From Phycisphaeraceae bacterium (GTDB lineage Bacteria > Planctomycetota > Phycisphaerae > Phycisphaerales > SM1A02), in assembly GCA_015709595.1 (NCBI GenBank), contig CP054178.1, forward strand, positions 2,919,205 to 2,983,204: a DNA stretch of 64,000 bases, in the 5' to 3' direction. Positions 1-64,000 of the stretch are shown piece after piece (within the stretch, counting starts at the first letter, position 1; the number at the start of each line of letters is the position of its first letter). Under the pieces are notes generated by a model. It was not told the DNA's origin and ran no database searches. It saw only the letters and a list, made by a program, of their open reading frames with translations. The position numbers and the translations under genes are program-made.

Positions 1-1
1 C

Positions 2-436
2 GAGGAAGTGGAGAAGGCGCTCGACACCCGCTCCAGCATGGGCGTGATCGGCGACATGGGCAAGTTCCAGCAGTTCCAGATGGGCAAGGCCATGACGCTG
101 GCGGCGGAGAACCCGTCCGGCGGCGGGGCCTCCGAGGGCATGGGGCTGGGCATGGGTTTCGCCATGGCCAGCCAGATGATGCACGGCATGGGCCAGGCGG
201 GCGCGGCGGCGCCGCCTCCAGTTCCGGGCGGTGCGTGGCACGTGGCGGTGAACGGGGCGACGCAGGGGCCGTTCACACCTCAGCAGATCGCCCAGGGCAT
301 CGCCGCCGGGCAGATCACCCCGGGCACGCTGGTGTGGACCGCGGGCATGGCCTCGTGGGCGCCCGCGGGTCAGACGCCCGCGCTGGCGGGGCACTTCGCT
401 GGCGCGGCGCCGCCCCCTCCGCCGCCGATGGGATAG
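2..436 (+). CDS. SPFH-type protein with GYF_2 domain, C-terminal part only
   Basis: The reading frame is open to the left edge, so only the last 144 residues are present and the true start lies outside the window. The first part (ALDTRSSMGVIG through a Gly/Met-rich stretch) resembles the region that follows the SPFH/band-7 domain in YdjI-like 'virion core' family proteins. From about residue 75 to 130 there is a GYF_2-type domain (WHVAVNGATQGPF, then WTAGMASWAPA), followed by a proline-rich end. These proteins probably form membrane-associated scaffolds, and GYF domains bind proline-rich peptides. The next gene, 15 nt downstream, encodes a zinc-ribbon membrane protein, a partner type often found beside such genes. 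The family call rests on motif recognition of a fragment. Confidence 0.7.
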   Translation, partial: EEVEKALDTRSSMGVIGDMGKFQQFQMGKAMTLAAENPSGGGASEGMGLGMGFAMASQMMHGMGQAGAAAPPPVPGGAWHVAVNGATQGPFTPQQIAQGIAAGQITPGTLVWTAGMASWAPAGQTPALAGHFAGAAPPPPPPMG

Positions 437-451
437 CGCGACTGCCGAGCC

Positions 452-1603
452 ATGCCCGATCGCCCCGTCTTCGATCACGAGGTTCAGGCCACCTCCACCA
501 CCGTGGGAACCACCACGGACGAGGGGCGCGGCCGCATGTTCCCCTGCGAGGGGTGCGGTGCGGACTTCGAGTTCCACATCGGCCAGCAGAAACTCAAGTG
601 CCCCTACTGCGGGTTCGAGAAGGCCATCGTGCTCGCCGAGGATGCGGCGATCGTGGAGCGCGACTTCCGGGCCGCGCTCGCCCGACTGGCGGAGCTGCGC
701 GAGAAGGGGGCGACGACGATCGCCGACCTGAACGAGGTGCGCTGCGGGTCATGCGGGTCGAACGTGGTCTTTCGCGGCACGCTCACGAGCACGGAGTGCG
801 CCTTCTGCGGCTCGCCCATCCAGCGTGAGAAGGTTCACACCGCCTCGAACCGCATTCCGGTCGATGGGGTTCTGCCCTTCCAGGTCGATCAGCAACGGGC
901 GAAATCGAACCTGGCCGACTGGGTGCGTTCGCGCTGGTTCGCGCCCAATGAGTTCCGCAAGCGCGGTGTGGAAGGGCGCTTCAACGGCGTCTACCTGCCC
1001 TACTGGACGTTCGACTCGCACACCTTCAACCGTTACCGGGGCGAGCGGGGCGAGCATTACTACGTCACCGTGGGCAGCGGCAAGAACCGGCGCACCGAGC
1101 GCCGCACGCGCTGGTATCCGGCGTCGGGCCAGTTCGAGCGGTTCTTCGATGACGTGCTGGTGGTGGCGGCGGCGGGGCTGCCCCGGAAGATCATGATCAA
1201 CCTCGAACCGTGGCCCCTGCACAAGTGCCTGCCCTTCACGCAGCAGGCCCTGGCGGGCTTCTTCGCCCAGACCTATGACGTGGAGCTCGACAAGGGATTT
1301 GTGGACGGCAAGCAGCGGATCGACGAGGCCATTCACGCGGACGTGCGGCGGCGCATCGGCGGCGACGAACAGCGGGTTCACTCCATTCAGTCCACCTACG
1401 ACCCCATCACGTACAAGCATCTGCTCCTTCCCGTCTGGCTGCTGGCCTATCGGTACAAGGACAAGACCTACCGCGTGGTGGTGAACGCCGGCACCGGCGA
1501 GGTGCAGGGCGAGCGGCCGTACTCGTGGGTGAAGATCATGCTCGCCGTGCTGGGAGGGCTGGTTGCGGCGGGGGTGTTCATCGGCGTGTTCGCGGGACGG
1601 TGA
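452..1603 (+). CDS. Zinc-ribbon protein with C-terminal membrane anchor
   Basis: This 383-residue protein carries two CxxC pairs near the N-terminus (CEGCGADFEFHIGQQKLKCPYC, residues about 30-51) and a second set (CGSCGS, then CAFCGS, residues about 92-117), which suggests two zinc ribbons. The middle has WTFDSHTFNRYRG and a conserved PLWLL-type segment, and a single membrane helix ends the protein (about 360-380). Homologues are often misannotated as primosomal protein N-prime helicase because of the ribbons, but no helicase motif is present. It follows the SPFH/GYF gene by 15 nt and probably shares its transcript. The biochemical role is unknown; a membrane-attached adaptor is the most that can be inferred. 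Confidence 0.75.
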   Translation: MPDRPVFDHEVQATSTTVGTTTDEGRGRMFPCEGCGADFEFHIGQQKLKCPYCGFEKAIVLAEDAAIVERDFRAALARLAELREKGATTIADLNEVRCGSCGSNVVFRGTLTSTECAFCGSPIQREKVHTASNRIPVDGVLPFQVDQQRAKSNLADWVRSRWFAPNEFRKRGVEGRFNGVYLPYWTFDSHTFNRYRGERGEHYYVTVGSGKNRRTERRTRWYPASGQFERFFDDVLVVAAAGLPRKIMINLEPWPLHKCLPFTQQALAGFFAQTYDVELDKGFVDGKQRIDEAIHADVRRRIGGDEQRVHSIQSTYDPITYKHLLLPVWLLAYRYKDKTYRVVVNAGTGEVQGERPYSWVKIMLAVLGGLVAAGVFIGVFAGR

Positions 1604-1880
1604 GGCGGACGCCTCGCTGGGTGCATCGCTCGACTTCAGGAGTCGTGTGCGCCGTCCGACGTGCGAGGCCGGCGCATCAGGCGACCGACAAGTGAGTCCC
1701 CCGACATGGAAGAGCTCCAGCGGATACACCCGCACGCGCCGTCGTCACCGCCGAGATCCATCGACGCCCCCGTTCCATCGCCGCGCCGCGTTCAGTCCTT
1801 GCCCGCATGAGGCGCCTCGTCGCGCGCCCGTTCACGTGCCTGGTCCACGGAAGGGCACTCGCTTCCTATCCTCACGAGTC
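1604..1880. other. Intergenic stretch of 277 nt
   Basis: No gene is supported here. An open frame runs through it from position 1563 in phase with the downstream hydrolase, but it has low-quality, Arg/Pro-rich coding content and no membrane or domain signal. It ends in the TATCCT box that probably drives the hydrolase gene. Confidence 0.5.
1867..1872 (+). promoter_or_regulatory. -10-like box TATCCT, 8 nt before the start
   Basis: TATCCT is separated from the ATG at 1881 by 8 nt and no Shine-Dalgarno sequence lies between. The same arrangement recurs at nine other genes in the window, so transcription probably begins at or next to the start codon. Confidence 0.5.
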
Positions 1881-3059
1881 ATGCCTCCACCTCCCTCCGC
1901 CACGCGCTCCCCTCTGCTGGTCATCGGGCTGGTGGCTGTGATTCTGGCCCTTTTCGCGGTCACGGTGTACGTGGGGATCAACCGCCGCGACGCCTATCCG
2001 GGCACGCCGAGTCCGGGCGGCGCATCGAGTGCGGCGAACCAGGCGGCGGTATCGCGAGTCGGAGAGAGTACGCCAGCAACCGGCTCCGCCGCGCTGCGAT
2101 TGATTGACCCGCGCCTGGGCTCGGTTCCCGTGACGGCGGGCACGGCGATGCCCTCGCGCGTGGTGCTGCTCGTTCACGGGCTGGATGACCCCGGCTGGAC
2201 GTGGAACGCCATGATCGACGAGTTGGTCCGGGCGGGCCACATCGTGGTGCGATTCGACTACCCCAACGATCAGCGCATCGTCCGTTCGGCGCGGCTGCTC
2301 CACCAGTCCCTGCTCGACCTGGCGGCGGCGGGCGTGCGAAACGTGGACATCGTGGCCCATTCGATGGGCGGGCTGGTGGCGCGCGAGGTGCTCACGCACC
2401 CGGACCTGTACGGCGGGTCCGGAGCGGGCGACGCCAGCCGACCCGCCATTGACCGGCTCATCATGCTGGGCACCCCCAATCACGGATCCGAACTGGCCCG
2501 TCTGCGCGGCCTCGGGGAACTGGGTGAGCACCTCTCGCGTCTGTGGAACGGCGAGCGCGATCTCTTCCGCTTCCTCGGCGATGGGCGGGGTGGCGCGGGC
2601 ACGGATCTGCTGCCTGATTCGGAGTTCCTGCGGGTTCTCAACGCGCGACCGAACCCCTCGCACACACGGTTCTCGATCATCGCCGGGGCGGTCAGCCCGA
2701 TCACCGATGAGGTCATCGACCGCTGGCTTGATGAGGCGGCGACGGCGCTGGAGTCCGATCGCCTGCCCGCGTGGGTGCGCGAACGGACCGGCGGGGCGTC
2801 CGCCGCGCTGGCCAGGGAGGCGCTCCGTGGCACGATGAAGAACCTGGCCCGCGGGCTGGGCGACGGCTGCGTCTCGGTGGATTCGGCCCGCCTGGATGGC
2901 GTGGAGGACTTCGCCATCGTGCCGGCCGATCACATCGGCATGATCGTGAACATGCTGCCCCGCGACGCGGCTCCGCCCGCGATTCCGCTGGTGCTTCAGC
3001 GGCTGGCGCGTGACAATCCGGGCGGGACCGGAGAAGGCGAATCACGTGGGGATGGCTGA
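1881..3059 (+). CDS. Membrane-anchored alpha/beta hydrolase (lipase-like)
   Basis: This 392-residue protein has an N-terminal membrane helix (about residues 11-30), a linker, and an alpha/beta-hydrolase core. It opens with VLLVHGLDDPGWTW (oxyanion-hole region), has the nucleophile elbow AHSMGG (Ser in G/A-H-S-x-G), and continues with MLGTPNHGSELA, a motif shared with triacylglycerol lipases and PGAP1-like esterases. A late DHIGM His is a candidate for the third triad member. The ATG at 1881 is chosen because the helix follows directly and a -10-like box precedes it; the frame runs further upstream but looks non-coding. The kinase gene starts 3 nt after its stop, so the two are probably cotranscribed. 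The substrate cannot be told; it acts at the membrane, probably periplasm-facing. Confidence 0.8.
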   Translation: MPPPPSATRSPLLVIGLVAVILALFAVTVYVGINRRDAYPGTPSPGGASSAANQAAVSRVGESTPATGSAALRLIDPRLGSVPVTAGTAMPSRVVLLVHGLDDPGWTWNAMIDELVRAGHIVVRFDYPNDQRIVRSARLLHQSLLDLAAAGVRNVDIVAHSMGGLVAREVLTHPDLYGGSGAGDASRPAIDRLIMLGTPNHGSELARLRGLGELGEHLSRLWNGERDLFRFLGDGRGGAGTDLLPDSEFLRVLNARPNPSHTRFSIIAGAVSPITDEVIDRWLDEAATALESDRLPAWVRERTGGASAALAREALRGTMKNLARGLGDGCVSVDSARLDGVEDFAIVPADHIGMIVNMLPRDAAPPAIPLVLQRLARDNPGGTGEGESRGDG

Positions 3060-3062
3060 CGC

Positions 3063-5852
<2,790 letters not shown>

Positions 5853-6118
5853 GCGTCCGGCGACTGGTCTGATGGTCAGGGGTTGACCAGGGAAACGGGC
5901 GCCTCGTGCAATCCGTGGGGTTGACGTGGCCCAGGAGAGGGTCGGGTCAACGCTTCAATCCGGTTCACCATCGCCCAGAATGCCGATCCTGCCGGCCCTG
6001 TCAGGCGGCGGGCCGACGTGGAATCCGCAACCCGCACCCCGTCTTGCCGGTTATGATTGGGTCAGCCCTGCAAGGGGCGACGCGCCTCCCCACCCCCTCA
6101 CTGGGCCAAGGACCGCTC
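5853..6118. other. Intergenic stretch of 266 nt before the sigma factor
   Basis: I see no gene here. An inverted pair TGGTCA/TGACCA lies just after the kinase stop (about 5873-5889) without a T-run. A TATGAT box at 6052-6057 is the best -10 candidate for the sigma-factor gene, but I find no convincing -35 at 17 nt. Confidence 0.4.
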
Positions 6119-6709
6119 ATGACCATGACCAAGTCCGCCGAGCGACAGGTGATCCGGAAGGCCAAGCAGGGCGATGGGATTGCCATCGAGCAGCTGATCC
6201 GCGCTCACCAGAACGCCCTGTACGCCTTCATGCTGCGGATGTGCGGCAGGCCGGACGTGGCGGAGGACGTGGTGCAGGAGGCGTTCGTGCGCGTGCTGCG
6301 CAACCTTGACCGCTTCGACACCCGCTTTCGCTTCTCGACCTGGCTCTTCACCATCGCCAAGCGTCTGTACATGAACCAGGTGCAGAAGCACTCGCCCAGT
6401 TTCGAGTCGGACCTGGTGGACATGCACCAGGGCGCGGGCGACCGTCCCGAGGATGGGCTTGAGCAGGCGGAGGTGCTTCGCAACGCCCGCAGCGCGATTG
6501 ATGAGGCGCTCAAGGGGCTGAACGAACTGCAGCGCGAGATCGTGCTGCTCTTCCACCAGCAGAACTGGCCCATCAGCGAGATCGCGGTGTACCTGGACAT
6601 GCCCGAAGGCACCATCAAGAGCCACCTGCACCGTGCCCGCAAGCGCATGCGGCGGATCATCCTCTCCAGCAGCGTGACTGAGCGACACGTTGAGGAGGTG
6701 TGGTCATGA
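6119..6709 (+). CDS. ECF-type RNA polymerase sigma factor
   Basis: This 196-residue sigma-70-family protein has region 2 with DVAEDVVQEAFVRVLRN and FSTWLFTIAKRLYMNQ (core and -10 binding), and region 4 with LNELQREIVLLFH...ISEIAVYLDMPEGTIKSHLHRARKRM (helix-turn-helix, -35 binding). Regions 1 and 3 are absent, as in group 4 (ECF) factors. The frame extends upstream to 5906, but the ECF domain begins right after ATG 6119, so that start (or ATG 6125) is chosen. Its stop overlaps the next start as ATGA, with GAGGAGG ahead, so the downstream membrane protein is translationally coupled and is the obvious candidate for its regulator. Confidence 0.92.
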   Translation: MTMTKSAERQVIRKAKQGDGIAIEQLIRAHQNALYAFMLRMCGRPDVAEDVVQEAFVRVLRNLDRFDTRFRFSTWLFTIAKRLYMNQVQKHSPSFESDLVDMHQGAGDRPEDGLEQAEVLRNARSAIDEALKGLNELQREIVLLFHQQNWPISEIAVYLDMPEGTIKSHLHRARKRMRRIILSSSVTERHVEEVWS

Positions 6710-7230
6710 TCGGTCGTGACGACCAGTTTGACGCGACGTGGGACGCCCGGCGCGACGAAGTCGGCGCGGGCGGCGGCAACCCCCCGCGCGAGCCGGGCCT
6801 GCCCGATCTCACCAGCATGCTGCGGGGCGACGTGACCCCCGACCTGACGGAATCCATCATGGGTCGGCTTGGCTACCGTCGGATTGACTCGGCGCAGCGC
6901 CGCCGCCTGCTGCGTCGTCGCTGGCTGACGCGCGGGGCCGCCGCGCTGTCGGCGCTGGCGGTGGTGCTGATCGGCTTCCAGGTGCATCAGATGAGCGACA
7001 ACGTCCGCTCCGCGAGGGGCGTGACGATCGACGCCGCCATCAGCCGCGATCTCGGTTCACCCATCGAGGCGGTGGGCGGCATGACGCGGTCAATGCGGCG
7101 AATGTTCACGCCCGCGGGGTGGTCATCCGGGTCGAAATCATCTCCGCCCGCGGTGGAGGATGAGTCATCGGTTGAGGCGGATGACGAAGCGGGCTACCGC
7201 TCTCGCGTGCCGTGGTCGGGGCTGCTGTGA
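6706..7230 (+). CDS. Single-pass membrane protein, candidate anti-sigma factor
   Basis: This 174-residue protein was not recognised as a named family. An acidic, disordered N-terminus leads to DLTSMLRGDVTPDLTESIMGRLGY, then an Arg-rich stop-transfer segment and one membrane helix (about 80-97), with about 75 residues beyond it. The start ATG overlaps the sigma-factor TGA, and GAGGAGG sits 8 nt upstream. Its size, topology and coupling fit an anti-sigma factor, but the HxxxCxxC zinc motif of the ZAS class is missing: no cysteine is visible. Its own stop overlaps the next gene (GTGA). The role is inferred from position only. Confidence 0.75.
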   Translation: MIGRDDQFDATWDARRDEVGAGGGNPPREPGLPDLTSMLRGDVTPDLTESIMGRLGYRRIDSAQRRRLLRRRWLTRGAAALSALAVVLIGFQVHQMSDNVRSARGVTIDAAISRDLGSPIEAVGGMTRSMRRMFTPAGWSSGSKSSPPAVEDESSVEADDEAGYRSRVPWSGLL

Positions 7231-8891
7231 TCGCGTCGATGCTTCCAAGTCTGCTGGCGACGGCGATGTCATTCGCCGGCACGGGCGCGTGGTCGGCGGA
7301 TGAGCCGTTCGAGCACGCGTCGCTGCTGCCGCGCGACGTGACCGTGTACGTGCATGTGGACCGGGCATCGCGTCTGCGCGGCGAACTGGCGGGCAAGCCG
7401 CTGGGCGACACGCTGCAACGGGCGTTCGAGCGGTCGGCGTTTCGCGAGGCGTGGTCGCAACTGGCCGGCATGGTAGGTGCGGAGCAGGGTGAACTGTTCG
7501 ATCGGCTCATGGGCGCCAACGCCACGGTCGCGGTGCGGGCGCTCGGTGGCGGGGGGCCTGTCGGCGACGGGGGAGCAGCGGGGGAGCGTGACTGGGTGGC
7601 CCTGCTGCAGGTGGACGAGCCCACGTGGGCGGAGTGTCTCTCTCGCCTCAAGCCGCGCATCCGCCGCGGGCCCGGCAAGGTGGTGGTGCGCGAGTTGCCG
7701 GAGCAGAACCTGCTGATGGCTCGAGTCGGCGGGATCACCATCGTCGGCCCGGGTCGGGACGCGAAGTCCGGATTGTTCGCGGAAGTGCTCTCCGGTTGGG
7801 GCGACGCCACGGTGCTGCGACTGTCGCAGGATCCGGGCATGACGGCCGCCCGTGACCTGGGGGAAGGAGATGTGGGCGTGTTCCTTCGCCATGAGGAACC
7901 GATGGGCGGCGCGACGGCGGCGGTGCTGGAGTTCGATACCTCAGCAGTTTCGGTGCGGCACGTGTCGCGCTTCGCCAGTTCGCCGTTCGGGGCCTCGCCG
8001 CGTCCGACCACGCTGACGCAGGATGTGATCGACCGGCTGGGCGATGGCCGCGTCGCGGTGGTGGCGCATCCGCTGCGGATGCCGCCCGGCGAACTGGGCG
8101 GGTTCATCCGCGCGCAGCTGCCGGCGGGAGCGGTGACCCCCGCCATGCAGGACAACCTGGGTGAGCGGATGCTCGTGATGGTGGGGGAGCGGCGCGATGC
8201 GCCCGCCGAGGACGCCACCCCCTTGCTTACCTTCACGCTTGCGATGGAGGTGCGGGCGACGGATCGCGCGCTGATTGATCTCGACCAGTTCATGATCGGT
8301 TTCATTGGCATGCTGCACGACCTGGTGGGTGAACAGGCGCCGCCCGGGATGGAGCGGCTGCGGAATCTGCCCGCGGAGACCGCGCGATCGGCGGATGTAT
8401 CCCGCGTGGGGCGGTTGCTGCTGCCCAACCTGCCCGAGGCCGGGTCGCTCACGCTGCACTGGACCGTGTCGAACGCGGATCAGTCGCCCAGATCGCCGGC
8501 GGAGGCCGCGGCGCGGGGCTGGTGGATCATCGGGACGGATGGCGCGGAGCTGGTCGCCGTGCGCGAGCAGCTTCGCGTTCCTGCGCCGCCCGCGGCGCTC
8601 GAGTTCGATCTGCCAGGTCAGCGCGGACGAGTCGATGGCCGGGCGGCATCGCGGCATCTCGCCAGGTTCGGCGACGTTCTGGCCGCAATCGCCCGCGAAC
8701 AGGGCGAGTCTCCCGAGGCGATCGAAGTCATGTCGCGGTTCCTCGCGGACCTGGCGGACGACGTGGAAACCTGCGACTGGTCCACCGCGATTCCGGGTCA
8801 GAACCGTCTGAAGTCCACGTGGACGCTGCGGCTTCGCAGCGCGGGGAGCGAGAAGCAGCCAGTGAACGATTCCGACTGTCGGCGGCCCTGA
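7227..8891 (+). CDS. Secreted protein of unknown function, third gene of the sigma operon
   Basis: This 554-residue product was not assigned to a family. A GTG start at 7227 overlaps the TGA of the preceding gene and leads straight into a signal peptide (MLPSLLATAMSFAGTGAWSA), so this start is preferred over GTG 7212. The mature part begins LLPRDVTVYVHVDRASRLRGEL and has the look of DUF3352-like planctomycete periplasmic proteins, with alternating beta-strand and helix content and no cysteine-rich or enzymatic motif. The overlapping trio of sigma factor, membrane protein and secreted protein suggests an envelope-sensing module in which this protein could be the periplasmic sensor or effector. 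Confidence 0.7.
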   Translation: MIASMLPSLLATAMSFAGTGAWSADEPFEHASLLPRDVTVYVHVDRASRLRGELAGKPLGDTLQRAFERSAFREAWSQLAGMVGAEQGELFDRLMGANATVAVRALGGGGPVGDGGAAGERDWVALLQVDEPTWAECLSRLKPRIRRGPGKVVVRELPEQNLLMARVGGITIVGPGRDAKSGLFAEVLSGWGDATVLRLSQDPGMTAARDLGEGDVGVFLRHEEPMGGATAAVLEFDTSAVSVRHVSRFASSPFGASPRPTTLTQDVIDRLGDGRVAVVAHPLRMPPGELGGFIRAQLPAGAVTPAMQDNLGERMLVMVGERRDAPAEDATPLLTFTLAMEVRATDRALIDLDQFMIGFIGMLHDLVGEQAPPGMERLRNLPAETARSADVSRVGRLLLPNLPEAGSLTLHWTVSNADQSPRSPAEAAARGWWIIGTDGAELVAVREQLRVPAPPAALEFDLPGQRGRVDGRAASRHLARFGDVLAAIAREQGESPEAIEVMSRFLADLADDVETCDWSTAIPGQNRLKSTWTLRLRSAGSEKQPVNDSDCRRP

Positions 8892-8905
8892 GCAGCCGCG
8901 TCTCG

Positions 8906-9820
8906 TCACGCCCCTTCCGTGGTTCGTGAGTTCTCGTCGTGCGGCGCGACGGAACCGTCCTCGTGCTCGACTACATGGGCATGGTCCGGCTCCTGCGCCA
9001 CGTATGTGGACTCATCCACCGGGTCGGCATTCAGTTCGAGCATGATGGCGCCGGTGGTCTCATCCTGCACCACCAGCACGCGCCTCTGCTTGACCAGCTC
9101 CAGAGTCGCCAGGAACAGTCCGATCACGTCCATCTTGGTGCGGCCCACCCACGCCTCCTGCAGCGTGATGCGGCGCTCGGCGGCGCGGGAAAGCCGGTCG
9201 ATCAGGTCGTCCTGGTGCAGCTCGATCGGCGTGTCGTCGTCCTGGACGCGGTGCTCCCCCAGCCGCGAGAAATCCACCGATTCGATGAGGCGCTCGTAGG
9301 CCTCGAACAGGTCGAACACGTGGGCATCATCGAGTTCCACGTCGGACCGGGGGGATTCGTCCCCGGCGTCGTGCGATTCCGGGTGTTCAGCGATGTGGCG
9401 TGAACCGGGTCGCACTGGGAACTTGAGCGCGAACTCCTCGCGCCGCTTGTCGAGCGTGTCCGCCGCCACGCGGTAGCGCTGGTAGGCGAGCAGTTGCTGG
9501 ACGAGCTCGTAGCGCGGGTCGGAGGCGTCGAGATTCAGATCCTCCACCGGCGAGGTCGCGTCGCCCGGTTTGCGGGTGCGCTGGTGCTCGAGCACGCGGG
9601 CCTTGATCTCCACCAGCGTGGCGGCCATGACGAGGAACTCGCCCGCCAGGTCAATGTCGATCTCCTCGATCTGCTCGAGAAACGCCAGGTACTGATCCGT
9701 GACGGCGGCGATGGGGATGTCGGTGATGTCCACCTCCGCCCGGCGGATGAGGAACAACAGCAGGTCCAGCGGACCCTTGAAGGTGTCGAGCGAAACGTGA
9801 TAGTCATCCTGGAGGGGCAT
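8906..9820 (-). CDS. scpA: Segregation and condensation protein A
   Basis: This 304-residue kleisin of the bacterial SMC condensin complex has the N-terminal signature FKGPLDLLLFLIRRAEVDITDIPIAAVTDQY, followed by the typical FLVMAATLVEIKARVL helix that binds the SMC neck, an acidic linker, and a C-terminal winged-helix region. The ATG at 9820 (MPLQDDYHVSLDTF) is chosen because family homology starts there; the frame runs far upstream without homology. The usual partner scpB is not in the window. A TATTCT/TACACA region about 35 nt upstream lies between it and the divergent sugar-phosphate isomerase gene and may serve as promoter. Confidence 0.95.
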   Translation of the reverse strand: MPLQDDYHVSLDTFKGPLDLLLFLIRRAEVDITDIPIAAVTDQYLAFLEQIEEIDIDLAGEFLVMAATLVEIKARVLEHQRTRKPGDATSPVEDLNLDASDPRYELVQQLLAYQRYRVAADTLDKRREEFALKFPVRPGSRHIAEHPESHDAGDESPRSDVELDDAHVFDLFEAYERLIESVDFSRLGEHRVQDDDTPIELHQDDLIDRLSRAAERRITLQEAWVGRTKMDVIGLFLATLELVKQRRVLVVQDETTGAIMLELNADPVDESTYVAQEPDHAHVVEHEDGSVAPHDENSRTTEGA

Positions 9821-9914
9821 GCGTAACGGCGCCGGGATTCGGGGCAGGGTGTGTAGAATAGCCGATTGACGGGCGGCCGCGATCCCGGGCGCGCCCCAAC
9901 GGAACGTCGATCCC

Positions 9915-10913
9915 ATGCCCCAGACCGACCGGATGACCGAAGAACTGGCGTTTCTCGCGGAGGCGATGCAGGCGGAAGCCGCCGCGGTTTCCCGCGTGGC
10001 AAGCCGTCTGGACCGGACGTGGATCGCGGCGCTGGATCTGCTGGAGCGGGCGTCGGGCGGCACGATCGTCTCGGGAATGGGCAAGTCGGGGCTGATCGGG
10101 CGCAAGATTTCCGCCACCTTCGCCTCGCTGGGGCAGCCATCGCACTTTCTGCACCCGGCGGAGGCGATGCACGGCGACCTGGGCCGCATTCGCCGGGGTG
10201 ACGTGGTGATGCTGCTGAGCGCCTCGGGCGAAACCGAGGAGGTCATCAACCTCGCCGCGGTGCTGCAGGCGGACCGGGTGGCGACCATCGGCATGTCCTG
10301 CTGCGGCACGTCCACGCTGGCGCGTCTGTGTACGGTTCACCTGAATCTCGGCGACGTGACCGAGGCCTGCCCCCTCAACCTGGCGCCCACCGCCAGCACC
10401 ACCGCGATGCTGGCGGCGGGCGATGCGCTTGTCCTGGCGCTGGCGCGGCGGCGCAACTTCCGAGCGGACGACTTCCACCGCAATCACCCCGGCGGCATGC
10501 TGGGCGTGGGGCTGAGGCCCGTCACCGAGGTGCTTCGTTTCCGCGTGGGCGAGAACCTGCCGGTGGTGCCGGATTCGCTCACCGTGCGTGAGTCGCTGGA
10601 CAGGGCTGGTTCGGGCCGCCGGGCCGGTGCGGTGGTGCTGGTGGACGGCGCGGGGTCGCTCTCCGGCATCTTCACGGACGGCGACCTGCGACGATTGATC
10701 CTGCGCGACGGTCCGGCTGGGCTGGACCGACCCATGCACGACGTGATGACGCGCCACCCCAAGCACCTCACCGTGGATGACCTGGTGCGGGACGCCGTGC
10801 TGCTGGTGCGCGAGAAGCGGCTCGACGAGATTCCCGTGCTCGACCGCGACGGCAAGCCCGTGGGACTGGTGGACGTGCAGGATCTGATCGCCATGAAGGT
10901 GGTGCGCGAATGA
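9915..10913 (+). CDS. kdsD: Arabinose-5-phosphate isomerase (KdsD/KpsF/GutQ family)
   Basis: This 332-residue protein converts ribulose-5-phosphate to arabinose-5-phosphate, the first step toward Kdo of lipopolysaccharide. It has an N-terminal SIS domain (about 40-185) with GMGKSGLIGRKISATF, HPAEAMHGDLG and LSASGETEEV, then NHPGGMLG, then two CBS domains (about 210-330), which is the full-length domain order. The start ATG at 9915 lies divergently from scpA, with a TAGAAT box about 55 nt upstream. Other Kdo genes are absent from the window. The presence of this enzyme together with Lnt supports an LPS-type outer membrane. Confidence 0.9.
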   Translation: MPQTDRMTEELAFLAEAMQAEAAAVSRVASRLDRTWIAALDLLERASGGTIVSGMGKSGLIGRKISATFASLGQPSHFLHPAEAMHGDLGRIRRGDVVMLLSASGETEEVINLAAVLQADRVATIGMSCCGTSTLARLCTVHLNLGDVTEACPLNLAPTASTTAMLAAGDALVLALARRRNFRADDFHRNHPGGMLGVGLRPVTEVLRFRVGENLPVVPDSLTVRESLDRAGSGRRAGAVVLVDGAGSLSGIFTDGDLRRLILRDGPAGLDRPMHDVMTRHPKHLTVDDLVRDAVLLVREKRLDEIPVLDRDGKPVGLVDVQDLIAMKVVRE

Positions 10914-11060
10914 GTGCGAAGTGTCCGGTGCTGAGTGCTGCGGCCTTGGCGATTCGTACTCTTTGAGTCTCGGTGCTGACCCCTGCTCGCCTATTCTCCC
11001 CGCCACGCAACCCGCTCCGGTTTCCGCATCATCCAACCCTCCGATGATCGACACACCGCC

Positions 11061-11408
11061 ATGCGCATCGAACAGGACAGCGAGTTTTCCGATCTTGTGC
11101 TGGTTCACGCCGACGCCTCGCTGAACAACGAGGATGCGCTGACGCTGGTCGATGACGTGGAAGAACGCATTGATCGGGGCACGCGGCACGTGATAGTGGA
11201 TTGTGCCGATCTGCGCGAGATCAACTCGTACGGACTGGGCATGCTCATCCGGCTCCACCATCGACTGCGGAAACGCGGCGGCGACGTGAAACTCACCGGC
11301 GTGCGGGGCACCGTGGCCGCGGCCATCGAGATGACCCGGCTGGATCGTGTGTTTCCCGTGTTCGAGAGCGTCGCGGCCGCGCGGGCGTCGTGTCACGCCG
11401 CCGCGTGA
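11061..11408 (+). CDS. STAS-domain protein, anti-sigma-factor antagonist type
   Basis: This 115-residue protein is a single STAS domain. The segment VIVDCADLREINSYGLGML carries the SpoIIAA-type phosphorylatable Ser (Ser56, in I-N-S-x-G). Proteins of this class bind a switch kinase or anti-sigma factor when unphosphorylated. No RsbW-like kinase or PP2C phosphatase lies next to it, so it is an orphan here. A TATTCT box sits about 65 nt upstream. It could equally be a standalone scaffold of a polar or envelope complex. Confidence 0.85.
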   Translation: MRIEQDSEFSDLVLVHADASLNNEDALTLVDDVEERIDRGTRHVIVDCADLREINSYGLGMLIRLHHRLRKRGGDVKLTGVRGTVAAAIEMTRLDRVFPVFESVAAARASCHAAA

Positions 11409-11578
11409 AGGCGGGCAATCTGAGTCAATCCGGCGGGCTGGATTCCTCGCACCGCCGCGATCTCACGCCCCGGGCGCCTCTTTTTCGATCTTCAACTTGA
11501 ACGCACCTCGATTGCCGAGGATAGTATGAAGAACTGACCGATCGTTGCGAATACCTGCGGGCGGGACCACGGAACCTG

Positions 11579-12601
11579 ATGCTTCTGCTGGCGACTGGCA
11601 TTCTGACTCTGGCTGCCGTGATCGGCGATCCTCCGATCGGCGGTGACGTCACCGAGCTCATCGTGGAGCATGCCAGAGGGCAGGCCAACGCCGACCCCGG
11701 TGCGGCTCTGGTGGACGGCATCGCACGAGACGGCGTGGCGGGTGTGCGACGGTTGTGGACCGAACTGGGAATTGCCTCCGATCTGTTCAGCGGTCTCGAA
11801 GGCGACGCGCCGGTGTCGATCGAGCGCCACGCGGTGGAGCTCAATGGCGTGGACGGCGACGAAACGCTGCTGCGGCTGTCGGATTCCTCGGGCCAGGAAG
11901 TGCAATATCTGGCCCTGCGCCGCGATGGGGATGGCTGGGGGACACAGGGGCGCGTGGAGCTGCGCAACCAGCGTCTCAACCCGCCGTGGCATCGCGTCGA
12001 GGTGCTCGGCGATCGTCGATGGCTGGTCATTCAGTCGCTTCGCGGCAGCGGAAGCGGATTTGAGCGCTACCAGGAAACCTGGTATGCGGCTGACGGACTC
12101 AAGCCGGTGCTGAGTTTTCCCAGCGGCGGCCACGTGCGTGGGCACGGCATGCCATTCAATCGGACCTTCACCGGCACGAAGATCGGACTTTCAGCCGCGG
12201 AGGATCGGCCTGTCGTCGAGGTGGAGATCAGCGCCCACTACGTGAATGGCGACGCCATCCCCATCGAGGGGTTGACCGATCTGTTCACCCGTTCCGGCGT
12301 GGTGCGCTACCGCTGGGATTCGGAAACGTCGAAATTCATACTGGACGAAGCCGGATCGGCACTGACCGAAGTCGAAGTCGTCGGCATCTTCGCCGATGAT
12401 GCGCAGGGCTTTCTGTTGCACAACTTTGCGCAGCTCCGGGAGCTGGCCCTGGGCGATGATGATCTCAAGAAACGGTGGCTGCGCCGGTTCCTCGAGGCGC
12501 GGGATGACTGCACCGAGAAGACCGTGCTGCAGGGCCTGCTCGATCCCGTCGCCCCATCGCATGACGACAGGATCGACGCGGAGCGTGCGGACGTGACATG
12601 A
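11579..12601 (+). CDS. Secreted protein of unknown function
   Basis: This 340-residue protein was not recognised. It begins with a signal-peptide-like segment (MLLLATGILTLAAVIGDPP). The rest is acidic, alternates strands and turns, and has one Cys late in the chain. TTGAAC at 11497-11502 with TAGTAT at 11522-11527 (19-nt spacer) is a possible promoter. Its stop overlaps an ATG at 12598 of the next frame, but that next gene more probably starts at 12628 under its own box. No catalytic motif can be named. Confidence 0.65.
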   Translation: MLLLATGILTLAAVIGDPPIGGDVTELIVEHARGQANADPGAALVDGIARDGVAGVRRLWTELGIASDLFSGLEGDAPVSIERHAVELNGVDGDETLLRLSDSSGQEVQYLALRRDGDGWGTQGRVELRNQRLNPPWHRVEVLGDRRWLVIQSLRGSGSGFERYQETWYAADGLKPVLSFPSGGHVRGHGMPFNRTFTGTKIGLSAAEDRPVVEVEISAHYVNGDAIPIEGLTDLFTRSGVVRYRWDSETSKFILDEAGSALTEVEVVGIFADDAQGFLLHNFAQLRELALGDDDLKKRWLRRFLEARDDCTEKTVLQGLLDPVAPSHDDRIDAERADVT

Positions 12602-12615
12602 ACCGTCGCATCGTG

Positions 12616-12621
12616 TACGCT
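12616..12621 (+). promoter_or_regulatory. -10-like box TACGCT, 6 nt before the start
   Basis: TACGCT is followed by six bases and the ATG at 12628. The same hexamer at the same 6-nt distance precedes the amidotransferase-like gene at 55270 on the other strand. Confidence 0.55.
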
Positions 12622-12627
12622 GCCGAC

Positions 12628-13182
12628 ATGTCAGCCCTTCCACAACTGGATGTGATTCGGAACGATGTGCCGCTCCACTGGCGCGATCGGTTCGAGGCCA
12701 TCATCGCCCTGACCGACGCGGTCTGCCGTGAGCATTTGAACGACGAGTACCTCGACCTGACCCGGCTTCTTGCCGGTTGCCTGTGTCAGGATGGTTCTCC
12801 GGCCGATCGCGGCCAGGTTCGCGTCTGGGCGGCCGCGGTCGTGTACACGGTCGGCTGGGTCAACTTCCTGTCCGACCCCAACAACGATCCGCATCTGCGC
12901 ACGGATGAGTTGTGCCGGTTGTTCGGCGTCTCCGAGTCGGCGATGTCACGGCGCTCGACGGAAATTCGTGAAGGGCTGGACATCGTGCCGCTCGACCCGA
13001 ACTGGTGCCTGCCGAGCCGGATGGAATCCAACCCGCTGGCCTGGATGGTTGAAGGCCCCGACGGGATCATTCTGGACGCCCGCATGTTGGCGCCAGAGAT
13101 TCAGGAGCAGCTGGCCGAGGCGGGCATCATCCCCTTTGTGCCGCAGGGCGGGTTGAAGCTCGTCGGCGAGATGCCGGAGTGA
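12628..13182 (+). CDS. DUF6398-like protein
   Basis: This 184-residue soluble protein has a helical first half (WRDRFEAIIALTDAVCREHLNDEYLDL, then a CQDGSP turn and WAAAVVYTVGWVNFLSD) and a small helix-turn-helix-like stretch (LCRLFGVSESAMSRRSTEIR) that resembles the DUF6398 family, whose function is unknown. Two starts are possible: ATG 12598, overlapping the preceding stop, or ATG 12628. The second is preferred because a TACGCT box ends 6 nt before it, an arrangement seen at several genes here. It could bind nucleic acid through the HTH-like segment, but that is inference. Confidence 0.75.
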   Translation: MSALPQLDVIRNDVPLHWRDRFEAIIALTDAVCREHLNDEYLDLTRLLAGCLCQDGSPADRGQVRVWAAAVVYTVGWVNFLSDPNNDPHLRTDELCRLFGVSESAMSRRSTEIREGLDIVPLDPNWCLPSRMESNPLAWMVEGPDGIILDARMLAPEIQEQLAEAGIIPFVPQGGLKLVGEMPE

Positions 13183-13308
13183 TCGACGATTGGTCGCGGC
13201 GGTATTCTGAAGTTCCGCGCGGCGCGAAGTCATTGCGGGAATATCATCGCCTCCCATCCGCCGCAGGGGTGGATGGTTTGCCGCTCATCCGAAGGAAGAC
13301 CCAGCGTC

Positions 13309-14517
13309 ATGGCCAAGAAGACGATCGATCAGGTGGATGTCAAGTCGAAGCGCGTGCTGATGCGCGTGGACTTCAACGTGCCGCTGGACGACTCCGGGGC
13401 GATCACGGATGACCGGCGCATCGTCGCCGCGCTGCCCAGCATCCGGTCAGTCATTGAGCGCGGCGGGCGCCTGGTGCTGATGAGCCACCTGGGCCGGCCC
13501 GAGGGCAAGGGCTTCGAATCCGAATATTCGCTCAAGCCCGTGGCCGAGCGCCTCAGGCAGTTGCTGCCCGGCGTCAAGGTGTCGATCACCGACAAGTCAC
13601 CCACCGGCGACGGTCCGCGGGCGATGGTGGAGGCGATGCAGGACGGCGAGATCGTGCTGCTGGAGAACCTGCGCTTCAACGGCGCCGAGGAGCGGAACGA
13701 CAAGAACTTTGCCGCCGCTCTGGCCCGCTACGGCGACATCTACTGCAACGACGCCTTCGGCACCGCGCACCGGGATCACGCCTCGATGGTCGGCGTGCCC
13801 CAGGCAATGGCGGGCAAGCCGCGCGTGGCGGGGTTTCTGCTGCGGGATGAAATCAAGTTCCTCTCGGGGGTCCTGGAGAAGCCGGCCAAGCCGTTCATCG
13901 CCGTGCTGGGCGGCGCCAAGGTGTCGGACAAGATCGGCGTCATCAGGAACCTGATGGGCAAGGTGGACGCCATTCTGGTGGGTGGAGCCATGGTGTACTC
14001 CTTCCTCAAGGCCCTCGACAAGAACGTGGGGTCCAGCAAGGCCCAGTTGGGCATGCTGACGGACGTGAAGGCGATGATCGACATGGCTGCGGCCAGCCAC
14101 ACCGACCTGGTGCTGCCGTCGGATCACGTCTGCGGCAAGGAGATCACCAGGCACACGCCGATCCGGGTGTTCGAGGACGCCATCGAAGACGGGTGGATGG
14201 GTCTGGATATCGGACCAAAGACCGTCGCGGCGTATGGAGCGCGGCTGTCAGGGGCCAAGACGATCATCTGGAACGGTCCGATGGGCGTGTTTGAAACTCC
14301 TCCGTTCGACGCCGGCACCCGCGGCGTAGCGGAAGCCATCGCCAAGGCCACCAAAGCGGGGGCGACCTCGATCATCGGCGGGGGAGACTCGGCGGCGGCC
14401 GTGGAGGCCTTCGGAATGGAATCGCAGTTCACGCACGTCTCGACGGGTGGGGGGGCCAGTCTGCAAATGCTCGAAGGGAAGCCGTTTACGAGTGTCGGGC
14501 TGCTGGACGAGGCGTGA
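13309..14517 (+). CDS. pgk: Phosphoglycerate kinase
   Basis: This 402-residue glycolytic enzyme transfers phosphate from 1,3-bisphosphoglycerate to ADP. Family motifs are in order: RVDFNVPLD (about 17-25), MSHLGRPEG, the substrate-binding LLENLRF, FGTAHRDHASMVG, LGGAKVSDKIGVI, LPSDHV, IWNGPMGVFE and the C-terminal GGGDSAAAVE...STGGGASL nucleotide site. The ATG at 13309 (MAKKTIDQ) is chosen with GAAGGAAG about 10 nt ahead. A TATTCT box lies at 13203-13208. It is not next to gapA or tpi. Confidence 0.97.
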   Translation: MAKKTIDQVDVKSKRVLMRVDFNVPLDDSGAITDDRRIVAALPSIRSVIERGGRLVLMSHLGRPEGKGFESEYSLKPVAERLRQLLPGVKVSITDKSPTGDGPRAMVEAMQDGEIVLLENLRFNGAEERNDKNFAAALARYGDIYCNDAFGTAHRDHASMVGVPQAMAGKPRVAGFLLRDEIKFLSGVLEKPAKPFIAVLGGAKVSDKIGVIRNLMGKVDAILVGGAMVYSFLKALDKNVGSSKAQLGMLTDVKAMIDMAAASHTDLVLPSDHVCGKEITRHTPIRVFEDAIEDGWMGLDIGPKTVAAYGARLSGAKTIIWNGPMGVFETPPFDAGTRGVAEAIAKATKAGATSIIGGGDSAAAVEAFGMESQFTHVSTGGGASLQMLEGKPFTSVGLLDEA

Positions 14518-14594
14518 CCGTGAGGTACGCTTGGTGGGCGCCAACCAGATCGGTCGGCGGTGTCCGTGGTCAGACTTCGCCAATCGTGATTTTC

Positions 14595-14623
14595 TTGCAA
14601 TTCGCGGGAACAATCGGGAGAAT
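14595..14623 (+). promoter_or_regulatory. Possible promoter of the TlpA-like gene
   Basis: TTGCAA (14595-14600) and GAGAAT (14618-14623) are separated by 17 nt, giving a leader of about 90 nt before the gene at 14717. Confidence 0.4.
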
Positions 14624-14716
14624 CGGGCGTTGACGAGAAAGGGCGGGCCCATGTCTCATCCCGCCTCGAGTTCATCCAAGGCGCACCATCCTGGTGCCAT
14701 TCGGAAGGAGCCGGTC

Positions 14717-15778
14717 ATGAAGGTTCGAACGATGTGTGCGGCGATCATGGCCCTCGCGGTGAGCGGGGCGTCGGTCGCTCAGGGCATTGGCTTTGGCGCC
14801 AATGACAAACTGACGGTCGGCAAGCAGGCGCCCAAGCTGACCATCCAGGAGTGGGTGAAGGGCGAGAAGGTCGAGTCGTTCCAGTCGGGCCACGCCTACG
14901 TGGTCGAGTTCTGGGCCACCTGGTGCGCTCCGTGCCGTCGCGCCATTCCGCACCTGACGGAACTGCAGAAGAAGTACAAGGGCAAGATGACGTTCATCGG
15001 CGTCAGCAACGAGGACGCCAGCGTGGTCAAGCCCTTCGTCGCCGAGATGGGTGACAAGATGGGCTACACCGTCGCGGTGGATCAGTCGCAGACCACGTCC
15101 CGCGAGTGGATGCAGGCCGCCGGCCAGAACGGCATTCCCTGCGCGTTCATCGTGGATGGCGCGGGCAAGATCGTCTGGATCGGCAACCCCCACGACAACG
15201 AGTTCGACAAGATCGTCGGCAAGGTGGCCGGTGGACGCTTCGACCCCGTGCTCGAAGCCAAGGCCAAGCCCCTGCTGGAGCAGGTGGACTACTCGCTCCG
15301 CATGGAGGACTGGCGCGTCTGCGAGAAGTACCTCGATCAGGTCATCGCCATGGACGCGCGGATCTTCAATCATGTGGCGATGCGCAAGTTCCGCATCCTG
15401 CTGCTGAACAAGAAGAACCTGGATGATGCGGTGGCGTTTGCCTCCGGGCCGTTCATGTCGATGTACGCCGACGACGCCGAGACGCTCGTCGCGCTGTCCA
15501 ACGACATCCTGACCAACCCGGAGATCATCAAATCCGGTCACGACCAGGCCGTGCTGAAGGCCTTGGCGCTCGATCTGGCCTCCGAGGCCGTGGACAGCAC
15601 TCGCGGGCAGGACGCGGCGGCTCTGAACGCCAAGGCGCTCGCCCTGTACCACAACGGCAAGGTCGCCGAGGCCGTCGAGACGCAGAAGAAGGCCTTCTTC
15701 ATCGCGCCTCCGGAACTGAAGGCCGAGTACAAGCGCTCGCTGGAGATGTATCAGCAGGGCGCCCGGCTGGGTCGCTGA
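14717..15778 (+). CDS. Exported TlpA/ResA-like thioredoxin-fold protein
   Basis: This 353-residue protein has a signal peptide (MKVRTMCAAIMALAVSGASVAQG), a TlpA-type thioredoxin domain (about 30-180) with the redox site WATWCAPCRRAIPH (Cys70, Cys73) and the cis-Pro loop GIPCAFIV, and a helical C-terminal half of about 170 residues that may be TPR-like. The extra Cys beside the cis-Pro is notable. A strong GGAAGGAG sits 6 nt before ATG 14717, which fixes the start against longer frames. The likely role is disulfide exchange in the periplasm. A perfect intrinsic terminator follows at 15809. Confidence 0.9.
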   Translation: MKVRTMCAAIMALAVSGASVAQGIGFGANDKLTVGKQAPKLTIQEWVKGEKVESFQSGHAYVVEFWATWCAPCRRAIPHLTELQKKYKGKMTFIGVSNEDASVVKPFVAEMGDKMGYTVAVDQSQTTSREWMQAAGQNGIPCAFIVDGAGKIVWIGNPHDNEFDKIVGKVAGGRFDPVLEAKAKPLLEQVDYSLRMEDWRVCEKYLDQVIAMDARIFNHVAMRKFRILLLNKKNLDDAVAFASGPFMSMYADDAETLVALSNDILTNPEIIKSGHDQAVLKALALDLASEAVDSTRGQDAAALNAKALALYHNGKVAEAVETQKKAFFIAPPELKAEYKRSLEMYQQGARLGR

Positions 15779-15808
15779 CGCTCGATCCTCAATCCGATGA
15801 ACTCAAGC

Positions 15809-15841
15809 GCGGCGCCGCCAATCGGCGCCGCGTTTCCTTTT
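15809..15841 (+). terminator. Intrinsic terminator after the thioredoxin-fold gene
   Basis: There is a perfect 9-bp GC stem (15809-15817 with 15823-15831), a 5-nt loop and a T-rich tail. It lies inside the longest open frame of the next gene, which argues that rpe starts further down, at 15869. Confidence 0.9.
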
Positions 15842-15854
15842 GTGCTCACGCCCC

Positions 15855-15860
15855 TATCGT
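15855..15860 (+). promoter_or_regulatory. -10-like box TATCGT, 8 nt before rpe
   Basis: TATCGT lies after the upstream terminator and 8 nt before ATG 15869, with no Shine-Dalgarno sequence between them. Confidence 0.5.
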
Positions 15861-15868
15861 CAGGTCTC

Positions 15869-16573
15869 ATGGCTGCTCCGCGCAACCTGCTGACCGAACC
15901 GCCAGGGCGTCCGCTGATCGCGCCGTCGATCCTGTCAGCCGACTTTGCGCGACTGGGTGCGGAGTGCCAGGCCGTGCTCGACGCGGGAGCGGATCTGCTG
16001 CATCTGGACGTGATGGACGGGCACTTCGTCCCCAATCTCACCATGGGCCCGGCTCTGTGCGCCTCGCTGCGCAAGGCCCTGCCGGGGGCGTTTCTCGACG
16101 TGCATCTGATGGTCACCGACCCGGCGCTGTTCGTCGCACCGTTCCGGGACGCCGGGGCCGACCACCTGACGTTTCACGCGGAAGTGGTGTCCGATCCGGT
16201 CGCCCTGGCGGACGCCATTCACCGGCACGGCATGACTGCGGGGCTGGCCATCAATCCCGGCACGCCGATCGACCCGCTGAAGCCGGTTCTGCCGGCGTTT
16301 GACCTGGTGCTGGTGATGAGCGTCAATCCGGGGTTCTCCGGTCAGTCATTCATCGCCGACGTGCTGGCCAAGACGCGCGTCGCGGCGCAGCTTGCGCGAG
16401 CGGATCAGCGTGTCGAGATGGATGGCGGAATCGGGCCCGCCACCGCCCCCGCGGTGCTGGAGGCCGGCTGCGACGTGCTGGTGGCGGCGACGGCCATCTT
16501 CCGAGCGCCGGACTACCGACAAGCCATTGCCGATCTGCGCGGGGCGGGCCTATCGTCCCCGCGACCCGGTTGA
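15869..16573 (+). CDS. rpe: Ribulose-phosphate 3-epimerase
   Basis: This 234-residue TIM-barrel enzyme interconverts ribulose-5-phosphate and xylulose-5-phosphate. Motifs: IAPSILSADFARLG, LHLDVMDGHFVPNLTMG (metal His and Asp), HLMV, the substrate loop LVMSVNPGFSGQSF, and VEMDGGIGPATAP (second metal Asp, phosphate site). The ATG at 15869 is chosen because the terminator of the preceding gene occupies the upstream part of the frame and a -10-like box precedes this ATG. accD follows after 44 nt. Confidence 0.95.
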   Translation: MAAPRNLLTEPPGRPLIAPSILSADFARLGAECQAVLDAGADLLHLDVMDGHFVPNLTMGPALCASLRKALPGAFLDVHLMVTDPALFVAPFRDAGADHLTFHAEVVSDPVALADAIHRHGMTAGLAINPGTPIDPLKPVLPAFDLVLVMSVNPGFSGQSFIADVLAKTRVAAQLARADQRVEMDGGIGPATAPAVLEAGCDVLVAATAIFRAPDYRQAIADLRGAGLSSPRPG

Positions 16574-16617
16574 TGCAGGATCGCGGCGCATCCTCGCCGC
16601 AGGACGAGTGACCACGC

Positions 16618-17502
16618 ATGACGAGAGCCACCGGTAGAACATGGGCGGACGCTCCCGACTCGCCCGGCGACCCGGCGCCCGGCGAGCCCGGGCTCTCGGC
16701 GACGGCCAAGAAGGCGGTGCCCGAGGGCGTATGGATCCGTTGTGAGGCGTGTTCCGCCATGCTGTTCCGCAAGGCGGTCGAGAACAACCTGTGGGTCTGC
16801 CCGGACTGTCAGCATCATTTCCGCATCTCCGCGTCGCAGCGCGTGAGTCAGTTGTGCGACCCCGGCAGTTTCGAGCCATTTGACGAAAACATGATCGCGG
16901 CCGACCCGTTGGAGTTCGTTGACCTCAAGCCCTACACCGGACGCATCGAAACCGAGCGCCGCAAGACAGGGCGGCCCGAGGCGGTCATCACCGGGCAGGG
17001 TTTCATCAAGGGGCGCAAGGTGGTGCTGGGCGCACTCGATCTGACGTTCATGATGGGGTCCATGGGTTCGGTGGTGGGGGAGAAGCTGGCGCGAGCCATC
17101 GAAAACGCCGCCGAGACGAATCTGCCGCTCATCATTGTCAGTTGCTCGGGCGGGGCGCGCATGCAGGAATCAGGCCTGTCGCTGATGCAGATGGCCAAGA
17201 CCTCCGCGGCGCTCGCCATGCTGGATGACCATGGCGGCCTGTTTATCTCGGTGCTGACCGATCCCACCACGGGCGGTGTGACGGCGAGCTTCGCCATGCT
17301 GGGCGATGTGATTCTGGCCGAGCCCAAGGCGCTGATCGGCTTCGCCGGTCCGCGCGTGATTCAGCAGACCATCCGTCAGGAACTGCCGCCCGGCTTCCAG
17401 CGGTCGGAGTTCCTGCTCAACTGCGGCTTCATCGATCGGGTGGTCCCGCGCGGCAAGCTGCGGGATGAGATCGCCCGCATCATCGACTTTGCGGGCAAAT
17501 GA
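16618..17502 (+). CDS. accD: Acetyl-CoA carboxylase carboxyltransferase subunit beta
   Basis: This 294-residue protein has the N-terminal zinc finger CEACSAMLF...CPDCQHHF (CxxC-x15-CxxC, residues about 42-63) and the carboxyltransferase core with GLSLMQMAK, TDPTTGGVTASFAMLGD and GPRVIQQTIRQELP. It forms the malonyl-CoA-making complex with AccA, which is encoded far away at 43136. A TATCGT box lies about 65 nt upstream. Its stop overlaps the lnt start as ATGA, so the two are translationally coupled, joining fatty-acid synthesis with lipoprotein acylation. Confidence 0.96.
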   Translation: MTRATGRTWADAPDSPGDPAPGEPGLSATAKKAVPEGVWIRCEACSAMLFRKAVENNLWVCPDCQHHFRISASQRVSQLCDPGSFEPFDENMIAADPLEFVDLKPYTGRIETERRKTGRPEAVITGQGFIKGRKVVLGALDLTFMMGSMGSVVGEKLARAIENAAETNLPLIIVSCSGGARMQESGLSLMQMAKTSAALAMLDDHGGLFISVLTDPTTGGVTASFAMLGDVILAEPKALIGFAGPRVIQQTIRQELPPGFQRSEFLLNCGFIDRVVPRGKLRDEIARIIDFAGK

Positions 17503-19223
17503 TCCCGGCAGGCGCACACGGATGCGGCGGCGTACGGGGAGCCATTGCCTCGCTGGCGTGGGCGGGCGCGGGGGCGCTGTGCTTCATGGCGGCCTTTCCG
17601 CCAATCGATCTGTGGCCGCTGGTGGCCGCTGTACCGGCCATGCTGGTGCTGGGAGCCAGGCGGTCCGGGGGCGGATGGCGGGGGTTTCTGGCCATCTTCG
17701 TGACGCAGTGGCCCATGTGGTTCTGGATGCACCGCTGGCTGGTGGACGTGACACCGATCGGATGGCCCCTGCTGGCGGTGTTCATGGCCTTCTGGCCCGC
17801 GCTGACCGCCGCGCTGGTGGTGCGGCTGGAGCGATCCGGGCGTCTTTCGAACTGGCCGCTGGCGTGGCTGATTCCGCCGATCTGGGTGGGATTGGAGTAT
17901 TTCCGCAGCGACGTGTTCATGGATGGCTACCCCTGGTTTCAGGTGGGGCATCCGCTGATCGGCTGGCTGCCGCTTGCGCAATCGGCGGACCTGCTGGGCA
18001 CGTCGCTGCTGTCGCTGCTCGTCGCCATGTTCAGCGGCGCGCTGCTGGATGGTTGGCGGTTGATGTCGCGTGGTGAGGCGACGTCGCGCCGGCAACCGTG
18101 GTGCATACTTGCACTGGTCATCACGGCTCTGCTGCTCGCTCTCAACCTCGGCTACGGGTGGTGGCGCCTCAACCAGACCATCTCGATGCGGCCGGGACCG
18201 GTGGTGCTGGCGATTCAGACCAACCTGCCGCAGAGCAACAAGCGGGCCTGGACCTTCGAGGAGCAGTTGGAGGACATGCCGCGATACGCCCGGCAGACCA
18301 TCGAGGCGCGGCAGGGTATCGAGGGGCCGGTGGACCTGGTGGTGTGGCCCGAGACCATGGCGCCAGGGTTCGGCTTCGAGCCACAGGTGATGACGATGCA
18401 GAAGGAGCGGGGCTTTCTGCCCGGCGAACTCTGGCACCAGCTCTTTCTCGAAGTGCGCGAAACGGTCGGCGCGCCGATTCTGGTGGGCAGCCCCTGCCGC
18501 ATCGGTCTGGGCGTGGACGAGTCGAGCGGAAGGCCCGTCTACACCTGGGAGGCGGCCTACAACTCGGCGTACCTGATGCAGGGCGACATGCCCTATCAAC
18601 GGTACGACAAGATCTTCCTGACGCCCTTCGGCGAAACCATGCCCTACATCTCGCATTGGGACTGGCTGGAGCGGCAACTGCTGGCGCTGGGGGCCGCCGG
18701 CATGCGGTTTGACTTGGACGCGGGCGAACGCCCGGTTCGCCTGCGGCTGGCCACCGACGCGGGAGAAGTGCGGCTGGCGACTCCCATCTGCTTCGAGGAC
18801 ACCGTGGCCAGGGTGGTGCGCCGCCTGGTGTGGGAGGACGGTCGCAAACAGGCGGACCTGCTGGTGAACCTCAGCAATGACGGTTGGTTCGGCGATCATG
18901 ATCCCGGGCGGCGGCAGCATGTGCAGGCGGCCCGTTTCAGGAGCATCGAGAACCGCCTTCCGATGATCCGCTGTGCCAACACGGGGCTGTCGGTGGCGAT
19001 TGACTCGACGGGAAAAATCATCGGTGTGGTTGAGACGGGCCGAAACACCCTCATGCGCGCTCCCGGGCATCTGGTCGTCCGCACGACGCTGGATGAACGA
19101 AAGACCCTGTACGGACGGATCGGCAACGTACTGCCGACCCTCTGTCTGGCGGCGACCGTGGGACTCTGGTGGCTGGGGCGTCGAGGCAAGGAGACGGATC
19201 ATGCATCGAATGCTGTGCGGTAG
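17499..19223 (+). CDS. lnt: Apolipoprotein N-acyltransferase
   Basis: This 574-residue integral membrane enzyme adds the third acyl chain to lipoproteins. The N-terminal half has about six membrane helices. The C-terminal nitrilase domain carries the triad Glu285 (VWPETMAPG), Lys371 (YDKIFLTPFGE) and Cys431 (TPICFEDT), with the later NLSNDGWFGDHDPGR and RSIENRLPMIRCANTG motifs, and a last helix anchors the end. It is somewhat longer than the E. coli enzyme. It starts inside the accD stop and overlaps the following lipoprotein gene by 23 nt, and that product is itself a candidate substrate. Confidence 0.95.
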   Translation: MIPAGAHGCGGVRGAIASLAWAGAGALCFMAAFPPIDLWPLVAAVPAMLVLGARRSGGGWRGFLAIFVTQWPMWFWMHRWLVDVTPIGWPLLAVFMAFWPALTAALVVRLERSGRLSNWPLAWLIPPIWVGLEYFRSDVFMDGYPWFQVGHPLIGWLPLAQSADLLGTSLLSLLVAMFSGALLDGWRLMSRGEATSRRQPWCILALVITALLLALNLGYGWWRLNQTISMRPGPVVLAIQTNLPQSNKRAWTFEEQLEDMPRYARQTIEARQGIEGPVDLVVWPETMAPGFGFEPQVMTMQKERGFLPGELWHQLFLEVRETVGAPILVGSPCRIGLGVDESSGRPVYTWEAAYNSAYLMQGDMPYQRYDKIFLTPFGETMPYISHWDWLERQLLALGAAGMRFDLDAGERPVRLRLATDAGEVRLATPICFEDTVARVVRRLVWEDGRKQADLLVNLSNDGWFGDHDPGRRQHVQAARFRSIENRLPMIRCANTGLSVAIDSTGKIIGVVETGRNTLMRAPGHLVVRTTLDERKTLYGRIGNVLPTLCLAATVGLWWLGRRGKETDHASNAVR

Positions 19224-20268
19224 CACGTGGGTGGCGACGCTGGTGCTGGCGAGCGGCTGCGGCGGTGAGCGAACCACCTCAGGCGGTGCGTGGAGCACCA
19301 AGAGCACCGGCGCCTCGGCACGCGCCGTTGAGGGCGGGTCGAATCTCGGCGTCATCGCCGTCTCCGGGCAGAACCTCGAAGACGCGGCGATCGGCCTGCT
19401 GGAGCGCGCCGCGGAGTCCGATTCCCCCCTGCTGCGGGCCAATGCCATCGAGGGGCTCCATCCCATGCCGCAACTGGCCGAGTCGTACGCCCGCGCAGGC
19501 CTGGTGAACGACAACCGCGGCGTCCGCTTCGTGGCCGCCATGACCATCGGGCGGTTGCAATTGAGGGACTCGGCCCGGCTTGTCGAACCGCTGCTGCACG
19601 ATCCGTCGGATTCCGTGCGGGCCGCGGCCATCTACGCGCTGCGGCGCTGCGGGCAGCGGGTGGACCTCAACCCGCTGGCGGGCTTTCTGGCCAGTCGTGA
19701 TCCCGAAGTCCGGGCCAACGCCGCCCTGGTGCTGGGCGAACTGGGTGAGCCGTCCGCAGCCCCGATGCTGGAGCAGTCGCTCGGGCGCGGCTCGGAGATG
19801 CTCAGTCCGGCGCAGGTTCGCGTGGTTGAGCTGCAGATTGCCGAGGCGCTGCTGAAACTGGGTCGAACCGAGCCGATTCACGCGGTGCGCGCCGCGCTGT
19901 TCTACCCGCCGGAGTTCAGCGAATCCACCGCGCTTGCCTGCCTGGTGCTGGGGCGAGTGAACGATCGCGGATCTGTGGCGTCGCTGCAGCGGCTGATCGA
20001 GGCGGACGGAGCCGAGCGTCGTCCGGCGGAGGTCCGGCTTGCCGCCGCGATGGCGCTGGCGTCGATGGGACAACTGGTGCCTGATTCGGTGGTGACACCC
20101 TACATCAGTCATGGCATTGGGGCCATTCGTTCGCAGGCGGCCCATGTGCTGGGAGCCATTCGAACGGAAGGGGCGCTGGCATCGTTGCAGCGTCTGATGA
20201 ATGACGCCGATCCGATGGTGCAAGTGTCTGCGGCAGCGTCAGTTATACGAATGACGCGCGGCGGGTGA
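19201..20268 (+). CDS. HEAT-repeat lipoprotein
   Basis: This 355-residue protein has a lipobox LASGC at about residues 16-20, so it should be triacylated by the neighbouring Lnt. After a Ser/Gly/Thr-rich linker, HEAT/PBS-lyase-type helical repeats cover most of the length, with units such as DPSDSVRAAAIYALRRCG, DPEVRANAALVLGELGEPSA and IGAIRSQAAHVLGAI. Such solenoids act as binding scaffolds. The ATG at 19201 overlaps the lnt end. The partner is unknown. Confidence 0.85.
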   Translation: MHRMLCGSTWVATLVLASGCGGERTTSGGAWSTKSTGASARAVEGGSNLGVIAVSGQNLEDAAIGLLERAAESDSPLLRANAIEGLHPMPQLAESYARAGLVNDNRGVRFVAAMTIGRLQLRDSARLVEPLLHDPSDSVRAAAIYALRRCGQRVDLNPLAGFLASRDPEVRANAALVLGELGEPSAAPMLEQSLGRGSEMLSPAQVRVVELQIAEALLKLGRTEPIHAVRAALFYPPEFSESTALACLVLGRVNDRGSVASLQRLIEADGAERRPAEVRLAAAMALASMGQLVPDSVVTPYISHGIGAIRSQAAHVLGAIRTEGALASLQRLMNDADPMVQVSAAASVIRMTRGG

Positions 20269-20346
20269 GGGCTGAAATGACCCCGGTTGCCTCGGGAACG
20301 GAGTATCGGAGTTTGACGGAATCCGGGTGGAACCGTGTCGCCGGTA

Positions 20347-20375
20347 TTGACACCCAGTCCGATCCCGTGTAAATA
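20347..20375 (+). promoter_or_regulatory. Near-consensus sigma-70 promoter
   Basis: TTGACA (20347-20352) is separated by exactly 17 nt from TAAATA (20370-20375). This is the best match to a housekeeping promoter in the window. Transcription from about 20382 would leave a GC-rich leader of about 147 nt, with a hairpin CGGTGG/CCACCG and a nested GCCCC/GGGGC stem, before the start at 20529. Confidence 0.75.
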
Positions 20376-20528
20376 GGTGTTCTGCCCGCGACTTCGGCGA
20401 GTGCGGGCCGAGCGGTGGTTGTGCCACCGGCGGCTCAAGCCCCGCGTGGGGCCTGCCGTTGCAATGGAGACGCGCCCGGCGGGGCGGCCGCCCGCTGATT
20501 TTCGTTCCTCGACGCAAGGATCCAACCC

Positions 20529-21410
20529 GTGCACGTTCTGACCAAGATCTTCGTCGTTCTCGTCGCACTCCTGTCGGTGATGATTGTTCCGCTGGTGGTC
20601 GTCTACGCGAAGAACGAGGCGAGCTACAAGGCGCGCTACGTGAAGGCGGAAGACGCCAGGGCCGCCGCGGTCACCGCCCTCAACAGCGCCAACGCCAGCT
20701 ACGGAGCGCAGATCGGCGGGCTCAACGGCACCATCGACACGCTCAAGACGCAGGCGGCCAACGCCGAGCGCTCCGCCCGCGAGAAGGACGCGGAGATCCT
20801 GCGTCTGCAGGCCGAACTGGCCGACGCCAAGGCGCTGCACGCCCAGATCAACTCCAAGATCTCGATTATCTCCTCCACGCTGGAGTCGGGCCAGAACCTG
20901 ATCCAGCACCTGGTGGACGAGGCCGGCAAGCTCCGCACCCAGGCGCTGGCGGCCGAGCGTCAGAACGCCGAACTGATGGCGCAACTGCGCGAGACCGACC
21001 GCAACCTCGAAGTGGCCGAGGCCGCCGTGCGCTCCCTGCGCGAGGAAGTGCAGCGACTGAGTGAGGCCCGCGGCGCGGCGCTGGATCTGGTGGCCCGCTA
21101 CGAGATCGCCTTCGGCAAGCTGGAGGACTCGGGCCTGGCTCCGACCGTGCCGATCGACCGCAACGTGACCGCCAACGTCATCGACGTGCGCCGATCCGAG
21201 GGGCTGGTGCTCGCCGAGATCGACGCCGGTCAGCGCGACGGCATCAAGGAGGGCTGGGTGCTCATCATCGGCGACGGGCACGGCGGATACGTCGGCCGGC
21301 TGCACATCATCAACGTGGATATCAACCGGGCCACCGGCATCGTGCAGGACGTGGCGGGCAACCCCGTCCTCGCCAGCGTCGGTCACCGCGCCTTCGCCCG
21401 TCGCGACTGA
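20529..21410 (+). CDS. Membrane-anchored coiled-coil protein with MreC-like C-terminal domain
   Basis: This 293-residue protein has an N-terminal membrane helix (residues about 5-26) and a long coiled coil (about 30-180, rich in Ala, Glu, Lys and Gln heptads). The compact C-terminal domain (about 205-290) has NVIDVRRSEGLVLAEIDAGQRDGIKEGWVLIIGDG, which resembles the beta-barrel of MreC (the G-x-x-x-G-V-x-x-G-x-x-V pattern). The GTG start at 20529 follows AAGGA. The order helix, coiled coil, beta domain is that of MreC, yet a true mreC lies downstream, so this may be a second elongasome scaffold. It precedes mreBCD by about 480 nt in the same direction. The family call is by pattern only. Confidence 0.7.
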   Translation: MHVLTKIFVVLVALLSVMIVPLVVVYAKNEASYKARYVKAEDARAAAVTALNSANASYGAQIGGLNGTIDTLKTQAANAERSAREKDAEILRLQAELADAKALHAQINSKISIISSTLESGQNLIQHLVDEAGKLRTQALAAERQNAELMAQLRETDRNLEVAEAAVRSLREEVQRLSEARGAALDLVARYEIAFGKLEDSGLAPTVPIDRNVTANVIDVRRSEGLVLAEIDAGQRDGIKEGWVLIIGDGHGGYVGRLHIINVDINRATGIVQDVAGNPVLASVGHRAFARRD

Positions 21411-21456
21411 ACCTTCCCGTCCATGCGACCGTGACTTGATCGAAAGGAATACAGAC

Positions 21457-21642
21457 ATGGCTCAGTACGGCGGCGGACAGGTGAGGCGGCGGGGCGGCGA
21501 CTTGGACGTGTACACCGGGCTTCTGCTCGTGGCCACGGTCGTCCTGGCCGTGGGTGTGACCATTCTCGCCCTGACCAACATGGATCACTCGGCGGATGGC
21601 TCCACCCCGGGCGGAGTCCTGACCCTCGTGGACAACCGGTGA
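21457..21642 (+). CDS. Small single-pass membrane protein
   Basis: This 61-residue protein has a short Gly/Arg-rich head (MAQYGGGQVRRRGGDLD), one membrane helix (YTGLLLVATVVLAVGVTILALT) and a short polar tail. GAAAGGA precedes the ATG at 21457 by about 8 nt, which favours this start over GTG 21436. It sits 46 nt after the MreC-like gene and is followed by a strong hairpin, so the two genes form a unit in front of mreB. No family is recognised. Confidence 0.75.
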   Translation: MAQYGGGQVRRRGGDLDVYTGLLLVATVVLAVGVTILALTNMDHSADGSTPGGVLTLVDNR

Positions 21643-21696
21643 TCGATCCGGCATCGACCTGACCGGGGTCGGTCGGAAAAACGTGATGGATTCATC

Positions 21697-21731
21697 GGGC
21701 GTCGGTTCTCAGGAACCGACGCCCGCTTTAT
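21697..21731 (+). terminator. Strong hairpin, probable terminator before mreB
   Basis: There is a perfect 12-bp stem (21697-21708 with 21713-21724), a 4-nt loop, and a short tail with only three consecutive T residues. It separates the two-gene unit from mreB. Confidence 0.7.
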
Positions 21732-21836
21732 GATTCGGGCGCCGGTGCGCCGCACGGGTCGCGGATGACCCTGCCACCGGCGGCAATGGAGTGCGCGACG
21801 CGTCACGGGAATCGCTGTGGACTGGCCGTCGATTGG

Positions 21837-21866
21837 TTGACAGCCCCTCCCGGCTTGGTCCATGCT
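21837..21866 (+). promoter_or_regulatory. mreB: Possible mreB promoter
   Basis: TTGACA (21837-21842) and CATGCT (21861-21866) are separated by 18 nt. Transcription would start about 20 nt before the GTG at 21893. The -10 is weak. Confidence 0.45.
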
Positions 21867-21892
21867 GCGTCGATTCTCGAAGGGAGTTGGGC

Positions 21893-22945
<1,053 letters not shown>

Positions 22946-22996
22946 TGAGCGCCTTCATCGTCCCTCGCAGCGGCTGAACGGGCAGGAAGGCGACCA

Positions 22997-23887
22997 GTGA
23001 CGAGACGTATGTCGCGCCCATTCATGTGGTATCTCGGCGCGCTGGCGGTTGCGCTTGGGTTGTCGTTTCTGCCCGTGCGTCGGCTGGGGTGGGTGACCGA
23101 TCTGTCGGGCATCGTGACCGCGCCGACCGTTCCGTTCGGCGACGTGACCCGCCGCGTGGTGGTATGGCTCAAACCCGCGCCGAACCGGGGTGAATCGCCC
23201 GAAACCGCCGCACTCCAGCAGGAAATCGATCGTTTCCGCACGCTCTATCATGCCGAACGTGAGCGCGTGGAGGAACTTCGGCAGCGTATCGAGCAGTTGG
23301 AGCGCACGCGCGAGATCGATCCTGGCGTGGCGTTCGACGCGCTCACCGCGACCATCACCGGACGCAACACGCAGAGCGCGGGCGAGGTGTACGTGCTCAA
23401 CCGGGGCAGCGGACGCCGGGCGCAGCGCGGCGCGGTGGTGGTGTACAACGGCTCGCACCTGGTGGGTCGGATCGAGAGCGTGACCACGCTGACGTCGCTG
23501 ATGATTCCCATCACCAACCCGGCCATCGGTCCGATCGAGGGATTCGCCGCTCCCGCCGCGGGTGCTGACGCCCGCAATGTGTCGGGCGAGCGGCCTCGCA
23601 CGTTTCTGACGCCGCAGAAGGACGGCACACTCACGGGGGACATCGCGCGCGACGCGGGCGTGCGCGAAGGCGACCTGATTCTGCTGGCCGATCCATCATG
23701 GCCTCGCACCGCCTGGGCGCGCATCGTGGGCACGGTGGTGTCCGTCAGGCCCCGCGACGACAGCCCCTTCCGCGACGCGCTTGTGGTTCGGCCTCGCTTC
23801 ACGGCGGCCAACCTGGCGTCGGTGACGATTCTCATCGAATCGGGCGAGTCCGGCATCGTCGGAGGCAACGTGGGGGGGGCGGGATGA
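22997..23887 (+). CDS. mreC: Rod shape-determining protein MreC
   Basis: This 296-residue protein has an N-terminal membrane helix (about 10-28), a coiled coil (about 68-105, ETAALQQEIDRFRTLYHAERERVEELRQRIEQLE) and two beta domains (ATITGRNTQSAGEVYVLNRGSG; GVREGDLILLADPSWPRTAWARIVGTV). It scaffolds the elongasome in the periplasm. The GTG at 22997 and ATG at 23009 are both possible starts; AGGAAGG lies 8 nt before the GTG. Eight consecutive G residues (23872-23879) lie just before its stop. The stop overlaps the mreD start as ATGA. Confidence 0.9.
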   Translation: MTRRMSRPFMWYLGALAVALGLSFLPVRRLGWVTDLSGIVTAPTVPFGDVTRRVVVWLKPAPNRGESPETAALQQEIDRFRTLYHAERERVEELRQRIEQLERTREIDPGVAFDALTATITGRNTQSAGEVYVLNRGSGRRAQRGAVVVYNGSHLVGRIESVTTLTSLMIPITNPAIGPIEGFAAPAAGADARNVSGERPRTFLTPQKDGTLTGDIARDAGVREGDLILLADPSWPRTAWARIVGTVVSVRPRDDSPFRDALVVRPRFTAANLASVTILIESGESGIVGGNVGGAG

Positions 23888-24444
23888 GGTGGTGGGTCTT
23901 CACCCTCTTCGTGTTCGCTTCGCTCGTGCTGGACATGAGCGTGCTGTCGGAACTGCGCGTGGGCGAGCTGCGACCCAGCGCCCTGGCGGTGGTGGCCCTG
24001 TTCGTGGCGCTGTGGGCCCCGAAGATGACCGCCCTGTGGGCCTGCCTCATCGTGGGAGCGGTGGTGGACCTCTCCAGCCCGATGCGACCGGCTGGCGCCG
24101 AGCCGATCCATCTGCTCGGGCCCAATGTGCTGGGGTACGCCTTCGCCTGCGCCCTGATGCTTCAGATTCGAGGGATCGTGATGCGACGTCAGGTCTTCGC
24201 CATCGCGGTGCTGGCGTGCGTGTTCCTGATCGCGGCCTCTGTGGTCGTCACGGCGATCCTGACCGTGCGATCCTGGTTCACGGCGGAGTTCGCTCAGCTG
24301 GCGCCGACCCGCGACCTGCTGCGGCGTCTCGGCTCCGCCGCCTACACCGGTGTATTGGGCCTGCCGCTCGGGTGGCTGCTCCTCAAGACGGCGGTGTGGT
24401 GGGGCTTTCAGACCGTCGCTCCGGGCCGCGCCGGCTGGCGATGA
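23884..24444 (+). CDS. mreD: Rod shape-determining protein MreD
   Basis: This 186-residue, very hydrophobic protein has about five membrane helices. Position and size match MreD, which is weakly conserved in sequence; PSALAVVALFVALWAPKMTALWACLIVGAVVDL fits the family pattern. The ATG at 23884 overlaps the mreC TGA. Confidence 0.85.
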   Translation: MRWWVFTLFVFASLVLDMSVLSELRVGELRPSALAVVALFVALWAPKMTALWACLIVGAVVDLSSPMRPAGAEPIHLLGPNVLGYAFACALMLQIRGIVMRRQVFAIAVLACVFLIAASVVVTAILTVRSWFTAEFAQLAPTRDLLRRLGSAAYTGVLGLPLGWLLLKTAVWWGFQTVAPGRAGWR

Positions 24445-24462
24445 TTCGTTCCTCCCGTCGGC

Positions 24463-24468
24463 TACACT
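24463..24468 (+). promoter_or_regulatory. -10-like box TACACT, 6 nt before the FeS/NrfD gene
   Basis: TACACT is followed by six bases and ATG 24475, just after the mreD stop. It would give the molybdoenzyme genes their own transcript. Confidence 0.55.
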
Positions 24469-24474
24469 CCCGCC

Positions 24475-25947
24475 ATGCAGTACGGCTTCCTCATCGACCA
24501 CTCGCGGTGCATCGGCTGCCACGCCTGCACCGTGGCGTGCAAGAGCGAGAACAGCGTGCCGGTGGGGAACTTCCGCACGTGGGTGAAATATACCGAGAAA
24601 GGCGTGTTTCCCGATGTGCGGCGTCACTTCGCCGTGTTGCGCTGCAACCACTGCACCAACGCGCCGTGCGTGAAGATCTGCCCCGTGAAGGCGCTCGAGA
24701 AGCGCGCGGACGGCATCGTCGATATCGACCGTGACGCCTGCATCGGCTGCCGCGCGTGCATGCAGGCGTGTCCGTACGACGCGATCTATCTGAACGAGGA
24801 TCAGGGCGCGGTGGAGAAATGCCACTTCTGCGCCCATCGCGTGGAAAAGGGTCTGGAGCCGGCCTGCGCGGTGGTGTGTCCGGAGAACGCCATTATCGCC
24901 GGCGATCTGGACGACGGGGAGTCCACGATCTCGAAGTTGATCGCGGCCAATCCGACGCTTGTCCGCCGCCCCGAACAGCGGACCGGACCCAATGTTCACT
25001 ATCTGGGTGCGGAGCCCGCGGCGCTCGACCCCGGCGCGGCGGAGCGTCCGGACACGTTTCTCTGGAGCGATCGACCCCAGCGCAAACCGGAGCAATGGCC
25101 GGTGTCGCTCCCCGTGCTTCCCAACGTGCGGACGGTGCTGGACACGGAGCACAAGGTGGAGTGGGGATGGGGCGTGGCGCTCTACCTGGTGACGAAGGGC
25201 GTCGCTGCGGGGGCGGCGATACTCGCGCCATTCGCGGCGGCGCTTGGACTGACCGGGTGGCGGGCGTCGTACGCGCCGGAGCTGATCGCGATGGTGTTCG
25301 TCGCGCTCACCGGGCTGCTGCTGGTGGAGGACCTGTACAAGCCCTTCGCGTTCATCCGGCTTTTCACGCGGCCCAACTGGAACTCGTGGCTGGTGAAAGG
25401 GGCGTGGATCATCAACGCGTTCGTGGGGTTGCTGGCCGCGTCGATGGCGCTGCGATGGTTCGGATTCGACCAAGCGGCGGATGGCGTGCGATGGGGGGCA
25501 GCGGTGGTGGGATTGGGTGTGGCGGGGTACACGGCCTTCCTGTTTGCGCAATGCGAGGGTCGTGACCTGTGGCAGTCAAAATGGCTGCTGCCGCATCTGC
25601 TGTTTCAGGCGCTGTTGTGCGGGGCGGCGGTGCTGCTGCCGCTCACCGATGAACCGACGAATCTCGTGGGGCTGGTGCTGGCCGGCGCGATCGGGCATTT
25701 CGTGCTCTCCACGTGGGAGACGGTGCGTTCGCATCACACCGGCAATGCCCGGCAGGCGGCGGCCTTTCTGCCGGTGGTGGCGGTCGGCCCGCTGCGGGGC
25801 TATCGCGACGGGCTGATCATCGGCGTGGGCGTGGCGGTGCTGCTGGCGCTGGTGGCGCCGGCGGCGGTCTTCGCCCCGGTGCTGGCCGGGCTGGTGCTGT
25901 ACGAATACGCCTTCGTGCGGGCGGGTCAGCTGCCGCCGCTGTCGTGA
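24475..25947 (+). CDS. Fused ferredoxin-type FeS subunit and NrfD-type membrane subunit
   Basis: This 490-residue protein joins two subunits usually encoded separately. Residues about 1-180 hold four [4Fe-4S] motifs: CIGCHACTVAC, CNHCTNAPCVKIC, CIGCRACMQAC and CHFCAHRVEKGLEPACAVVC. This is the electron-wire subunit of complex iron-sulfur molybdoenzymes (PsrB/DmsB type). After a linker, residues about 225-485 form about eight membrane helices with NrfD/PsrC features (a Y-x-A-F-L-F-A-Q-x-x-x-R-D-L-W stretch), the quinone-reacting subunit. No Tat or Sec signal precedes the clusters. The catalytic gene follows after 60 nt. It passes electrons between the molybdenum subunit and the quinone pool. 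Confidence 0.88.
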   Translation: MQYGFLIDHSRCIGCHACTVACKSENSVPVGNFRTWVKYTEKGVFPDVRRHFAVLRCNHCTNAPCVKICPVKALEKRADGIVDIDRDACIGCRACMQACPYDAIYLNEDQGAVEKCHFCAHRVEKGLEPACAVVCPENAIIAGDLDDGESTISKLIAANPTLVRRPEQRTGPNVHYLGAEPAALDPGAAERPDTFLWSDRPQRKPEQWPVSLPVLPNVRTVLDTEHKVEWGWGVALYLVTKGVAAGAAILAPFAAALGLTGWRASYAPELIAMVFVALTGLLLVEDLYKPFAFIRLFTRPNWNSWLVKGAWIINAFVGLLAASMALRWFGFDQAADGVRWGAAVVGLGVAGYTAFLFAQCEGRDLWQSKWLLPHLLFQALLCGAAVLLPLTDEPTNLVGLVLAGAIGHFVLSTWETVRSHHTGNARQAAAFLPVVAVGPLRGYRDGLIIGVGVAVLLALVAPAAVFAPVLAGLVLYEYAFVRAGQLPPLS

Positions 25948-26007
25948 TGACCACTCGACCATCCGTGAGGACGACATCGACGACTCACCTCTGACAGAAG
26001 CGAATCC

Positions 26008-28815
26008 ATGCCCGGCCTCGACCACGACCAACCCGGTTTCTTCCGCACCACGGAACTGAGCACGTTCCCGCCGCGCGAGCGGTGGGACGACTGGGCGGAG
26101 TTCGACCCCCAGCAATGGCCTAAGCGCATCGAGAAGCGCTACATGCTGGTGCCCACCACCTGCTTCAACTGCGAGGCGGCGTGCGGGCTGGTGGCGTACG
26201 TGGACAAGGAAACCCATCGCATCCGCAAGCTGGAGGGCAACCCCTTCCACCCCGGCTCGCGCGGGCGCAACTGCGCCAAGGGTCCGGCCACCGTCAATCA
26301 GATCGAGGATCCCGAGCGCATTCTCTACCCGCTCAAGCGGGTCGGGCTGCGGGGGTCAGGCCGGTTCGAGCAAACCACATGGGATGAAGTGCTTGATACC
26401 TTTGCGGCGAAGATTCGCGCCGCGCTGACCGAGGGCCGGCACAACGAGATCATGTACCATGTGGGCCGCCCGGGTCACGACGGCTACATGGACCGGGTTC
26501 TCAAGTCGTGGGGCGTGGATGGACACAACTCGCACACCAACGTCTGCTCATCTTCCGCGCGGGTGGGGTATGCCTTGTGGAGCGGGGCGGATCGGCCTTC
26601 ACCCGACCACGCCAACGCCAGGTTCATCCTGCTGCTCTCCTCACACCTCGAGACGGGCCATTACTTCAACCCGCACGCGCAGCGGATCATCGAAGCCAAG
26701 AGCAAGGGTGCAAAGATCTGCGCCGTGGACATCCGTTTGTCCAACACCGCCTCGATGGCCGATTACTGGCTCGCGCCGTGGCCCGGCACCGAGGCGATGC
26801 TGCTGCTTGGCATGGCCCACGTCATCCTGCAGGAAGACCGCTACGACGCGAAGTTCCTGCGCGACTGGACCAACTGGCGCGAGTACCTGGCCGAGTACCG
26901 TCCGGGCGAATCGTCGTTCGAGGACTTCATCGCCGACCTGAAGCGGCGCTACGCCTTTGCCACGCCGGAAAAGGCGGCGGAGGAATGCGGCGTGCCGCCC
27001 GAAAAGATCATCCGCATCGCCCACGAGATCGCCACCGCCGGCAGCGCGTTCGCCTCGCACGTGTGGCGGAACGCGGCGGCGGGAAACCTCGGCGGGTGGC
27101 AGGTGTCGCGGTGCCTGCAGTTCCTCTCGGTGCTGGTGGGGGCGGTGGCCTCGCCCGGCGGCACCAACCTGAACAGCAACGACAAGTTCGTGCCCGCCCC
27201 GTTTCTGCAGCCCCCCGCGCAGAAGGTCTGGAGCGAACTGCTCTACCCGCGCGAGTACCCGCTGGCGTTTCACGAGCTGTCGATCCTGCTGCCGCACTTT
27301 CTGGCGGAGGGTCGTGGCAAACTGGCGGCGTATTTCACGCGCGTCTACAACCCGGTCTGGACCAATCCGGACGGGATGATGTGGATCAACATGCTCTGCG
27401 ACGAGTCGCAGGTGGAGCTGCACGCCGCGCTCACGCCCGTGTGGAGCGAGACGGCCCAGTACGCCGACTACGTGCTGCCCATGGGGCTGGGGGCCGAGCG
27501 GCACGACCTGATGAGCCAGGAGACGCACGCGGCCAAGTGGATCTCCTTCCGTCAGCCGGTGGTGCGCGTGGCGCGCGAGCGGATGGGCGAGCGGTTCGAG
27601 CACACGCACGAGGTCAACCCCGGCCAGGTGTGGGAAGAGGACGAGTTCTGGATCGCGCTCTCCTGGCGCATCGACCCCGACGGCTCGCTGGGCATCCGCC
27701 GATACTACGAGAGCCCGTACCGGCCGGGCCAGAAGATCACCGTGGAGGAATACTACCGGTGGATCTTCGAGAACTCGGTGCCGGGGCTGCCGGAGGAGGC
27801 GAAGAAGCACAACCTCTCACCGCTCGAATACATGCGCCGTCACGGTGCATTTCTCGTCGAAAAGGATACCTGGGAGGCGCACGGTAAGACGGCGCCGGCC
27901 CGGGAGATCGCCGACGCGATACCCGATCCCGTGACTGGCGACCTCGTGAAGGGCGGCAAGCCGGTTGCTGTGGTCGTGGATGGCTCGCCGCGGGCGGGAT
28001 TCAAGACGCCCTCGAAGCGTCTGGAAATCTTCTCACGTACGATGAAGGAATGGGGCTGGCCCGAGTACGCGCTGCCCGCGTATATCGAGAGCCACGTCCA
28101 TCGCAGGCATCTCAATCGCGATCGGGGCGAGTTCATCCTTGTGCCCACATTCCGCCTGCCCACGCTCATTCACACGCGATCGGGCAACGCCAAGTGGCTG
28201 TATGAACTCTCCAATACCAATCCGCTGTGGATTCACCCCGACGATGCCGAGTCGCTGGGCGTGGAAACCACCGACCTCGTGCGTGTGACCACGCGCATCG
28301 GACACTACGTCAACAAGGCGTGGGTCACGGAAGGCGTGCGCCCTGGCGTGGTGGCGTGTTCGCACCACCTGGGCCGCTGGCGCGTGTTTGACGCCCCCGG
28401 ACCGGGCACCGATCGCTGGGCCAGCGCCAAGGTGAAGGTCAACCATGTCGGGCCGCGGCAGGTTCGCTTCCAGCGAGTGGAGGACATCCGTCCATTCGAG
28501 TCATCCGATCCTGACTCCAGGCGCGTGTGGTGGACGGACGGCGGCGTCCACCAGAATCTGACCTTCTGCGTGCAGCCGGACCCGGTCTCGGGCATGCACT
28601 GCTGGCACCAGCGGGTGACGGTGTCAAAGGCCGCGCCGGGCGATCGGTATGGCGACGTCTTCGTGGACCTCGACAGGTCGCACGAGGCGTACCGCGAGTG
28701 GCTCTCGTTCACGCGCCCCGCGCCGGGACCGGGCGGCCTGCGTCGTCCTCTGTGGTTCCCGCGGGCCGTCAGGCCGGATGATGCGGCCTATCGATTGCCT
28801 GATCCAGAGTCGTGA
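26008..28815 (+). CDS. Molybdopterin oxidoreductase catalytic subunit (DMSO reductase family)
   Basis: This 935-residue protein has the N-terminal [4Fe-4S] motif Cys52-x2-Cys55-x3-Cys59 ... Cys89 (CFNCEAACG, NCAKG), then the bis-MGD domains. Cys180 in TNVCSSSARVG is the probable molybdenum ligand, as in polysulfide/thiosulfate reductase and NapA types. The C-terminal MopB-type beta-barrel includes HPDDAESLGVETTDLVRV. No twin-arginine signal is visible at the N-terminus (MPGLDHDQPGFFRTTELS). Substrate is unknown: formate, sulfur oxyanions and other anions are all possible for the class. It forms a pair with the fused FeS/NrfD gene upstream. Its 3' end overlaps the opposite-strand sensor kinase gene by 47 nt. 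Confidence 0.88.
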   Translation: MPGLDHDQPGFFRTTELSTFPPRERWDDWAEFDPQQWPKRIEKRYMLVPTTCFNCEAACGLVAYVDKETHRIRKLEGNPFHPGSRGRNCAKGPATVNQIEDPERILYPLKRVGLRGSGRFEQTTWDEVLDTFAAKIRAALTEGRHNEIMYHVGRPGHDGYMDRVLKSWGVDGHNSHTNVCSSSARVGYALWSGADRPSPDHANARFILLLSSHLETGHYFNPHAQRIIEAKSKGAKICAVDIRLSNTASMADYWLAPWPGTEAMLLLGMAHVILQEDRYDAKFLRDWTNWREYLAEYRPGESSFEDFIADLKRRYAFATPEKAAEECGVPPEKIIRIAHEIATAGSAFASHVWRNAAAGNLGGWQVSRCLQFLSVLVGAVASPGGTNLNSNDKFVPAPFLQPPAQKVWSELLYPREYPLAFHELSILLPHFLAEGRGKLAAYFTRVYNPVWTNPDGMMWINMLCDESQVELHAALTPVWSETAQYADYVLPMGLGAERHDLMSQETHAAKWISFRQPVVRVARERMGERFEHTHEVNPGQVWEEDEFWIALSWRIDPDGSLGIRRYYESPYRPGQKITVEEYYRWIFENSVPGLPEEAKKHNLSPLEYMRRHGAFLVEKDTWEAHGKTAPAREIADAIPDPVTGDLVKGGKPVAVVVDGSPRAGFKTPSKRLEIFSRTMKEWGWPEYALPAYIESHVHRRHLNRDRGEFILVPTFRLPTLIHTRSGNAKWLYELSNTNPLWIHPDDAESLGVETTDLVRVTTRIGHYVNKAWVTEGVRPGVVACSHHLGRWRVFDAPGPGTDRWASAKVKVNHVGPRQVRFQRVEDIRPFESSDPDSRRVWWTDGGVHQNLTFCVQPDPVSGMHCWHQRVTVSKAAPGDRYGDVFVDLDRSHEAYREWLSFTRPAPGPGGLRRPLWFPRAVRPDDAAYRLPDPES

Positions 28816-31444
28816 GCCCGAGCTGCACGTCGGTCGCGCTGTTCGGCGGCGGCACCGTGAATCGCAGGCGATGTACGGCGCCCTCGCGCGGGTAGGTCAG
28901 TTCGACTTCCCCTCGAAGATCGGCGGTCGCCAGCCCCTTGATCAACGTGGTTCCCACACCCGCGGACGGCGTGTGCTCGATGGGCGGACCTCCCGACTCA
29001 CGCCACCACAGGGTGACGAGGCGTGATTGATCCGGTTCATCCGATGTCTCGCAGATCACATTGATCCGACCGGAGGGCGACGTGAGCGCGCCGTACTTGA
29101 GACTGTTGGTGACCAGTTCATGAACGATCATGGGCAACGATTCCGTCGGCCTGGGGGGCAGCATCACGTCCGGGCCGTCCCACAGCACCGCGGCGCGATG
29201 ATCCGGCGGCACGATGGAGTGAATCAGACGCCGCAGGGACACGTTCGACCCGCTGGAGCGGGAGAGCATGGAATGCATGATCGCCATGGTGCGCACGCGA
29301 CCGGTGATGGTCTCGGCGAAGCGATTGACGTCGGTGGTGGAGCGACGCGTGAAGTCGATGAGCGTCACCAGTGAACTGAGGTTGTTGCGCACGCGATGAT
29401 CAAGTTCGCTCAGCAGCAGCTTCACGTGGGCGTTGGTGCGGCGCAGTTCGTCCTCCGTCCGTCGGCGATCGGTGACGTCGTGGGCGACGCCCACCACGCC
29501 CGCGATGCCGCCCGTCCCGTCGCGCAGCGGTTCGAGCCGGGTGTGAAAGACCCGGCCGGACCAGTGATGCTCGTCCGCGGAGCCGTGCCCGGCGAGCGCC
29601 GCAAGATGGCGATCCACCATGTGCGCCGCGCCGGCGGTGCCCGCGAAATACTCCACCGCTGACGTGCCCACCAGCTGGTTGGGAGAGATGCCGAGCGACG
29701 CCAGTCCTGCTCCCGTGTTGGACGTGAACCGCAGGTCGATGTCTGTCGTCCACATGACCGCCGGAACCTGGTTGACCAGCAGACGCAGTCGCGCCTCGCG
29801 GTCACGGAGCCGGTCCTCGGCCTCCTGGCGTTCGGTGACGTCGATGATGAATCCTTCAATGGCCTCGATGCCGCCGTTCGGAGACGCCACGGCCTGACCC
29901 TGCTCCCACACCCACCGGACGGACCCCCGCGAGTCACGCACGCGGTAGACCAGCTGGAACGGCTGCTGCTCGCGGATCGCCTCCTGCACGTCGTCCCAGA
30001 CGTTGCCGCGGTCGTCGGGGTGGATGACGTCACGCCCGTAGCTGACGCGGCCGTCGATGAAGTCCGTCGGAGAGTAGCCAAGCAGCTCCTGGCATCCATC
30101 GCTCATGAAGTCCACCGGCCAGTCCGGTTCGTTGCGGCAGCGGTAGGCGATGCCCGGCAGGTTGCCCAGCAGGGTGTCAATCATGCGCTCCCGCTCGCGC
30201 AGCGAACGTTCGGCCTCCTTGCGGCCGGTGATGTCGATCATGACGCCGTGCCAGCGCTCAAAGCCATCGGGTCGCCGCGTCGGTTGAGCCAGGGATCGCA
30301 CCCACCGGGGTGAGCCGTCCTCGTGGATGAAGCGCATCTCCACGTCAAGTTTCTCGCCCGTCTCGGTGCTGCGATCGGCGGCGACCTTCAGGGCCCGACG
30401 GTCGTCCGGATGGAGAAAGTCAAAGATGACGTCGTACCGCTGGCGCACCGCGGCGGCGCGAGATGGTCCGATGATCTCCTCCAGCCCCGGACCGAGGTAG
30501 ATGAGTCGGCGCGGCTCCCCCGCGCGGTAGTCGTACATGAACACCGCGCCGGGAATATGCTCGGCGATGGCGCGCAGATGTTCGGTGCTCTCACGCTGCG
30601 CGTCCTCGGCGCGACGACGCTCCGTGATGTCGATGAACACGCCGCACAACCGTGTCGGCTTGCCGCCGTCGAACATCACCGTGGACAGGTCGCGCATCCA
30701 CAGCACCCGACCGTCCTGGGCGATCATGCGGTACTCGAAGTCGTGATCCAGCCCCTCGTCCGTGCGAGCCCGTGCGAAGGTGATGGCCGCCTCGCGGTCG
30801 TCGGGGTGCAGGCGCGACGCCCAGAAGCCCGGCTGCCGCCACTCATCCGGCGAGAAGCCCAGCACTTCCGACGCGTTGGGGCTCACCCAGGTGAAACGGC
30901 GGGTTGCGCGATCGTACTCCCAGCCGATCACGCGCGTGCGGCGCACCAGGTCGAGATAGCGCCGCTCGTGCCGCTCCGTCTCGGACTGCGCCGACTTGTA
31001 GTCGGTGATGTCAATGCCCACTCCGGCCAGCCGCGTGACGACGCCGTCACTGTTCCGCCGCGTCACCTGGGCCCGATCGAGCATCCACCTCCACGAGCCA
31101 TCGCGGGCGCGAACGCGGTATTCCAGCTCCACCGTGTGCACGCCCCCGCGGGCGTGAACCAGGTCGTCCAATCGACGCCGGGCGGCTGCCAGATCGTCGG
31201 GATGCACCAGGGCGGCCCAGGCATCACTGGTGGATTCAACCTCGTTGGGTTGATAGCCGAGGGCGGATGGAAGCGATGTCCTGAACACGACGCCCGATGA
31301 CAGGTCCAGCTCCCAGCCGCAGACGTTGCTTTCCGCCAGCGTGCCGGCGATCCGCTCATAGAGGCATTCGATCGGGTCCGACGATCGATTGTCCGCGACA
31401 TGGTCGGCCGCGACATGCGGGAGATTCGACGGCGTGGTCGTCAT
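28769..31444 (-). CDS. Multi-PAS sensor histidine kinase (HWE/HisKA_2 type)
   Basis: This 891-residue soluble protein contains five PAS/PAC units in tandem, four of them of PAS_3 type with the HPDDR and W-R-W-M/V-R-D-x-x patterns (for example WMLDRAQVTRR, WMRDLSTVMFDGG, WVRSLAQPTRR, WVWEQGQAV). The phosphotransfer helix is ELDHRVRNNLSSLVTL (His683) and the ATP-binding N-box is HELVTNSLKYGAL, followed by GVGTTLIKG, the pattern of HWE-family kinases. No membrane helix is seen, so it senses cytoplasmic signals, perhaps redox, light or small ligands. No response regulator lies beside it. TATAAT ends 7 nt before ATG 31444, which decides this start. It converges on the molybdoenzyme gene with overlapping 3' ends. 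Confidence 0.9.
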   Translation of the reverse strand: MTTTPSNLPHVAADHVADNRSSDPIECLYERIAGTLAESNVCGWELDLSSGVVFRTSLPSALGYQPNEVESTSDAWAALVHPDDLAAARRRLDDLVHARGGVHTVELEYRVRARDGSWRWMLDRAQVTRRNSDGVVTRLAGVGIDITDYKSAQSETERHERRYLDLVRRTRVIGWEYDRATRRFTWVSPNASEVLGFSPDEWRQPGFWASRLHPDDREAAITFARARTDEGLDHDFEYRMIAQDGRVLWMRDLSTVMFDGGKPTRLCGVFIDITERRRAEDAQRESTEHLRAIAEHIPGAVFMYDYRAGEPRRLIYLGPGLEEIIGPSRAAAVRQRYDVIFDFLHPDDRRALKVAADRSTETGEKLDVEMRFIHEDGSPRWVRSLAQPTRRPDGFERWHGVMIDITGRKEAERSLRERERMIDTLLGNLPGIAYRCRNEPDWPVDFMSDGCQELLGYSPTDFIDGRVSYGRDVIHPDDRGNVWDDVQEAIREQQPFQLVYRVRDSRGSVRWVWEQGQAVASPNGGIEAIEGFIIDVTERQEAEDRLRDREARLRLLVNQVPAVMWTTDIDLRFTSNTGAGLASLGISPNQLVGTSAVEYFAGTAGAAHMVDRHLAALAGHGSADEHHWSGRVFHTRLEPLRDGTGGIAGVVGVAHDVTDRRRTEDELRRTNAHVKLLLSELDHRVRNNLSSLVTLIDFTRRSTTDVNRFAETITGRVRTMAIMHSMLSRSSGSNVSLRRLIHSIVPPDHRAAVLWDGPDVMLPPRPTESLPMIVHELVTNSLKYGALTSPSGRINVICETSDEPDQSRLVTLWWRESGGPPIEHTPSAGVGTTLIKGLATADLRGEVELTYPREGAVHRLRFTVPPPNSATDVQLGLTTLDQAIDRPHHPA

Positions 31445-31451
31445 CGGCCCG

Positions 31452-31457
31452 ATTATA
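31452..31457 (-). promoter_or_regulatory. Perfect TATAAT box 7 nt before the sensor kinase start
   Basis: Read on the minus strand, TATAAT is followed by seven bases and ATG 31444. There is no Shine-Dalgarno sequence between them. No good -35 is visible at 17 nt. Confidence 0.6.
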
Positions 31458-31499
31458 CGAGCGTCCGAAGCCGATCGCGCCGTCAAGCCGGCGATCCTC

Positions 31500-33029
31500 T
31501 CACACTCGCACCGCCGCCTTCTCCGAGGCCATGTGCCGGATCACCGCGTCGCCGAACTCACTGCACTTCACCTTGGTCGCCTGCCCGCCCTCGGCGACGA
31601 TGAGCCGGTGGAAGTCGTACGTCACGGTGCGGGCGGTGATGGCCCCCTCCAGCCCGCGGATGATCAGGTCGGCGGCCTCGGTCCAGCCCATGTAGCGCAG
31701 CATCATCTCGCCGGAGAGGATGACCGAGCCGGGGTTCACCTGGTCAAGATTGGCGTACTTGGGCGCGGTGCCGTGCGTGGCCTCGAAGATGGCGTGGCCG
31801 GTGATGTAGTTGATGTTGGCCCCCGGCGCGATGCCGATGCCGCCCACCTGGGCCGCCAGGGCATCGCTGAGATAGTCGCCGTTGAGGTTGAGCGTGGCGA
31901 TCACGTCGAAGTCTTTCGCCCGCGTCAGCACCTGCTGCAGCGTGATATCGGCGATCGAATCCTTGATGAGCAGCATCTTCTTCCACTTGCCCTCGCCGTG
32001 CGTGGACCAGAGGGCCAGCGCCGCCTCCACCTCGGCGCACACCTTCTTCCGCTGGTCGGGCGTCATCATGTCGTAGCCGGGGTCGATGAGCCGGGCGTTC
32101 TGCTCCACCGACAGCGACGCGTCCGCCTCCTTGTTACCGAGGATCCAGCTTTCGCGCTCGGTCACGACGTGGGAGCGGAAGAACCGCGTCGCCACCTGGT
32201 AGCCCCAGTCGCGGAAGGCGCCTTCGGTGAACTTCATGATGTTGCCCTTATGCACCAGCGTCACGCTGCGGCGCTTGTGCTTCAGGGCGTAGCCGATGGC
32301 GCTGTGCACCAGCCGCTCGGTGCCCAGGTATGACACGGGCTTGAAGCCCACGCCGACGAAGCCGAACGTCGAATCCGAGGCGAGCGGCGGCTTGCCCGCG
32401 TCACGCCCGGGCGCGCCGATGCCTTCGAGCGCGGCTTGCCAGTCCGCCGCCGCCTTGGCGGCGCCGAAACGCACCTTGCCGAACTCCTTGGGGAAGTTCT
32501 GACTGAGGAACTCCAGCACCTTCCGGGCCTCGGGCGTGCCCGCGGCGTACTCGATGCCGGCGTAGATGTCCTCGGTGTTCTCGCGGAAGATCACCATGTC
32601 CACGTCGCCCGGCTTCTTGACCGGGCTGGGAACGCCGTTGAACCACCGCACCGGGCGCAGGCACACATACAGGTCGAGCAGCTGCCGCAGGGCCACGTTG
32701 AGCGAGCGGATGCCGCCCCCCACGGGCGTGGTCAGCGGGCCTTTGATGCCCACCAGGTGGGTGCGGAAGGCGTCCAGCGTTTCGTCCGGCAGCCAGGCCT
32801 TGGTCTCGCCCAGGGTGTCCTTGAACCTGTTGAAGGACTTCTCACCGGCGTAGACCTCCTTCCAGTGAATCTTGCGCTTGCCGCCATACGCCTTCTCAAC
32901 CGCCGCGTCGAACACCCGCACGCTGGCCCGCCAGATGTCCGGCCCGGTTCCGTCGCCCTCGATGAAAGGGATGATGGGCTGATCGGGCACCTGAAGCCCG
33001 GCGGGGGTCATGCGGATCGACTCGGCCAT
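31500..33029 (-). CDS. icd: NADP-type isocitrate dehydrogenase
   Basis: This 509-residue TCA-cycle enzyme oxidises isocitrate to 2-oxoglutarate. Motifs: [49 protein letters not shown] (substrate phospho-loop Ser and Arg residues), [53 protein letters not shown], and [11 protein letters not shown] with a following N-PGS. It is longer than the E. coli enzyme (about 416) because of an insert near residues 175-215. ATG 33029 has CGGAGA ahead, and a CTGACA/TATACT promoter lies 47 nt upstream. A second, shorter isocitrate/isopropylmalate-family enzyme is encoded at 46657. Confidence 0.93.
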
Positions 33030-33075
33030 GTGAGGTCTCCGTGGGAACAGCGGCGTGTGACACGATCGGGGCGGG

Positions 33076-33105
33076 AGTATAGGGACTGGCGTGGGGGGCT
33101 GTCAG
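33076..33105 (-). promoter_or_regulatory. icd promoter
   Basis: On the minus strand CTGACA (33105-33100) and TATACT (33081-33076) are separated by 18 nt. This leaves a leader of about 40 nt before ATG 33029. Confidence 0.6.
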
Positions 33106-33129
33106 CCGATAGCCGACAGTCGTCGGCCC

Positions 33130-33160
33130 AAAAAACAACCGACCCGGCGAACCGGGTCGG
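33130..33160 (-). terminator. Intrinsic terminator of the first PEP-CTERM-like gene
   Basis: A perfect 9-bp stem CCGACCCGG/CCGGGTCGG (33139-33160) with a 4-nt loop is followed on the minus strand by TTGTTTTTT. It lies 39 nt after the gene's stop codon. Confidence 0.92.
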
Positions 33161-33198
33161 CTGAGAATCGCAAAGCGATTGCGAGAGAAGATGCGCGA

Positions 33199-33933
33199 TC
33201 AGGCGCGGCGACGACGACGGGCCGCGAGGCCGGCGATGCCGAGCAGGGCCAAAGCGCCCGGAGCGGGAACGCCAGTGCCTTCGATGATGAAGGGCATGGC
33301 CTGCTGCGTCGTGCCATCCAGCGCGGGGTTGTACGGGCCGCCAGCGAGACTCTGGAGGCCGTTGCCCAGAACCAGCTGGTTCGGATCGCTCACCGGGGGC
33401 TGCCACGGGCCGGAGGCCAGTGAGCCGCTGAACGCCCAGTCGAGGTAGTACGTGCCGGCACCAAGGTTCAGGTTCAGGTTGATGTCCACGAACATGATCG
33501 GGCGCGCCGTATCCAGCGGGGCGGTCGCGGTGGTCCGGTAGATGCCGCTCCAGCCGGTGGCCGACATCACGTTGGTGGTGGTGTCGCCGAACACGATGTT
33601 GCTCTGGCCGGGAACGCCGTCCCAGACGCGCAGCGTCACGCCGGTGATGGTGGAGACGGTGGTCGAGCCGGTCTGATAGGTGAACAGGCGAATGCTGTTG
33701 ATGTTCCAGCCGCCGGCGCCGACGGTGAAGTCATCGGCCATGCGGTTGTTCAGCGACTGCTGAGCGCCGAAGCCGAAGATCGTACCGCCCGGTCCGATGG
33801 CGCTGCGATGCGCGCCGTTGAAGCCGCCGCCCGGATGGGTGATCAGCGGACCATTGTCCCACAGAACGCCGCCCGCCAGCGCCGGCGAGGCGAAGAGCAG
33901 GGTGGCACCGAGTGCGAGAAGATTCTTCCTCAT
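33199..33933 (-). CDS. Secreted protein with PEP-CTERM-like sorting tail (1)
   Basis: This 244-residue protein has a signal peptide (MRKNLLALGATLLFASPALA) and a beta-rich body with many Gly, Thr and Asn residues and no Cys. The C-terminal sorting signal has the short VPAPGALALLG motif, a hydrophobic helix ending AGLAA, and an Arg cluster RRRRR. The order is that of exosortase substrates, but the motif reads PAPG in place of PEP. GGAGGAA lies 9 nt before ATG 33933, which decides the start over ATG 33951. The protein is expected at the cell surface or matrix. It has its own terminator and a large upstream inverted repeat. Confidence 0.85.
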   Translation of the reverse strand: MRKNLLALGATLLFASPALAGGVLWDNGPLITHPGGGFNGAHRSAIGPGGTIFGFGAQQSLNNRMADDFTVGAGGWNINSIRLFTYQTGSTTVSTITGVTLRVWDGVPGQSNIVFGDTTTNVMSATGWSGIYRTTATAPLDTARPIMFVDINLNLNLGAGTYYLDWAFSGSLASGPWQPPVSDPNQLVLGNGLQSLAGGPYNPALDGTTQQAMPFIIEGTGVPAPGALALLGIAGLAARRRRRA

Positions 33934-34009
33934 GATGCGTGCTTCCTCCATCGAGTGTGTTCGTCCCGCGCCGACCGGCAACGCACCTGTTGGCACGAGC
34001 AGCCATTCC

Positions 34010-34061
34010 CCGGAACACGCAAAGTGGCGTAGAGATGAGTCCCCTCTCTTTGCGTGTCCGG
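34010..34061 (-). promoter_or_regulatory. Long inverted repeat upstream of PEP-CTERM-like gene 1
   Basis: The arms CCGGAACACGCAAAG (34010-34024) and CTTTGCGTGTCCGG (34048-34061) pair over 14 bp with one bulged A. A further AGAG/CTCT pair lies in the 23-nt loop. A TATGCT box (34067-34062, minus strand) abuts it. It could be an operator at the transcription start or the 5' hairpin of the leader. Confidence 0.55.
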
Positions 34062-34281
34062 AGCATACCGCGCTCGTGCAGGAAAGGAACACCAAATCTG
34101 CCGGATTGTCCAAGAAAACCACGCCTCGGCTGCTGTGAGGGGATTGCCGGAGAGTCACGGCGTCCCCCAGGTTACCCATTTTCGCGCGGGGAGATGTGCT
34201 GGTGATCGACAGTCCGACCCACCCTCGGTTCCGTGGAACGCGGCTCCCGGAGCCGTTCAGGATGGCCTGCAACGCACCATG

Positions 34282-34318
34282 AAAAACGACCTCCCCGACA
34301 GTCGTCGGAGAAGGTCGT
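34282..34318 (-). terminator. Intrinsic terminator of the second PEP-CTERM-like gene
   Basis: On the minus strand a long stem (ACGACCTTCTCCGAC pairing, with mismatches, with TGTCGGGGAGGTCGT) is followed by TTTTT. It lies about 64 nt past the stop codon at 34382. Confidence 0.8.
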
Positions 34319-34381
34319 CACTCTACTCGCGGATGATGGTTTGTGAGAGGAGACACCCGCGATGAAGAAGAAGCGTCTGAT

Positions 34382-35005
34382 TCAGCCGCGACGGCGACGT
34401 CGTGCGGTCAGCCCCGCGAGTCCGAGCAGCGCCAGCGCGCCGGGGGCGGGAACTTCCTCGTAGTAGATGGTCCCGTTCCACACCCGCGGCTGGAAGACTG
34501 ACGGTCCGAACGCCGCATTGGTGGCGGAGCCGAGCGCGATCGTCAGGTCCGCGTTGCCGAAGTTCTGGTTGCCGCCCGTGCCGTTGGTGTATTCATGGCC
34601 GCTGGTGGCGGTGCCGTTGTGCAGGGCGCGCAGCGCCATGCCGTAGGTGCCCGGCCCGAGCACGAAGTCCGTCACGTTGATGAAGGCGGGGTTGTTCACT
34701 CCCGCGCCGTTGCCGGAGCCGCTTGAGGTCAGCGTCCAGGCGCCCTGGTTCAGTTCGAAGCCGGAGTGTCCGCCCACGCGGGTGTACACATCCATGGCGA
34801 TGGTGTCGCTCGGTCCGGCGGTGTTGTTGATGTCGAAGCCGGTGATGCGAATGCCATTGCTGTTCAGCACGGTGACGGTGAAGTACACCATGCCGCCATT
34901 GCTGCCGCGGTTGTTGCTGGCGAACAGCGTCGTCAGCGACCCTGCTGCGGCCGAGCCGGTCGCCAGGGCGGCGACGGCCATGCCAATCCACGTTCGAATG
35001 TTCAT
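34382..35005 (-). CDS. Secreted protein with PEP-CTERM-like sorting tail (2)
   Basis: This 207-residue protein has a signal peptide (MNIRTWIGMAVAALATGSAAAG). The body is Gly/Asn/Thr-rich and beta-type, with MVYFTVTVLNSNGIRITGFDINN and a later FGNADLTIALG, resembling a beta-sandwich surface domain. The tail is VPAPGALALLGLAGL followed by RRRRR. GAGGAGG precedes ATG 35005 by 6 nt. The body shares the 'S-N-N-x-GSNGGM(V/F)-F' pattern with the fourth such protein (39151-39780), so the two look like divergent paralogues. Confidence 0.85.
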   Translation of the reverse strand: MNIRTWIGMAVAALATGSAAAGSLTTLFASNNRGSNGGMVYFTVTVLNSNGIRITGFDINNTAGPSDTIAMDVYTRVGGHSGFELNQGAWTLTSSGSGNGAGVNNPAFINVTDFVLGPGTYGMALRALHNGTATSGHEYTNGTGGNQNFGNADLTIALGSATNAAFGPSVFQPRVWNGTIYYEEVPAPGALALLGLAGLTARRRRRG

Positions 35006-35320
35006 TCTACGACCTCCTCTGCTCTGCGTTGAAGCGAACGGAACGCCCGCGCGACATGGCGGGCGTGAAGGAACACGCTCCACAGGCAGTTGGAAGGCAG
35101 GTACCCCACCTGCACCAGCCGCCTCCCCCGGAAGCGACCGGTCGTCCGCGCGATCAGTTGGCATCCCCGGATCGCGCTGCGGCACGACCCTCGATCAGGT
35201 GATATTGAACCACAATCGGGACGGCTTGCAAGCCCCCGGTCACGGTTTTGTGGGACATTTCACAAGTTGCTGACGGATGGACATTTGCGAGTGCGCCCCG
35301 CGATCCACCGTCGGCACGAA
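35006..35320. other. 315-nt intergenic region between lipoprotein and PEP-CTERM-like gene 2
   Basis: I see no gene here. The region should hold the start of the minus-strand gene at 35005. TTGCAA (35231-35226) and CAATAT (35207-35202) with an 18-nt spacer are a weak promoter candidate, which would give a leader near 190 nt with GC-rich hairpin potential. Confidence 0.4.
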
Positions 35321-35857
35321 TCAACGCCGCAGATCGTCCACATCCACCGGAGGAGCGCCATCGCTCGATTCCGTCGCTTCCTTCGGCGTTCTGTCTGCGC
35401 CGTCTGACGCGCCGGTGGGTGAAGCGTCCGGGGCTGTCATCGGCTTGCCCCCCAGCAGCGCCCACACGTCGGCGAAGTAGAGCCGCGCATCCTCCCGCGC
35501 CTGGGCGGGCACATCGACAGCCCGGCTGACGATCTCGATCGTCGGACCTTGCTTCCCTTCCACCAGGCGGATGGTGTGCTGCAACGTCCGCTCCTGTCGC
35601 TGGGGATTGCCGAGCGGGATGATGACGTCGCGTCGAATCTGTCGGTGAAGTTCAATGCGTGCGTCGGCCTCATCCGCGTGGACGTGGTTGTGGACGGTGA
35701 ACCAGTCGTGGTGGTAGCCGGGGTTGTTGGCGGATGCGATCATCGCCGCCCACACCTGCGAGGGCTCGTGCCCGGGGTACGCCTCGCGCACCGTGGTGCA
35801 GCCGACCAACGTCAGAGCGACCACCGCGGAAAGGAGCATCGAGAGCCGTGTGAGCAT
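35321..35857 (-). CDS. Lipoprotein of unknown function
   Basis: This 178-residue protein has a signal peptide with lipobox LVGC (Cys20). The body has AYPGHEPSQVWAAMIASANNPGYHHDWFTVHNHVHADEADARIELHRQIRRDVI, with unusually many His residues, and an acidic, Ser/Thr/Asp-rich C-terminal tail. GGAGAAAC lies about 6 nt before ATG 35857. The His cluster (YHHDW, HNHVH) might bind a metal, which is inference only. It is divergent from pyrG. Confidence 0.7.
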   Translation of the reverse strand: MLTRLSMLLSAVVALTLVGCTTVREAYPGHEPSQVWAAMIASANNPGYHHDWFTVHNHVHADEADARIELHRQIRRDVIIPLGNPQRQERTLQHTIRLVEGKQGPTIEIVSRAVDVPAQAREDARLYFADVWALLGGKPMTAPDASPTGASDGADRTPKEATESSDGAPPVDVDDLRR

Positions 35858-36014
35858 GGCGTTTCTCCGTCGTGAACGATACCCGCGAGCCGGACCAGCG
35901 GCGCTTTCCCGTTATCGACCATCCCCGCAATGAACCTGAACGGGGATGGCTGATGGGCACGAGCCGCAGGTCAAGAGCCGGCGATTGCCCCTTCCCATCC
36001 GCCCCCGGGCATGG

Positions 36015-36020
36015 TACAGT
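36015..36020 (+). promoter_or_regulatory. -10-like box TACAGT, 5 nt before pyrG
   Basis: TACAGT is followed by five bases and ATG 36026. An alternative in-frame ATG at 36011 would overlap this box, so 36026 is preferred. Confidence 0.5.
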
Positions 36021-36025
36021 CCACT

Positions 36026-37873
36026 ATGCCCATCTCACACGGTTCCGCGCGCCACGGCGGGGATTCATCCTCCGGCTTTCTTGCCCAATTCGGCCCGTCC
36101 AAGGAGACGACCGAGTTCTATTCGCCTGTTCCCCCCGGCTACCAGCGAGGACGCCACAAGTACGTCGCGGTGTTCGGCACGGTCATGTCCGGGCTGGGCA
36201 AGGGCATCTTCTCCTCGTCGCTGGCGAAACTCCTCAAGGACAAGGGTCTGACCGTCGCCCCCATCAAGATGGAGGGCTACCTGAACATCGACTCGGGCAC
36301 ACTCAACCCCTACCGGCACGGCGAGGTGTTCGTGCTCGATGACGGCACCGAGTGCGACATGGACCTGGGCACCTACGAGCGCATGCTCGACCAGAACCTG
36401 TCGCGTCAGAACTTCGTCACCAGCGGACAGATCTACACCGAGATTCTCGAGCGCGAGCGCCGGGGCGAGTACCTCGGCCGCGACGTGCAGATGATCCCCC
36501 ACGTCACCGGTGAGGTGAAACGCCGCCTGCGGCAGCTGGCCATGACGGGCGGGCCGGACAAGGGGCCGGTGGACGTGGTTTTCGTCGAGGTCGGCGGCAC
36601 CGTCGGCGACTACGAGAACGGCTTCTACATCGAGGCCCTGCGCGAACTGGCGTTCGAGGAGGGCGAGAACTCGGTCTGCTTCGTGGCGCTGACGTACATC
36701 ATCGAGCCGCCCATCCTGGGTGAGCAGAAGTCCAAGGCGGCGCAGCTTGGCATCAAGCGGCTGATGGAGGCCGGCATCCAGCCGCACCTCGTCGCCTGCC
36801 GGGCGCAGAACCCCGTCGGCGAAGTGGTGCGCCAGAAGATGGCCATGTTCTCCAACGTGCCGATGAAGCGCGTCTTCTCCATGCACGACCGCGAGTCGAT
36901 CTACACCATCCCGGGCGCCATGCGGCTGGAAGGGCTTGACCGCGAGATCCTCTCCATTCTCGACCTGCACGACCGCGTGGACCCCGCGGTGGAAGACCGC
37001 GCCCGAGCCCAGTGGGAGGAGTACGCACGCCGCATCGTCGCCCGCAAGCGGCACAAGGTGACGCTTGGCATTACAGGCAAGTACGCCGCGCTGCGCGACG
37101 CCTACGCCTCCATCGAGAAGGCCATCGAGCATTGCTCCACGCACCTGGGGGTGGAGGTGGAGGAACGCTGGATCGACACAACGGAGATAGACCCCGCTAC
37201 CGCCGCCCGCACGCTCAGCGGTGTGCATGGCGTGATTGTCCCGGGCGGGTTCGGGCAGCGCGGCGTGGAGGGCAAGATCGCCTGTGTGCAGTACGTGCGC
37301 GAGCAGGGCATTCCCTACCTGGGCATCTGCCTTGGCATGCAGGTGGCGGTCATCGAGTACGCCCGAAACGTGCTGGGGCTGCGCGGCGCCAACTCGATGG
37401 AGTTCGACCCCCGCGCGCCGTACCCCATCATCTCCGAGCTGCCCGAGCAGAAGAAGATCGAGGGGTTGGGCGGCACCATGCGCCTGGGGGCGCAGGACGT
37501 GCAGATCGAGGAAGGGTCGCTGGCCCACTTCCTGTTCGGCTCGACATGGGTGCGTGAGCGATTCCGGCACCGATACGAGGTGGACCCCGCCTACGTGGAT
37601 CAGCTCCAGCAGGCGGGCCTGAGATTCTCAGGACGGCACCCGAAGCAACCCATCATGCAGGTGATGGAGCTGCCGCGCGAGGCCCACCCGTTCTTCATCG
37701 CCTCGCAGTTCCACCCGGAACTGACGAGTCGTCCGCTTCACCCGCAGCCGATGTTCATGGGCTTCCTGGCGGCGGCGATCGCGCGAGCCAACCCAACCCT
37801 GGCCCCGCAGGAGATTTCGGAGCGCTGGCTGCGCCCGCGCCCTCGTGAGGCCGCGCTGGCCGCGGCGGGGTGA
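36026..37873 (+). CDS. pyrG: CTP synthase, divergent form
   Basis: This 615-residue enzyme aminates UTP to CTP using glutamine. The synthetase half has GTVMSGLGKGIFSSSLAKLL (P-loop-like, Lys59) and HGEVFVLDDGTECDMDLGTYER. The glutaminase half has the nucleophile GICLGMQ and QFHPE. Two things are odd. An N-terminal extension of about 44 residues precedes the usual start. The family signature K-(F/L)-(D/E)-P-Y-(I/L)-N-(V/I)-D-P-G-T-M reads KMEGYLNIDSGTL here, with both prolines replaced. The length exceeds the E. coli enzyme (545). All catalytic residues I can check are present, so it should be active. It is divergent from a lipoprotein gene. Confidence 0.93.
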   Translation: MPISHGSARHGGDSSSGFLAQFGPSKETTEFYSPVPPGYQRGRHKYVAVFGTVMSGLGKGIFSSSLAKLLKDKGLTVAPIKMEGYLNIDSGTLNPYRHGEVFVLDDGTECDMDLGTYERMLDQNLSRQNFVTSGQIYTEILERERRGEYLGRDVQMIPHVTGEVKRRLRQLAMTGGPDKGPVDVVFVEVGGTVGDYENGFYIEALRELAFEEGENSVCFVALTYIIEPPILGEQKSKAAQLGIKRLMEAGIQPHLVACRAQNPVGEVVRQKMAMFSNVPMKRVFSMHDRESIYTIPGAMRLEGLDREILSILDLHDRVDPAVEDRARAQWEEYARRIVARKRHKVTLGITGKYAALRDAYASIEKAIEHCSTHLGVEVEERWIDTTEIDPATAARTLSGVHGVIVPGGFGQRGVEGKIACVQYVREQGIPYLGICLGMQVAVIEYARNVLGLRGANSMEFDPRAPYPIISELPEQKKIEGLGGTMRLGAQDVQIEEGSLAHFLFGSTWVRERFRHRYEVDPAYVDQLQQAGLRFSGRHPKQPIMQVMELPREAHPFFIASQFHPELTSRPLHPQPMFMGFLAAAIARANPTLAPQEISERWLRPRPREAALAAAG

Positions 37874-37986
37874 GAGTCGGGGCTCCGGCGCTGTCGCTGA
37901 CCGGGGTGAGCTCCCGGCGGCATCCATGTCAATCCAGGTAATCTGACCCCGCACGGCGAGTTCGCCCGTGGATGCGTGATTTCCTC

Positions 37987-38014
37987 TTGCAATTTTATTT
38001 ATTTCGGTTATCAC
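37987..38014 (+). promoter_or_regulatory. Possible promoter of PEP-CTERM-like gene 3
   Basis: TTGCAA (37987-37992) and TATCAC (38009-38014) are separated by 16 nt, in the most AT-rich patch of the area (37984-38012). Confidence 0.45.
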
Positions 38015-38106
38015 CAAGCCAGACCGCGTGCAACGGTGACCTTGTGGGCTCGCCGTCCGGGGGAGAACCAGCGGCTGCGCGGCGCAGTGCAGTGAGGAGA
38101 GACATC

Positions 38107-38820
38107 ATGAGAGTTCTGGCGACGACACTCGCCGCGCTCTGCCTGGCCGGCAGCGCGACGGCGGACATCCTCGACGACTTCGAGGATGGCAGCATGAGCG
38201 AGTACCTGATTGGGTCAGGCACCTTCAACAACGCCAACATCTCCGGCGCACATGCCCACGATGGGGCGCTGGGGCTTGGATTCCTGCAAGGGTCCGGCCC
38301 GATGTTCTACTACCGCAACGATGTAACCACGTCGGCGGGCAACCGATACTTCGCCTACGTGCGCTCGAACGTCGGCTCAGCCGGCGGCGCCGCGGCAGGT
38401 CGCGTCTACATGGGCGTGGACGCCGGACCTGGCGGGGCAATTACCGCGGTGTTCGCGCCGAACACGCCAGCCACCGGCCTGCTGCTTCAGAACAACAGCG
38501 GCTGGGGCTTTGTCACCGTCGGCCAGGTGGCGGCCAACTACGCCGCCAACACGTGGTACCTGCTGGAACTCAACTGGGTCGGCGTGGGCCAGATGCAGGC
38601 CCGCGTGTGGGATGAGACTGGCAACACCCTCATCGCCGACACGGGTGTGCTGGGCGTTCCCTCTCTTGGCGGAGGCGGCCTCGCCCTGCGCGGGTTCACC
38701 ACCGGCACCGCAGCCCTCAACTCCATCGACACGATCTACGAGAACGCCATTCCCGCTCCCAGCGTGCTGGCGCTTCTGGGCCTGGCCGGACTGTCCATTC
38801 GTGGTCGGCGTCGTCAGTAG
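38107..38820 (+). CDS. Secreted protein with PEP-CTERM-like sorting tail (3)
   Basis: This 237-residue protein has a signal peptide (MRVLATTLAALCLAGSATA). The body begins DILDDFEDGSMSEY and continues with a beta-sandwich pattern (YFAYVRSNVGSAGGAAAGRVYMGV; WYLLELNWVGVGQMQARVWDETG) that resembles lectin/glucanase-like (LamG-type) folds. The tail is IPAPSVLALLGLAGLSIRGRRRQ, the least regular of the four. GAGGAGAG lies 6 nt before ATG 38107. A perfect-stem terminator follows at 38857. A carbohydrate-binding role is possible but not shown. Confidence 0.85.
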   Translation: MRVLATTLAALCLAGSATADILDDFEDGSMSEYLIGSGTFNNANISGAHAHDGALGLGFLQGSGPMFYYRNDVTTSAGNRYFAYVRSNVGSAGGAAAGRVYMGVDAGPGGAITAVFAPNTPATGLLLQNNSGWGFVTVGQVAANYAANTWYLLELNWVGVGQMQARVWDETGNTLIADTGVLGVPSLGGGGLALRGFTTGTAALNSIDTIYENAIPAPSVLALLGLAGLSIRGRRRQ

Positions 38821-38856
38821 ACCTGGACGCGGCATTCGATCGGTGTGCCCTGCAAT

Positions 38857-38885
38857 GGCCCCTGTCGTTGGACGGGGGCCTTTTT
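38857..38885 (+). terminator. Intrinsic terminator of PEP-CTERM-like gene 3
   Basis: A 10-bp stem (38857-38866 with 38871-38880, one G-T pair), a 4-nt loop and TTTTT follow the stop by 36 nt. Confidence 0.92.
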
Positions 38886-39021
38886 GTTCGTCAACTTCCG
38901 TGCGATCGAGCATTCACCGACGCCCCGGTTTTCTCGGGACGGATGATGGCTCAGGATGTGAACCCATGAGCGCGGTTCGGATCGCCAGTCAACGACCACG
39001 CGGAAATCTCCGAATCGTGTC

Positions 39022-39050
39022 TTGCATCACGGTGTGGTCGTCGGTAGGAT
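39022..39050 (+). promoter_or_regulatory. Promoter of PEP-CTERM-like gene 4
   Basis: TTGCAT (39022-39027) and TAGGAT (39045-39050) are separated by 17 nt. The leader would be about 95 nt and ends in GAGGAGGAAG before the ATG. Confidence 0.6.
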
Positions 39051-39150
39051 GGCTCGCGTGGAGATTCCCGACGCCGCGCGTGCGGCCGGGAGAAGTGGTT
39101 TGAATGTGCGGACCTTCTCGTCGTCCGCCGCAGTTGAGGAGGAAGTCACG

Positions 39151-39780
39151 ATGAGGAAACTCCTGTGCAGCGCCCTGTTGGGCGCGGCGATGTCGTCTCT
39201 CACCGCATCCGCCATCGCTGGCGGCGGTTTTCTCGAAACCGCCCCGTCCAACAACGGCAGCGGCGGCGTGTTCATGGACCTGACCCCGCTCGGCCCGTCC
39301 CTGAGGGTCACTTCATTTGACGTGTCCTACACGGGCACATCGGGCACCAACGTCGACGTGCAGGTGTGGACGCGCCCGGGCAGCTACGTCGGGTTCACCG
39401 GCGGCAGCGGCGGGTGGACGCTCACCCAGACCGTGGTCGGCACCCGCGGTGGAACGACGGTGTGGACGCCGCTCGTCCTGACCACGCCGATCCTGCTTCA
39501 GGCCGGTGAAACCACCGCGGTGTACCTGCACTGCGTCACGGCGGGCGGCGGCATCCGTTACACGGGCACCACCGCGCTGCCGCCGCAGACCACGTGGGAG
39601 AATGGCGACCTGCGGCTCTTCAGCGACGTGGCCCGCACGGGTGATATCGCTTTCGGTGGAACCCTGTTCACGCCCCGCACCTTCTCAGGCCGCGTTCACT
39701 ACGAACTGGTTCCCGCGCCGGGCGCGATCGCGTTGCTTGGCGTGGCCGGCCTTGTGACACGACGCCGTCGGCGTTCGTGA
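39151..39780 (+). CDS. Secreted protein with PEP-CTERM-like sorting tail (4)
   Basis: This 209-residue protein has a signal peptide (MRKLLCSALLGAAMSSLTASAIA). The body starts GGGFLETAPSNNGSGGVFMDLTPLG and has beta-strand repeats (VTSFDVSYTGTSGTNVDVQVWTRPGSYVGF). The tail is VPAPGAIALLGVAGL followed by RRRRRS. GAGGAGGAAG lies 7 nt before ATG 39151. The segment on the effect of a 'Y/T-G-T-S-x-x-D-V-x-V-(W/Y)-T-R' core parallels protein 2. It has its own promoter and terminator. Confidence 0.85.
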   Translation: MRKLLCSALLGAAMSSLTASAIAGGGFLETAPSNNGSGGVFMDLTPLGPSLRVTSFDVSYTGTSGTNVDVQVWTRPGSYVGFTGGSGGWTLTQTVVGTRGGTTVWTPLVLTTPILLQAGETTAVYLHCVTAGGGIRYTGTTALPPQTTWENGDLRLFSDVARTGDIAFGGTLFTPRTFSGRVHYELVPAPGAIALLGVAGLVTRRRRRS

Positions 39781-39813
39781 CGCGCGTCATCGCATCAAGG
39801 CCAGGAACGATCC

Positions 39814-39839
39814 AACCCCGCCTCATGGGCGGGGTTTTT
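39814..39839 (+). terminator. Intrinsic terminator of PEP-CTERM-like gene 4
   Basis: The stem CCCCGCC/GGCGGGG (39816-39822 with 39828-39834), extended by AA/TT, has a 5-nt loop and TTTTT. It lies between this gene and the convergent prfB. Confidence 0.92.
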
Positions 39840-39859
39840 CGTCCGATCTCAGGCCGCCG

Positions 39860-40991
39860 CTATGCCTTGACCGTCTGTCGGCTCGCTTCCTTCTCCGCGC
39901 GGCGGCGTTTCAGCTCCGCGTCGATGAATCCTTCGATCTCGCCGTCCAGCACCGATTGGGGGTTGCCGACTTCGTAGCCGGTGCGGTGATCCTTCACGCG
40001 GTTGTCGTAGATGACGTAGGAGCGGATCTGTGTCCCCCAGCCGCGATCCACCTTGCCGCCAGTGGCTTCGTTCAGTTCCGCGGCCCGCTTCTCCTCCTCG
40101 ATCTGTTCAAGCTTGGCCTGCAGAATCGAGAGGGCCTGCTTCTTGTTCTGCGGCTGATCGCGGTACGTGGACGAAACGATCATGATGCCCGTGGGCTTGT
40201 GGACCACGCGGATCGCCGACGCCACCTTGTTGACGTTCTGCCCGCCCGGTCCGCTGGCGCGGACGAAGGGCGTGATCTCCACCTCGTTCATGTCGATCTC
40301 GACGTTCATCTCGTCGAACTCGGGCGTCACATCCACCGTGGCGAAACTGGTCTGCCGCTTGCCCTGAGCGTTGAACGGACTGACGCGGGCCAGCCGGTGC
40401 GTGCCGCGCTCGCAGGACATGTAGCCGAAGGCGTAAGGCCCCTTGACGAGGTACGTCACCTCGCTGATGCCCGTCTCGGTTCCGGGGTTGCGGTTGATCT
40501 CCTCGACCTTCCAGCCCATCTTGGCCCAGTAGTACAGGTACATGCGATCGAGCATCGCAGCCCAGTCATCCGCCTCGGTGCCGCCGTCGCCCGCCTGGAT
40601 GGAGACGAAGCAGTTGCGATGGTCGTGCTTGCCCGAGAGCAGCGACTGCAACTCGACTTTCTCCATCTGGGTCTGGAGCTGGAAAAGGGTCTCATCCGCC
40701 TCGGCGAGCAGGTCGGCATCCTCGGCCTCGCGGGCCAGTTCGTAGCCGACCTTGACATCGTCGAACTGGCGGATGATCTCCTCCAGCCCCTCGGTCTGGG
40801 CCTTCAGCGTCTTGAACTCGGCGATGACCTTCTGCGCCTGGACGGGGTTGTTCCAGAAGTCGGCGCCGTTCATGCGCTCCTGGAGCGCGGCCCGATCCTT
40901 CAGTCGTTGATCGTAGTTAAAGAGAGTCGCGGATGGTCAAGATCCGCGCCTCGAGATCCTCGATGGCCGCCTTGTGGTTCTCGTAATGCAT
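39860..40991 (-). CDS. prfB: Peptide chain release factor 2, expressed by +1 frameshifting
   Basis: RF2 releases peptides at UGA and UAA. The gene is in two frames. It starts at ATG 40991 (MHYENHKAAIEDLEARILTIRDSL, 24 codons), reaches an in-frame TAA at 40919-40917, and continues in the +1 frame from 40918 as NYDQRLKDRAALQERMNGADFW, for a 376-residue product. The junction L-(N)YD matches the E. coli junction L-DYD exactly. Later motifs: the tripeptide-type anticodon SPF (ARVSPFNAQGKRQTS) and the catalytic GGQ (ASGPGGQNVNK). Reading only from ATG 40873 would lose 39 residues. A TACCGT box 5 nt before ATG 40991 supports the upstream start. Confidence 0.93.
40916..40922 (-). promoter_or_regulatory. 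prfB: Programmed +1 frameshift site CTT-TAA-C
   Basis: On the minus strand CTT (slippery Leu codon), TAA and C form the RF2 autoregulatory site. The usual site is CTT-TGA-C preceded by an AGGGGG-like element three bases upstream. Here the stop is TAA, and the preceding bases (CCGCGACTCT) show no such element. Confidence 0.85.
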
Positions 40992-40996
40992 GGCAC

Positions 40997-41002
40997 ACGG
41001 TA
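40997..41002 (-). promoter_or_regulatory. -10-like box TACCGT, 5 nt before prfB
   Basis: On the minus strand TACCGT is followed by five bases and ATG 40991. It lies in the 24-nt gap after the flavin reductase gene. Confidence 0.4.
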
Positions 41003-41015
41003 GCGCGGGGGCGTG

Positions 41016-41591
41016 CTAAAGCAACTTGGCCGTCACCTGCGCCAACCTGGCGCCCACCGCCTCCAGCCCCTGCCGAAGCCGGTCATCCGTCATGCGGCCC
41101 TCGGCGTCGAAGACCTTGTCCACGCCTGACGCGGCCCGCTGGTCAGGGATCACCAGCACGCCGATGTTGCCGAGAATCTCGCGCACGTGGCGCAGCACGC
41201 GCAGCCCGCCCAACGCGCCGCCCGACGCCGCCACCAGACCGGCGGTGCGGCCATGCCAGTACTGCAGGTTCCCCCGGCCGTCCGGGCCGCGGGTGGTCCA
41301 GTCGATGGTGTTCTTGAGCAGGGGGGTGATGGAGCTGTTGTACTCCGGGCAGGCGATCAAGTAGCCGTGATGCGTCGCCATCACCTCCTGCAATCGCTTC
41401 GTGCCCTCCGGCAGCCGGTGAATCGCCTCCCAGTCGGCGTCGTAGAGGGGCATGGGGTAGTCGGCCAGATTGATGACCATCACTTCCGCCCCAGCGGCGC
41501 GCGCACCACTTGCGGCGATCTCCAGCACCTTGCGGTTCCATGAGTCCTTGCGGACGCTTCCGGCGAAGGCGAGAATCCGAGGGGCGGGCAT
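41016..41591 (-). CDS. NADPH-dependent FMN reductase-like flavoprotein
   Basis: This 191-residue flavodoxin-fold protein has ILAFAGSVRKDSWNRKVL (FMN phosphate loop), ACPEYNSSITPLLKNTIDW (the family hallmark PEYN-x-S) and GLVAASGGALGGLRVL. Members (SsuE/azoreductase/ChrR type) reduce FMN, quinones or metals with NAD(P)H. AGAGGA lies 8 nt before ATG 41591, which is preferred over the longer frame from 41627. It is followed by prfB on the same strand. The true substrate is not evident. Confidence 0.9.
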   Translation of the reverse strand: MPAPRILAFAGSVRKDSWNRKVLEIAASGARAAGAEVMVINLADYPMPLYDADWEAIHRLPEGTKRLQEVMATHHGYLIACPEYNSSITPLLKNTIDWTTRGPDGRGNLQYWHGRTAGLVAASGGALGGLRVLRHVREILGNIGVLVIPDQRAASGVDKVFDAEGRMTDDRLRQGLEAVGARLAQVTAKLL

Positions 41592-41701
41592 GTGAAGGTC
41601 CTCTCTGGTGCGGCGCGGCAACAGCACCCGCGCGGGTAGAACTTCGATTCCAGCGGACTGCCGACGTTTCGCGCCGTCGTCGCAGTGAACCGGATCGAGG
41701 G

Positions 41702-41707
41702 TATGCT
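41702..41707 (+). promoter_or_regulatory. -10-like box TATGCT, 8 nt before the aminotransferase
   Basis: TATGCT is followed by eight bases and ATG 41716, without a Shine-Dalgarno sequence. Confidence 0.5.
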
Positions 41708-41715
41708 ACCGGACC

Positions 41716-42948
41716 ATGAGCACCATCGCGCGGGGTTCGGTGTTGTCGGATCGCGTCGCCGCCCTCAAGCCGTCGTCCACCTTGGCGGTGAGCGCCCGCG
41801 TCAACGCCCTGAAGGCGCAGGGCGTGGACGTGATCGGCTTCGGCGCGGGCGAGCCGGACTTCGACACGCCCGCCAACATCAAGCAGGCCGCCATTGACGC
41901 CCTGCTCGCAGGCAAGACTCGCTACACCCCCACGCCGGGACCGATGGAGGCGCGGCAGGCCATCGCCGCCAAACTCACGCGCGAGAACGGCATCGACTGC
42001 AAGCCCGAGCACATCATCATCACCGTCGGCGCCAAGCACGCCATGTACATGGCCATGCAGGCGCTCGTCAACCCGGGGGATGAAGTCATCATCCTCACTC
42101 CCGCGTGGGTGAGTTACCGACCGATGATTGAACTGGCCGGCGGCGTGCCCGTGGAGGTGCCGGGCGCCATCGAGCGCGGCTTCAAGGTGACGCCGGAGCA
42201 GATTGACGCCGCCATCACGCCCGCCACCGTGGCGATCGTCATCAACAGCCCGTCCAACCCATGCGGCATCGCCTACACGCCGGGTGAACTTCGCGCCATC
42301 GCCGCCGTGCTGGAACGGCACCCACATGTCACCATCATCACCGACGAGATCTACGAGCGGCTTCGCTACGACGGGGAGCGGCACTTGTCGCTTGGCTCGC
42401 TCTCCGCGCTGACCGATCGCGTGGTGACCATCAACGGGCTGAGCAAGGCCTACGCCATGACCGGCTGGCGTATCGGCTACCTGTGTGCCCCGGGGCAGGG
42501 CGGGCGGCTCATCAAGGCCGTCTCATCCTTGCAGGACCAGTTGACGAGCAACATCACCTCGTTCTCCTACGCGGCGGTGGTGGAGGCGCTCACCAACGGC
42601 GATGCGGCCGTGATCGCCATGCGCGACGCCTTCGCCAGGCGCGCGGCGCTGATGCACGACCAGGTCGCCGCCATGCCCATGCTGCGCTGCCCGAAGCCGA
42701 CCGGGGCGTTCTACGTCTTCCCCGACGTGCGGGCGTATCTGGGCCGCGTCAGTCCCGCAGGCAGGCGGCTTGAATCGGCCTGCGACTTCGCCGAAGCCCT
42801 GCTCGAGGAAGCCCGCGTGGCCGTGGTGCCCGGCGAGGATTTCGGACGCTGCGCCGGAACCCACGTGCGCCTGAGCTTCGCCTGCGGCGAGAGCCAGATT
42901 CGCGAAGGATGCGGCCGGATTCGGGGCTGGCTGGAGCGGTTTCAATAG
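41716..42948 (+). CDS. Class I aminotransferase, aspartate/prephenate type
   Basis: This 410-residue PLP enzyme of the AspC/Thermus AspAT subgroup has IGFGAGEPDFDTP, RYTPTPGPMEARQAIA, INSPSNPCG (PLP-ring Asn), DEIYERLRYDG (Asp and Tyr) and INGLSKAYAMTGWRIGY (catalytic Lys in SKA, Arg for the phosphate). RLSFACGE carries the carboxylate-binding Arg. It transfers amino groups between aspartate and 2-oxoglutarate, and members of this subgroup may also serve prephenate. It is monocistronic with a -10-like box next to the start. Confidence 0.93.
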   Translation: MSTIARGSVLSDRVAALKPSSTLAVSARVNALKAQGVDVIGFGAGEPDFDTPANIKQAAIDALLAGKTRYTPTPGPMEARQAIAAKLTRENGIDCKPEHIIITVGAKHAMYMAMQALVNPGDEVIILTPAWVSYRPMIELAGGVPVEVPGAIERGFKVTPEQIDAAITPATVAIVINSPSNPCGIAYTPGELRAIAAVLERHPHVTIITDEIYERLRYDGERHLSLGSLSALTDRVVTINGLSKAYAMTGWRIGYLCAPGQGGRLIKAVSSLQDQLTSNITSFSYAAVVEALTNGDAAVIAMRDAFARRAALMHDQVAAMPMLRCPKPTGAFYVFPDVRAYLGRVSPAGRRLESACDFAEALLEEARVAVVPGEDFGRCAGTHVRLSFACGESQIREGCGRIRGWLERFQ

Positions 42949-43086
42949 GATCGATCGCAAATCGCATCCATGCCACGGACAAGCCCGGTCACTTCGTTCC
43001 GAAGCGCTCTGAAGCCCACCCGGTCGACCAGCATCACCGAGATCCGGTACCGCCGCGAGCCAACCGCCATTCCGACCAGAACGCAC

Positions 43087-43092
43087 TAGAAT
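43087..43092 (+). promoter_or_regulatory. accA: Possible accA -10 box TAGAAT
   Basis: TAGAAT lies 43 nt upstream of ATG 43136. No clear -35 is visible. Confidence 0.35.
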
Positions 43093-43135
43093 AGCGTTGC
43101 CGCGCTGGTTCTCGACCGGAGCGGCCACCACCGCC

Positions 43136-44140
43136 ATGCCCACCACCCCATCCCAGCCCGCCGCTCCATCCACCACCACCTACAAACTGCCCTTTGAGCA
43201 GCCGGTGGTTGAACTCGAAAAGCAGATCGACCTGCTCGCCGCCAAGGGGGCGGACACACCGGCCGAGAAGCTCGACGCCCTGCGGGCGGATCGGGAGCGG
43301 CTGCTGGCCAACCTGTACCGCGATCTGTCCGCGTGGGACACGGTATTGGTGGCCCGCCATCCCAACCGGCCGCAGACTTCGGACTACATCGAGCGCCTCT
43401 GCCGCGACTTCGCCGAGCTGCACGGCGATCGGCGGTTCGGCGATGACCCGGCCATCATCACCGGACTGGCCCGCATCGGGTCGCACAAGGTGATGCTCAT
43501 CGGCCAGCAGAAGGGCAAGACCACGCAGGAGCGCATGGCCTGCCACTTCGGCTGCGCCCACCCGGAGGGCTATCGCAAGGCCCTGCTGAAGATGCGGATG
43601 GCCGAGAAGTTCGGGCTGCCGATCGTGACGTTCATCGACACCCCGGGGGCCTACCCCGGTCTTGGGTCGGAGACGCGCGGCGTGGCCGAGGCCATCGCCG
43701 TCAACCTGCGAGAGATGGCCCGGCTTCGCACGCCGATCATCTGCATCGTGATCGGCGAGGGCGGCTCGGGCGGGGCCCTGGGCATCGGCGTGGGCGATCG
43801 CATCGCCATGCTCGAACACGCGTGGTATTCCGTCATCAGCCCGGAAGGGTGCGCGGCGATCCTGTGGAAGGAAACCAACGAGAAGACCAAGTACGCCGCG
43901 GCGGAGGCGCTGAATCTCACCGCCCGCGACAACCTGCGCAACGGCATCATCGACGCCATCATCCCCGAACCGCTGGGCGGGGCGCACCGTGACCCGGCGG
44001 GCGCGGCGGCCAACCTGCAGACGTGGATCATCGAGCAGATCCGCGACCTGAAGCGCTTCAAGCCCGAGACGCTGGTGAAGCGGCGCTACGAACGCTTCCG
44101 GTCACTGGGGGCGGTGGCGTATGCGGCGAGCGAAGCATGA
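43136..44140 (+). CDS. accA: Acetyl-CoA carboxylase carboxyltransferase subunit alpha
   Basis: This 334-residue protein has the family start FEQPVVELEKQIDLL and VARHPNRPQTSDYIERL, then FAELHGDRRFGDDPAIITGLARI, GQQKGKTTQERMACHFG, HPEGYRKALLKMRMAEKFGLPIVTFIDTPGAYPG (oxyanion region) and GEGGSGGALGIGVGD. It pairs with AccD (16618-17502) to make malonyl-CoA. The ATG at 43136 is chosen over the longer frame because homology begins a little after it. Confidence 0.96.
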   Translation: MPTTPSQPAAPSTTTYKLPFEQPVVELEKQIDLLAAKGADTPAEKLDALRADRERLLANLYRDLSAWDTVLVARHPNRPQTSDYIERLCRDFAELHGDRRFGDDPAIITGLARIGSHKVMLIGQQKGKTTQERMACHFGCAHPEGYRKALLKMRMAEKFGLPIVTFIDTPGAYPGLGSETRGVAEAIAVNLREMARLRTPIICIVIGEGGSGGALGIGVGDRIAMLEHAWYSVISPEGCAAILWKETNEKTKYAAAEALNLTARDNLRNGIIDAIIPEPLGGAHRDPAGAAANLQTWIIEQIRDLKRFKPETLVKRRYERFRSLGAVAYAASEA

Positions 44141-44328
44141 GCCGTCGGCGGGGATTCCTCGCGGCCCGTCGAACAGGCCAGTCAGCATCGTGAGCGGTTG
44201 GTTCCCGCCACTGCCGCATGGAGTCCTGTTCCTGCACGAATCACCAAGTTCCCGTATCCTAGAATCCGTGCCCGCGTTGCCGACGCCTTTGGCCCACTGT
44301 TTCTCGGCTTTCCGGAATCCCTCGCCCC

Positions 44329-45297
44329 ATGCCCAACATCACCCGCCCCATCGCGTCCGGCGCCGCCGCGGCGGCCAACAAGACGAAGATCCTGCTGGTG
44401 CGGCAGCCGGTGAAGTCGGTGCGCAAGCAGGATGAGCGAGACCCGCGCCCGATGCGGATGGCGATCGGCATCGTGGCGGCGGTGGGGGCGGTCGGCGCGG
44501 TGTGGATGCTGGGATACCTTGGGTTCCGACTGGGGTTTGCAGCGATCATGGGTGTGCCCGAACTGCTGGGTGAGCCGGGTTCGGGGCTGGCGACGGGGGC
44601 GCTGATGCTGATGACTGCGCCATTGCGGGTGTTCGAGGTGGGCATCGAGCAGCCGATGTGGCTGATGGTGGGGTTCGCGCTCATCGCGATTCCCGGCGGG
44701 GCCTTGGCGGGGGCCAAGCCCATCACGCCGGGCGGGCCGAAGCCGTCCAACCTGTTCGTGACGCTGTCGTGGACGGGCGCCATCGGCTGCGCCCTGGTGG
44801 CCGTCGGATTGGTCGCCTACGTCTCGTCACCCTGGCGGATGGGGCTGCTCACCCCGCTGGCAAGCGACCTGACGGACGTGCGAAGGTGGCTGAACGGCCT
44901 GATGATCGCCGCCGGACTGGATGGGCTGGCGCTGGTCGCCTCGGTGATGTGGCTGGTGCTGGCCTTGCGGCTTTCGACACCACTTTGGATGCGGGCCCTG
45001 TCGATCTCGCTGGCTGCTCTGGCGGTTGCGGTGGTCGCGCTGGCGATGTCCATCAGCAACGCCGCAGTGGTCCACCTGCGCATGGAACGCTCGGCGTGGA
45101 TTGTGCGAGGCGGCGAGAGTGACGTCGTCGAGCGGGTGCTCGTGGGCTACACGCGGCGGCATGCGGTGCTGATGGAGACCGATGGTGGCCGGGTGCGCTT
45201 CGAGATGGTGGATGTGCCGTCGACGTACAGGGTCGCTCCGGGTGGATCAATCGCGGAAGCGATGCTGGCGGGGGTGCCGGTGGTGGAGCCGCAGTGA
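44329..45297 (+). CDS. Multi-pass membrane protein of unknown function
   Basis: This 322-residue protein was not recognised. A basic head (KTKILLVRQPVKSVRKQDERDPRP) precedes about six hydrophobic segments: roughly 45-75, 80-105, 112-130, 145-170, 195-220 and 228-250. A soluble tail of about 70 residues ends the protein. TATCCT/TAGAAT boxes overlap at 44255-44265, giving a leader of about 60 nt. It stands alone between accA and the convergent PH-domain gene. Confidence 0.7.
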   Translation: MPNITRPIASGAAAAANKTKILLVRQPVKSVRKQDERDPRPMRMAIGIVAAVGAVGAVWMLGYLGFRLGFAAIMGVPELLGEPGSGLATGALMLMTAPLRVFEVGIEQPMWLMVGFALIAIPGGALAGAKPITPGGPKPSNLFVTLSWTGAIGCALVAVGLVAYVSSPWRMGLLTPLASDLTDVRRWLNGLMIAAGLDGLALVASVMWLVLALRLSTPLWMRALSISLAALAVAVVALAMSISNAAVVHLRMERSAWIVRGGESDVVERVLVGYTRRHAVLMETDGGRVRFEMVDVPSTYRVAPGGSIAEAMLAGVPVVEPQ

Positions 45298-45390
45298 ACC
45301 GCGATCGATCATCAACGAGCCGCACTCGTCCGGAAGCGGTCGGGGCGTCCTCCGCTCCCTGACGGTCGCGACTCGCGTCGCTTGTCGCGT

Positions 45391-46050
45391 TCATACGCCG
45401 CCGCGCCCGTGGTTTCGCCCGTAGCGCCGGATCGCCTCCACGACCACCTTGTGCGCCTGGTAGGGCCTGGCGATCATCGACCAGAAGGCGTCGTAGGTGT
45501 CGCTGCCCGCGGTGGCGAACCCGATGCTGCCCAGCCCGCACACCCGCTCGCGCATGCTGATGAACACGCTGGTGTGCTGGATGCTCGACAGCGGCGCCTC
45601 GAATATGGCCACGCGGATCACGCCCATGCGCCGGATCAGCCGCCGATCCGTCAGTACGTACAGGCGGTTCCACCACTCGAAGGTCTGCCACACCAGCCGC
45701 AGCACGATGGCCAGGGCGCCAAGCGTGAAGGCGTGTGCGTCGGCCCAGGGAATCCACGTGATCTTGGTCAGGTAGGCCCCCAGCATCATCACGATCAGGA
45801 TGCCCGCCACCGCGCCCAGCGAGGAGAGCGGCACGAACAGGATGCTGGGACGCAGGAGCAGCAGAATGATCTCGTCGCCGCTGACCAGATCGGCGACGGC
45901 GGCCTCGGCGGGACGACCGAACACCGCCTCGCCGCCGTTTACGCCGGCGTTCGCCACCCGCGGCGATTGACGCGGATCGCCCGGCGTCACGGCGCCGAGG
46001 TGGCCGGAATCGTCGCCGACCCTGTCTCGCTGGTCGTGCCGGTTCGTCAT
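45391..46050 (-). CDS. Membrane protein with bacterial PH domain (bPH_2/DUF304-like)
   Basis: This 219-residue protein has an acidic N-terminal stretch and two membrane helices (about 68-90 and 98-120). A PH-like domain follows, with WWNRLYVLTDRRLIRRMGVIRVAIFEAPLSSIQ and the strand GLGSIGFATAG, the YdbS/YdbT pattern. The ATG at 46050 overlaps the hpt TGA (ATGA), so it is coupled to hpt. Function is unknown; such proteins sit in the cytoplasmic membrane with the PH domain inside. Confidence 0.8.
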   Translation of the reverse strand: MTNRHDQRDRVGDDSGHLGAVTPGDPRQSPRVANAGVNGGEAVFGRPAEAAVADLVSGDEIILLLLRPSILFVPLSSLGAVAGILIVMMLGAYLTKITWIPWADAHAFTLGALAIVLRLVWQTFEWWNRLYVLTDRRLIRRMGVIRVAIFEAPLSSIQHTSVFISMRERVCGLGSIGFATAGSDTYDAFWSMIARPYQAHKVVVEAIRRYGRNHGRGGV

Positions 46051-46595
46051 CCCATCGCCTCGCGCTTGAGCGTTCCGATCTCGGGCAGATTCCTGTAGTA
46101 ATCGTCGTAATCCAGCCCATACCCCACCACGAACACATCGGGAATGTCGAATCCCACGTACTCGCAGGGCGTCTCCAGCGCCGAAGGGATCTGCTTGCGA
46201 AGCAGCACGCACGTTCGAATCGAGAGCGGCGAACGGGCGGCGATCTCATCCCGCAGCAGCCGGATGGTCCTGCCGGAGTCGAGAATATCATCCACGATCA
46301 GCACGTGCCGCCCATCCAGCACGCGCGACACCTCGCCGCGGATCACCGGACCGCGCGTGGTAGTGCTGCGACCGGGGTAGCTGCTGACCGTGATGAGCGA
46401 CATCCGCACGCGCAGGGGCAGTTCCCGGATCAGGTCGGCGACGAAAATGATGCTGCCCTTGAGCACTGGCACGATGACCAGCCCGCCGGCGTTCGACGCC
46501 GTCCGCAGGTCGGCGGTGATCTGCGCGCCCAGTTCCCGCACCCGCGCCGCGATGGCGTCACGCGTGATCAGAATCTGGTCGAGGTCTTCGCGCAC
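46047..46595 (-). CDS. hpt: Hypoxanthine phosphoribosyltransferase
   Basis: This 182-residue purine salvage enzyme converts hypoxanthine or guanine with PRPP to IMP or GMP. The PRPP motif is HVLIVDDILDSGRTIRLL, with VPVLKGSIIFVADLIREL (PPi loop) and later YVGFDIPDVFVVGYGLDYDDYYRNLPEIG (purine site). The start is taken as GTG 46595 (VREDLDQILIT) because the size then matches the family and TACACT lies 6 nt before it. The downstream membrane protein is coupled by ATGA. Confidence 0.95.
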   Translation of the reverse strand: MREDLDQILITRDAIAARVRELGAQITADLRTASNAGGLVIVPVLKGSIIFVADLIRELPLRVRMSLITVSSYPGRSTTTRGPVIRGEVSRVLDGRHVLIVDDILDSGRTIRLLRDEIAARSPLSIRTCVLLRKQIPSALETPCEYVGFDIPDVFVVGYGLDYDDYYRNLPEIGTLKREAMG

Positions 46596-46601
46596 GGAAG
46601 G

Positions 46602-46607
46602 AGTGTA
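46602..46607 (-). promoter_or_regulatory. -10-like box TACACT, 6 nt before hpt
   Basis: On the minus strand TACACT is followed by CCTTCC and GTG 46595. It is the same hexamer and distance as at 24463. Confidence 0.55.
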
Positions 46608-46656
46608 CCGCGGTCCTGACTCGGGAGAGGGAATCTGCGGAGAACATGCCGCCGGG

Positions 46657-47679
46657 TCACAGCCGCCGGATGACCGCATCGGCGAATCCGCGCGTATCGA
46701 GCACGCCGCCCAGGTCGCGGGTCTTCTCGCCCGCCACCAGCGCGGCGTTGTACGCCTGCCTGATGCGGGCGGCGATGGCGGTGAACTCGGGCAGCCCGCG
46801 CGTCTCGCCAACGTGGTTGAGCATCATCACCGCGCTCATGAGCAGGGCCAGCGGGTTGGCCACGCCCTTGCCTGCGATGTCGGGCGCCGAGCCATGCACG
46901 GCCTCGAAGACCGCCTGCCGATCGCCGTAGTTCGCCCCCGGCGTCACGCCCAGACCGCCCACCAGCCCGGCGCAGAGATCGGACAACACGTCGCCGTACA
47001 GGTTCTCGCACAGGATGACGTCGAAGCGCGACGGTTCCTGCACGAGCCGCATGCAGCCCGCGTCGATGATGACCTCCTCGTAGGCGATGGAGGCGCCGGA
47101 TCGTGCGTGCTCCTCGCGGGCGCAGCGGATGAACAGCCCATCCGACAGCTTCATGATGTTGGCCTTGTGGAAGACGGTGATCTTCTTCCGTCCGCGCGTG
47201 ACCGCATAGTGAATCGCGAAGCGGGCGATGCGGCGGCAGGCCTCCTCGGTGGCGACCTTCAGCGACGTAACGACGCCCGGCGTGATCACGTTCTCGATGC
47301 CGGAATACAGCCCCTCGGTGTTCTCCCGAATGACGACCAGATCGACGCCGGAGAAGCGCGTGGGCACCCCATCCATCGATCGCACGGGCCGCACCGCCGC
47401 GTACAGGTTGAGCTGCTTGCGAAGGGCCACGTTGACGGATGAGAATCCGCCGCCCACGGGCGTGGTGCAGGGGCCCTTGAGCGCCACGCCGTGCTTCAGG
47501 ATCGCGTCCGTAGTGGATGCGGGCAGGACATCCTTCTCGCCCGCCTCAATGGCCGCCACGCCGGCGCGGCGTTCGACCCACTCGATGGGCGTTCCCGCGG
47601 CCTTGAGCACGCGCTGCACCGCCTCGGTGACTTCGGGACCGATTCCATCGCCGGGGATGACCACCACCGTCTGAGGCAT
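46657..47679 (-). CDS. Isocitrate/isopropylmalate dehydrogenase family, probably NAD-isocitrate dehydrogenase
   Basis: This 340-residue beta-decarboxylating dehydrogenase has VVVIPGDGIGPEVTEAV, KGPCTTPVGGGFSSVNVALRKQLNLYAAVRPVRS, RENTEGLYSGIEN, VFHKANIMKLSDGLF, CENLYGDVLSDLCAGLVGGLGVTPGANYG and EAVHGSAPDIAGKGVANP. The SSVNVALRKQL substrate loop and RENTEGLYSG fit NAD-isocitrate dehydrogenases better than LeuB. The cofactor loop begins EAVHGSAPDIA, with Asp, which suits NAD. Start ATG 47679 has CGGAG ahead and a TATCCT box about 30 nt upstream. This is the second isocitrate dehydrogenase of the window. Homoisocitrate or LeuB-like activity cannot be excluded. Confidence 0.85.
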   Translation of the reverse strand: MPQTVVVIPGDGIGPEVTEAVQRVLKAAGTPIEWVERRAGVAAIEAGEKDVLPASTTDAILKHGVALKGPCTTPVGGGFSSVNVALRKQLNLYAAVRPVRSMDGVPTRFSGVDLVVIRENTEGLYSGIENVITPGVVTSLKVATEEACRRIARFAIHYAVTRGRKKITVFHKANIMKLSDGLFIRCAREEHARSGASIAYEEVIIDAGCMRLVQEPSRFDVILCENLYGDVLSDLCAGLVGGLGVTPGANYGDRQAVFEAVHGSAPDIAGKGVANPLALLMSAVMMLNHVGETRGLPEFTAIAARIRQAYNAALVAGEKTRDLGGVLDTRGFADAVIRRL

Positions 47680-47929
47680 GTTGACTCCGTTCGCAGGGGT
47701 TGCTCGAAGGATAGACGCTTGGTTCAACCGGACGATCGGGGGACGCCCTTTCACCATCGTTCGCGAGCCGTTGCACCATGTTCCTGCTGGCGATGAAGGG
47801 CAGACGGCCTGCCTGATCGGCAACTGGCGATTCCGGCTTCGCGTACTCACGAACGGACCGATGACGGGGAAGCACGCCGTCCTGTCCGGCAATCCCGGCA
47901 CGTGTCACATCGGTTCGGAAAGGCGAGTC

Positions 47930-48217
47930 ATGAGCGACATCACCCAACCCTGGCTCCTCTGGCTCAAAGGCGCCCTGTTCGTCGTGGTGGGCGTTGCGGC
48001 AGGCGTGTACGTGCTGGCCGCGCTGCCCCGATGGGACATTGCCCTGTGCCTGGGGATCGCCATCTGGGCCTTCGCGCGGGCCTACTACTTCGCGTTCTAC
48101 GTGATCGAGAAGTACATCGACCCCTCGTTCCGTTTCGCGGGGCTGTGGTCGGTCATCCGCTACGCGCTGGGGCGTGGTCGCGGGGGTTCTGGTCACGCGC
48201 GAGAGACGGCGCGGTAG
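47930..48217 (+). CDS. Small membrane protein
   Basis: This 95-residue protein was not recognised. It has two hydrophobic helices (GALFVVVGVAAGVYVLAALP and ALCLGIAIWAFARAYYFAFYVI) and a basic tail (GRGRGGSGHARETAR). GGAAAGG precedes ATG 47930 by about 8 nt. The next gene begins 37 nt after its stop. Confidence 0.75.
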   Translation: MSDITQPWLLWLKGALFVVVGVAAGVYVLAALPRWDIALCLGIAIWAFARAYYFAFYVIEKYIDPSFRFAGLWSVIRYALGRGRGGSGHARETAR

Positions 48218-48254
48218 GATGGCAGCGTTGGTGGGGATTGAAGCGGGTTGCAAC

Positions 48255-49052
48255 ATGCTCAAACAGTTGATCGGACGTTGTGCGGCGTTTCTGCTTCTCG
48301 GCGTGATCACCACCATCGTCGTCACCTGGACGTTCGCCGCCCTGCGCGCTGTGAGAACCATTGAGCGGAACGAGCAGGGTTCGTTCGTCATTTGGGATCG
48401 CCCGTGGAACATCGTTCAGGAGCGTCAGTTTGGGATGCACGATGTCTGGTGGTACGACCTGCATGACGAGATTCCCCGCACGACGCCGCCAGAGCAGGTC
48501 GTGGCCGAGGCGAACGAGGAGCGGGAACAGCGGCGCGCGTCGGGTGGTTTAATGCCTTCCGGTCGGCCTGTCGAGGCGTTGGAGTCCGTTCCAATGTGGG
48601 GCACGTTCGGTCGGTCGCCGCTGCCCCCGGATGAGGTCATGGGTGGAGATGTCGCTTTCGGTTTTCCGCTGCCCGCCGCATGGATGACCGTCACCTGCGA
48701 CGTGCAGGGAAACATGGTTCTCAACCCGCGTCTGGAGGGCGCCGGGCTGGTTCACGGGAATCTCAGCGCACGGGGGAACGAGTTCGTCGCGCTGCCGTAT
48801 CGGCCGATCGTGTGGGGCATCGCATTCAACACGCTGTTCTACGGGCTGGCGTGGTGGGGCTTCGTTCGACTCGTCGTCGTTGCACGTCGCAGCCACCGCT
48901 TCAGACGCGGGTTGTGTCCTGAGTGCAGGTATGACCTTCGAGGCCATCGAGTCGCCGATTCGTTCGACGCCCCCGAGCGGCCGGGATGTCCCGAGTGTGG
49001 ATGGAACCGCGCGGTGATGCCTGCACGAACAGACGCTGGGCGCGCGGAATGA
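48255..49052 (+). CDS. Membrane protein with C-terminal paired zinc ribbon
   Basis: This 265-residue protein has two membrane helices (about 10-35 and 195-215) enclosing a soluble loop that is probably periplasmic. The C-terminal cytoplasmic ribbon is CPECRYDLRG...GCPECGW. The CPxCxYDLRG ribbon recurs in planctomycete proteins and has no assigned function. A TAGGAT box (48215-48220) would place transcription after ATG 48219, so ATG 48255 is preferred; the frame itself is open from 48174. Confidence 0.75.
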   Translation: MLKQLIGRCAAFLLLGVITTIVVTWTFAALRAVRTIERNEQGSFVIWDRPWNIVQERQFGMHDVWWYDLHDEIPRTTPPEQVVAEANEEREQRRASGGLMPSGRPVEALESVPMWGTFGRSPLPPDEVMGGDVAFGFPLPAAWMTVTCDVQGNMVLNPRLEGAGLVHGNLSARGNEFVALPYRPIVWGIAFNTLFYGLAWWGFVRLVVVARRSHRFRRGLCPECRYDLRGHRVADSFDAPERPGCPECGWNRAVMPARTDAGRAE

Positions 49053-49155
49053 AAGCGGCCTCCACGCGCGGCGAGCGCGATTGGAGGCCATCCGCTTCAT
49101 CCCGGTCCATTGGTGGACGCGACGCCTCTCGCGGAGCGTTGAGGCCCTGTCCGGC

Positions 49156-49752
49156 TTACTTCTTCCGCTTCAGCGTGCCGGTGCCGAACTTGATCCACTG
49201 GCCGTCATCGCCTTGAGCGTAGGAAGTCAGCGTTCGCAGGTCGTTGTTCTTCATCTCGATGACGTCGCGGTACTTGGCGGTCTTGCCGGGGTCCATCATG
49301 TTGGGGCCTTCGGCTTCGAGGGTGAGGATCGTGCCGGTGGGGTCCATCGTGCCTTCGTAGACCCACAGGATGTCGGTGATGGAGTCCACCCAAGTGCCGA
49401 TGTACTTGCCCTTCTCCGGGCTGTAGCCAAGCGTCATCACCGCCTTGATGGTTCCCATCGGGGTATCGGTGCTGATGTCGCAGATGATCCAGCGTCCTCC
49501 GAGTGAACGCACGCTGTCGGTGCCGGTGGCCTTCATGGGCGGCTGGTCGGGGCCGGTGAGCATCTCGCTCTCTGAGGTCCATTCGCCGACCATCTTCTGG
49601 AGCCACTCGTGCTCCTTCTGCGGCGGGGGGAGATCGGGCATGTCCTCCATGCCTGGTGGGGGTTGAGCGGGGGGATCCTGCGATGAGATCGCCGCCATGC
49701 CCGCCGTCAGACCCAGTGTCAGGAGACCTGCGACGATCATGCTCTTCTTCAT
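49156..49752 (-). CDS. Exported DUF1579-type protein
   Basis: This 198-residue protein has a signal peptide (MKKSMIVAGLLTLGLTAGMAA) and a proline-rich linker. A DUF1579 domain follows (about 45-195): EHEWLQKMVGEWTSESEM, GGRWIICDIS, GYSPEKGKYIGTWVDSI and MDPTGTILTLEAEG. These lipocalin-like domains have no proven activity. GGAGAG precedes ATG 49752. It follows the Tat-exported hydrolase gene by 91 nt on the same strand. Confidence 0.85.
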   Translation of the reverse strand: MKKSMIVAGLLTLGLTAGMAAISSQDPPAQPPPGMEDMPDLPPPQKEHEWLQKMVGEWTSESEMLTGPDQPPMKATGTDSVRSLGGRWIICDISTDTPMGTIKAVMTLGYSPEKGKYIGTWVDSITDILWVYEGTMDPTGTILTLEAEGPNMMDPGKTAKYRDVIEMKNNDLRTLTSYAQGDDGQWIKFGTGTLKRKK

Positions 49753-49843
49753 GATGATCTCTCCGTATGAAATGGCGATATGGTTGGGTGTGATACAACG
49801 GGAATATCGCTTGCCGTACGACTGGTGCGTATCGGCGTGGCGC

Positions 49844-50824
49844 TCATCCCGCGGCCTTGACCTCATCGTACACGGCCTGCAGGTTGGCTCCGAGCCGCCC
49901 GCCTCCGTACGAGGCGAACTCGTCGATGGCGATGTTCCGCACGTCTTCGCGCGATACGCCGTCCTTGATGGCCTGGCGGGCGGTTTCCTCCAGCCGCTCG
50001 AAATAGTGAATCTGGCTCTGGATGCCGGCGAGGTCGGTGATTTCCCCGTGGCCGGGAACGACGATGGTCTTCTCATCGCAGAGTCGGATGGCGGCGCGCA
50101 GGCAGTCGCGCCAGCCGCGTGAGTTCGATCCCGCACCCACATCCATGAAAGGATGCACCCGATGAAAGAGCAGGTCGCCCATGTGGACCATGTTGTGCTC
50201 GGGGAAGTGGATGATGGAGTCGTTGTCGGTGTGGCCGGGGGTGATGTGACGCATGGTCAGCCGGTGCCTGCCTCGCTCGACGAGGTGCTCTTTCTCGTAC
50301 GATTCGTCCGCGGCGAAATGGTCGAGGGAGAGTTCCTCGGCCTGCTTCACGAGACGTTCGGCGGCGGCTTCATCGCCGTTCTGCCTGGCCTGCGAGGCCA
50401 TCTGGCGAAGGGTGTTCCTGATCCAGCCGTCAATGGTGTCCTGAAGCCGGGGCCTGATGTTGGCGTGACCCACGATCGACGCCTGTTCATGGAAGGCGTA
50501 GTTGCCGCCCACGTGATCGCCGTGGTGGTGGGTGTTGATGACGATGGCGGGCGGCTCGCCCAGCAGTTCCTTCACGTGGGCATGAAGGTTCGTCACGACC
50601 TGCGGGAGCTTGGTGTCGATGAGGATGCCGCCTTCGCCGGTCCTGATGACCAGCGAGTTGCCCCCGCCCCCCAGGATGGCATGCATGCCCTCACGGACCT
50701 GCTTCACATCCAGTCCCTGGGGGGCGGGCTGAGCCGTCCATGTTCCGCCGCGGACGAACCGGGGCAATGCCGCCGCAGAGCCGGCGGCCAGTGACCAGGC
50801 GACGAATCGACGACGGGTGAGCAT
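49844..50824 (-). CDS. Tat-exported metallo-beta-lactamase-fold hydrolase
   Basis: This 326-residue protein has a twin-arginine signal (MLTRRRFVAWSLAAGSAAALP). The MBL fold has the di-zinc motif NTHHHGDHVGG (H-x-H-x-D-H), the later ITPGHTDND (His) and MGDLLFHRVHPF (bridging Asp), and a last VPGHGE, as in quinoprotein-relay SoxH-like or B3-type hydrolases. A helical C-terminus follows. GGAGAG precedes ATG 50824. The Tat route suggests that metal is inserted in the cytoplasm before export. The substrate is unknown and beta-lactams are not implied. Confidence 0.88.
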   Translation of the reverse strand: MLTRRRFVAWSLAAGSAAALPRFVRGGTWTAQPAPQGLDVKQVREGMHAILGGGGNSLVIRTGEGGILIDTKLPQVVTNLHAHVKELLGEPPAIVINTHHHGDHVGGNYAFHEQASIVGHANIRPRLQDTIDGWIRNTLRQMASQARQNGDEAAAERLVKQAEELSLDHFAADESYEKEHLVERGRHRLTMRHITPGHTDNDSIIHFPEHNMVHMGDLLFHRVHPFMDVGAGSNSRGWRDCLRAAIRLCDEKTIVVPGHGEITDLAGIQSQIHYFERLEETARQAIKDGVSREDVRNIAIDEFASYGGGRLGANLQAVYDEVKAAG

Positions 50825-50981
50825 GACAGGTCTCTCCGGCTGAATCTGGTTGATGCGTTGAAGGTGGATCATGCTATCCGGCGGGTCCGGCGGGGGGTAA
50901 TCGAGCGGGCAGATGACGAGAGATTCACGGTTGCTCGCGGTCTGACCGGCTGGCCGACTTTCGCTCATCGGCACTCTGCTT

Positions 50982-50987
50982 TACACT
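50982..50987 (+). promoter_or_regulatory. -10 box TACACT of the oxidoreductase gene
   Basis: TACACT lies 22 nt before ATG 51010, and a GAGGAG Shine-Dalgarno sequence (50997-51002) lies between them. This is a normal leader, in contrast to the short-spaced genes. Confidence 0.45.
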
Positions 50988-51009
50988 GTGCCGCTCGAGG
51001 AGTGCTCCA

Positions 51010-52206
51010 ATGTCCCGAGCGTTGAACATCGCTCTGATCGGCTCGAAGTTCATGGGTCGCGCCCATTCGAATGCGTGGGGGGCGGTGAATCGGTTCTTTG
51101 ATCTGCCTCGCCAGGCGGTTCTGCACACGGTCTGCGCCCGCAACGGCGCCGACACCGAGGCCTTCGCGCGCAGGTGGGGGTGGTCGAACTGGACGACGGA
51201 CTTCCACGCCCTGCTGCGGGACAAGGACATTCACCTGATTGACATCGGCACGCCCAATCACGTGCATCGGGAGCAGGCCTACGCCGCGCTCGAGGCCGGC
51301 AAGCACGTCTGCTGTGAGAAGCCGCTGGCTGGCACGTTGGATGATGCGCGGGCCATGCGCGACATGGCGCTGCGCTGCCGTCGCCACGGACAGCAGACCT
51401 TCGTGTGGTTCAACTACCGGCGATGTCCGGCGACCGCGTTGGCGCATCAGCTGGTGGCGGAAGGTCGCCTGGGTCGGATCTTCCACGTCCGGGCCTGCTA
51501 CCTGCAGGATTGGGGCGGACCCGACACGCCACTCCTCTGGCGGTTCCAGTCCAAACTGGCCGGCTCCGGGGCGCACGGCGACCTGAACGCGCACATCATC
51601 GACCTGGCCCGCTTCATCACCGGCGACGAGATTATCGAAGTGGTCGGGGCCATCGAGGAGACATTCATCAGGCAGCGCGACATCGTTGAATCCGCGGGCG
51701 GCGAGATCTCCGGCAAGGGCGCGGCAAAATCGAAGGCAAGGAAGGGCCGATCGGACGTGGACGACGCGGTGCTGTTTCTCACGCGATTCAAGAACGGCGC
51801 GGTGGGGTCGTTCGAAGCCACGCGCCTGGCCACCGGCAACCAGAACCGCAACACCATCGAGGTGAACGGGGAGAAGGGGTCGATCCGGTTCGACTTCGAG
51901 CGCATGAACGAACTGGAATGGTGGGACAACACGCTGGAGCCGCGGGTGCGCGGATGGAGCCGCATCATGTGCACCACCGGCGGCGCCCACCCCTATGCCG
52001 AGGCATACTGGCCCCCCGCGCACCTGATCGGCTACGAACACTGCTTCACGTCCATGGCGGCGGACATCATCCGCCTGATCTCGGATAAGAAGCCGGTGGT
52101 GCCGATGCCGGACTTCGATGACGCCTACCAGACTCAGCGCGTGCTGCACGCGGCGATCCTCTCCGCCCGTGAACGCGCCGCGGTGCGGTTGAGCGAGGTG
52201 AAGTAA
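51010..52206 (+). CDS. Gfo/Idh/MocA-family oxidoreductase
   Basis: This 398-residue protein has an N-terminal Rossmann fold with IALIGSKFMGRAHSNAW (a GxxxxG variant), then LIDIGTPNHVHREQAYAALEAGKHVCCEKPLAG (the EKP motif with the catalytic Lys). The C-terminal alpha/beta domain has GDLNAHIIDLARF (D-x-x-x-H catalytic pattern) and GTFEA-like VGSFEATRLA. A Lys/Ala-rich insert lies near 235-245. Members oxidise or reduce sugars and inositols with NAD(P). Planctomycetes hold many paralogues. No sugar genes lie nearby to define the substrate. Confidence 0.92.
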   Translation: MSRALNIALIGSKFMGRAHSNAWGAVNRFFDLPRQAVLHTVCARNGADTEAFARRWGWSNWTTDFHALLRDKDIHLIDIGTPNHVHREQAYAALEAGKHVCCEKPLAGTLDDARAMRDMALRCRRHGQQTFVWFNYRRCPATALAHQLVAEGRLGRIFHVRACYLQDWGGPDTPLLWRFQSKLAGSGAHGDLNAHIIDLARFITGDEIIEVVGAIEETFIRQRDIVESAGGEISGKGAAKSKARKGRSDVDDAVLFLTRFKNGAVGSFEATRLATGNQNRNTIEVNGEKGSIRFDFERMNELEWWDNTLEPRVRGWSRIMCTTGGAHPYAEAYWPPAHLIGYEHCFTSMAADIIRLISDKKPVVPMPDFDDAYQTQRVLHAAILSARERAAVRLSEVK

Positions 52207-52306
52207 GGTCCGAGGACTGGTGAAAGAATGGTGTCGAGCGGGTCCGGTCCGTATGACCCATCAACTGACAGTCGCCGGACTTCTCTCCGCTTACCAGGGG
52301 GCATTC

Positions 52307-52747
52307 ATGGTCGACAACCGATCATCCGACCTTCGGGCCGACATGTTCTTCATGCTGGTGAGCGCGGGGGTGTTTGCGTACTTCGGGTTCGGGTCGTCGT
52401 GGGTGCACCAATACACGACCGACACGCCGCCTCAGTGGATTCCCATGGTCGCCATGCTGGAGTGGACGCTCAAGGGTGGAGCGATCGGATGCGCCCTCGC
52501 CGCGGTGCTGGCGTTCATGCGCCTGACGGCGGGGGACTGGCTGTACGCGATCGTCGGGTTGATCACCGCGGTGCTGTTCGTCGTGGTGGCGATCTGGGAA
52601 TGGACCAACCCGCGCGGCCTCTACAGCGGCGTGCCAGCGATTCTGCTGGTCATCTTCGCCGCATGGAACGGGTTCGGTTCGCTGGCGAGTCTGCGTGAGC
52701 TGCTGGGGAGCAGGCGGAGCCAGTCATCGCACCGCGCATCGGCCTGA
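52307..52747 (+). CDS. Membrane protein of unknown function, four helices
   Basis: This 146-residue protein was not recognised. Hydrophobic segments lie at about 14-30, 47-65, 70-90 and 105-122. AGGGGG lies 6 nt before ATG 52307, which favours this start over 52220 and 52253. It follows the oxidoreductase gene by 100 nt. Confidence 0.65.
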   Translation: MVDNRSSDLRADMFFMLVSAGVFAYFGFGSSWVHQYTTDTPPQWIPMVAMLEWTLKGGAIGCALAAVLAFMRLTAGDWLYAIVGLITAVLFVVVAIWEWTNPRGLYSGVPAILLVIFAAWNGFGSLASLRELLGSRRSQSSHRASA

Positions 52748-52910
52748 TGCAACGGCGAAGGCGAATGCGCGGCTCGCGCGCAGACCATACCGCTTCCTCA
52801 CGGTCGCGGTTTGCTGAGATTGGTGCGGGTTCTCACGTGATCCGTGCGGAACCGGTCGGCGCGTCGCGTGTATCCTACGAGGCGCTTCTGGTCTCCCTGG
52901 GAGTTGATTC

Positions 52911-54533
52911 ATGTTCGCCCCCGGCCTTGTCGCATTGCCCCTGGTGTTCGGTCTGCTTCAACCGTCCGATGCGTTGCCCGGGCGTGGCGACGAGTTCCTC
53001 ACCGTCGCCGAGTCGTCCGAGTACACCCGCACCGCTGCGCACGCGCAGGTGGTTGACCTGATGGATCGATTGGCGTCGGCATCGCCTCTCGCGGTGCGTG
53101 CGCAACTGGGCCGCACCAGCGAGGATCGCGAGATTCCCCTGCTCATCATCGCCGACCCGCCGGTGTCGTCCGCGGTGGAAGCCCGGGCCTCCGGCAAAGT
53201 CATCTTCTTCGCCTTCGCCAACATCCACGCCGGCGAGGTGGAGGGCAAGGAGGCGCTCCTCATGCTCGCCCGCGAACTGGCGACGTCCGAGGGGCATCCG
53301 CTGCTGAAGGATCTCGTCGTCGTTCTGGCGCCGATCTACAACGCCGATGGCAACGATCGTTTCGGCCCCGTGGCCCGGAACCGGCCCGGGCAGGACGGGC
53401 CGGAGGAAGTCGGCGTGCGACCCAACGCGCAGGGGTTTGATCTCAACCGCGACTACGTGAAGCTGGAGAGCCCCGAGGCCCGGGCGCTGGTGCGGTTCTT
53501 CACCGAGTGGGATCCGCACGTCACCGTCGATTGCCACACCACCAACGGCTCGTATCACCGCTACACGCTCACCTATGACGCGCCGACCAACCCCTCCGGC
53601 TTTTTGCCGTCGATCGAGTTCGTTCGTGACGCGATGCTGCCTGAGGTGACGAAACGTCTGCTGGCCCGCACGGGGTACGACACGTTCTTCTACGGCGACT
53701 TCAACCGCGACCATACCGCGTGGGTGACGTACTCTGCTCAACCGCGCTACGGCGGGCCGTATCAGGGTTTGCGCGGGCAGATGCAGGTGCTGTCCGAGGC
53801 GTACTCCTACGCACCGTACAGGGATCGCGTGATCTGCACGCGCGAGTTCGTGCGCGAACTGATGACCTATTCCGCCGAGCACCGCGAGAAGGTGCTGGAG
53901 CTGCATCAACAGGCGCGCGAGACGACGATCGTCCGCGGGTCGGATCCCCAGCCAAGCGACGTGGTGGGTATCCGTCACCGCTTCGCTGCGGCGCCGGGGC
54001 TGGTCATCGCCAAGGGGTGGGAATATGAGAATCCTCCACCCCCCCCGCAGGGCGAGGGCCGCCGGGGGGTCCGGCTGCGTCCAACGACCACGCCGAAGGA
54101 CTATCCCGTCGTCCACCTGGGTCGGTTCGAGCCGACGCTCAGCGTGTCGCGGCCGTTGGCGTACCTGATACCTCCCGGTCACGATGACATCGTGGAGAAA
54201 CTGCGACAGCACGGCGTCACGGTCGAGTCATTCGCGGGCGATGCGGTGGTTGAGGCCTACGAGGTGACATCCATCGCCAGCGCCCAGCAGCCGTTTCAGG
54301 GTCGGACCATCCGGTCACTCGACGTACGGGCCTCGCGCGAAAAGGCGACGTTGCCCCAGGGCAGCACGATCGTGCGCACCGCGCAGCCGCTTGGCAACCT
54401 GATCGTGTACCTGCTGGAGCCGCAATCAGAAGACGGCCTGGCGGCGTGGGATTTCTTCGGCGACCGCCTGATGGTGGGAAGTCGGTATCCCGTGATGCGC
54501 GTGCGCACAACGGATGATCTGCCGGCTCAGTGA
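52911..54533 (+). CDS. Exported M14-family zinc carboxypeptidase
   Basis: This 540-residue protein has a signal-like N-terminus (MFAPGLVALPLVFGLLQPSDALP). The M14 domain carries the zinc ligands in NIHAGEVEGKE (His and Glu), VVVLAPIYNADGNDRF, FDLNRDYVKLESPE (substrate-binding N-R-D) and VDCHTTNGS (third ligand His). SEAYSYAPYRDRV comes later. The last 170 residues form a separate, unassigned domain. A CCTGGGAG precedes ATG 52911 and TATCCT lies about 35 nt upstream. It likely trims peptides or peptidoglycan in the periplasm. A run of eight C residues (54039-54046) lies inside the gene. The 3' end overlaps the next, convergent gene by 7 nt. Confidence 0.88.
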   Translation: MFAPGLVALPLVFGLLQPSDALPGRGDEFLTVAESSEYTRTAAHAQVVDLMDRLASASPLAVRAQLGRTSEDREIPLLIIADPPVSSAVEARASGKVIFFAFANIHAGEVEGKEALLMLARELATSEGHPLLKDLVVVLAPIYNADGNDRFGPVARNRPGQDGPEEVGVRPNAQGFDLNRDYVKLESPEARALVRFFTEWDPHVTVDCHTTNGSYHRYTLTYDAPTNPSGFLPSIEFVRDAMLPEVTKRLLARTGYDTFFYGDFNRDHTAWVTYSAQPRYGGPYQGLRGQMQVLSEAYSYAPYRDRVICTREFVRELMTYSAEHREKVLELHQQARETTIVRGSDPQPSDVVGIRHRFAAAPGLVIAKGWEYENPPPPPQGEGRRGVRLRPTTTPKDYPVVHLGRFEPTLSVSRPLAYLIPPGHDDIVEKLRQHGVTVESFAGDAVVEAYEVTSIASAQQPFQGRTIRSLDVRASREKATLPQGSTIVRTAQPLGNLIVYLLEPQSEDGLAAWDFFGDRLMVGSRYPVMRVRTTDDLPAQ

Positions 54534-55270
54534 TGCAGGTCCTTCGTGATCCCCGCGTAGCGCCGATCCAGCGGCATCACCAGCAGGGCGATCGCCTCAA
54601 ACAGGCGCGACGCAACCCGGGCCATGTCGGGCAGATGCTCGGCGGTCTGTCGACGGAGCGTCTGCGCATCGATGCCCGCCTCGGTCAGATCGCTGGGCGA
54701 GTCCGCCATCCAGCGTTCCAGGTCGTCCGCATCGACCTCGGGGTGGTATTGGAAGGCGTATGTGCGGAGTCCGTGTGACCAGGCCTGCACGGGGCAGGCG
54801 GCGCTCCTGGCCAGCAGCGTGGCGCCGGGCGGCAGCTTGGAAACGAAATCGCGATGCCAGTGGAGCTGGACCGTCGTCCAGCCGACGCCCGCATGAACGA
54901 TGTCATTCGTTCCCGCCCCGGTCAGGGTGACCGGCAGCCAGCCCAGTTCAAGGCGCTCCATGCGGGTTACTTCACCTCCCAGGGCTCGGGCGAGAATCTG
55001 GCTTCCCAGACAGATGGCGACGATGGGAATGTCGCGTTCCCGCGCCTGGCGCAGCAACGTCATCTCGTCCGCCAGCCACGGAAGTGAGTCGTCATAGGCA
55101 TGCTGCGGTCCGCCGCAGGTGACGACACCATCCACGTCATCCAGGTCCGGCGGCAAGTCGTGGCCTTGGTGGAGTTTCACCACGGTGAGCCGGTGGCCGT
55201 AATCGCGCAGCATCTCACCCAGACGGCCCGAGCCGGTGAGATCGGAGTGCTCCAGAACGAGAATCGCCAT
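54527..55270 (-). CDS. Class I glutamine amidotransferase-like protein
   Basis: This 247-residue protein has VVTCGGPQHAYDD, the nucleophile elbow AICLGSQILARALGG (Cys) and the AFQYHPEVDADDL (His, Glu) triad end, so it looks catalytically complete. It is the GuaA-like stand-alone type that serves as amidotransferase or gamma-glutamyl peptidase. TACGCT ends 6 nt before ATG 55270, so this start is preferred to the longer frame. A 30-residue C-terminal helix (VASRLFEAIALLVM) is extra. The partner synthetase is not in the window. Confidence 0.9.
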   Translation of the reverse strand: MAILVLEHSDLTGSGRLGEMLRDYGHRLTVVKLHQGHDLPPDLDDVDGVVTCGGPQHAYDDSLPWLADEMTLLRQARERDIPIVAICLGSQILARALGGEVTRMERLELGWLPVTLTGAGTNDIVHAGVGWTTVQLHWHRDFVSKLPPGATLLARSAACPVQAWSHGLRTYAFQYHPEVDADDLERWMADSPSDLTEAGIDAQTLRRQTAEHLPDMARVASRLFEAIALLVMPLDRRYAGITKDLHH

Positions 55271-55276
55271 AGGCGC

Positions 55277-55282
55277 AGCGTA
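55277..55282 (-). promoter_or_regulatory. -10-like box TACGCT, 6 nt before the amidotransferase-like gene
   Basis: On the minus strand TACGCT is followed by GCGCCT and ATG 55270. It has the same hexamer and spacing as the box at 12616. Confidence 0.55.
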
Positions 55283-55343
55283 GGAAGGCATCGCCCGGAA
55301 CGCAACGCCGGTCAGCGCGCCCCGGCGGGTGCGCCGGATGAAG

Positions 55344-55745
55344 TCATTCGACCTGCCCAGCCGCCACCGGATCGGGGCCTGCCACATCCACCCTGGCCGG
55401 GAGCGGCTCGCGCCCCTCGAGATGGACGCGGATTCTGGCGGGTGATCCGGAGAGATTGAGCAGCTCGTATCGCCCCATGCCCTGCGGAAAGACGGGAAAC
55501 GGACGAAGCGTGTTCGGCTCCAGCGTCGCCTGGGACTGGACAAGCAGTCGTCGGTCCTTGGCGGCGACCTGCACCTCGCCCGGCCCATGATTGGCGATGC
55601 GGATGCGGTAGGTGCCGGGGGGCGCTTCGACGACGGCCTTGCCACCCGCGCCGATCTCAAATGACGTTTTCGATTCCTGGGCGCAACCAAACAGCAGCAG
55701 CATCAGGAAACACACCGCAGGGATGAACCACGTGACGCCGTGCAT
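55344..55745 (-). CDS. Small lipoprotein of unknown function
   Basis: This 133-residue protein has a hydrophobic N-terminus and lipobox LLLFGC (Cys21 from ATG 55745), then a beta-rich body of about 110 residues (VVEAPPGTYRIRIANHGPGEVQV, RLLVQSQATLEPNTLRP). The frame is open to 55796, but the signal peptide fits best from 55745. It shares direction with the amidotransferase-like gene but is 73 nt away. Confidence 0.65.
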   Translation of the reverse strand: MHGVTWFIPAVCFLMLLLFGCAQESKTSFEIGAGGKAVVEAPPGTYRIRIANHGPGEVQVAAKDRRLLVQSQATLEPNTLRPFPVFPQGMGRYELLNLSGSPARIRVHLEGREPLPARVDVAGPDPVAAGQVE

Positions 55746-55983
55746 AAGAACACTCCGTGCGTTGACGCTGGGGGAACCGCCTTCTTTATCGGCCATCCAG
55801 GCCTACTCCGCACAGTTCGCCGGAGAGTCGACCTGGTTTTCCCGTTCCGCACGGATGTCGTGACCGGCGGGGATGGCGCCGACGAGGGGAGGATCGGCCT
55901 TGATTCATTGCTTCCGCGCATCGGCGGTGTATCCGGTTGAGTGACGGCATGTGTCCACGCCAACCCAAGACAGGAACAGCCCC

Positions 55984-56733
55984 ATGCGCAGCACATTGCT
56001 TTATGCATCGCTCACGACGATTCTCGGTGGAACGGTGTACTGCATGACGCCGAACACCCGCGCGGAATCGCATTCCGCCAGCACCCATCACGTTGCTGAC
56101 GATCGGGCGATCGCATGGCGGCCAACAGAACTCTCTGCCGCCGCCGCGCTCGGTCTGACCGACGCGGAAACGCACGCCGGGCACGTTTCAGCGGACTGCC
56201 GCTCCTGCCATCGGGGCGATCTGCGGAGAGCGGCCCCGAAGCGTCTGGCGTCGGCGGAGGCCGAGACCTCGACTACGCCCGCTCCTTCGCTGACCGCCGG
56301 CATGACGCGCGAGTCCGTGCGAGCATTGCTTGGTGAACCGCGGACCATTGAGCAGGACGGAACACGTTGGAACTATGCCTCTCGAACGGTGATGTTTCGG
56401 AATGATGTCGTGACCGGCTGGGTGGACGCGGACCCCGCCGCCCTCGCTCTGAACCAGCGAGGCATTGACGAGATGTCCTCTCAGTCAAGGGAGCCCCAGT
56501 TCGCCGGGCGCTTCGCCAACCTTGGACCGGAGACGGCGCCGCGAGCGAGCCGTTCGGCGAGAGAAGCCGACCGCCGCTTCGACGTGCTCAGCCGACTTCG
56601 CGCCGCGCGCTCAACGAGCAACACCGCGTTTCGTCAGCCGGAGTGGCTGCGATCCTTCGGCCGCTCGCTGGACCGCAACCACGAGGAGAATCGACGCCGC
56701 GAGGCGCGTCTGGCCAATGGTCGTCGCGGTTGA
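55984..56733 (+). CDS. BamE/SmpA-like domain protein with a CxxCH motif
   Basis: This 249-residue protein has an N-terminal hydrophobic segment (LLYASLTTILGGTVY, then Cys20, not a clean lipobox). DCRSCHRGD (Cys72, Cys75, His76) follows and matches the c-type haem-binding motif CxxCH. A SmpA/OmlA-like fold (about 105-150) has GMTRESVRALLGEPR and TRWNYASRTVMFRNDVVTGW. The C-terminal 100 residues are Arg/Ser-rich and probably disordered. ATG 55984 follows a weak CAGGAA; GTG 55951 is an alternative. BamE-type domains bind outer-membrane assembly partners. The haem motif may be functional or a zinc site. Confidence 0.7.
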   Translation: MRSTLLYASLTTILGGTVYCMTPNTRAESHSASTHHVADDRAIAWRPTELSAAAALGLTDAETHAGHVSADCRSCHRGDLRRAAPKRLASAEAETSTTPAPSLTAGMTRESVRALLGEPRTIEQDGTRWNYASRTVMFRNDVVTGWVDADPAALALNQRGIDEMSSQSREPQFAGRFANLGPETAPRASRSAREADRRFDVLSRLRAARSTSNTAFRQPEWLRSFGRSLDRNHEENRRREARLANGRRG

Positions 56734-56774
56734 AGGCGGAATCTGGCGATTCGATGGTGAACGCCTTACGCGGA

Positions 56775-58103
56775 CTATTTGTCATCCAACGCCAACTTGG
56801 CGTCCTCCATCAGGTACAGCCCCACGAGCCACTTGTTGACGACGTAGGGGTCCACCTTCAGCTTTCCGCGCACGGTGCCGTAGTTGAAGATGTTGAGCCC
56901 GCCCTCGACGGTGACTTCATCGACCAGCGTCACCTCGATGGCGTCATACGGAGTAGGGGGCACGCCGATGCAGCAGCCGTCCCACTGATTGAGCATCAGC
57001 AGAATCTCGCGGCTGGTGTTGGTCATCAGCGGGAAGGCCACGTAGCCCGGCATCTCCACCCACTTGTCATGCAGGAACGTGATGCGTTCAGGAAGCTTGT
57101 CCTTGCCCTCGCGCGGGCGATAGACGCGGGCGGCGGAGTAGAGCAGATCCCACGTGATCTTGTAGGGGTTCGCTTCCGTGCCCTCGCCTCGGACGACGTA
57201 CTGATCGTCGATGAGCAGCGAGCCGTCCTCGCGCTTGACGATGGTGGCCTCGAGCTTGATGGGCTCCTCCGGCTGGCGGCTGCGGCCCGCGCTGCCTCCG
57301 AACTGATCCCGGTACTCGGCCAGCGTGACCGGCTTGCCGCCCTCGGCGCTGACGCGCAGGGCGAGCAGTCGGTCGGCGGGCACGATGAATCGCTCAGTCT
57401 TCTCGCCCACCTTGGCGAACCCGGCCGCGCCGATCACTTCACCCTTGCCGTTGAGGACCGGCGCGGCGGTGGAGCCCGGCAGGAAGTTGACCTCGGCACG
57501 AACCACGTCGCCCAGGTCGGGAGCGTGCTCTCGTTTCGTCGCCTTGCCCCGGGCCACGGCGTGATCCCGATCGACCGAAGCGCTGATGACGATGAACTCG
57601 TCGCCTTCTCCCGCGGCCCGGGTGGCCAGCGGCAGGGGCTTGAGCGACTCCGGCTTGACGTGTTCCGGACGCTTGATGGCGATGAGGGTGAGATTGACCT
57701 CCTTCATCTCGCCGACCACCTGCTCGACGGGGATCGTCTGCCCCGTGGCAAGCGTGACGCGCGCCTTGACGCCTTCCACCAGCGCGCCGTGGTTGGTGAT
57801 GAGCAGCGACTCGGTGAGCAGAAACGCCGTGGACGAGGCCACGTCGATGCCGTCCTCGTCCGACACCGTGAGCGTGACGATGGAGGGCTTGAGCGAGTTG
57901 ACGAGGTCGATGAGCGCCTGGCCGGGAGGGAGCGTGCGGGCGAAGCGGTCGTCGGGCGTCGCGGACGGGGGGGCCGTCGGCGTCGGCGGGGTGACGGGTG
58001 GCGCGGTCGGTGGGGCGTCCTGCCGGACCGGATTGATCGTACTGGCCAGCAGCACGCCGCCCAGGGCCGTCACCATTCCACACGCGGCGAGCATCACGCG
58101 CAT
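56775..58103 (-). CDS. Pseudo-protease (trypsin fold) fused to DUF3299
   Basis: This 442-residue protein has a signal peptide and a Pro/Thr linker (about 28-50). A chymotrypsin-like domain follows (about 60-245) with LITNHGALV (His105), VNLTLIAI (Asn137 where Asp is expected) and GSTAAPV (Thr212 where the G-N-S-G-G-P Ser is expected). Two of three triad residues are therefore replaced, so proteolysis is unlikely. The C-terminal DUF3299 domain (about 285-430) has MPGYVAFPL and DGCCIGVPPTPYDAIEV (Cys377, Cys378), the family hallmark. It lies downstream of an ABC permease and ATPase, which are common DUF3299 neighbours. A metal-related periplasmic role is plausible. Confidence 0.82.
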   Translation of the reverse strand: MRVMLAACGMVTALGGVLLASTINPVRQDAPPTAPPVTPPTPTAPPSATPDDRFARTLPPGQALIDLVNSLKPSIVTLTVSDEDGIDVASSTAFLLTESLLITNHGALVEGVKARVTLATGQTIPVEQVVGEMKEVNLTLIAIKRPEHVKPESLKPLPLATRAAGEGDEFIVISASVDRDHAVARGKATKREHAPDLGDVVRAEVNFLPGSTAAPVLNGKGEVIGAAGFAKVGEKTERFIVPADRLLALRVSAEGGKPVTLAEYRDQFGGSAGRSRQPEEPIKLEATIVKREDGSLLIDDQYVVRGEGTEANPYKITWDLLYSAARVYRPREGKDKLPERITFLHDKWVEMPGYVAFPLMTNTSREILLMLNQWDGCCIGVPPTPYDAIEVTLVDEVTVEGGLNIFNYGTVRGKLKVDPYVVNKWLVGLYLMEDAKLALDDK

Positions 58104-58200
58104 CGTTGCACCTCGTCATCAATCGGCCCGGCGGCCCGCGCGGACCATCGCGCGGCGCGCCCCGAACGCCCGATTCTACCGGTCGAATCGTTCCGCGATT

Positions 58201-59538
58201 CTACGCCGCCGGGCGAAGATTCCGCGCCACACTGGTGCGGTAGGCCACCGAGGCCGGCACGATGCCCGCCACGCAGGCCAGCAGCACGGTTCCCGCCAGC
58301 ACCGGCGCCACGTAGGGCCAGTCCAGCGAGGGCTCGACCACCACGCCCAGCCGCCGCATCATCACTTCCGAGACGACCTGAGAAGCGGGGACACACAGGG
58401 CCAGCCCCGCCAGCGCCCCGCCCAGCCCGATGGCGGCGGATTCGCTGACCACCAGGAAGAACATCCGCCGCTGCGAGCAGCCCAGGACGCGCAGCACCGC
58501 GATCTGGCGGCGGCGCTGCTCCATCGAGTTGTAGAGCGCCAGCAGGATGGCGATGCCGCTGGACACCATCACCACCACCGCCATGCCCAGCAGGATGTCT
58601 CCGATGTTGCCCACGATGCGGAACAGGTTGGTCACCTCGGTGCGGGGCTCGGCGACGGTGAATTCCCTGTTGAGCTCGAAGGCGATGGGGCCGATCAGCG
58701 TGGACATCTGCCGCCCCGGGCGCACCCGGGCGCGCAGCAGGACGGACGTGATCTTGCGATCGTCATCCACCAGGTCCTGCTCGGTGATGGTGAAGGCCCC
58801 GGTGCGCTCACGCTTGAGCCGGTCATGGGCGTGAACGATCCACGAACTGACGATGTTGGAGAAGATGGCCCGATCGTGCGCGCTGCCGGTGGGTTCGAGG
58901 ATGCCGACCACGCGCCAGTCGTACTCGTCATGCACGTGAGCCCCCGGCGTGTCGCCCGCAAAGGTGCTGGCCCCGTGCGTCATGTGGATGATGTCGCCGA
59001 TCCGCAGGTTGGTGCGGCGGGCGACCTGCGACCCCAGCACGACCTCGAATTCTCCCTGGAACGGCCGGCCCTCGGCGAAACGCCACGGTCGGCGATCCGC
59101 CTGGGCGGGATCATCCGCGGAGTAGTCCTGGTCGATGCTGAAGCGTGTGAAGAATTCGCTCGTCGTCGCGGTGACCGGGAATCCGCGATACGTGTCGCCC
59201 TGCTGTACGGGAATGGCGTACTCCAGCGCGCCCGGCCCTCGACCCGCCCCCGCGTAGCGATCGAGGATTGACTGGTACTCGCGCCATTCCATGTACTGCC
59301 CCGGCGCGGCGGTGTAAAAAATCGCGTGAAGCACGGAGACGAGCCGATCCCGCTCCTTGGTGACCAGCAGGTGCATGTTGCCGGTGCCGCGCTCGAACGC
59401 CTTCTGGCCCGACTCACGCATCGACAGCAGGATGAGCATCAGCCCGACCGCCACCGCCACAGTGAGGATGGTCGTCACCGTCGAGAACATCCTCGCGGCC
59501 AGTGATCGTCGGATGATGGTGAGGTTGGTGATGGCCAT
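58201..59538 (-). CDS. ABC transporter permease (FtsX/MacB type)
   Basis: This 445-residue protein has one N-terminal membrane helix (TVTTILTVAVAVGLMLILL), a large periplasmic MacB-type domain (about 45-310) with EVVLGSQVARRTNLRIGD and WRVVGILEPTGSAHDRAIF, and three C-terminal helices in the FtsX domain (about 320-440) with RRRQIAVLRVLGCSQRRMFFLVVSE. The start ATG 59538 is chosen because the first helix follows at the usual distance. Such permeases extract or move lipoproteins or couple to periplasmic proteins and do not form a classic import channel. It is cotranscribed with the ATPase upstream and the DUF3299 fusion downstream. Confidence 0.9.
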   Translation of the reverse strand: MAITNLTIIRRSLAARMFSTVTTILTVAVAVGLMLILLSMRESGQKAFERGTGNMHLLVTKERDRLVSVLHAIFYTAAPGQYMEWREYQSILDRYAGAGRGPGALEYAIPVQQGDTYRGFPVTATTSEFFTRFSIDQDYSADDPAQADRRPWRFAEGRPFQGEFEVVLGSQVARRTNLRIGDIIHMTHGASTFAGDTPGAHVHDEYDWRVVGILEPTGSAHDRAIFSNIVSSWIVHAHDRLKRERTGAFTITEQDLVDDDRKITSVLLRARVRPGRQMSTLIGPIAFELNREFTVAEPRTEVTNLFRIVGNIGDILLGMAVVVMVSSGIAILLALYNSMEQRRRQIAVLRVLGCSQRRMFFLVVSESAAIGLGGALAGLALCVPASQVVSEVMMRRLGVVVEPSLDWPYVAPVLAGTVLLACVAGIVPASVAYRTSVARNLRPAA

Positions 59539-59629
59539 GGGAACAGAGGATGGAGGACTGAGGACTGGGTAATGAGTGCAAGGTGCTGAGTTCCGATCAC
59601 CGAAACCAACGATCGACAGCCGAGCGCCC

Positions 59630-60343
59630 CTACGCCGCCGCCTCGCTGCGCAACTCCTCCAATCGCTCGACTCGTTCAAATCGCTCAGCGATCGTGGGAT
59701 CGTGGCTGACGCACAGCAGCGCGGCGTTCTTCTCGCGGCAGATGGATTGAATCAGTTCGATCGCCGTGCCCGCGTTCTCCGGGTCGAGCGAGGCGGTTGG
59801 CTCATCGGCCAGCACGAGGGCTGGATCGCAGGCGACCGCGCGAGCCACCGCGACGCGCTGCTGCTGTCCGACGCTCAGGCGTGACACTTCTCGATCAGGC
59901 GTCGTGATGCCCAGATGCGTCAGCAGCGCGCGGGCCAGATCGCGGTGCTGTCCGCGCGGCCGATCCGAGAACATCAGCGCCGCCATCACGTTCTCCGCCG
60001 CCGTGAAGCCCTGCAGCAGGTTGAAGGTCTGGAAGATCATGCCGATGGTGCGTCCCCGGAAGCGGTCTCTCGCCGCGCCGCGCAGGGCGTGAATGTCCGT
60101 GCCTTTGACCCGCACCGTACCGGACGAGGGCGTCATCAGTCCCGCCACCAGATTGAGGAGCGTACTCTTGCCCGTCCCCGAGCCGCCCCTCAGGAGCATC
60201 TGTTCGCCCGCCGCCAGATCCAGCCGAGGCACATCGACGACCCATGCCGCCGACTCCCCGCCTAGGTAGCGGAAGCGCAGTTCGCGCAACGACAGCGCTG
60301 CGTCATTGCTTGAGCGTGCGTCTGGCGTCGGAGTCCGGCTCAT
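59630..60343 (-). CDS. ABC transporter ATPase (LolD/MacB type)
   Basis: This 237-residue protein has Walker A GGSGTGKST, Q-loop IFQTFNLLQGFTAAENV, signature LSVGQQQR (usually LSGGQ, here V in the second position), Walker B ALVLADEPTASLD and the H-loop CVSHD. ATG 60343 is chosen because the N-terminus (LSLRELRFRYLGG) is the normal family start. It pairs with the permease 91 nt downstream. A TATATT box (60378-60373, minus) lies about 30 nt upstream in the divergent region shared with the PepSY gene. Confidence 0.93.
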   Translation of the reverse strand: MSRTPTPDARSSNDAALSLRELRFRYLGGESAAWVVDVPRLDLAAGEQMLLRGGSGTGKSTLLNLVAGLMTPSSGTVRVKGTDIHALRGAARDRFRGRTIGMIFQTFNLLQGFTAAENVMAALMFSDRPRGQHRDLARALLTHLGITTPDREVSRLSVGQQQRVAVARAVACDPALVLADEPTASLDPENAGTAIELIQSICREKNAALLCVSHDPTIAERFERVERLEELRSEAAA

Positions 60344-60442
60344 CGGAGCGAAACCTTTGCGTGGTGAGGGTGAATATAGACCATACGTGCCGGATCGGCC
60401 GATGATTCGCCCGACATCCCGCGCACGATTCAGGGAGAGATC

Positions 60443-61006
60443 ATGGCCGCATCCGGCTTCAAGTTCTTCTGGACGACGCACAAATGGGTGGGCATCATCG
60501 CCGCGGTCGTGTTCCTGAACATCGGCGTCACCGGCTTCCTGCTGCTCATCAAGAAGCAGGTGCCGTGGATTCAGCCGCCTGAACAGAAGGGGTCCGCGAC
60601 CTATGAACTGACCGCCGACTTTGACGCCATTCTCGAGTCGATCCGTGTCGTGCCTGAAGCAGGCATTCAGTCGTGGAAGGACGTGGATCGCCTCGACGTG
60701 CGCCCGAAGAAGGGCATCCTGAAGGTCGTTCCGCTTAACAATCGGTGGGAGATTCAGGTCGATCTCCGTACTGCCCAGGTGCTGCAGGTGGAGTACCGCC
60801 GCTCCGACCTGATCGAGCAGTTGCACGACGGTTCGTTCTACGGTTCGTGGGTTCATGGGTGGGTCATGCCCGCCATCGCGTTCTGTCTGCTGTACCTGGT
60901 GTTCAGCGGTCTGTATCTGTGGATTGAACCGGCCCTGCGTCGTCGCAAGCGCCGGGCCAATCCGCCGCCGCGACCCTCGCCGCGTCCTGATCCGATGAGC
61001 GGCTGA
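60443..61006 (+). CDS. PepSY-type membrane protein
   Basis: This 187-residue protein has two membrane helices (IIAAVVFLNIGVTGFLLLI, about 18-36; AIAFCLLYLVFSGLYLWI, about 145-163). Between them is a PepSY-like domain (FDAILESIRVVPEAGIQSWKDVDRLDVRPKKGILKVV). The flanking WTTHKWVG and HDGSFYG...WVHGW His residues resemble PepSY_TM and related haem- or iron-linked membrane proteins. AGGGAGAG precedes ATG 60443 by about 5 nt. It is divergent from the ABC/DUF3299 genes, and PepSY proteins often sit beside such metal-related loci. Confidence 0.85.
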   Translation: MAASGFKFFWTTHKWVGIIAAVVFLNIGVTGFLLLIKKQVPWIQPPEQKGSATYELTADFDAILESIRVVPEAGIQSWKDVDRLDVRPKKGILKVVPLNNRWEIQVDLRTAQVLQVEYRRSDLIEQLHDGSFYGSWVHGWVMPAIAFCLLYLVFSGLYLWIEPALRRRKRRANPPPRPSPRPDPMSG

Positions 61007-61029
61007 ACGATGTCACCAGCGATGATCCT

Positions 61030-61953
61030 TCAATCGAGATCATCCGTCGTCCTGGGCCACGCATCGCGCAGCAGGCGGGAGAGGGAGCGGTCCTTCAGAA
61101 TCCGCCCGTCCGTCTGGCAGCCGGGACAGTAATTGATCTCGTTCTCAGCGCGCACGATGCGCTGCACGGCTTCGCCGCATGTGGGACAGGGCTGGCCGAA
61201 CTTGCCATGCACCGCGAATTCGGGGCGGAAGGCGGTCACACGCTCGGGGAAGCGATCCGCCGCCTCCGCGATCAGACGGCTCGTCCAGGTCGTCAGCACG
61301 TGGACCACGGCCTGACGGAGCCGGTCAACGTCCGTATCCGACAACGTTCGCGTGAGCGTGAGCGGCGACAGCCGTGCGTGGTGCAGAATCTCGTCTGAGT
61401 ACGCGTTGCCGATGCCGCTGAACGTGTGCGGATCGGTCAGCGCCCGTTTGATTGTGCGGCTCTCGCGCCGCAGTGCGGCGGCGAAGTCATCGCGCGAGCA
61501 CGCCAGCGGTTCAATGCCGCCTGGGTCGAGCGCGGCCAGCGACGGCTCGCCCCGAACCAGGTGCAGGGAGGCACGATGCGTGGTTCCCGCTTCCGTCAGC
61601 GTGAGCACGCCGGAGTCGAACATCCAGCGCGCCAGATCGCTCTTCGCCCCGCGGACGGTTCCGGGGCGTCGGTCAGGTCCGGCGCCACCGTCTGAAGCCA
61701 TGGGATCGGTCCAATGGAGGCGCCCGACGATCATCAGGTGGATCACGAGAAACAGGTCCGGCTCGAACCCGAGCACGAGGCGTTTCCCCAGGCGCCGCAA
61801 GGTCGCCACGTGCAGACCCTCGATCGCGTCGATCGGCGGGTCCACCGTGCGCACGAGAAACGGTCCGCGGATCGACAGGCGCTCCAGCCGTCGCCCCATC
61901 ACGCGACAGCTCAGTGCGGCCAGATACGCCTCGATGTCCGGCAGTTCGGGCAC
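61030..61953 (-). CDS. Fpg/Nei-family DNA glycosylase
   Basis: This 307-residue base-excision enzyme removes oxidised bases. The mature N-terminal Pro2-Glu3 (PELPDIEAY) is the catalytic nucleophile, so the GTG at 61953 (which reads V-PELPDIE) must be the start, even though the frame extends to 62076. Lys57 lies in RRLGKRL as the family requires. FSGIGNAYSDEILHHARLSPL is the conserved helix. The zinc finger CPTCGEAV...YCPGCQTDGRILKDRSLSRLL ends the protein. HLMIVGRLHW replaces the common HLRMTG, which suggests a Nei-like or separate subgroup rather than classic MutM. Confidence 0.92.
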   Translation of the reverse strand: MPELPDIEAYLAALSCRVMGRRLERLSIRGPFLVRTVDPPIDAIEGLHVATLRRLGKRLVLGFEPDLFLVIHLMIVGRLHWTDPMASDGGAGPDRRPGTVRGAKSDLARWMFDSGVLTLTEAGTTHRASLHLVRGEPSLAALDPGGIEPLACSRDDFAAALRRESRTIKRALTDPHTFSGIGNAYSDEILHHARLSPLTLTRTLSDTDVDRLRQAVVHVLTTWTSRLIAEAADRFPERVTAFRPEFAVHGKFGQPCPTCGEAVQRIVRAENEINYCPGCQTDGRILKDRSLSRLLRDAWPRTTDDLD

Positions 61954-62129
61954 ACAGACATCGTCGCCTGGGCCGGGTGCTGGGGCAACGGGGAAGCACA
62001 AAGTACGGCGCGACATGTGCTCGATGCCGAGTGCTGAGGGGTGACGGCTGATGGCTGATGGCTTGTTCATTCCCACGATCCATCACCTTCCCCCTTGCCC
62101 AGCGGCCCCAAACACGCTCTCATGTCGTC

Positions 62130-63173
62130 ATGGCGAAGGATCGCATCGTGTCCGCGGCGGCCCGGCGTGAGGATGAGGAGCCGGCCACCTCATTGCTACG
62201 CCCCGCGACGCTGGCTGAGTACATCGGCCAGCGCGACCTGATCGAGCGGCTGTCGATCGCCCTGGAAGCCGCCCGCGCCCGCACCGAAGCCGTCGAGCAC
62301 GTCCTCCTCCACGGCCCGCCCGGGCTGGGCAAGACCACGCTGGCCCATGTCATCGCGCGTGAGATGGGTACGCGGGCGTATGTCACATCCGGCCCCGCGC
62401 TCACCAAGGCGGGCGACCTGGTCGGCATGCTCACGAAGCTGGAGCCGCGCGACATTCTGTTCATCGATGAGATTCACCGGCTGCCCCCCGCCGTGGAGGA
62501 GTACATCTACCCCGCCATGGAGGATTGCAAAATCGACTTCACCGTCGATTCCGGCATGCACGCCAAGGTCATCACGCTGCCGCTCAAGCCATTCACGCTG
62601 ATCGGGGCGACCACGCGGGCGGGGCTGCTCTCCGGCCCGCTGCGCAGCCGGTTCGGCATCGTGCATCACCTTCGGTACTACGACGAAGCGGACCTGACGC
62701 GCATCCTCGACCGCTCCGCACGTCTGTTGCGGATGGACGGCGTCGAGCCAGCCGCCATCGGCGCCATCGCGCGGCGCAGCCGGGGCACGCCCCGCATCGC
62801 CAATCGCCTGCTGCGGCGGGTGCGGGACTTCTCACTCGTCCGCGCGCAGGGGCGGCTGACGGATGCCGTCGTGGATGCCGCCCTTGAACTGGAAGGAGTG
62901 GACGCCCTCGGCCTCGATCACCTCGATCGGCAGTATCTGCGCGTGATCCTGACGACCTACGAGGGTGGTCCCGTGGGGCTGGAGGCCGTGGCCGCCACGA
63001 TGGGCGAGGACGCGGGTACGCTCGAGGACGTGGTCGAACCCTACCTGCTGCAGTTGGGCTTCATCGCCCGCACGCGACAGGGTCGCCGGGCGACGGCCGC
63101 GGGGGCCGGGCATGTCGGCATGACCTTGTCGCGCAAGCAGACGGATGCGCTCTTTGACGCCGAGGCGAGTTGA
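62130..63173 (+). CDS. ruvB: Holliday junction branch migration helicase RuvB
   Basis: This 347-residue AAA+ motor has RPATLAEYIGQ, Walker A LLHGPPGLGKTTLAHVIA, Walker B LFIDEIHRL, AMEDCKIDFTVDSGMHA and the sensor/arginine-finger segment LIGATTRAGLLSGPLRSRFG. RGTPRIANRLLRRVRDF and the winged-helix C-terminus (GGPVGLEAVAATMGED...PYLLQLGFIARTRQGR) follow. ATG 62130 is chosen from homology. RuvA and RuvC are not nearby, so the ruvABC operon is split here. Confidence 0.96.
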   Translation: MAKDRIVSAAARREDEEPATSLLRPATLAEYIGQRDLIERLSIALEAARARTEAVEHVLLHGPPGLGKTTLAHVIAREMGTRAYVTSGPALTKAGDLVGMLTKLEPRDILFIDEIHRLPPAVEEYIYPAMEDCKIDFTVDSGMHAKVITLPLKPFTLIGATTRAGLLSGPLRSRFGIVHHLRYYDEADLTRILDRSARLLRMDGVEPAAIGAIARRSRGTPRIANRLLRRVRDFSLVRAQGRLTDAVVDAALELEGVDALGLDHLDRQYLRVILTTYEGGPVGLEAVAATMGEDAGTLEDVVEPYLLQLGFIARTRQGRRATAAGAGHVGMTLSRKQTDALFDAEAS

Positions 63174-63287
63174 ACCGCGCTGCATCGCTTCTCTGTGGCT
63201 CCCACCGCCACGTCGCCCGACTTCGTGGTTGCCCTTCGCCTGGCAGGACTCGTCCGGCCGACACGGCGGTGGCACGCGAGGCGCGGG

Positions 63288-63917
63288 TCACAGGCCGTCC
63301 TCCTCCTCCAGCCGCCTGGCCAGGTCGGTCAGTTTCTTACGGTCGAACTCGATCACGTCGCCGGGCTTGATCTCAAGCCGCTTGATCTCGCCGGCCTTGA
63401 GCTCGATGGCGAACTGGGCGGGGCGGCGGCTGGTGTAGCGCTTCAGTCGGGCTTCGTACATGGCCGCCGATTCGCGCGGCTGGCGGAGCGGCTCGGCCTT
63501 CATGGTGTGTGTGGCCGTCACCACGCCCTTGGGGTCGAGGTAGAGGATGTCGATGTCCACCAGGCACTCGTACATCCAGAAGTTGCGGATGTCGGCGTTG
63601 GTGTAGACGAAGATCATGCCGCCACGCTCGGCGATTTCCTTCCGGCCGCTGAGCCCCTTGGTTCGACTGAGAAAGTCCGCGGCGATTTCAAGTGTATATT
63701 CGGCTTCGAGTTCGCCTTTGCCGAGTTTGATTTTGACCTTTTTCCCGGCTTCGTCCTTGTCATCCTTCGGGGGCGGGTTCTGGCCGGGAGGGGGTCCATC
63801 GGTTGCTCCCAGGTCCGCGTCGTGCCATGCGATGGTACGCTCCGTGGCGCAGCCGAAACTCATCGCCACCGTGAGCACCAGGAGTGGAGCAATCGTACTG
63901 AGAGGGAGTCGGGCCAT
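63288..63917 (-). CDS. DUF192 lipoprotein
   Basis: This 209-residue protein has a signal peptide with lipobox MSFGC (Cys23) and an acidic, Pro/Lys-rich linker. A DUF192 domain follows (about 65-205), with SRTKGLSGRKEIAERGGMIFVY, NFWMYECLVDIDILYLDPKGVV and AIELKAGEIKRLEIKPGDVIEF. The family has no proven function and often occurs as a lone secreted domain. GGAGGA lies 6 nt before ATG 63917 (3 nt before ATG 63920). It is convergent with ruvB. Confidence 0.88.
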   Translation of the reverse strand: MARLPLSTIAPLLVLTVAMSFGCATERTIAWHDADLGATDGPPPGQNPPPKDDKDEAGKKVKIKLGKGELEAEYTLEIAADFLSRTKGLSGRKEIAERGGMIFVYTNADIRNFWMYECLVDIDILYLDPKGVVTATHTMKAEPLRQPRESAAMYEARLKRYTSRRPAQFAIELKAGEIKRLEIKPGDVIEFDRKKLTDLARRLEEEDGL

Positions 63918-64000
63918 CATGTGTCCTCCACCTGTGTCGGAGTGGTGTGATCACGGCGGGACTCGCGGATTGGGGCACCCAGCCAAGTCGCCGCCCGGCG
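63918..64000. other. Right edge of the window
   Basis: I see no gene start or end in the last 83 nt beyond the Shine-Dalgarno sequence of the DUF192 gene. Confidence 0.5.

Follow-up and report, generated by a model that had tools for sequence, protein, structure and literature searches.

The prfB gene analysed here, which lies on the minus strand of a 64,000-nucleotide stretch of a Phycisphaeraceae genome (the window), probably carries a functional site for autoregulatory +1 frameshifting, with an mRNA hairpin taking the place of the internal Shine-Dalgarno (SD) stimulator. From the comparison of prfB leaders across the class, we put the probability of this reading at roughly 0.8.

The prfB leader and shift site

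The leader reading frame (40920-40991, minus strand; MHYENHKAAIEDLEARILTIRDSL) starts at ATG 40991-40989, and its last codons, GAC TCT CTT, are followed by TAA (40919-40917) and C (40916). CTT TAA C (40916-40922, minus strand) is the shift site and comprises the slippery CTTT, the stop UAA and the +4 C; it is preceded by the spacer or E-site codon TCT (40923-40925). The RF2 body lies in the +1 frame (39860-40918, minus strand), open from AAC (40918) to 39860; its translation matches NCBIfam TIGR00020 (prfB) with 399 bits against a cutoff of 370 and contains the SPF codon-recognition motif of RF2. The preliminary description of this DNA had read a 24-codon leader ending in CTT TAA C and the rest of RF2 in the +1 frame, and both readings hold on the minus strand. 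Of 119 distinct prfB genes of the same family, 114 carry CTTTRAC at the identical position, as do 233 gene copies across the class, far beyond chance, and the leader counted from its ATG has exactly 24 codons in 113 of the 114 family members and in all members of the related families f2, f3 and f5. A 453-aa open reading frame antisense to prfB (39956-41317, plus strand), very likely spurious, can win simple longest-ORF gene calling in this region.

Genome-wide searches covered the single 3.84-Mb contig of this genome. The RF1 gene is encoded elsewhere, with PAT at the place matching SPF; its best NCBIfam match is RF1, just under the cutoff. The reader of CUU, tRNA-Leu(GAG), was found by an Rfam tRNA search with ARAGORN, a guessed tRNA-Leu sequence pattern having given no match. 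The same genome also encodes a 187-aa GGQ protein (L003, 1213-1776, minus strand), release-factor-related and PrfH/ArfB-like but below cutoffs, which is a possible ribosome-rescue factor.

Nearly all bacteria use the same prfB frameshift mechanism according to a survey of >12,000 genomes (PMC12421855). The present locus resembles the E. coli cassette in its short leader, its CTTT, its in-frame stop followed by C, its RF2 frame at +1 and the presence of tRNA-Leu(GAG), but differs in having a hairpin where E. coli has the SD-like AGGGGG. The use of UAA instead of UGA is no bar to membership of the cassette, since TAA is an accepted minority form (1.4%); the site was classed as a variant because the SD-like element three nucleotides 5' of CTT is absent and a hairpin occupies its place.

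RF2 could also be made mainly by internal initiation at an ATG (40871-40873, minus strand) preceded by AGGAG. Both elements are present, but the ATG occurs in 5/5 family genes without the shift site and in 110/114 with it (missing in 4), and conservation with other RF2 proteins extends to the residues preceding it. The ATG is thus constrained by the protein, being equally conserved with and without the shift site, and internal initiation is very improbable as the main source of RF2.

A hairpin at the place of the Shine-Dalgarno element

No SD-like element was detected 3-15 nt 5' of CTT, where the predicted duplex energy with the anti-SD is about 0 kcal/mol, compared to -10.2 kcal/mol in E. coli. 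The preliminary description was thus right that an AGGGGG-like element is missing, though it omitted the conserved hairpin at 40928-40948. The 16S rRNA tail of this genome has an intact anti-SD (GGATCACCTCCTTTCT), so the missing stimulator is a property of the mRNA and not of the ribosome. Predicted anti-SD pairing is likewise about 0 kcal/mol in families f1-f5 and f8, which have the CGCG stem, whereas the CCCGG-type families retain weak pairing (-4.0) with CGGGAC kept, and the other planctomycete classes sampled have a median of -5.3 and no such stem. A likely history, judged from these families, is that an SD-like GGGAC was overlapped by a growing stem and that a double change to CGCG then removed the SD while keeping the stem.

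The hairpin (40928-40948, minus strand) consists of a 7-bp stem (CGCGGAT and ATCCGCG) and a 7-nt loop (CTTGACC), and is the proposed +1 stimulator. Its predicted free energy is -14.5 kcal/mol (z -3.7), including an optional extension in the minimum-free-energy structure in which GAG (40950-40952, minus strand) pairs with CTC (40924-40926) across a G-A mismatch. In the family 97.3% of the cells of the extended stem are paired; families of the CCCGG type have not retained the extension. The hairpin occurs at nearly all of the 232 native sites of the class, where the stem base lies 5 nt before the slippery CTT, with constant spacing and without indel, so that a stable hairpin ends next to the E site, as expected of an upstream-hairpin stimulator. 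RNAalifold recovered the stem unaided, and a side-by-side listing of the sites indicated DNA conservation 5' of the shift far above the needs of the leader peptide. Stems are weak or broken in some members of family f7 and in one of f21. No Rfam family matched at gathering score in the window. Comparing the free energy of the region was not discriminating, since the E. coli stretch used for comparison also folds well by chance (-13.0), and position-specific pair counts were therefore used.

The loop contains a stop in the RF2 (+1) frame, TGA in this gene (40937-40939, minus strand), and such a stop is present in 146 of 184 members of the order, most other leader positions being without one. 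The Leu codon of the loop is only TTG or TTA in the family, both rare in the gene body. Possibly the loop stop is a safeguard against ribosomes that have entered the +1 frame beforehand.

A GAGG just 5' of the stem could alternatively pair with the anti-SD across the hairpin, the 21 nt of which would be looped out, bringing the duplex near the shift site. Such a bridged SD would agree with the retention of GAG followed by G in most CGCG-type sites, with GAG as codon 14 in 105 of 113 family leaders and with the intact anti-SD. However, in the predicted stem this GAG is paired with CTC, its position is occupied by CGGG, TCGG, ACGG or CAGG in other members, and GAGG is mostly absent in the CCCGG-type families, making this alternative improbable.

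Covariation and synonymous constraint

The hairpin is supported by pairing between synonymous codon positions, of which 455 of 466 stem cells are paired compared to 376 by shuffling. Pair 8-26 lies between third codon positions, one of an Ala and one of an Arg codon, and is paired in 228 of 233 copies, 165 being expected from column composition (GC 147, GU 40, CG 31, AU 6, UA 3, UG 1, unpaired 5); the codon pairs across the stem include GCG/CGC, GCG/CGT, GCA/CGT and GCC/CGG. Pair 11-23, in which the third positions are those of an Arg and an Ile codon, is paired in 227 copies versus 211 expected, and the summed count of the two pairs was reached by 0 of 10,000 shuffles. Among 55 representatives, 32 cells had changed on both sides with pairing kept, compared to 10.7 after shuffling, and the covariation score was 0.293, compared to 0.126 for shuffled and at most 0.096 for slid structures. 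Two core C-G/G-C pairs are fixed by Arg codons, never vary and are uninformative, which leaves pairs 8-26 and 11-23 as the main source of covariation support. GC-type and CG-type stems both occur within families f10 and f17, indicating that the stem type switched more than once.

Synonymous codon choice in the leader is also extremely constrained. Across 113 genes of the family, GCG makes up 98% of the Ala15 codons (34% in the gene body), CGG 97% of Arg16 (18%), TCT 86% of Ser23 (5%) and CTT 100% of Leu24 (12%). Conserved body columns of the same amino acids never reach this uniformity.

These patterns bear on the idea that the site is an ordinary prfB frameshift site that lost its SD and was weakened, with relaxed autoregulation and a hairpin arising incidentally from the constraints on codons and peptide. 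SD-like pairing is indeed absent, and the peptide RI..IRDSL is conserved, its two Arg codons alone yielding a CG/CG core. A peptide effect nevertheless fails as the explanation because synonymous covariation cannot come from the peptide: five pair types are seen among the covarying synonymous third positions, codon choice in the 5' arm is more constrained than in any body column of the same amino acid, and the hairpin is gone in every tree member without the shift. A weakened site, which appears largely refuted already by the synonymous covariation, is thus quite improbable. Where the preliminary description had suggested a relaxed or altered autoregulatory site, "altered" stands, and "relaxed" does not, given the synonymous constraint and the covarying hairpin at the place of the SD.

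Association of the hairpin with the shift site

On a tree of 148 genes, 139 have both the shift site and the hairpin (at least 6/7 pairs), nine have neither and none has one alone; each feature changed three times, so that the co-loss is read from three tree events only. Scorable class genes without the shift have at most 5/7 pairs (mean 3.1), compared to a mean of 6.8 in genes with it.

The hairpin might instead act as an intrinsic transcription attenuator or as a protein-binding site in the leader, and together with the following CTCTCTTT / ACTCTCTTTA it does score as terminator-like in a simple scan. That tail is, however, fixed by the shift site and the UCU codon, and families with U-poor tails such as ACTGGCTTT, ACGGGCTTT or ACACGCTTT keep 6-7 of the 7 stem pairs. 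The spacing to CTT never changes and the hairpin was lost together with the shift site, leaving a role other than frameshift stimulation with a low probability.

One genome (G448) has two prfB genes and is a natural side-by-side of both stimulators. Its L318 has the hairpin and CTTTAAC, while L339 has GAGGAGGTATCTTTGAC, a canonical SD with UGA, an SD energy of -12.4 and 3/7 stem pairs. L339 is 38% identical to the RF2 of the window. The presence of both types in one genome suggests that a second RF2 was gained horizontally.

In a covariance-model search of the whole genome of the window, the prfB hairpin was the best match at 60.5 bits, and no similar element elsewhere exceeded 19.4 bits, the score of the next match. 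Matches occurred in 60 of 294 genomes of the phylum, and the strong, placeable ones were all at prfB. Among those examined outside the class, stems were mostly partial, and full or nearly full hairpins in L359 (f81) and L367 (f102) hint at an older origin or transfer. Two records titled Limnohabitans sp. (L105) and Candidatus Kuenenia stuttgartiensis (L147) carry a Phycisphaerales-type prfB and are probably mislabelled or mixed bins.

UAA at the shift site

A survey of 12,753 genomes in 2025 reported TAA in 1.4% and UGA in 98.6% of prfB sites and judged TAA not to be broadly fixed in clades (PMC12421855). In contrast, CTTTAAC accounts for 94 of the 232 native shift sites that we surveyed in Phycisphaerae. 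The family of the window has 38 UAA and 76 UGA sites in a first count and 39 and 75 after regrouping; among related families, UAA occurs in 26/34 sites of f2, 5/8 of f3, 0/5 of f5, 2/18 of f10 and 19/22 of f4 (3 UGA), with the foreign-looking L339 set aside from the last. On the tree of 148 RF2 bodies, stop identity changed 15 times compared to 41.5 times with shuffled labels, indicating that the stop codon is inherited in clades with repeated switches. The comparison of CTT-TAA-C and CTT-TGA-C in the prfB 5' ends of relatives, which the preliminary description had proposed, thus found UAA to be a repeated natural state, common across several families. A base-call error was rejected, as the identical codon is present in many independent genomes.

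Nearly all UAA sites lack the weak SD-like GGGA, UAA occurring in 93 of 198 sites without this element versus 1 of 34 with it, though these are related genomes and the counts are not independent. UAA is read by both RF1 and RF2. Genes called in the window end in TGA (41), TAG (4) or TAA (1), a rough tally from crude calls of which at least one is an antisense open reading frame. As about nine in ten of these genes end in TGA, RF2 is probably the dominant factor and, though RF1 is present, probably also the main reader of UAA, in which case the UAA site would still report mainly on RF2. It may also act as a sensor of total release capacity.

Proposed mechanism and significance

Considering these results, we propose the following model for the prfB shift site. 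The hairpin would be unwound by the ribosome during translation of the leader. When the ribosome stops, with UCU, CUU and UAA occupying the E, P and A sites respectively, the hairpin could refold in the region where the mRNA exits, the stem base being 5 nt 5' of CUU and near the position of the E. coli SD/anti-SD duplex. If release factor is scarce, termination would be slow and the strain of refolding might pull the mRNA by one base, so that tRNA-Leu(GAG) would slip from CUU to UUU, allowing RF2 to be made; with plentiful release factor, UAA would be read and only the leader peptide produced. UAA would keep the feedback as long as RF2 is its main reader, a plausible situation in genomes in which UGA far outnumbers the other stops. 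Frameshifting at this site, its dependence on the stem, for which the covariation is indirect support, and its response to RF1 and RF2 are inferred, as are the stimulation of the shift by the hairpin, the manner in which it would act and what UAA would sense.

In E. coli extract, +1 shifting at CUUUGA reached about 60% of the SD-stimulated level with a synthetic 12-bp hairpin placed next to the E site; the effect was seen only without RF2 and was lowered when the hairpin was destabilised (PMC6321510). The prfB hairpin resembles these artificial H1 hairpins in being a stable hairpin next to the E site of the same shift site and a proposed mimic of the internal SD duplex, but it is natural, conserved and located in prfB itself, and its stem of 7 bp, up to 10 with the mismatch, is shorter than the 12-bp synthetic stem. 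A conserved stem-loop upstream of a shift site is also known from a viral frameshift system, in which it is thought to slow the ribosome or insulate the site, whereas the present case is a bacterial +1 shift at a stop codon. No report of such a hairpin in prfB was found in the literature searched, which was mostly open-access. Tentatively, and with less confidence than for the site itself, the whole class may have swapped an rRNA-pairing stimulator for an intramolecular mRNA hairpin. This would be the first natural case known in bacteria of a +1 stop-codon frameshift driven by a hairpin; UAA would sense the combined activity of RF1 and RF2 in whole families, and the loop stop would act as a fail-safe.

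Described in 2025 as almost universal in every element, the prfB cassette is a textbook case from which the Phycisphaerae appear to depart. A class in which the stimulator would have been replaced by a different physical device and the stop freed from UGA makes two questions testable, namely whether +1 shifting can be driven by any duplex located where the mRNA exits and whether RF2 feedback requires UGA. The hairpin element may also offer a natural part for the study of mRNA tension on the ribosome.
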